From Candidatus Sumerlaeota bacterium (lineage in GTDB: Bacteria; Sumerlaeota; Sumerlaeia; JAFGJS01), in NCBI GenBank assembly GCA_016928995.1, contig JAFGJS010000007.1:1-7022 (forward strand): DNA of 7,022 bases. Reading direction: 5' to 3'. This document shows positions 1 to 7,022 of this stretch, piece after piece. Each line of letters begins with the position of its first letter. The first letter of the stretch is position 1. The notes below the pieces were generated by a model. The model saw only the letters and a program-made list of their open reading frames with translations. It had not been told where the DNA came from and did not search any database. A program made the position numbers and the translations under genes.

Positions 1-176
1 CGATCTTGATTCATACCTGAATTCCTTTCATCGATTGAGTGCCAAACCAGGGGTACGTATTAAATCCACACCAAAAGGGGAAGAACCATAAATTTTATAC
101 ATATATCCTGATGCCCAATAGATTCGTGTGATCTTAAAGCAAAACTGAACTCCATTAATGATTTCTCATAAAAAAA
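1..176. other. AT-rich left-edge region without a convincing gene
   Basis: No complete gene is visible here. Two weak possibilities touch the left edge. On the plus strand a frame is open from base 2 to a TAA at 89-91 (29 codons, ending ...RIKSTPKGEEP) and could be the C-terminus of an upstream gene. A frame this short is open by chance fairly often. On the minus strand an ATG at 14-12 has an AAAGGA 8 nt upstream and could start a gene running off the edge, but only four full codons are visible. Both cannot easily be true. The stretch from about 92 to 176 is AT-rich and shows no structure beyond a run of A residues next to the repeat at 177. Confidence 0.3.
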
Positions 177-201
177 CTCTGCGTCTCCGCGTCTCTGCGC
201 G
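177..201 (-). repeat. Left inverted 'cgcagag' repeat flanking the GxxExxY gene
   Basis: Read on the minus strand, this 25-nt stretch matches 627-651 on the plus strand at 21 of 25 positions, so the two form an inverted pair around the small gene between them. It consists of degenerate 'cgcagagacg' units. It starts 13 nt after the stop codon of the GxxExxY gene. Related but diverged units (cgcaaagacg type) recur at 4167-4186 and 6877-6936. It could be the edge of a small mobile or REP-like cassette, or a transcription-ending hairpin of imperfect form. The repeat is seen directly; its function is inferred. Confidence 0.65.
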
Positions 202-213
202 AGACTATTATCG

Positions 214-597
214 TCATTCCTCAAGCCCGTTTACGATACGTGTAATGCCATCTTTCATCAGCGCTTCGCCAAAATTCAACAAGTAACCCAACTTGCAGCC
301 GGTCAAGCGTAAGTATGTCTGGACTTGCTTACGATGCGCCTTTGTCGTTTGCTCCACTGATTTTAATTCAAGAATCACCTTTTGATTCACAATTAGATCC
401 GCTAGAAAGCCTTTGTCGAACTTCATGCCGCGATATTCAATCGCAATTGGAATTTGCCGTGCCACATCAAGGCCGCGTTGCTCTAGAGCATGAGCAAGCA
501 CAATCTCATACACGGATTCCAGCAATCCCGGCCCTAGTTCCCGATGCAGCGCGATGCATTCCTCAATAACAATTGTTCCTATTTCATTCTCGTGCAT
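214..597 (-). CDS. GxxExxY family protein (PD-(D/E)XK-like fold)
   Basis: This small soluble protein of 127 residues has the diagnostic G-P-G-L-L-E-S-V-Y stretch (GxxExxY: Gly24, Glu27, Tyr30). It is followed by Asp67 in FLADLIV, the E-x-K pair Glu77/Lys79 in VILELKS, and the Q-x-x-x-Y helix (Gln91, Tyr95) with GYLLNFG near the C-terminus. This order resembles the core of PD-(D/E)XK nucleases, to which the family is usually assigned. Its biological role is not established. A GTG at 627 would add ten residues, but the ATG at 597 has AGGA 5 nt upstream and begins with the typical MHxNEIG start, so I chose it. The length is normal for the family. By eye its base composition is less GC-rich than the downstream housekeeping genes, and it lies alone between inverted repeats, which suggests it may have arrived as a cassette. 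The family call is firm; nuclease activity is inferred. Confidence 0.88.
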   Translation of the reverse strand: MHENEIGTIVIEECIALHRELGPGLLESVYEIVLAHALEQRGLDVARQIPIAIEYRGMKFDKGFLADLIVNQKVILELKSVEQTTKAHRKQVQTYLRLTGCKLGYLLNFGEALMKDGITRIVNGLEE

Positions 598-626
598 GAG
601 TTTCCTGTTGCTCAATTTTATGTTCA

Positions 627-651
627 CGCGCAGAGCCGTTGAGGCGCAGAG
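627..651 (+). repeat. Right inverted 'cgcagag' repeat flanking the GxxExxY gene
   Basis: This is the partner of 177-201 in inverted orientation (21 of 25 identical). It lies 30 nt upstream of the preferred GxxExxY start codon, so it would fall in the leader or promoter of that gene. Together the pair delimits a unit of about 475 bp. No clear target-site duplication is visible outside the two copies: the outer flanks are A-rich on the left and TTTTAT on the right, which could extend the inversion slightly. Confidence 0.65.
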
Positions 652-760
652 ATTTTATATATATGTTAGCATCCGGAATCATAGCGTTTATTGGACAATA
701 AATTATGACATAATGTTTCCGATTTTTTGCCGCAAGATTCAACTTCAATTCATCAAGAGA
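652..760. other. AT-rich gap between GxxExxY and zinc-ribbon genes
   Basis: This 109-nt gap is AT-rich. It is the upstream region of the GxxExxY gene and the 3' flank of the zinc-ribbon gene, both read on the minus strand. I see TATATATA at 657-664 and an 11-nt palindrome (TTATGACATAA, 703-713) that could belong to a promoter or operator. I could not place a -35/-10 pair with acceptable spacing. No intrinsic terminator (GC stem plus T-run) is evident after the zinc-ribbon gene. Confidence 0.3.
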
Positions 761-2080
761 TCAATAAATAAGACTGAGATCGCTGCCGAAGATCGCTTGC
801 GCGATGTTTTCAAAGCCGATGCCTGCGCCGATGGCCAATAGAACGAGCAGGACGCCCAGCACAGCGAATGCGATTTTCCACACGCTCCACGGGCGTTCGC
901 CCTGCACCTCGCCGGTGCCGGCGTTCACGATGATCTGGTACACCTTCGCCTTGAAGCGATGCGGATAGAGATACACTGGCAGCAGCAGATGCTTGTAGGT
1001 GCAGGCGTCGTAGCGCGTGTCCACGCTGTGCACGCGTTGCTCGTCGCCGCCGATGCGCTCCCGCACATCCTGGTATAGCGCGTCATCCATTCGCTCCTTG
1101 GCGCGGACGAAGCCCGTGGCCAGTTCCACGTCGTACGTTCGCGCAAGGTGCCCTGCGAGCACCTGCTGATTGAAGGGCAGGGATTTGATCAGCGGCCACG
1201 GCTCTAAATTCCGCACTACTTTTTCCGGCAGCCCTTCGGAGGCGATGATCAGCACGTCGTCGAAGAAACGCTGAAACGATCCCGACGCCGGATACCATCT
1301 CGTTCTCCGCTCACGGCGGCGGTTCTTGCCGCTGCCCACGGCGACCCAGTAGTGCTCGCCGCGCTGGCCGGTGTAGCGCGTGAAGGTCATGCTGTCGTAC
1401 GTCCAGTACGGCATATACACGCCGGTCAGGCGGCCTCCCACCTCGGACTTAACGAAATCATTCGGCGCGAACCAGAGCGATTTGATCCAGTGGTCGATCC
1501 TGACGCGCGCCTCCTTGTCTTCGATGAAGAACGGCAGCACGGCGTCCGCCGGAATGCGGTTTTTCTCTTTGCTCTTGATCTGCTCTTTCTGAATCGGCGT
1601 CGCGCAGTACGGGCAGTGCGTGCTGGTGATCGTCCCGGCGAATTCAACATTCGCGCCGCAGGAAGAGCAGCGCACCTCCTTGACCTCGGATTCCTCTGGA
1701 GCGTCCCAGTCCACGCGCTCCTTGCGGTTTTCGGCGATTTTGTCCAGCATCGCCTGCAGATCGCGCTCCACAATCTGCGCGTCTTCGGCGATTTCGATGC
1801 TTTTTTCGAAACCGCAAAAGGGGCACTTGAGACATTGCACGCCAATATGGAAGACCAGATCCGCTCCGCATTGGTCGCAGGGAAACACGCGGCCTTTGTC
1901 TTCGTCCACGCTGCGGCCAGCTGCGTCGATTTTTTTAGAGGATGCCGCCGCGTCGCTGCGAGCTTCTTTCGGCAAGGTCGTGACGAACTGCTTTTGCCAA
2001 TCCTCGGCAGGCTGCGCCATGACCGGCTCCGGCGGCGGAGCCGGCGAGGGCGATTCAGAATTCATCTCATCAGACGACAT
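761..2080 (-). CDS. Double zinc-ribbon protein with C-terminal membrane anchor
   Basis: This is a protein of about 439 residues. Residue numbers here count from the TTG at 2083; subtract one for the chosen ATG at 2080. Residues 8-60 are a Pro/Ala/Ser-rich, probably disordered lead. The first zinc ribbon is CDQC (69-72) paired with CPFC (87-90), with an extra Cys84. A charged, coiled-coil-like helix spans about 97-125. The second ribbon is CSSC (139-142) paired with CPYC (157-160). A conserved-looking domain with YMPYW (223-227), LLLPVYLYPHRF (366-377) and an N-A-G-T-G-E-V-Q-G-E-R-P-W-S stretch (387-400) precedes one hydrophobic membrane segment (401-424) and a 16-residue tail. This matches the family often annotated as 'TFIIB-type zinc ribbon-containing' or mislabelled as primosomal/PriA-like. 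There is no helicase domain, so a helicase label would be wrong. There is no signal peptide; most of the protein should be cytoplasmic. AGGA lies 8 nt before the ATG (5 nt before the TTG). The precise function is unknown. Confidence 0.85.
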   Translation of the reverse strand: MSSDEMNSESPSPAPPPEPVMAQPAEDWQKQFVTTLPKEARSDAAASSKKIDAAGRSVDEDKGRVFPCDQCGADLVFHIGVQCLKCPFCGFEKSIEIAEDAQIVERDLQAMLDKIAENRKERVDWDAPEESEVKEVRCSSCGANVEFAGTITSTHCPYCATPIQKEQIKSKEKNRIPADAVLPFFIEDKEARVRIDHWIKSLWFAPNDFVKSEVGGRLTGVYMPYWTYDSMTFTRYTGQRGEHYWVAVGSGKNRRRERRTRWYPASGSFQRFFDDVLIIASEGLPEKVVRNLEPWPLIKSLPFNQQVLAGHLARTYDVELATGFVRAKERMDDALYQDVRERIGGDEQRVHSVDTRYDACTYKHLLLPVYLYPHRFKAKVYQIIVNAGTGEVQGERPWSVWKIAFAVLGVLLVLLAIGAGIGFENIAQAIFGSDLSLIY

Positions 2081-2110
2081 CAAACATGTCCTGTAGTTTA
2101 GTCTGGGGAT

Positions 2111-2139
2111 AATTTATCCAAGGCAAGTCGCGGCTTCAA
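2111..2139 (-). promoter_or_regulatory. Putative sigma-70-type promoter of the zinc-ribbon gene
   Basis: On the minus strand TTGAAG (2139-2134) and TAAATT (2116-2111) are separated by exactly 17 nt. Each matches the consensus at four of six positions. Transcription would start near 2104, giving a leader of about 24 nt before the ATG at 2080. The -10 hexamer lies inside a 13-nt palindrome, GGATAA-T-TTATCC on the plus strand at 2107-2119, which could be an operator. This is a prediction from spacing and hexamers only. Confidence 0.42.
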
Positions 2140-2202
2140 GTAAAACAACCGGCAAATCCGAAGCGCGATCAATATCGGTGTATTTTATAATTTATTTTTA
2201 TC

Positions 2203-2393
2203 TAACTGATGTTACGCGCCCTTGACGCCTTGGACTGCGCTTGCGCCGCCGAAGCGCGCGAAGGCGTGGCGGCCATGCCGCCGCCTTGCGTTGTGTTGAA
2301 ATTTCGCCCGGATGATCGACAAAATCGCGCTGTTTAAAGGCGCAGGCATGGCCTGCGCACTCCAAAGAAACAGCACGCGCGTAACATCAGTTA
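2203..2393. mobile_element. MITE-like 191-bp element with perfect 17-bp inverted ends
   Basis: The ends are exact inverted copies: TAACTGATGTTACGCGC at 2203-2219 and its reverse complement at 2377-2393. The roughly 157-bp interior has no credible reading frame. It holds two strong hairpins: 2261-2287 (11 pairs, a 2-nt bulge, CAT loop) and 2340-2358 (perfect 8-bp stem GCGCAGGC/GCCTGCGC, ATG loop). Non-coding DNA between perfect terminal inverted repeats is the signature of a miniature inverted-repeat transposable element. The ends begin and finish with TA, so a TA target duplication of the Tc1/mariner-IS630 type is possible. It cannot be told apart from the repeat itself here. The right end overlaps the last codon and stop of the neighbouring small gene. 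A structured non-coding RNA or a long terminator hairpin is the main alternative. Confidence 0.6.
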
Positions 2394-2641
2394 TCTAATT
2401 GCAATAAAGGCAAAAGCAGTTCCCGCCAATTCTCAATCGAACCAAGGACTCCGTTGATCTCCAAATCGGTATCGCAATAATAAATCTCAACCTTCTCGTC
2501 ACAGCAACCGCATTTGAATAGATAACGTGGCTCTCGCTTGTTGGTTCCCTTTCGATGAAACACGCGAATCTCATTATGTCCTTCCGGACTTCTTTTAACG
2601 AGTGATCGATTCTTTTTACGTCGAAGAGGATGGTTTTTCAT
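2387..2641 (-). CDS. Small Cys-containing protein, translationally coupled to xylB
   Basis: This is an 84-residue protein that I do not recognise. It is very basic at the start (MKNHPLRRKKNRSLVKRS) and central in interest for Cys44, Cys46 and Cys47 (F-K-C-G-C-C-D) with Cys56 in YYCD. These could bind zinc or another metal as a small ribbon. The C-terminal half is acidic to hydrophobic and helical in look (ENWRELLLPLLQLDN). The frame stays open to 2698, but the ATG at 2641 has AAGGG 7 nt upstream. That site overlaps the xylB stop (TAA at 2648-2646), leaving a 4-nt gap, which indicates coupled translation in an operon with xylB. The codons look less GC-rich than xylB. The final Asn codon and TGA lie inside the right inverted end of the 191-bp element, so the present C-terminus may have been created by that insertion. 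Function unknown. Confidence 0.6.
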   Translation of the reverse strand: MKNHPLRRKKNRSLVKRSPEGHNEIRVFHRKGTNKREPRYLFKCGCCDEKVEIYYCDTDLEINGVLGSIENWRELLLPLLQLDN

Positions 2642-2645
2642 CACG

Positions 2646-4157
<1,512 letters not shown>

Positions 4158-4166
4158 GATTGCCTC

Positions 4167-4197
4167 ACGCGAAGACGCGAAGGCGCAAAGGCCTTCG
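4167..4197 (-). repeat. 'acgcaaagacgc' family repeat and hairpin in the xylB leader
   Basis: Bases 4167-4186 match 6880-6899 at 18 of 20 positions, so this is a copy of the same dispersed repeat. Its end forms a hairpin of 7-bp arms (CGAAGGC 4178-4184 with GCCTTCG 4191-4197) around a 6-nt loop. It begins 10 nt upstream of the xylB start codon, next to the ribosome site, so if transcribed it would be in the 5' leader and might affect translation. It also creates the spurious N-terminal extension of the xylB frame. A T-run on the plus strand (4206-4214) follows at a distance too great for a standard intrinsic terminator. Confidence 0.6.
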
Positions 4198-4290
4198 GCG
4201 CTGGAATTTTTTTTGATTGCCATAAGCTAATGCGAGGTTGGCGCGACTTCAAGCAAAACTAGGCGCTGAGACATAGAAAGAACGGTGAAA

Positions 4291-4360
4291 CATGATATTT
4301 TTTCGCGAGTTTTATTTTATGATTGCTTTTAAAAAACAAGTATGAATTATAGACGATTTT
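4291..4360. promoter_or_regulatory. AT-rich segment upstream of dnaB (possible unwinding or promoter region)
   Basis: Of these 70 bases only 16 are G or C (77% A+T by hand count), in sharp contrast to the genes on both sides. The segment contains runs such as TTTTATTTTAT and CTTTTAAAAAAC. It holds a possible plus-strand promoter: TTGCTT (4324-4329), 18 nt, TATAGA (4348-4353). A start near 4360 would leave the downstream DnaA-box-like array in the dnaB leader. Next to that array, the segment could instead act as a DNA unwinding element. Confidence 0.4.
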
Positions 4361-4390
4361 GTTATGGCCGGATGTTTACAGCGCGGTGAG

Positions 4391-4445
4391 ATATCCACAT
4401 TTTGGTCACAATTTGACCACATTTTGATCACAATTTTTCCACATA
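4391..4445 (+). promoter_or_regulatory. Array of five DnaA-box-like 9-mers at exact 11-bp spacing
   Basis: The 9-mers are ATATCCACA (4391), TTGGTCACA (4402), TTGACCACA (4413), TTGATCACA (4424) and TTTTCCACA (4435). All are on the plus strand, each followed by 2 nt, giving an exact 11-bp period. Against the DnaA box consensus TTATNCACA, the first and last have one mismatch and the middle three have two. The array ends 3 bp before the dnaB ATG at 4449. In E. coli oriC, arrays of weak DnaA sites separated by 2 bp guide DnaA oligomer growth, so the geometry fits cooperative DnaA binding. It could be an origin-like element or a DnaA-controlled operator of dnaB. Another regulator binding once per helical turn is the alternative. 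The repeat is seen directly; the DnaA link is inferred. Confidence 0.6.
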
Positions 4446-4448
4446 AGA

Positions 4449-5879
4449 ATGAGTTCGATCATGGCCACGCATCAGCAGATGGAGACGGAATTGCGCGAAC
4501 CGCCGCGGAATGAAAGCGCGGAGCGGACCGTGCTGGGCGCAGCGATGATCGACAATTCCACCATTGACATCGCGCTCGATTACCTGACGCCGGTATCGTT
4601 CTACAGCGCGGCGCATCAGGAGATCTTCCGCTGCGTCCTGGAATTGCACAAGGAGCATCGGCCGGTCGATTACATCTCCGTGGCCGAGGCGCTGGAGCGG
4701 CAGCAGAAGCTGGAGCTCGTGGGCGGGCGCGCGTACCTGGCCGACCTCGAAGATGAAGTATTGACCACGCAGAACATCGAGCATTACTGCGCGCTGGTCA
4801 AGACGGCCTGGCAAAAACGCGAGCTGATCAGCGCGTCGATGGAGATCATCGACGACTGCCACAACGCGGAGATGGAGGGCGAGTCGCTCTTCGACCGCAC
4901 GGAAAAGCGCATCTCCGACATCACGCAGCATAAAAGCAGCAAAGAATTCCAGTTGATGGCGCATGTGGCGGAGGAGGCGCTGGAGGAGCTCAAGCGGCGC
5001 AGCTCCGATCCGAACGACATCACGGGTTTGCGCACGCATTATAAATATCTGGATGAGATGACCGCCGGTTTGCAGAAGGGCGAGTTAATCATTCTCGCCG
5101 GACGCACGTCGATGGGCAAGACGGCGCTCGCGCTGAACATGGTCTGCAACGTGGCGGTGAAGGACAATCGTCCAGTCGCCTTTTTCAGCCTGGAGATGAA
5201 CGCGCAGTCGCTGCATAACCGGCTGCTTTCGCAAATGGCACAGGTGCCCATGGGTCACATCCGCAGCGGCATCCGCAGCAAGCAGGAGCTGAGTCGCGCG
5301 GAGGAGGCGAATGAACGGCTGGCGCAGGCGCCGATCTACATCGACGATTCATCCGCGCTGACCACGATGCAGCTGCGCGCCCGCGCGCGGCGCCTCAAGG
5401 CGCAGATTCCCGAGCTCTCGCTCGTGGCCGTGGACTATTTGCAGCTGATGCGCCACACGAACCTGGGCCGCAACGAGTCGCGGCAGGTGGAGGTGGCGGA
5501 AATTTCGCGTTCACTCAAGATTCTGGCGGGCGAGTTGAACATCCCCGTGCTGGCCATGGCGCAGGTGAATCGCAGCCCGGATCAGCGCGGACGCGGCGCG
5601 GCCGGGCGGCCCATGCTCTCCGATCTGCGCGAGTCGGGCGCCATTGAACAGGACGCCGACGTGGTGCTGTTCGTGCACCGGCCGGATAAAGGCAAACCCG
5701 CGCAAAATCTGGACTCCGAGGCGATGCGCGGACTCGACGGCGAACAGCAGCCGGAAGAGGCCGAGATCGTCGTCGGCAAGCAGCGCAACGGCGCCACGGG
5801 CGTGATCAAGGTGCTTTTTCTCGGTCAGCAAACGCGTTTCGTCACGCTGGCCAAGGAGCACTGGGGCGCGTACGAGTGA
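4449..5879 (+). CDS. dnaB: Replicative DNA helicase DnaB
   Basis: This 476-residue hexameric ATP-driven helicase unwinds DNA at the replication fork, with primase as the usual partner. The N-terminal helical domain begins PPRNESAERTVLGAAMID (18-35). A linker leads to the RecA-like motor at about 190. Walker A is GRTSMGKT (218-225). It is followed by FFSLEM (245-250), Walker B with Asp329 in VAVDYLQLM, the IPVLAMAQVNR segment (365-375), SDLRESGAIEQDADVV (391-406), and the arginine-finger motif KQRNGATG (444-451). There is no intein. Between RPDKG and the arginine finger the chain carries a hydrophilic, acidic stretch (about 416-437) longer than in E. coli-type proteins. The start is uncertain: the ATG at 4449 follows the 11-bp array almost directly and has no good ribosome site, while an in-frame ATG at 4461 has only a weak GAG upstream. 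xylB is divergent on the left. Confidence 0.96.
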   Translation: MSSIMATHQQMETELREPPRNESAERTVLGAAMIDNSTIDIALDYLTPVSFYSAAHQEIFRCVLELHKEHRPVDYISVAEALERQQKLELVGGRAYLADLEDEVLTTQNIEHYCALVKTAWQKRELISASMEIIDDCHNAEMEGESLFDRTEKRISDITQHKSSKEFQLMAHVAEEALEELKRRSSDPNDITGLRTHYKYLDEMTAGLQKGELIILAGRTSMGKTALALNMVCNVAVKDNRPVAFFSLEMNAQSLHNRLLSQMAQVPMGHIRSGIRSKQELSRAEEANERLAQAPIYIDDSSALTTMQLRARARRLKAQIPELSLVAVDYLQLMRHTNLGRNESRQVEVAEISRSLKILAGELNIPVLAMAQVNRSPDQRGRGAAGRPMLSDLRESGAIEQDADVVLFVHRPDKGKPAQNLDSEAMRGLDGEQQPEEAEIVVGKQRNGATGVIKVLFLGQQTRFVTLAKEHWGAYE

Positions 5880-5898
5880 ACTTCAATTGAACCACCGA

Positions 5899-5967
5899 GT
5901 GTAGCCCGGCCATACGGGATGATAAAAGCGGCGATGAATCAAGCCCTCCCCTATGGCCGGGCTGCGT
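5899..5967. repeat. REP-like imperfect palindrome between dnaB and PHP gene
   Basis: AGCCCGGCCATA (5903-5914) and TATGGCCGGGCT (5952-5963) are perfect 12-bp inverted arms. After one C-C mismatch, GGGA/TCCC adds four pairs. The left arm is preceded by GT, giving GTAG at 5901-5904, the tetranucleotide typical of REP elements recognised by RAYT transposases. The loop between arms is about 28 nt. It starts 20 nt after the dnaB stop and ends just before the ribosome site of the next gene. No T-run follows, so it is not a standard intrinsic terminator. It could modulate transcript processing between the two genes. Confidence 0.55.
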
Positions 5968-5985
5968 AGCTTCAGGAGCGATTGC

Positions 5986-6861
5986 ATGATTGATTTGCAT
6001 TTGCACAGCAAATATTCCGACGGCAGCGACACTCCGGCTGAGCTTATCGAACAAGCGAAACGCATCGGATTGACGGCCATCGCGCTGACCGATCATGATA
6101 CGGTGAACGGCTTTTCCTCGCTGCTTGAGGCGGCGCAGGATTCGAAACTCCGCGTGCTTGGCGGTGTGGAGCTCAGCCTGGAATACCGGGAGCATTCCCT
6201 GCACATGCTGGCGTACTTGCCGGATCCGGATTACGCGCCGCTGAAGGAGGCGCTGGCGAACATCGTGGACGGGCGGCATTGGCGCAACGACCGGATCATC
6301 GAAAAATTGCAGGCGGCGGGCATCGACATCACGATCGACGAGGTCAAAAAACACGCCGGGGACAATGTCGTTGCGCGGCCGCACATCGCCAAGGCGATGG
6401 TCGAAAAAGGCGTCGTGCAATCCAATCAGCAGGCCTTTGACGAATACCTGGCCAGCGGAGCAAAGGCTTATGTGGACCGCTTCCGTCTGTCGTTGAAAGA
6501 CGGCATCGAACTGATCCGCGCGGCGGGCGGCGTGCCGGTGCTGGCGCATCCGTGTTTGATCCACATCGAATCGTTCGACGAGCTGCGGCAGCTCGTGCAT
6601 CAATTGGCGGACTACGGCCTGCTGGGAATCGAAGTGAAATATTCCTTCCACTCCGTGGCGCAGGAGGATCAATATTCCCAGCTGGCGCGCGAGTTCGGGC
6701 TGGTCCGCACCGGCGGCTCGGATTACCACGGGCATTCCGTCAAGCCGCACATCCAGATGGGCTCCGGCCGCGGTGACAATCTCAGAGTCCCCGACGAATG
6801 GACCGATTTCGTAATCGAAAAAGCGCAGAGCGATCTGTCGAAGAACTCAAACATCCAATAA
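5986..6861 (+). CDS. PHP-domain phosphoesterase (RNase AM / 3',5'-nucleoside bisphosphate phosphatase-like)
   Basis: This 291-residue cytoplasmic metal-dependent phosphoesterase carries a full PHP metal-ligand set: HLH (His5, His7) and Asp12 in YSDGSD, TDHD (36-38 region with His37), Glu62 in GVELS, His73, His133 in ARPH, His188 in AHP, and Asp246/His248 in GGSDYHG. The length and motif order match E. coli YciV (TrpH, RNase AM, 293 residues) and related enzymes that remove the 3' phosphate of 3',5'-bisphosphonucleotides or trim 5' ends of RNA. Which substrate applies here cannot be read from sequence. The open frame extends upstream to 5953, but the ATG at 5986 has GGAG 7 nt upstream and begins directly with the MIDLHLHS motif, so I chose it. 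It follows dnaB on the same strand after a 106-nt gap holding a REP-like palindrome. Cotranscription is possible. Confidence 0.9.
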
Positions 6862-6876
6862 CGCTCTATCTTTAAT

Positions 6877-6936
6877 TTAACGCAAAGACGCAAAGGCGCT
6901 AAGATTTCCATCGCGTTCTTAGCGTCTTTGCGTTAA
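6877..6936. repeat. Long hairpin made of 'acgcaaagacgc' repeat units
   Basis: The right arm 6917-6936 is the exact reverse complement of the left arm (6877-6904) once an 8-nt insert, AAAGGCGC at 6892-6899, is removed. This gives 15 plus 5 base pairs around a 12-nt loop. The insert is one extra repeat unit in the left arm only. The hairpin begins 15 nt after the PHP gene stop. No T-run follows on either strand, so termination would have to be factor-dependent. It belongs to the same repeat family as 4167-4186. Confidence 0.7.
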
Positions 6937-6993
6937 AGGGCGCATCTTGACGGAGCTCCCAAAGTTATGCGAAAGTACATCTGGAGACGAGAA

Positions 6994-7022
6994 ATGACTC
7001 CCATTCCTTTTCAAGCGAGGCC
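6994..7022 (+). CDS. Start of a further gene, cut by the window edge
   Basis: An ATG at 6994 has GGAG 7 nt upstream (6983-6986), and the frame MTPIPFQAR runs open to the end of the window. The ribosome site and its position after an intergenic hairpin suggest a true gene start. Nine residues are too few to identify the product. Confidence 0.4.

Follow-up and report, generated by a model that had tools for sequence, protein, structure and literature searches.

An 11-bp-phased array of DnaA-box-like sites directly before dnaB in a Sumerlaeota genome points to probable control of the helicase gene by DnaA

Since five DnaA-box-like sites stand directly in front of the replicative helicase gene in this Sumerlaeota DNA, the question arises whether they control the supply of helicase or belong to a replication origin, both of which had been proposed in an initial annotation. 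The window, i.e. the whole stretch of 7,022 bp that was analysed, is the entire contig C21 of the draft MAG G000 (4.55 Mb in 161 contigs). This genome is alone in its order among those compared, and its nearest relatives there share only the class Sumerlaeia. Among other genes the window carries xylB on the minus strand, dnaB on the plus strand and, downstream of dnaB, a gene for a PHP-domain protein. The features of the region are the following:

2646-4157, minus strand: xylB, xylulokinase, divergent neighbour of dnaB (TIGR01312, 530 bits); likely start at the ATG at 4157, with a longer ORF beginning at 4223
4257-4390, no strand: AT-rich part of the xylB-dnaB intergenic region (100-bp GC about 0.31, lowest 60-bp GC 0.20 at about 4291)
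4391-4443, plus strand: array of five DnaA-box-like 9-mers in exact 11-bp steps (starts 4391, 4402, 4413, 4424 and 4435)
4391-4399, plus strand: box 1, upstream end, ATATCCACA, 1 mismatch
4402 (start), plus strand: box 2, TTGGTCACA, 2 mismatches
4413 (start), plus strand: box 3, TTGACCACA, 2 mismatches
4424 (start), plus strand: box 4, TTGATCACA, 2 mismatches
4435-4443, plus strand: box 5, downstream end, TTTTCCACA, 1 mismatch, highest of the five by the class matrix
4449-5879, plus strand: dnaB, replicative DNA helicase, 476 aa (TIGR00665, 479 bits, above cut-off; PF03796 and PF00772)
4449 and 4461, plus strand: ATG start codon of dnaB and alternative ATG

All five 9-mers end in CACA, lie on the same strand and are separated by spacers of exactly 2 bp (TT, AT, TT and AT), with the starts that had been annotated. 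They match the DnaA box and follow one another in one orientation within the distance of 2-3 bp that E. coli DnaA favours for pairs of boxes (PMC11317965). Counted against the consensus TTATNCACA, each end box has one mismatch and each of the three weaker sites between them (4402-4432) has two, in agreement with the one or two mismatches per site described before. The array had been given as 4391-4445: its start stands, while its end includes two bases too many as the last box stops at 4443. The array ends 5 bp before the first ATG of the dnaB ORF and 17 bp before the second, so that it indeed abuts the start of the gene, which is presumed to be under its control. The upstream end box ATATCCACA is likely a stronger anchor site. 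The intergenic region is 291 bp long and its AT-rich part probably contains the dnaB promoter; no sigma-70 consensus was found at 4257-4390.

The array is the top-scoring DnaA-box chain of the window and is far beyond chance. The 291-bp intergenic region was shuffled 20,000 times with dinucleotides preserved: CACA was repeated in 11-bp steps at most three times, in a single shuffle, compared to five observed, and the chain score of 49.9 compares to a maximum of 26.5 in 3000 shuffles of the region. Single weak boxes are ordinary, with 38 matches at up to two mismatches in the window against 35 expected. The initial annotation had proposed a scan of the whole genome for the same array: a succession of four YCACA in 11-bp steps is confined to two places in the 4.55 Mb, the array before dnaB and one on contig C141, and the reversed control pattern has no match across the genome. 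None of the other 38 class genomes, all outside the order of the source, contains the four-YCACA pattern. The second locus is:

C141:20516-20553 (L067:1501-1542): second exact 11-bp array, TCATCCACA, CCTTCCACA, TTTGTCACA and TTATCCACA

It lies directly before a gene for a DUF4126 membrane protein, includes one perfect box (TTATCCACA) and could be the origin of the source genome or another DnaA target. No GC-skew switch was found on this contig, where skew is positive along the whole length, and no array was found at the DUF4126 orthologues of ten relatives.

Tandem Repeats Finder describes the array before dnaB as 2.3 copies of a 22-bp unit with 89% match, and it can be written as CCACATTTTGRTCACAATTTGA twice followed by one end box. 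The five boxes therefore probably arose by duplication of a two-box unit. Since this unit is tandemly repeated, the exact 11-bp phasing partly reflects the duplication, and the five boxes correspond to about two or three independent sites. The period and the degree of match would also suit a young repeat made by slippage and devoid of function. We consider this hardly credible, as the divergent C141 array holds the 11-bp spacing without duplication and boxes are enriched at dnaB across the class.

This enrichment was determined in dnaB upstream regions, oriented by gene, of 34 genomes of the class and about 50 others; genomes listed by name as relatives were mostly Actinobacteria, a different phylum, and were used as outgroup only. 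Chains of DnaA boxes 10-14 bp apart on one strand were scored, and five class genomes supplied 3539 control windows of 530 bp. Of the 34 class genomes, 14 reached a score of at least 20 upstream of dnaB, and these cover five of 14 families. Only 9 of 3539 controls scored as high, three of them being dnaB itself, which leaves about 6 of 3536. Fisher's P is about 1e-25 with genomes counted as if unrelated. No dnaB upstream region among the roughly 50 genomes outside the class reached 20, the best scoring 18.7. The class box matrix is circular, having been built from arrays chosen by a DnaA matrix, and a model-free count of 7-mers in 33 class dnaB upstream regions, with the source genome left out, provides the unbiased test: TCCACAG ranks first and is present in 15 of 33 genomes compared to 1.4 expected (P = 9e-13). 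TTTTCCA with its overlaps comes next, and TTATCCA is also enriched.

In the relatives the boxes repeat with a period of 10-13 bp, 11 bp being commonest, and the arrays are mostly located about 75-300 bp upstream of dnaB; in G004, G024, G029 and G037 all boxes lie upstream of the gene. The exact 11-bp phase, whose conservation before dnaB had been named as a check, is not conserved in these relatives, all of which belong to other orders. The gene divergent from dnaB varies: xylB in the source genome, a pterin-binding enzyme in G007 and G021, URO-D in G036 and a pseudouridine synthase in G027. As families differ in this neighbour, it is dnaB that the boxes accompany. Between 17 and 20 of the 34 class genomes have no array upstream of dnaB, including G009, whose DnaB is the closest relative of the source protein (49%). 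The array is also lacking in G003, G012 and G023, where dnaB directly follows rplI, as far as visual inspection of the end of the ORF before it tells. Box direction is antisense to dnaB in nearly all relatives and sense in the source genome, with G011 as a weak case of sense-oriented boxes; homology of the site with those of the relatives is therefore unproven. As far as the compared sequences tell, the array is unusually regular, its exact phase and sense orientation being peculiar to the source lineage.

Arrays also precede the gene for class II ribonucleotide reductase (nrdJ) in G013, G024, G027, G029 and G034, so that the position before genes of replication or nucleotide supply recurs at dnaB and, in several genomes, at nrdJ. 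The second box of the window array, TTGGTCACA, is found identically in the nrdJ array of G027. In the source genome two further runs were detected:

C44:8731-8761 (L317:1501-1531): three boxes in 11-bp steps, TTTTCCACA, TTATCCATC and TTCTTCACA, before nrdJ
C25:25489-25529 (L062:3184-3224): weak four-box run in steps of 11, 11 and 10 bp, TTACTCACG twice, TTCTCCACT and TTTCACACA

The C44 array is located in a very AT-rich gap, about 0.4 kb ahead of a gene whose product has the domains PF08471 and PF02867. The C25 run precedes dnaA by about 0.3 kb and is possibly a site of dnaA autoregulation; strong arrays upstream of dnaA were not found in the relatives. We also observed a GGTGTGCAACC/GGTGTGCAAGC tandem repeat with exact 11-bp period in G013 (G013:C25, L273:2525-2566). 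The reversed control pattern has many matches in this genome, and 11-bp repeats of the TGTG type there are therefore not all DnaA arrays.

The three middle boxes before dnaB hold 6-bp cores (TGATCA, TGGTCA or TGACCA) which create an inverted repeat, TGGTCA-N5-TGACCA, at 4403-4419. Another transcription factor could accordingly bind TGRYCA palindromes, the likeness to DnaA boxes being incidental. This is quite unlikely in our view: the palindrome is missing from both end boxes and from the arrays on C141 and C44, the dnaB arrays of the relatives are composed of plain DnaA boxes, and an inverted repeat arises automatically when such a core is repeated. Closely spaced DnaA boxes are on the other hand known from datA and DARS, which are clusters located away from oriC (PMC11317965), and the array might thus serve DnaA titration or nucleotide exchange and merely happen to lie beside dnaB. 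The recurrent link with the starts of dnaB and nrdJ favours gene control, while titration needs no particular gene, which makes a site of this kind very improbable, although titration may be a side effect of the array.

The DnaA of the source genome can be aligned over its full length with that of entry 8btg and retains PRHIAMYL...GGRDHTSVIYA, including the canonical box-reading helix (motif GGRDHTSVIYA). A second DnaA-like AAA+ domain was noticed at C41:4863-6008 (L063) and in relatives (L142-L155) within very long open frames. Such frames, many of about 1300-2100 aa, occur in most class genomes searched and would encode a large DnaA-related protein.

We then considered whether the array is part of the origin of the source genome, in which case filling with DnaA would open the AT-rich stretch at 4257-4390. 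Five sites spaced by 2 bp beside a stretch of 20-31% GC resemble half of the E. coli oriC, where weak sites 2 bp apart are filled by DnaA passed on from strong sites (PMC6070618). Furthermore, dnaB and dnaA are 32-70 kb apart in G013 and G004, and no other origin is established in the draft genome. Compared to the E. coli clusters, however, the array before dnaB lacks a perfect high-affinity box, and no DnaA-trio-like run was found beside it. An AT-rich stretch adjoins it in the source genome; such a flank is not evident at the arrays of several relatives. The contig of the window is too short for skew analysis, and in G004, G013 and G024 no minus-to-plus switch of GC skew was found at dnaB.

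The complete genome G004 (Ca. Sumerlaea chitinivorans, one contig of 3,289,105 bp) has dnaB at 1.13 Mb and dnaA at 1.06 Mb. Its cumulative GC-skew minimum and main switch lie near 2.7-2.9 Mb, as estimated from about a third of the genome with a weak and irregular signal. Close to this position, beside genes for a Nif3-family and a zinc-ribbon protein, there is a cluster of DnaA boxes in a gap that is syntenic with one in G019:

G004:C1:2663508-2663540 (L281): DnaA-box cluster in the syntenic gap
G019:C11:338704-338736 (L275): DnaA-box cluster in the syntenic gap

Similar clusters, in which TTATCCACA occurs up to three times, are found beside the Nif3 gene in G013, G024, G029 and G031. The G004 cluster at 2.6635 Mb, near the skew minimum and 1.5 Mb from dnaB, is the better oriC candidate, as evidence and not as proof, and provides a testable one for Ca. 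Sumerlaea. An origin beside dnaB had been suspected from the boxes upstream of dnaB in several relatives and was dropped on account of the skew profiles and the separate Nif3-linked clusters. That the array belongs to an origin, as the initial annotation had suggested, is thus unlikely.

The other proposal, DnaA control of helicase supply, gains support from the arrays at dnaB across the class, from the nrdJ arrays and from precedents in other phyla. We therefore favour with good confidence that the array serves the dnaB promoter as an operator bound by DnaA, through which helicase supply would be coupled to DnaA; DnaA would thereby probably control the amount of helicase made. In Caulobacter, DnaA has been linked to dnaB and is reported at its promoter (PMC8203912). 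In Caulobacter crescentus, which belongs to another phylum, DnaA boxes are likewise predicted upstream of the helicase gene and dnaB responds to DnaA supply (Hottes et al. 2005, via PMC8203912 and PMC7738170); the five-box 11-bp-phased array differs from what these sources relate. In M. tuberculosis, DnaA binding upstream of dnaB (the Rv0057 site) was shown experimentally by IDAP-seq, and dnaB is under-expressed in a DnaA mutant that binds there less well (PMC7738170). The Sumerlaeota counterparts are predicted from sequence alone. The double boxes of E. coli (nrdA, DARS, mioC and oriC) share the spacing of 2-3 bp and ribonucleotide reductase as a target; they are pairs as opposed to five boxes, and the consulted part of that report does not name E. 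coli dnaB as a bound region (PMC11317965). No report joining Sumerlaeota with DnaA was found in the literature searched. DnaA at the dnaB promoter is hence known in principle and, judged by these predictions, would be new for the phylum Sumerlaeota. Control of the replicative helicase gene by DnaA, as known from an alphaproteobacterium and a mycobacterium, would then reach into an uncultured phylum far removed from both, and the arrays at a dNTP-making gene suggest that DnaA, the starter of replication, recurrently coordinates the supply of its helicase and of precursors.

As to the mechanism, we infer that DnaA, best in its ATP form, would anchor at the two better end boxes and spread cooperatively from there across the three weak boxes with their 2-bp spacers, so that dnaB expression would track the amount of active DnaA. 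With 5 bp between the array and the dnaB ORF, filling would most likely block transcription, i.e. dnaB would be repressed at high DnaA-ATP. For the arrays of the relatives, about 75-300 bp upstream, activation would be equally possible. Lower dnaB expression along with weaker DnaA binding in M. tuberculosis (PMC7738170) points to activation, and the sign of regulation is therefore not settled, the two directions being about evenly balanced. Tentatively, there may be a DnaA regulon of phased multi-box arrays in Sumerlaeia, comprising dnaB, class II ribonucleotide reductase and weakly dnaA, in which cooperative DnaA filling sets the helicase supply. The dnaB array of the source lineage would then have been rebuilt the opposite way round by tandem duplication of two boxes right before the ORF, possibly yielding a graded sensor of DnaA-ATP.

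Apart from the array, the window contains copies of an interspersed motif, GCGAAGACGCGAAGGCGC / ACGCAAAGACGCAAAGGCGC, at 177-199, 4168-4192 and 6876-6940. The last copy is an inverted repeat, and the motif looks like a dispersed repeat family of the source genome.
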